DNA of 10,601 bases from Candidatus Woesebacteria bacterium (GTDB lineage Bacteria > Patescibacteriota > Microgenomatia > UBA8517), in the NCBI GenBank assembly GCA_026394855.1, contig JAPLZT010000023.1, forward strand, positions 1 through 10,601. The letters run 5' to 3'. Shown here piece after piece: positions 1-10,601 of the stretch. The first letter of the stretch is position 1; each line of letters opens with the position of its first letter. The notes under the pieces are model-generated. The model searched no databases, was not told the origin of the DNA, and saw only the letters and a list, made by a program, of their open reading frames with translations. The translations under genes and the position numbers were made by a program.

Positions 1-768
1 ATTTATTTTTTCGATGCATCAGTTGCAATTTCGATTGCCTTAATTATTCATTCCGCTTTAAGTTTAGTTTACGGTCTTTTGGCAGGAGCTCTCTTTGAAG
101 TATTCGCATCGCATTTATTTGTTAGACCTAATCCTAAATTAAAGTTTGTTAAGGACAAATTGAAATTAATTATAAATAGGGGTAAATGGGTAACCTTCGC
201 GGGCATTTTTAATTATTTGTTTGAAAATATTGACGATGCGGTTGTGGGCAGAATATTAAATACCACATATTTAGGAACGTATCAGATGGCCTACAAAGTA
301 TCCTCTCTTCCCATGACTGAGGTATCCGACGTAATTCAGAAAGTAACATTTCCTGTTTATTCAAGAATGGCAGACGACAAAGAAAGATTAAAGAGAGCAT
401 TTATAAAAAGCCTACTGGCAACCACATTAATAGTTTTACCCATAGGCATAATGTTATTTTTCTTTTCTCAAGAAGTAGTTTTAATTTTACTTGGTCCTAA
501 ATGGCTTTCAGTTATTCCGGTAGTTAAAGTACTTTCATTTTTCGGAGTTGTTAGAGCAATTACAGAAACAACCTATCCGTTATTTCTATCTCTCAAAAAA
601 CAGAAATATGTTTCCTTAATTACCCTGTTTTCAATTTTTGGTCTAGTAATAACTATTTTCCCATTGGTTAAAAATTTTGATATAGTTGGCGCGGGACTAT
701 CTTCCTTAACGGGGGCCTTGTTTGCAATTCCGATAACCGTATATTTATTAAATAAAGTATTTAAATGA
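1..768 (+). CDS. Wzx-type polysaccharide flippase, C-terminal part (5' end outside the window)
   Basis: The frame is open from base 1, so the gene begins upstream; a TTG at 79 is internal, not the start. The visible 255 codons encode a polytopic membrane protein with hydrophobic helices separated by short basic loops. The stretch with YLGTYQMAYKVSSLP, followed by a segment ending FPVYSRM, is typical of the PST/MVF-superfamily lipopolysaccharide and polysaccharide flippases, which move lipid-linked sugar units across the cytoplasmic membrane. The stop overlaps the next gene's ATG (ATGA at 765-768), which suggests translational coupling within a surface-glycan operon. Family assignment is secure; the transported glycan is unknown. 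The N-terminal helices cannot be assessed. Confidence 0.88.
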   Translation: MYFFDASVAISIALIIHSALSLVYGLLAGALFEVFASHLFVRPNPKLKFVKDKLKLIINRGKWVTFAGIFNYLFENIDDAVVGRILNTTYLGTYQMAYKVSSLPMTEVSDVIQKVTFPVYSRMADDKERLKRAFIKSLLATTLIVLPIGIMLFFFSQEVVLILLGPKWLSVIPVVKVLSFFGVVRAITETTYPLFLSLKKQKYVSLITLFSIFGLVITIFPLVKNFDIVGAGLSSLTGALFAIPITVYLLNKVFK

Positions 769-1337
769 AAATATCGACAGTTACATTAAAGAAAGGTAAA
801 ATTACCGATTTTGCCAAGGAAAGAAATCGGGTCCTGAGTTTGACGAAGGGTGAATGGGTTTTATTCCTTGATTCAGATGAGATTATTAGCTCTGAGCTTA
901 TAGATGAAATAAAGAATTTAAACCCAAGTGACGAAATCAACGGCTACTATATTACAAGACGCGGAATTGTTGAAGAAAGATTGTTAAGATTGGCAAGAAA
1001 AGATGTTGGAAAATGGGAGAGATGTGTTCATGAAGTTTGGGACGTTAAAGGAAAGACCGGCTTTTTAAAAAACTCCATTCTTCATCAGGATGAAATAAGC
1101 ATATCGCAGATGATTAATAAGACAAACTTTTACTCAACACTACACGCCAGAGCAAATAAACTTGAAGGGAAGAGATCAAATCTTTTGAAAATTGTAATAT
1201 CTCCTTTTTTTAAGTTTTTTCAAACATTTTTTGTCAAAAAAGCGTATAAAAAAGGAACGAAGGGATTTGTTTTTTCTCTTTTCCAATCTTTTCAGTCGTT
1301 TTTATCATGGAGCAAATTATACTTTTTGCGTTCTTAA
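765..1337 (+). CDS. Shortened family 2 glycosyltransferase (WaaE/KdtX-like)
   Basis: The 190-aa product matches the middle and end of WaaE-type family 2 glycosyltransferases. It has FAKERN (16-21), KGEWVLFLDSDE (28-39) with the metal-binding DxD at 36-38, a KWERCVHEVWDVKGK segment (83-97), and the NFYSTLHA motif (121-128) followed by a hydrophobic basic tail. Full-length relatives usually have about 60 more N-terminal residues carrying the first Rossmann-like strands that bind the nucleotide sugar, and about 15 more residues between the two halves; both appear to be missing here. The ATG overlaps the flippase stop, so the short form is probably the real gene and not a mis-called start. Role inferred: sugar transfer to a cell-surface glycan, unless the protein is inactive. 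Confidence 0.8.
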   Translation: MKISTVTLKKGKITDFAKERNRVLSLTKGEWVLFLDSDEIISSELIDEIKNLNPSDEINGYYITRRGIVEERLLRLARKDVGKWERCVHEVWDVKGKTGFLKNSILHQDEISISQMINKTNFYSTLHARANKLEGKRSNLLKIVISPFFKFFQTFFVKKAYKKGTKGFVFSLFQSFQSFLSWSKLYFLRS

Positions 1338-2386
1338 TTTTATTTCCGTTTGGGCAGATCATCAAAATCGGGTCATTGAATCCGATAGATATTGTTGTCT
1401 CTCTGGGGGCAATAATAGCAATTATTAAAAGATATAAATATTCGAAATATTTTAATGATTTCTTGATAGCAGCAATATTTAGTTATTTGTTGTCTATATT
1501 TATTTTTAAAAATTCTCAGGTTTTTATTGGTCTTTTATATCTTGTCAGACTTATCGCTTACTTTTATTTTTATATATTTGTAAGTCATTTTAAAGACAAG
1601 AAATTATTGCTTAATTCTCTTTTAGCCATATCATTTTTTTCAGCTCTCTTCGGCTGGGTTCAGTATTCCTTTTATCCCGATTTAACTTCATTAAAGTTTC
1701 TTGGCTGGGATGATCATTTATATAGACTTGTAGGAACCTATCTGGATCCGGGATTTACCAGCTTAATTATTGTATTTGGGGCAGTTTTATCTTTTGTAAA
1801 GAAGAAATATTTACTTCTTGCCTTTTTTATTGCTACTTTGGCATTTACCTATTCACGGGCAGGATATCTCGCCTTAGCAGTCTCGTTATTTTTTGCCTCA
1901 ATACTATTTAAGAAGTTCAAAGTATTCATATTTACTTTGGCATACTTCCTAACCATCGTCTTGCTTTTACCAACGCCCGCAGGGCAAGGAGTAAATCTGG
2001 CAAGAACGTATAGCATTTCTTCTAGATTAACCAATTATAGAGAAACTTTCGAAATATTTAAAAAGTCTCCCGTTTTCGGAGTCGGTTTTAATAATATTTG
2101 TCTGGCTAGAAACATCTATTTAAAAGATATCGATTCTGCTTCACACTCCTGTTCAGGGTCTGATTCAAGCCTTCTTTTAATTCTGGCAACAACAGGAATT
2201 GTTGGTTTTACTATCTTTGTAAATTCTATATCTAAGATGTTATTTAAACTGAACAGGGGATTTTATACAAAAACTTTCTTAGTTATTTTTTCTGCCGTCT
2301 TTGTTCATAGCTTTTTTGTAAACAGCCTTTTTTACCCTTGGGTAATGGGCTACTTAGCAATTTCCGCTTCACTCATTGAAGAATAG
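1307..2386 (+). CDS. O-antigen ligase/polymerase-like membrane protein (Wzy/WaaL superfamily)
   Basis: This 359-aa protein has about ten hydrophobic segments. Family signs are GTYLDPGF (143-150), TYSRAGYLAL (181-190), and a large predicted extracytoplasmic loop with SSRLTNYRETFEIFKKSP then GVGFNN (238-263), a layout typical of Wzy_C proteins where Arg and His residues act on lipid-linked glycans. The loop continues with HSCSGSDSS before the last helices. It begins inside the glycosyltransferase gene (31-nt overlap, different frame) and has no visible SD, so translation is probably coupled. Together with the flippase and glycosyltransferase it completes a Wzx/Wzy-like export and assembly set. 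Whether it polymerises repeat units or ligates them to a carrier cannot be told from sequence. Its 3' end overlaps the convergent Ig-domain gene by 18 bp. Confidence 0.85.
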   Translation: MEQIILFAFLILFPFGQIIKIGSLNPIDIVVSLGAIIAIIKRYKYSKYFNDFLIAAIFSYLLSIFIFKNSQVFIGLLYLVRLIAYFYFYIFVSHFKDKKLLLNSLLAISFFSALFGWVQYSFYPDLTSLKFLGWDDHLYRLVGTYLDPGFTSLIIVFGAVLSFVKKKYLLLAFFIATLAFTYSRAGYLALAVSLFFASILFKKFKVFIFTLAYFLTIVLLLPTPAGQGVNLARTYSISSRLTNYRETFEIFKKSPVFGVGFNNICLARNIYLKDIDSASHSCSGSDSSLLLILATTGIVGFTIFVNSISKMLFKLNRGFYTKTFLVIFSAVFVHSFFVNSLFYPWVMGYLAISASLIEE

Positions 2387-3085
2387 CTTAAGACTTATTT
2401 CTTTCTCATTTCCGGCTTTATCGACAGATTTAATTATTAAATTGTTTTCCCCGTTGCTAAGTGAGTAGCTTAAAGAAAATCCGCCATCATCGCCAACTGT
2501 TGCAATTCTGTCGTTAATGGTTAAAGAAGAATCTATTTTAGTAGTTCCGTTAATAGTTACGTTTTTTTGTCTTGATCCATAAAAACTCGTTCCATCGGAG
2601 GGTGTTAGGATCTTAATATCAGGAACTTCATTATCGAATACTAAAACATATTTTTTTGTATCTTGGCTTTTATTTCCTGCGGGGTTTTTAGTATAGGCAA
2701 AGAAGGTGTTGTCTCCCTTTATCAATTCAAACTTTGCAGAAAAATTGCCGTTTTCATCAGTTTGAATTTCCTCTTCTTTACTGTTGAAATTAATGACAAC
2801 TGTATTTTCTAGTTCTACTCTTCCCGTAATTTCAAAAGGGGAAACATTGGTAGCATCGGGGATAGACTGCAAAAAAGGCGGAGAAGGCGGAGTTTTATCT
2901 AAAAATTCTATTGTCTGGGGGTTTTTCTTAAAAGAAGAAGCAAAATTAATAACTTTAGTAATTAAAGAAAGACCGTTTGTGGCAAGAAAAACAACAATTA
3001 TTAAAGACAAAAGAACAAAGACAACTGCCTTTCTGGTATTTCTTTTTTCTTCAACTGATTCAAGTCTGGAATAACTTCTTCTCAT
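2369..3085 (-). CDS. Membrane-anchored protein with two Ig-like domains
   Basis: The 238-aa protein has a short basic cytoplasmic N-terminus (MRRSYSRLESVEEKRNTRK), one transmembrane helix (about 20-43), a Pro-rich linker, and two beta-rich modules (about 66-150 and 152-238). Each module ends in the NPAGN or DKAGN turn typical of bacterial Ig-like or glucodextranase-B-like domains. It is probably a surface or periplasm-facing anchor or adhesin; no enzyme motif is visible. The reading frame extends upstream to 3112, but that part lies inside tRNA-Thr, so the ATG at 3085 was chosen. It sits 4 nt after the tRNA discriminator base with no room for an SD. After tRNA 3' processing the mRNA would begin CAUAUG, so translation may be leaderless. 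It probably shares the promoter upstream of tRNA-Thr. Confidence 0.82.
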   Translation of the reverse strand: MRRSYSRLESVEEKRNTRKAVVFVLLSLIIVVFLATNGLSLITKVINFASSFKKNPQTIEFLDKTPPSPPFLQSIPDATNVSPFEITGRVELENTVVINFNSKEEEIQTDENGNFSAKFELIKGDNTFFAYTKNPAGNKSQDTKKYVLVFDNEVPDIKILTPSDGTSFYGSRQKNVTINGTTKIDSSLTINDRIATVGDDGGFSLSYSLSNGENNLIIKSVDKAGNEKEISLKLFFNE

Positions 3086-3088
3086 ATG

Positions 3089-3161
3089 AGCCGATGGGTG
3101 GGATCGAACCACCGACCTTAGCTTTACGAAAGCTCTGCTCTACCAACTGAGCTACATCGGC
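3089..3161 (-). tRNA. tRNA-Thr(CGT)
   Basis: A full cloverleaf can be drawn: acceptor GCCGATG/CATCGGC, D arm GCTC-AGTTGGTA-GAGC, anticodon loop TTCGTAA (anticodon CGT), and T arm GGTGG-TTCGATC-CCACC. The 27-43 pair is G/A, as in E. coli tRNA-Thr(CGU). The discriminator base is T and CCA is not encoded (CAT follows). The Ig-domain gene starts immediately downstream and a structured leader lies immediately upstream. Confidence 0.96.
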
Positions 3162-3263
3162 TTACCTTTCTATGACATCCTCAACGGGCTTGTGCCCGTA
3201 GTTTCCCTGTCTAAACGAGGATGACATATCAGCGTTCAATTCATCCATGGGCTTATCGCCCAT
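3162..3263 (-). CDS. Possible 33-aa small protein, or chance ORF in a structured leader
   Basis: An ATG at 3263 opens 33 codons that end in TAA directly against the first base of tRNA-Thr. The peptide is hydrophilic and begins MGDKPMDELNADMSSS. It contains a near-repeat, GDKPMDEL and GHKPVEDV. No SD is visible. The same bases form strong inverted repeats, and the repeated G-x-K-P residues are encoded by the hairpin arms, so the ORF may be a by-product of RNA or DNA structure. Thirty-three codons without a stop is not improbable by chance. No family is recognised. Confidence 0.33.
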   Translation of the reverse strand: MGDKPMDELNADMSSSFRQGNYGHKPVEDVIER

Positions 3264-3280
3264 GGTTTTCTTGAATGCTG
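3168..3280 (-). ncRNA. Structured leader: two nested-hairpin elements upstream of tRNA-Thr
   Basis: Element A (3230-3280): an outer stem CAGCATTCAA/TTGAACGCTG with one mismatch on the minus strand (a G-T wobble on the plus strand), a symmetric 5/5 internal loop, and an inner stem CCATGGGC/GCCCATGG with a 5-nt loop. Element B (about 3169-3227): an outer stem TATGTCATCCTC/GAGGATGTCATA with one T-T mismatch, enclosing GTTT/AAAC and ACGGGC/GCCCGT hairpins, i.e. a three-way junction. Element A begins within a few bases of the predicted transcription start. The function is unknown: it could be an RNA leader, a regulatory RNA, or a pair of palindromic repeats. Confidence 0.5.
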
Positions 3281-3288
3281 TTATAAGT

Positions 3289-3297
3289 ATTATATCA
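3289..3297 (-). promoter_or_regulatory. Extended -10 promoter for the leader / tRNA-Thr / Ig-domain transcript
   Basis: On the minus strand the sequence TTTGATATAAT contains a perfect TATAAT (3289-3294) preceded by the TGN extension. The predicted start is about 3282, right at the beginning of structured element A. No convincing -35 box is present, as is common for extended -10 promoters. Confidence 0.6.
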
Positions 3298-3344
3298 AAG
3301 TATATAAATTATTCTCTTTACAGGACAGGAAGTTTATATATTCA

Positions 3345-3674
3345 TCATTTATCGTAGCCTTCTTCGCGACGTCTATTTAACCACGCCTCTCGTAATGATT
3401 CTGGGGTAAATCCATATATTAAATTAAATTGTTTACTTAACTTAGAGGTATTTTTACTTTGTTCGAGAAAAGCTTTTTCCCATTCGTCATATGCTTCCAA
3501 CATTATATTTTGAGAAGAATGAGCTTCTTGCCATGAAATATTGAGTTGTTTGTGTATTATATCCGAGGCTTTAACACCCCCCAAAATCTCAGGAGGTGCT
3601 CCGGAATGTGGATGAGCAATAAATATGTCAGGATCATAATGAATTTGTTTTATTGGATTCTCTTTATTATTCAT
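3345..3674 (-). CDS. Hypothetical protein, 109 aa, family not recognised
   Basis: This is a soluble, charged protein with no signal peptide or membrane segment. The N-terminal part contains DPDIFIAHPHSGAPPE, whose HPH could bind metal but matches no family I can name. The C-terminal half looks helical and amphipathic and ends in GFTPESLREAWLNRRREE, a basic and acidic mixture. The ATG at 3674 has no good SD and follows inverted repeats that resemble a tRNA 3' end. It lies between the truncated 2H phosphoesterase gene and the tRNA-Thr leader on the same strand, in what looks like an accessory stretch. The open frame and normal composition support a real gene, but no function is proposed. Confidence 0.6.
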   Translation of the reverse strand: MNNKENPIKQIHYDPDIFIAHPHSGAPPEILGGVKASDIIHKQLNISWQEAHSSQNIMLEAYDEWEKAFLEQSKNTSKLSKQFNLIYGFTPESLREAWLNRRREEGYDK

Positions 3675-3679
3675 ATCTT

Positions 3680-3746
3680 GAGCTGGGGACGGTACTCAGC
3701 TCGAACCTGTCGTTACTACTTTGGCTTTTTCTTAATTTGTACCGTC
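3680..3746 (-). promoter_or_regulatory. tRNA-like or switch-like inverted-repeat leader before the 109-aa gene
   Basis: On the minus strand GACGGTAC (3739-3746) is perfectly complementary to GTACCGTC (3688-3695), and GAGCTG (3697-3702) to CAGCTC (3680-3685). The stems interleave (1-2-1'-2'), and only 2 nt separate 1' from 2', so they are probably mutually exclusive. A GGTTCGAG stretch precedes the second strand of stem 1, and CCCA follows it. This resembles an acceptor stem, a T-loop and a CCA end, but there are no D or anticodon arms. The ATG lies 5 nt beyond. The alternatives are a decayed tRNA or a translational switch. Confidence 0.4.
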
Positions 3747-3783
3747 TAATAACTCCTGCCCTTATTTTAAAGCTTAATTTGTT

Positions 3784-3810
3784 AAAAAACTACCTTGGTA
3801 TCCCAAGTTT
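3784..3810 (-). terminator. Possible Rho-independent terminator after the 2H phosphoesterase gene
   Basis: On the minus strand a CTTGG/CCAAG stem with a GATA loop is followed, after 4 nt, by six T residues, starting about 27 nt past the stop codon. The stem is short and weak, so the call is tentative. Confidence 0.35.
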
Positions 3811-3834
3811 TAAGAACTACAAAAAATGGTACAG

Positions 3835-4167
3835 TTAAACATACCTGCTGATTTTTACTATTATAATATCGAGATTAAGTTGCATTAATTGTGCAGTTGA
3901 ATTTACCCTTACAAGTACTGATTGAAAGTATGTTGTGCTAAAAGAAACTGGCCCTAAAGATAAATTTAACTTCTCCGTGCCTTTTGCAACTGTCTCAACA
4001 GCCTTTTGAATATCACTCAATTCTCGATCAATACTACCCAATATTGTCATGTGTGGTTTAAAAACAGGGCCATTTTGTACTATGGATAGGTCGTTAATAA
4101 TTTTGCTAAGCTCATCAAAAACTGATTGAGGCGGGATAATCCAAATACTATATTTCATTTTTGTCAT
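3835..4167 (-). CDS. 2H phosphoesterase (2'-5' RNA ligase / cyclic phosphodiesterase-like), C-terminally truncated
   Basis: The protein begins MTKMKYSIWIIPP and reaches FKPHMTILG, the first H-x-T motif of the 2H superfamily (LigT/CPDase), which act on 2',3'-cyclic phosphates or RNA ends. A conserved YFQSVLVRVNST strand follows. The second catalytic H-x-T/S motif, expected some 60 residues later, is absent: the frame ends after LNLDI with an unrelated short tail, and no continuation is readable in the other frames. The product is therefore probably inactive or a gene remnant. The start is uncertain. A GTG at 4218 lies 3 nt past the encoded CCA of tRNA-Gly, while ATGs at 4167 or 4158 better match where family members usually begin. 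No SD is visible at any of them. Confidence 0.62.
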   Translation of the reverse strand: MTKMKYSIWIIPPQSVFDELSKIINDLSIVQNGPVFKPHMTILGSIDRELSDIQKAVETVAKGTEKLNLSLGPVSFSTTYFQSVLVRVNSTAQLMQLNLDIIIVKISRYV

Positions 4168-4221
4168 TTTATGTAAGTTTCTAGTAACTTTATGTACATA
4201 TATGTTTATTTCTGTCACATC

Positions 4222-4295
4222 TGGAGCGGGTGAGCGGAGTCGAACCGCCCTTTCTACCTTGGGAAGGTAACGTTGAGCCGATCAACTACACCCGC
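4222..4295 (-). tRNA. tRNA-Gly(CCC), CCA encoded
   Basis: Acceptor GCGGGTG/CACCCGC, D arm GTTG-ATCGGCT-CAAC, anticodon loop TTCCCAA (CCC), and T arm GGCGG-TTCGACT-CCGCT (one G-T pair). The discriminator is T, as expected for glycine tRNA, and CCA is encoded (4222-4224), unlike the other two tRNAs here. The first 14 nt overlap the end of the GIY-YIG gene on the same strand. Confidence 0.95.
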
Positions 4296-4566
4296 CTATT
4301 TCTATATCGTTTATTAGTCTTCTTTTCAAGTATCCTCGTCCAAATCCAGTTTTTAATTGTAATTCTCTTTTACGTGCATCGGTCTTATTTCGACAAGCTT
4401 CGTAGTAAACAAGTTCAATTATATCAAAAATTTTAGTAGTATTTACTGATTTTGATTTATGGACTTCAACCCTCCCTTTTAGATCGGAAGTAGAACCCAC
4501 ATAAAATTTGCGTTTATTTGTTTTAGAATTTTTGCAAGAGAGTACGTAAGTGTAATGGAAAGCCAT
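4282..4566 (-). CDS. GIY-YIG domain protein (YhbQ/UPF0213-like)
   Basis: The 94-aa protein consists of a single GIY-YIG nuclease fold. YTYVL (5-9) and FYVGST (21-26) form the two-strand signature. R32 in DLKGRVEVH is the expected catalytic Arg and E68 in RKRELQLK the metal-binding Glu. LKTGFGRGYLKRRL (71-84) is the usual C-terminal motif. Such small stand-alone proteins are common in bacteria and their substrate is mostly unknown. The last codons (GGCS) and the TGA stop lie inside the 5' end of tRNA-Gly. RNase P cleavage of a shared transcript would therefore remove the stop codon. The start at 4566 has no clear SD. The intact catalytic residues suggest a functional protein. Confidence 0.88.
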   Translation of the reverse strand: MAFHYTYVLSCKNSKTNKRKFYVGSTSDLKGRVEVHKSKSVNTTKIFDIIELVYYEACRNKTDARKRELQLKTGFGRGYLKRRLINDIEIGGCS

Positions 4567-4604
4567 TATTTATATTCTACTTTAGAACAACCATCAGTTT
4601 CCAC

Positions 4605-4647
4605 AAAAAAACTATCTTGCCCGACAAAAATTTCATATTTTGACGGG
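4605..4647 (-). terminator. Rho-independent-like terminator after the LysM gene
   Basis: On the minus strand the outer CCCG/CGGG stem continues past a T-T mismatch into CAAAA/TTTTG and is followed, 8 nt on, by seven T residues (4605-4611). It lies about 20 nt after the LysM stop codon. Confidence 0.5.
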
Positions 4648-4667
4648 CCCGCTTAAATGTTTGACTT

Positions 4668-5201
4668 TTAGCGGGGTAGTATTAAAATATTTCCGGAATG
4701 AATTATATTCGGATGGACTAATTTATTTTCACGAGCGATCTCACTCCATTTATAACCGTCTCCATAGGCTCTAATTGCAATACTCCAAAGTGTATCTCCC
4801 TTTTGAACTTCGTATGTTGCTCCTGAAATAGATATATCTTGAGTTTCTTCTTTAACTACTAAATTACCACCTACCTTAATAGTAAGTTCCTGTCCTTCAT
4901 TAATAATACTTGGATTTTCAATATTGTTTTCTTTAGCAATTTCTACCCAGTTATATCCGGAACCAGTTGTCTTTTCGGCAATTTTCCAAAGATTGTCCCC
5001 CTTAGCGACTAAATATGTTTGGTTAATGGTAGCTTCAGTTTTATTTCCATTGTTTTGTGGAAGAGATCCTGCTTTCTTATCCTTAAAATAATTAGCAATT
5101 AAAACTCCGACAACAACAATAACAACTGCCCCTAAAACCATACTTATTGTTGATTCATTTAATTTGAAGCTTTTTAAAATAGATTTAAGATTAAATTTCA
5201 A
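4668..5201 (-). CDS. Membrane-anchored protein with two LysM domains
   Basis: The 177-aa protein has a basic N-terminus, one transmembrane helix (about 20-38), a polar linker, and two LysM modules at about 63-109 (YLVAKGDNLWKIAEKTTGSG) and 129-177 (YEVQKGDTLWSIAIRAYGDG). LysM binds peptidoglycan or chitin-like glycans, so the protein probably tethers the membrane to the wall. No catalytic domain is present. The TTG start at 5201 was chosen over the GTG at 5207. The octamer GGGGGTGA (5208-5215) then sits 6 nt upstream, a spacing close to that of the same octamer before lemA, whereas it would abut the GTG directly. It has its own promoter just after tRNA-Asp and a terminator downstream. Confidence 0.87.
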   Translation of the reverse strand: MKFNLKSILKSFKLNESTISMVLGAVVIVVVGVLIANYFKDKKAGSLPQNNGNKTEATINQTYLVAKGDNLWKIAEKTTGSGYNWVEIAKENNIENPSIINEGQELTIKVGGNLVVKEETQDISISGATYEVQKGDTLWSIAIRAYGDGYKWSEIARENKLVHPNIIHSGNILILPR

Positions 5202-5207
5202 AATCAC

Positions 5208-5234
5208 TCACCCCCAATCAATATTTACATGGGG
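5208..5234 (-). promoter_or_regulatory. Shine-Dalgarno site of the LysM gene, with a possible masking hairpin
   Basis: GGGGGTGA (5208-5215) precedes the TTG start by 6 nt. An upstream CCCCA (5230-5234) is complementary to TGGGG (5212-5216) in the SD, with a 13-nt loop. Pairing would hide the SD. The leader also carries a start-stop pair, ATGTAA, next to CCCC. Only the SD itself is well supported. Confidence 0.55.
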
Positions 5235-5252
5235 CAGTTTTAAACTAGGATG

Positions 5253-5281
5253 AATTTAGATGAAGAATGTAATTAAGTCAA
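5253..5281 (-). promoter_or_regulatory. Sigma-70-type promoter for the LysM gene
   Basis: On the minus strand TTGACT (5276-5281) and TAAATT (5253-5258) are separated by exactly 17 nt. The predicted start lies near 5246, giving a leader of roughly 45 nt that carries the SD. The promoter begins about 10 nt after the end of tRNA-Asp. Confidence 0.6.
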
Positions 5282-5291
5282 GAGCCTCTTG

Positions 5292-5552
5292 CGGGGCCGA
5301 AGGGATTCGCACCCTCGATCTCCTCCGTGCTTCCTTTTTCAAGGTTTGGACTATCTCATCCCCACTCCGCTTATTAAAGCTTCGAGGGGCTAGGTATATA
5401 GTCTCTACACATTTACACTACAAAGTAGTGATTTAGCTCGGGATTGTCTTTTTTCAAAGATTTCCCCGAATTAGCCTAGTTTTACATTCCGAATTGCTTC
5501 GGAGCGCTGCCATTTTGACAGGGAGGCGCGTTAACTGCTACGCTACGACCCC
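5292..5552 (-). tRNA. tRNA-Asp(GTC) interrupted by a group I intron
   Basis: The exons at 5518-5552 and 5292-5329 join to a 73-nt tRNA. It has acceptor GGGGTCG/CGGCCCC, D stem GCGT/ACGC, anticodon stem CCTCC/GGAGG around loop CTGTCAC (GTC), and T stem GAGGG/CCCTT. The discriminator is G, an identity element of aspartate tRNA. CCA is not encoded (CAA follows). The intron lies between bases 35 and 36. Two elbow positions are unusual: the D loop AGCAGTTA has one G where GG is expected, and the T loop is TGCGAAT, with G at position 55 in place of T. It is transcribed divergently from polX. Confidence 0.93.
5330..5517 (-). ncRNA. Group I self-splicing intron (small, no ORF) in tRNA-Asp
   Basis: All core elements can be drawn on the minus strand. 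P1 pairs exon CTGT with intron GCAG, placing a U-G wobble at the 5' splice site. P2 is TCCGAA-GCAA-TTCGGA. A P-like TTCGGGGAAATC is followed by P5 TCTTT-GAAA-AAAGA, and Q is AATCCCGAGC. P6a is CACTAC/GTAGTG. R is GTAGAGACTATA, S is GAGATAGTCC, and P7 is GACTAT/ATAGTC. P3 can form as GGCTA/TAGCC. P8 contains GCTT/AAGC, and P9 is CCTT-GAAA-AAGG. The last intron base is G, as required. At 188 nt it carries no homing endonuclease. It resembles tRNA-type (IC3-like) introns, but the subgroup is inferred. Confidence 0.92.
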
Positions 5553-5570
5553 AAACAAACTTACAGCGAA

Positions 5571-5580
5571 ATGATATCAT
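5571..5580. promoter_or_regulatory. Palindromic divergent extended -10 element (tRNA-Asp / polX)
   Basis: ATGATATCAT is a perfect palindrome, so TGATATCAT, a TGN-extended -10 with one mismatch, reads identically on both strands. To the left it would start tRNA-Asp roughly 10 nt before its 5' end. To the right the start would fall at or near the polX ATG (5587), giving a leaderless mRNA. For the minus strand a weak -35, TTGTGA, lies 18 nt upstream. Confidence 0.5.
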
Positions 5581-5586
5581 AAAAGT

Positions 5587-7404
5587 ATGAGTGTTCACAA
5601 GGAAATTACAAACCTTGAGATAGCTGAACTTTTAAGGGATGTTGCTGCCTCGTATCAACTTCAAGACGAGAAAAAGAATAAGTTTAAGATAATTGCCTAC
5701 GAAAGGGCGGCTGATGCTATAGAACACGCCTCAAGCGAACTCAAAGACCTCTGGGATGAAGGAAAGCTCAAAGACATACCTTCGGTGGGAGAAGCAATTG
5801 CAGAGCATTTAGACGAGCTTTTTAAGACGGGTCATGTTAAACATTTTGAGAATTTAATGAAAGATTACCCAAAAATTATGTTCAGACTTTTAAAAATACA
5901 GGGGATAGGACCAAAAACTGCATTAAAACTTGTTTCCGAAGGGAGTATTCCCAAAGAAATAAAACAAGAATTAAAAGAAGTTGAAGAAAAACCCACACGC
6001 CATCTTCTCCCATATGCCTGTGAAAGATCATTCGAAGTAATAGACTGGTTAAGAAAGATAAAAGAAGCTAAACGGGTAGACCCTTTAGGAAGCTTAAGAA
6101 GAAAGGCTTCAACCATAGGAGATATTGATATTGCTGTTGCAACGGATAATTCTGAAACAGTTATCAATCATTTTGTAAAGTTTCCTAAACTTACAAAAAT
6201 ACTCGAAAAAGGAGATAAAACAGCCTCAATTATTCTTCCCGGGGATATTCAGGTAGACCTCATGGTCCAGCCTTCGGAGTCTTACGGATCTCTTCTCCAA
6301 CACTTTACAGGTTCTAAACATCATAATATCGCATTAAGAGAGTATGCGTTGAAAAAAGGCTTGAGTCTTTCTGAATACGGAATAAAAGCAACGGGTAGCG
6401 GACAGCGTATAGGCAATAGGTTAAAAACTTTTAAAACAGAAGAGGAACTTTATAAATTTTTGGGGTTGGAGTATATTGAGCCTGAACTGAGAGAGGATGC
6501 GGGTGAAATAGAAGTCGCTCGTGACAACAAACTTCCTAAACTGGTTGGATTATCAGACATTAAAGGGGATTTTCATATTCATTCAAGTTTTGATATCGAA
6601 ACCAGTCATGATTTAGGAATATCCTCTATGGAGGAAATAATAAATCAGGGAAATAAGTTAAATTATGAATATTTGGCTTTTACAGAACATAATCCCAGCA
6701 AAAGCAAGCATAATGAAGAAGAAATTTTAGATTTACTTAAAAGGAAAAGAGAGAAAGTTGATCAGTTGAATTTAGAATTGCAAAAGAATAGCGCCCGCCC
6801 GCAACGCCTGAGCGCTAGCGATGGCGGGCAGGTGAAAAGTTCCGTGAAAACAATGAGTAATCAGTTTACTCAGAGATATAACGGAGTAAGGAAAGTGTTC
6901 AATAGCCTTGAAATAGATATTCTTCCGGACGGATCGTGCCCAATACCCTTAAAAGGGTTTGATTATCTGGATTTTGTTTTAGTTTCCATTCACTCCAGTT
7001 TTAACCTCTCCAAAGATCAAATGACACAAAGAGTTCTTAGTGCTTTATCCTGGAGTCCCAAAGCTTTAATATTTGCTCACCCAACAACACGTAAATTAAA
7101 CGAAAGAGAAGGGGTTGAACTTGACTGGCCTAAAATATTCGATTTCTGTATTAAAAACAATAAATGGATTGAAATTAATGCTGATCCAATGCGTCTTGAT
7201 TTACCTGATTTTTTGGTAAGAGAGGCTGTGAAAGCCGGCGTGAAATTAACTTTGGGAACTGACTCTCATAATAAAGAAATGATGAACAATATGATTTATG
7301 GCGTTTCTGTTGCACGGCGTGGTTGGTGTGAGAAGAAAAATGTAGTAAACTGTCTAAGTTTAAATGATTTTGAAAAATTATTGAAGGGGGTGATTAATAA
7401 ATGA
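5587..7404 (+). CDS. polX: DNA polymerase/3'-5' exonuclease PolX
   Basis: The 605-aa family X polymerase has a C-terminal PHP domain and acts in gap filling and base-excision repair. The N-terminal helix-hairpin-helix motifs are IPSVGEAIAEHL (64-75) and IQGIGPKTALKL (104-115). The nucleotidyltransferase core has GSLRRKASTIGDIDIAV (168-184) with D179 and D181, and D224 in VDLMV as the third metal ligand. PHP metal residues include H330 and H332 (FHIHSS), E367-H368 (TEHN), E442, H469, H498 (AHPTTR), D559 and H561 (GTDSH). Family proteins are about 570 aa; the excess is mainly at 401-433, where a GC-rich palindrome is translated in-frame. No SD is present, and the start lies 7 nt after a -10-like element. 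The stop overlaps lemA (ATGA). Confidence 0.96.
   Translation: MSVHKEITNLEIAELLRDVAASYQLQDEKKNKFKIIAYERAADAIEHASSELKDLWDEGKLKDIPSVGEAIAEHLDELFKTGHVKHFENLMKDYPKIMFRLLKIQGIGPKTALKLVSEGSIPKEIKQELKEVEEKPTRHLLPYACERSFEVIDWLRKIKEAKRVDPLGSLRRKASTIGDIDIAVATDNSETVINHFVKFPKLTKILEKGDKTASIILPGDIQVDLMVQPSESYGSLLQHFTGSKHHNIALREYALKKGLSLSEYGIKATGSGQRIGNRLKTFKTEEELYKFLGLEYIEPELREDAGEIEVARDNKLPKLVGLSDIKGDFHIHSSFDIETSHDLGISSMEEIINQGNKLNYEYLAFTEHNPSKSKHNEEEILDLLKRKREKVDQLNLELQKNSARPQRLSASDGGQVKSSVKTMSNQFTQRYNGVRKVFNSLEIDILPDGSCPIPLKGFDYLDFVLVSIHSSFNLSKDQMTQRVLSALSWSPKALIFAHPTTRKLNEREGVELDWPKIFDFCIKNNKWIEINADPMRLDLPDFLVREAVKAGVKLTLGTDSHNKEMMNNMIYGVSVARRGWCEKKNVVNCLSLNDFEKLLKGVINK
6791..6832. repeat. GC-rich palindromic element inserted in-frame in polX
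   Basis: GCCCGCC (6793-6799) pairs perfectly with GGCGGGC (6823-6829), around a loop containing the self-complementary CGCTAGCG (6813-6820). The block is strongly GC-rich in an AT-rich gene and encodes SARPQRLSASDGGQ in the linker between PHP motifs of PolX. The reading frame stays open on both sides. The composition break and symmetry indicate an inserted mobile palindrome. Confidence 0.7.
7386..7393 (+). promoter_or_regulatory. Shine-Dalgarno site of lemA
   Basis: GGGGGTGA within the end of polX sits 7 nt before the lemA ATG. It is identical to the octamer before the LysM gene and supports both start choices. Confidence 0.7.
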
Positions 7405-7928
7405 TTATATATATAATTATAGTTTTAGCGATTTTGGCTATTTGGGTTATTTCAATATATAACTTTTTTGTTTCATCTAAGACAAGAATTAAGGCTTCGA
7501 TTCAGGAAATAGGAAATCAGCTTAAAAGACAAGCCGATCTTATACCTAATTTAGAAAATTCGGTTAAAGGATATCTGTCCCACGAAAAAGGGATATTGCA
7601 AATGTTGTCTGATGCGCGAAAATTAAGTTCGACGGGAAAAGACGCATCAGCCAAAATAGCGGAATTTTTACCAAAGTTACAAGTTGTTGTTGAGAGTAAT
7701 CCTGAACTGAAAGGAAATACGGTAGTTCTCAATTTAATGGACGAGCTTCGTGATACATCGGATAAAGTAATGTATGCAAGAAGGTTGCTTATAGATTTGA
7801 CAGCTGACTTTAATGTTAAAAGAGTTACCTTCCCATCAAGTTTGGTAGCCAATATGTTTAAGATTTCTGAAGAAGAAGGCTTAAAAACTTCCGAAGCGGA
7901 GACTAAAACGCCAAAAGTAAGTTTCTAG
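7401..7928 (+). CDS. lemA: LemA family membrane protein
   Basis: The 175-aa protein has an N-terminal transmembrane helix (about 2-22) followed by the coiled, helical LemA domain. The family signature is NQLKRQADLIPNLENSVKGY (39-58), followed by HEKG and a segment with NPELKGN (100-106), ARRLLIDLTADFN (126-138) and FPSSLVANMF (144-153). LemA proteins are about 185 aa, so the length is normal, with a charged tail replacing the last helix. The biochemical role is unsettled. The gene is very often next to htpX, as here, which suggests a role at the membrane linked to proteolysis. It overlaps polX by 4 nt, has a strong SD, and is followed by htpX after 1 nt. Confidence 0.93.
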   Translation: MIIYIIIVLAILAIWVISIYNFFVSSKTRIKASIQEIGNQLKRQADLIPNLENSVKGYLSHEKGILQMLSDARKLSSTGKDASAKIAEFLPKLQVVVESNPELKGNTVVLNLMDELRDTSDKVMYARRLLIDLTADFNVKRVTFPSSLVANMFKISEEEGLKTSEAETKTPKVSF

Positions 7929-7929
7929 A

Positions 7930-8883
7930 ATGGTAAATATTTACGAGGCCCAAAGAGCGAATAAAATAAAAAGCTCAATTGTCGTTGTTGGCTTTGTTAT
8001 TTTTGTTGCCGTAACCGTTTACGTTTTATCACAAGCCCTAGGATATTACTGGGGTTATAACGTAGGCGGTTTAGGATTTGTGGGTTTTGCCTTAATAATT
8101 TCGGGATTTATTTCCTACGGAAGTTATTATTTTAGTGACCAGATAGTTTTAACAATTTCCGGAGCCAAAGAAGCAAAGCGGAAAGAATATTTTGATTTTT
8201 ATACGGTGGCCGAAAATCTTGCAATAGGTTCCGGTCTTCCCAAACCAAAACTGTATGTCATAGACGATTCTGCTCCAAATGCATTTGCAACAGGAAGAGA
8301 TCCTAAGCATGCTGTAATTTGTGCAACCACAGGGCTTTTAGATAAATTGACCAGAACCGAACTTGAGGCGGTTTTAGCTCATGAACTTTCCCATGTCAGA
8401 AACTATGATACAAGACTTCAATCACTTGTTGCCGTCATGGTTGGTCTTATTGCCTTATTGGGAGATTGGCTTCTTAGAGCAAGTTTTATTGGGAGAAGAA
8501 GAAGTAAGGATAATGATAATCAAATGGGTGTAATTATTTTAGTTTTGGGAATAATATTTGCTATTCTTTCTCCGATTATTGCCCAACTTATTCAACTGGC
8601 AATTTCCAGACGACGTGAGTTTATGGCAGATGCGGGAAGTGTTTCTTTGACAAGACAACCTGAGGGTTTAATTTCTGCTTTGAAAAAAATATCAAAGGAT
8701 ACCCAAACCTTGGAGGTAGCAAACAAAGCAACTGCACATATGTATATTGTTAATCCTTTTAAGTCGGATGTAAGAGGATCGGCTCGTCCCGAGGGCAATC
8801 GAGGGATTGGCTGGTTTTCAAATCTTTTCAATACTCATCCACCTATTGAAGAGAGAGTAAAAGCTCTTCAAAATATGATATGA
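7930..8883 (+). CDS. htpX: HtpX-like membrane zinc metalloprotease (M48)
   Basis: The 317-aa M48 peptidase has two N-terminal transmembrane segments (about 17-37 and 48-65) and the zinc motif LAHELSHVRNYD (149-160; H151, E152, H155). Two further hydrophobic segments (163-180, 199-225) follow, then RRREFMADAGSV with E230 as the third ligand, and the C-terminal NTHPPIEERVKAL motif. It degrades damaged membrane proteins from the cytoplasmic side. An unusual GSARPEGNRG stretch (283-292) lies just before the conserved end. The ATG is 1 nt after the lemA stop with no SD, so translation is probably coupled. All catalytic residues are intact. Confidence 0.96.
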   Translation: MVNIYEAQRANKIKSSIVVVGFVIFVAVTVYVLSQALGYYWGYNVGGLGFVGFALIISGFISYGSYYFSDQIVLTISGAKEAKRKEYFDFYTVAENLAIGSGLPKPKLYVIDDSAPNAFATGRDPKHAVICATTGLLDKLTRTELEAVLAHELSHVRNYDTRLQSLVAVMVGLIALLGDWLLRASFIGRRRSKDNDNQMGVIILVLGIIFAILSPIIAQLIQLAISRRREFMADAGSVSLTRQPEGLISALKKISKDTQTLEVANKATAHMYIVNPFKSDVRGSARPEGNRGIGWFSNLFNTHPPIEERVKALQNMI

Positions 8884-8884
8884 T
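8876..8884 (+). promoter_or_regulatory. Possible extended -10 promoter before gatC
   Basis: TGATATGAT (-10 TATGAT, 8879-8884, with TGN extension) overlaps the htpX stop. The predicted start is near 8891, 11 nt before the gatC ATG. No -35 box is seen. It could allow gatCA transcription independent of the upstream genes. Confidence 0.35.
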
Positions 8885-8901
8885 TTCTTTGATTTAAAGA
8901 C

Positions 8902-9174
8902 ATGGCAAAACTTTCAGTAGATGAAGTAAAACATATAGCAAAGTTATCTAAGTTAGATTTAACTTCAAGTGAAATTAATAAATTTCAAAAACAATTATCG
9001 AAAATTGTTGATTATGTAAGCAAACTTTCAGAAGTAGATACATCAAACCTTGAACCTACAAGCCAAACAACAAGTCTTGAGAATGTTTTTAGGATTGATG
9101 AAGTTAGACTAACAAGTATTACTCAAGAAAACGGCTATTTTATTGTTGACCGAATTTTGAACAAAGAAGAATGA
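8902..9174 (+). CDS. gatC: Aspartyl/glutamyl-tRNA amidotransferase subunit C
   Basis: The 90-aa protein matches GatC throughout. It has VDEVKHIAKLSKLDLTSSEI at 6-25, the helix ending in KIVDYVSKLSEVDTSNLEPT, and a C-terminal LRVDEV-like segment (IDEVRL). GatC wraps around GatA and joins it to GatB in the GatCAB complex, which converts Glu-tRNA(Gln) and/or Asp-tRNA(Asn) to the correct aminoacyl-tRNA. It starts 18 nt after htpX without a visible SD, and its stop overlaps the gatA ATG by 4 nt, as expected for subunits made in fixed ratio. Length is typical. Confidence 0.95.
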   Translation: MAKLSVDEVKHIAKLSKLDLTSSEINKFQKQLSKIVDYVSKLSEVDTSNLEPTSQTTSLENVFRIDEVRLTSITQENGYFIVDRILNKEE

Positions 9175-10580
9175 TAGATTTACCTTTAACAATAAAAGAA
9201 ACCCAGGAAGGACTTATTAATAAAAAATTTTCTGCTGTTGAACTCGTGGACTCTTACCTTGCAAGGATTAATAAATATAATAAAGAGTTAAATGTTTTTT
9301 TAACAGTAACTGAAGATATTGCATACAAAAAAGCCAAAGAGGTAGACGATTTACTCAGCCAAAATAATTCTAAGATATTTTCGGATTATCAGCTTTTGGG
9401 TGTAACTGTTGCACATAAGGATTTATTTCTGACAAAAGGAATTCGAACGACAGCCGGTTCAAACGTTCTTAAAGATTATGTTCCCACTTATTCGGCTACC
9501 GTTGTTGACAGACTGGAAAAAGCCGGAACCATTACGCTGGGTAAAGTAAATTGCGATGCCTGGGCCCACGGATCTTCGGGAGAAAATTCAGACTTTGGGA
9601 GAACCTTGAACCCTTGGAATAAAGATTACGTTTCGGGAGGTTCTTCAAGCGGTTCGGCTGCAGCATTATCAGCAAATATGTCTTTAGTGTCAACCGGAAC
9701 CGATACTTGCGGATCAATCAGGCTTCCCGCAAATTTTAATTATTTGGTAAGTTTAAAACCTACATATGGTGTAGTTTCAAGGTATGGAGTAGTTGCCATG
9801 GCTTCGTCTTTAGATTCGGTAGGTCCAATAGGGCATTCGGTAGATGATGTAAGGAAGCTTTTTGATGTAACTTGCGGTGAAGATGGTTTTGATTCGACAG
9901 TTAAAAATATTAACTGGCAAAAAGAAGTAAAACCTAAGTTAAAAATTGGTATAGCTAAAGAATTTTTTGGAGAAGGACTGGATGTCGAGGTTAAAGAAAA
10001 TATAAATAAAGCCCTAAAAGTCTTTGAAAGATTGGGAATTGAAATTAAAAAAGTGGAAATGCCTTCAACAAAATACGCAATTTCTGTTTACTATATCGTC
10101 CAACCAGCAGAAGTATCCTCAAACTTGGCAAGGTATGACGGAATAAGATATGGAGAGAATAGATCAACATTTGGAGATGAAGCAAAAAGAAGAATTATGC
10201 TGGGATCGTATGTTTTATCTTCAGGCTACTACGATGCATATTATCTTAAAGCAATGAAAGTAAGAACCAAAATAAGAGCGGAAGTAGATAACGTGTTTAA
10301 TCAGGTAGATATCTTAATTGCACCGGTTTCACCAACCCCACCGTTTAAGATAGGAGAAAAAGCCGGTGATCCTCTAAAAATGTACCTGACGGACGTATAT
10401 GCCGCAACCGCCAATTTATCAGGAATTCCCGCCCTTAGCATTCCTTTTACTTTCTCAAAGAAGGATTTGCCTTTAGGCTTTCAACTGATGGGACCAAGAA
10501 TATCTGAATACACACTTTTTGCTTTAGGTGAATATTTTGAAAAAGAAACAGTATATAAGACAAAATTTACCAATATATGA
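9171..10580 (+). CDS. gatA: Aspartyl/glutamyl-tRNA amidotransferase subunit A
   Basis: The 469-aa amidase-signature enzyme releases ammonia from glutamine for GatB. The Lys / cis-Ser / Ser triad aligns as K83 (VAHKDLF), S158 in the GGSSSGSAAA stretch, and S182 in DTCGSIRLPA. Their spacing (75 and 24) matches characterised GatA proteins. LKPTYGVVSRYGVVAMASSLDSVGPIG is otherwise close to consensus, as is SGYYDAYYLKAMKVRT. Departures from consensus around the active site are GGSSSGS for GGSSGGS, DTCGS for DTGGS, and ANFN for ASFC. The gene overlaps gatC by 4 nt and its stop overlaps a following ATG. GatB is not in the window. Confidence 0.96.
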   Translation: MIDLPLTIKETQEGLINKKFSAVELVDSYLARINKYNKELNVFLTVTEDIAYKKAKEVDDLLSQNNSKIFSDYQLLGVTVAHKDLFLTKGIRTTAGSNVLKDYVPTYSATVVDRLEKAGTITLGKVNCDAWAHGSSGENSDFGRTLNPWNKDYVSGGSSSGSAAALSANMSLVSTGTDTCGSIRLPANFNYLVSLKPTYGVVSRYGVVAMASSLDSVGPIGHSVDDVRKLFDVTCGEDGFDSTVKNINWQKEVKPKLKIGIAKEFFGEGLDVEVKENINKALKVFERLGIEIKKVEMPSTKYAISVYYIVQPAEVSSNLARYDGIRYGENRSTFGDEAKRRIMLGSYVLSSGYYDAYYLKAMKVRTKIRAEVDNVFNQVDILIAPVSPTPPFKIGEKAGDPLKMYLTDVYAATANLSGIPALSIPFTFSKKDLPLGFQLMGPRISEYTLFALGEYFEKETVYKTKFTNI

Positions 10581-10601
10581 TAATAAAAGATTGTAACAAA
10601 A
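10577..10601 (+). CDS. Start of a further gene, cut by the right edge
   Basis: An ATG at 10577 overlaps the gatA stop (ATGA), the same arrangement as at 765, 7401 and 9171. Eight codons are visible (MIIKDCNK). They do not match the usual GatB start, so the product is unknown. Support is only positional. Confidence 0.35.

Follow-up and report, generated by a model that had tools for sequence, protein, structure and literature searches.

The window (the whole stretch of 10,601 nucleotides of a Candidatus Woesebacteria contig that was analysed) carries on its reverse strand a tRNA-Asp(GUC) gene that is interrupted within the anticodon by a group I intron (table 1). Joining bases 5552-5518 to bases 5329-5291 yielded in ARAGORN a 74-base tRNA-Asp(gtc) whose junction falls within the anticodon loop, between positions 35 and 36, which is the full cloverleaf that the original prediction, made by inspection of the letters, had expected from the spliced exons. 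When the possible joins near the ends of the Rfam match were enumerated under the conditions that a T precedes the intron and a G closes it, the U35/C36 join obtained the highest score (121.5), the runner-up (115.4) not being a normal tRNA. The predicted insertion point was thus recovered, the predicted terminal G was found at position 5330 as the one giving the best tRNA join (a G being demanded by the enumeration), and the predicted limits of the intron, 5330..5517, proved to be exact, base for base. ARAGORN run with its intron option also detected the tRNA, with a slightly shifted boundary at which the intron does not end in G; run without this option, it reported no tRNA at the tRNA-Asp locus.

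A cmscan search matched the Rfam group I intron model RF00028 to window positions 5330-5533 (−) with 62.0 bits (E 4.1e-14, model positions 1-253), the gathering score being 50 bits, and the match extends 16 nt into the 5′ exon; the assignment to group I is therefore borne out by the covariance model. Elements resembling P, Q, R and S and helices P2-P9 were located, in agreement with the earlier naming of P, Q, R, S, P2, P5, P6a, P7 and P9, and the P3/P7 pseudoknot core by which group I introns are recognized is present (in an alignment of 11 introns P7 pairs in all 11 rows, and three of the five P3 pairs show double-sided changes). In P1, where CUGUC faces GGCAG, the U-G wobble foreseen at the end of the 5′ exon is found in 11 of 11 aligned introns, a T before the intron being a condition of the enumeration, and the last pair is C-G in eight rows and G-C in three. 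The ORF list contains no frame of at least 60 aa that overlaps 5330-5517 and hence no homing endonuclease, as had been stated. The length of 188 nt, previously described as very compact, turned out to be ordinary: the 57 distinct tRNA introns collected range from 182 to 281 nt, and seven of them are shorter than the one in the window. A protein-spliced bulge-helix-bulge intron that merely resembles group I could be imagined from the location in a tRNA anticodon loop, but is scarcely credible in the face of the full-length RF00028 match, the P1 wobble, the P3 and P7 strands and the final G, and of a position, 35/36, that differs from the canonical 37/38 given in PMC4033280.

Table 1. Exons, intron, paired elements and T-loop position of the interrupted tRNA-Asp(GUC) gene (window coordinates).
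Feature	Position	Strand	Evidence
5′ exon, tRNA-Asp(GUC) bases 1-35	5518..5552	(−)	ARAGORN on joined exons
Group I intron, 188 nt, final G at 5330	5330..5517	(−)	RF00028, 62.0 bits; splice enumeration
3′ exon, C36 to 3′ end, CCA not encoded	5291..5329	(−)	ARAGORN on joined exons
P1, CUGUC (5521-5517) with GGCAG (5511-5507), U35-G wobble at splice site	5507..5521	(−)	sequence; paired in 11/11 rows
P2, hairpin with GCAA loop	5488..5503	(−)	folding; 4/6 pairs altered on both sides
P3, 5479-5475 with 5394-5390	5390..5479	(−)	3/5 pairs altered on both sides
P4, 5469-5464 with 5443-5438, elements P and Q	5438..5469	(−)	Rfam alignment; no variation
P5, within P4, 5460-5456 with 5451-5447	inside 5438..5469	(−)	4/5 pairs altered on both sides
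P6a, hairpin	5416..5430	(−)	6/6 pairs altered on both sides
P7, GACUAU (5403-5398) with AUAGUC (5354-5349), elements R and S	5349..5403	(−)	invariant, 11 rows
P8, hairpin	5360..5389	(−)	5/5 pairs altered on both sides
P9, hairpin with GAAA loop, then AAG	5333..5344	(−)	folding; drawn P9 pairs in 43.2% of alignment cells
T-loop U54 G55	5310..5311	(−)	U55 in the other 26 distinct Asp exon pairs

Sequence and covariation both speak for the cloverleaf, for the fold of the intron and for its splice sites. The intron has a folding z-score of −3.30, none of 200 shuffles being equally stable. The P1-P9 structure was drawn from the window and its pairs were counted on 11 aligned tRNA introns, six from tRNA-Asp and five from tRNA-Asn: the drawn structure pairs in 90.0% of the cells, against 76.2% for shuffles and 32-44% when it is slid by one to three columns, and 27 of the 54 pairs show a change on both sides, a count reached by none of 500 shuffles. 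The shuffles take no account of how closely the rows are related, and the slid controls are biased towards a structure derived from a single row. A chance fold was rejected on the folding z-score and the alignment counts. P4 and P7 do not vary and are therefore uninformative on covariation, while the poor counts for P9 are due to P9 loops that do not align.

The genome of the window consists of 835,613 bases on 159 contigs, with an estimated completeness of 90.45% and a contamination of 3.21%; judged from its relatives, it is a member of the Microgenomates. The other tRNA-Asp whose possible presence the original prediction had wished to see checked does not occur among the 41 uninterrupted tRNA genes of this 90.45%-complete assembly, so that the interrupted gene appears to be the only tRNA-Asp(GUC) gene of the genome, and aspartate decoding appears to depend on splicing; being incomplete, the assembly could lack a second copy. 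The earlier statement that every aspartate codon decoded by this tRNA depends on splicing therefore gains an apparently sole tRNA-Asp gene, whereas the dependence itself stays at the level of appearance and the splicing at that of prediction. A weak tRNA match (29.6 bits) in the same genome, at G000:C83:3727-3798 (L056), has an eight-base anticodon loop and no assigned isotype; as a candidate second tRNA-Asp it was discarded, the match being weak and the anticodon loop, TTATCCAA, containing no GTC.

Six group I matches were found in this genome, one each in tRNA-Asp and tRNA-Asn, three in 23S rRNA and one in 16S rRNA. The tRNA-Asn(GUU) gene is interrupted at 35/36 by a 242-nt group I intron (L001:1491-1741, (−)), and no uninterrupted tRNA-Asn(GUU) is present among the 41 tRNA genes; with neither isotype found uninterrupted, both Asp and Asn seem to depend on intron removal. 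The three RF00028 matches within the 23S rRNA match (L003-L005), two of which are above the cut-off, and the weak one (21.8 bits) within the 16S rRNA match (L006) sit on contigs C143 and C51. The Met(CAU) tRNA of this genome is uninterrupted, unlike that of intron-bearing relatives.

The window copy has three oddities. At what we take to be P9.0, the pairing beside the terminal G that we regard as a helper and not as a defining feature of group I, the partners 5347-5346 (AA) and 5332-5331 (AA) cannot pair. In each of the other 26 distinct Asp introns, the two bases after the CC of P7 can form both pairs with the two before the final G; of all 57 introns two have no anchor motif, and among the 55 that could be scored 42 allow both pairs. 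The T-loop has G55 (at 5310) and the D-loop (5532-5539) reads AGCAGTTA, with no GG. The other tRNAs of the genome carry U55 (37 of 41) or C55 (4 of 41). A search pattern for tRNA-Asp with G55 matched one of 373 genomes of the class, the window's own, a weak negative since it was run with no U55 positive control; the 26 other distinct Asp exon pairs are the better comparison. Since P9.0 cannot form, the second splicing step may be weak in this copy; more generally, G55, the GG-less D-loop and the missing P9.0 may be detrimental to splicing, or may be artefacts of the assembly.

One rival explanation is that the odd features of the 3′ end and the T-loop are errors of the draft, in its consensus or its assembly, and that the true gene resembles those of the relatives. 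G55 and the P9.0 bases do lie within about 40 bases of each other (the odd D-loop being some 200 bases away), and a search of the genus returned the window's own genome only, so that this explanation keeps a small probability; however, the tRNA is joined exactly at the end of the intron, and the stems differ from those of the relatives yet stay paired, which is unlike the outcome of scattered errors. A slightly smaller probability is assigned to a decaying locus, namely a pseudogene that has lost P9.0 and the elbow pair, with an intact tRNA-Asp in the unassembled tenth of the genome. The P9.0 that is unable to form, G55 together with the D-loop and an assembly of this completeness and fragmentation are compatible with decay, but the stems of the joined tRNA pair despite a sequence differing from that of the relatives, the ARAGORN score of 121.5 falls within the range of the relatives' spliced tRNA-Asp genes (115.7-124.6), the core motifs of the intron are intact, and the 41 uninterrupted tRNA genes include no other tRNA-Asp.

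By taking these data together, the element is very probably a group I intron, small and with no ORF, that belongs to a tRNA intron lineage of the Patescibacteria, sits at U35/C36 of what is apparently the only tRNA-Asp(GUC) gene and would splice itself out to restore the anticodon. By analogy with the group I family, the pre-tRNA would be transcribed, the GGCAG guide of the intron would pair with the last exon bases CUGU, and a guanosine held in P7 would attack after U35. The final G of the intron would then take the place of the guanosine in P7, and U35 would be joined to C36 to give back the GUC anticodon. If the intron is spliced as predicted, every aspartate residue in the cell depends on a ribozyme at the anticodon. 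A practical consequence is that tRNA scans lacking an intron option, the mode in which ARAGORN missed the gene, would report the genome as devoid of tRNA-Asp; in circularized, mostly CPR, genomes group I introns made some tRNAs hard to detect, according to PMC8172020.

Among 56 genomes, 36 (the window's own included) gave RF00028 matches. At least 74 loci were enumerated, of which at least 31 were placed in tRNAs, two of these (L008 and L018) having been resolved later; the remaining 43 of the 74, including L003-L005 and L006, gave no accepted tRNA join and were left out of the tree described below. The sites in the 56 genomes are tRNA-Asp 35/36 in at least five genomes, tRNA-Asn 35/36 in at least 13 and tRNA-Met(CAU) 33/34 in at least 13. 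The Met(CAU) introns lie between U33 and C34 (for instance L009, L019 and L057), in a host tRNA that, judging by its sequence, is probably the initiator. A pattern describing Asp-like anticodon arms that are interrupted matched at 18 places in 17 of the 373 genomes of the class (12 in tRNA-Asp, in 11 genomes including the window's own, four in tRNA-Asn and two with no assignment), and a similar pattern at 29 loci among the GTDB-220 species genomes (24 Asp, three Asn and two with no assignment, one of which, L124, is apparently the same place as the Asp locus L097). Both patterns demand CUGU...GCAGC together with one particular arm, so that the counts are minimum values and hosts may exist in other phyla as well. 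The GTDB-wide loci with a named lineage belong to Woese-, Davies-, Collier-, Harrison-, Zambryski-, Nomura-, Yanofsky- and Roizmanbacteria, Microgenomates, Paceibacterota and Patescibacteria; membership in the Patescibacteria group was checked for Woese-, Harrison- and Daviesbacteria, and we presume it for Collier-, Zambryski-, Nomura-, Yanofsky- and Roizmanbacteria and the other named lineages. In one genome (G269) there are two distinct tRNA-Asp genes, both interrupted by a group I intron of their own (L099 and L113).

With the same bond interrupted in 11 of the 373 class genomes and in 24 of the 29 GTDB-wide pattern loci, the earlier view of aspartate as an unusual host has to be revised: it is unusual only relative to the classic list of bacterial tRNA introns. 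These, as described in the literature on cyanobacteria and proteobacteria (Leu-UAA, fMet, Arg and Ile2), differ in host tRNA and in lineage from the present intron at 35/36. Introns like that of the window recur in Patescibacteria, and it is therefore not surprising but well representative of a known kind. A 2025 preprint, cited in PMC12641178, deals, by its title, with group I introns in Patescibacteria tRNA genes, and thus with the same kind of element in the same bacteria, so that the phenomenon is already known; the new part of the result is the evolutionary detail on the Asp introns. No bacterial tRNA-Asp group I intron was met in a literature search outside which preprints and most subscription papers fell, and no claim of a first report is made. 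In the same bacteria, and with introns of the same catalytic family, insertions classed as group I make up 134 of 378 in 16S and 433 of 968 in 23S rRNA genes of CPR members, as given in PMC11270868, which also states that the 23S introns often encode LAGLIDADG endonucleases, in contrast with the window intron and its lack of a listed ORF.

The tree set comprised 74 tRNA introns, reduced to 57 distinct ones (27 Asp, 17 Asn and 13 Met); L027, which resembles a Met(CAU) tRNA intron, was left out of it, and L013 and L066 probably have misplaced intron ends. In the tree, 21 Asp introns form one group (support 100/99), while the six from the window's family are separate from these and lie next to, or intermingled with, six Asn introns, of which five come from the same family. 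Three further Asn introns of this family (L018, L031 and L033) fall in a distant Asn group. The mean identity of the window intron is 0.707 with the five other Asp introns of its family and 0.668 with the six adjoining Asn introns, and decreases to 0.579 with the Met introns, 0.576 with the other 21 Asp introns and 0.542 with the other 11 Asn introns. The Asp intron of one genome (G019) has the Asn intron of that genome as its best match (161 of 189 aligned bases), and core letters are plainly different between the two sorts of Asp intron. With groups picked after viewing the tree, the test rejected neither a single clade for the whole set of 27 Asp introns (p-AU 0.083) nor one for the six from the window's family (p-AU 0.308); the tree does not favour the all-Asp clade and contains at least three label changes, and the tree tool warned of long branches meeting.

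Judged by these comparisons, there seem to be two kinds of Asp intron, that of the window grouping with tRNA-Asn introns that share the CUGU target, and two origins are likely. The tRNA-Asn(GUU) introns of relatives resemble the window intron in bond (35/36) and CUGU target, and six of the 17 also in their core; they differ in the host tRNA, and at pair 5 of P1, where every one of the six Asp rows has C-G, three of the five Asn rows have G-C. The likeliest route by which the intron reached tRNA-Asp, though one that is no more than suggested, is exchange with an intron in the tRNA-Asn of related genomes, because the two tRNAs present an identical CUGU target at this bond. A more complete account, which we hold tentatively and trust somewhat less than we doubt it, is that the tRNA-Asp bond was invaded at least twice by distinct lineages, one now found in Daviesbacteria and many Parcubacteria-type groups, the other in the Woesebacteria-like family through exchange with tRNA-Asn, and that the window copy works with no P9.0 and an altered elbow. 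Asn and Asp introns lend themselves as a natural system for testing how introns with no ORF spread, for example through reverse splicing into an anticodon loop that matches, as opposed to endonuclease homing.

Empty sites were also found. A match to the window's DNA polymerase X gene lies within 1.5 kb of tRNA-Asp in nine of nine intron-less loci of relatives, the intron-less pattern having matched only nine of 56 genomes, so insensitively that no frequency of empty sites can be derived from it. The same neighbour is present within 1.5 kb in five of the six intron-bearing genomes of the family; in the sixth, G010, there is a LysM gene on the other side and no polymerase X match in the flank examined. 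The sharing of a neighbour gene by filled and empty sites indicates that the intron was gained or lost at an orthologous gene. A scan of viral contigs for the window's 5′ exon gave no match.

A 94-aa ORF for a GIY-YIG nuclease lies in the window at 4282-4566 (−), its end overlapping the start of tRNA-Gly(CCC) by 14 bases. GIY-YIG matches are scattered through the family, occurring in 24 of the 29 genomes searched (the window's own included), and in G008 a 68% relative of the window's gene lies at 2.3 kb from a tRNA-Asp that has no intron; in the intron-bearing G010 no match was obtained at E 1e-5. The gene is therefore not supported as the intron's endonuclease, such genes being scattered, once near an intron-less tRNA-Asp and absent from the matches of an intron-bearing genome. 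Between tRNA genes of the window there is also a cyclic phosphodiesterase-like ORF (PF07823) at 3835-4218 (−).
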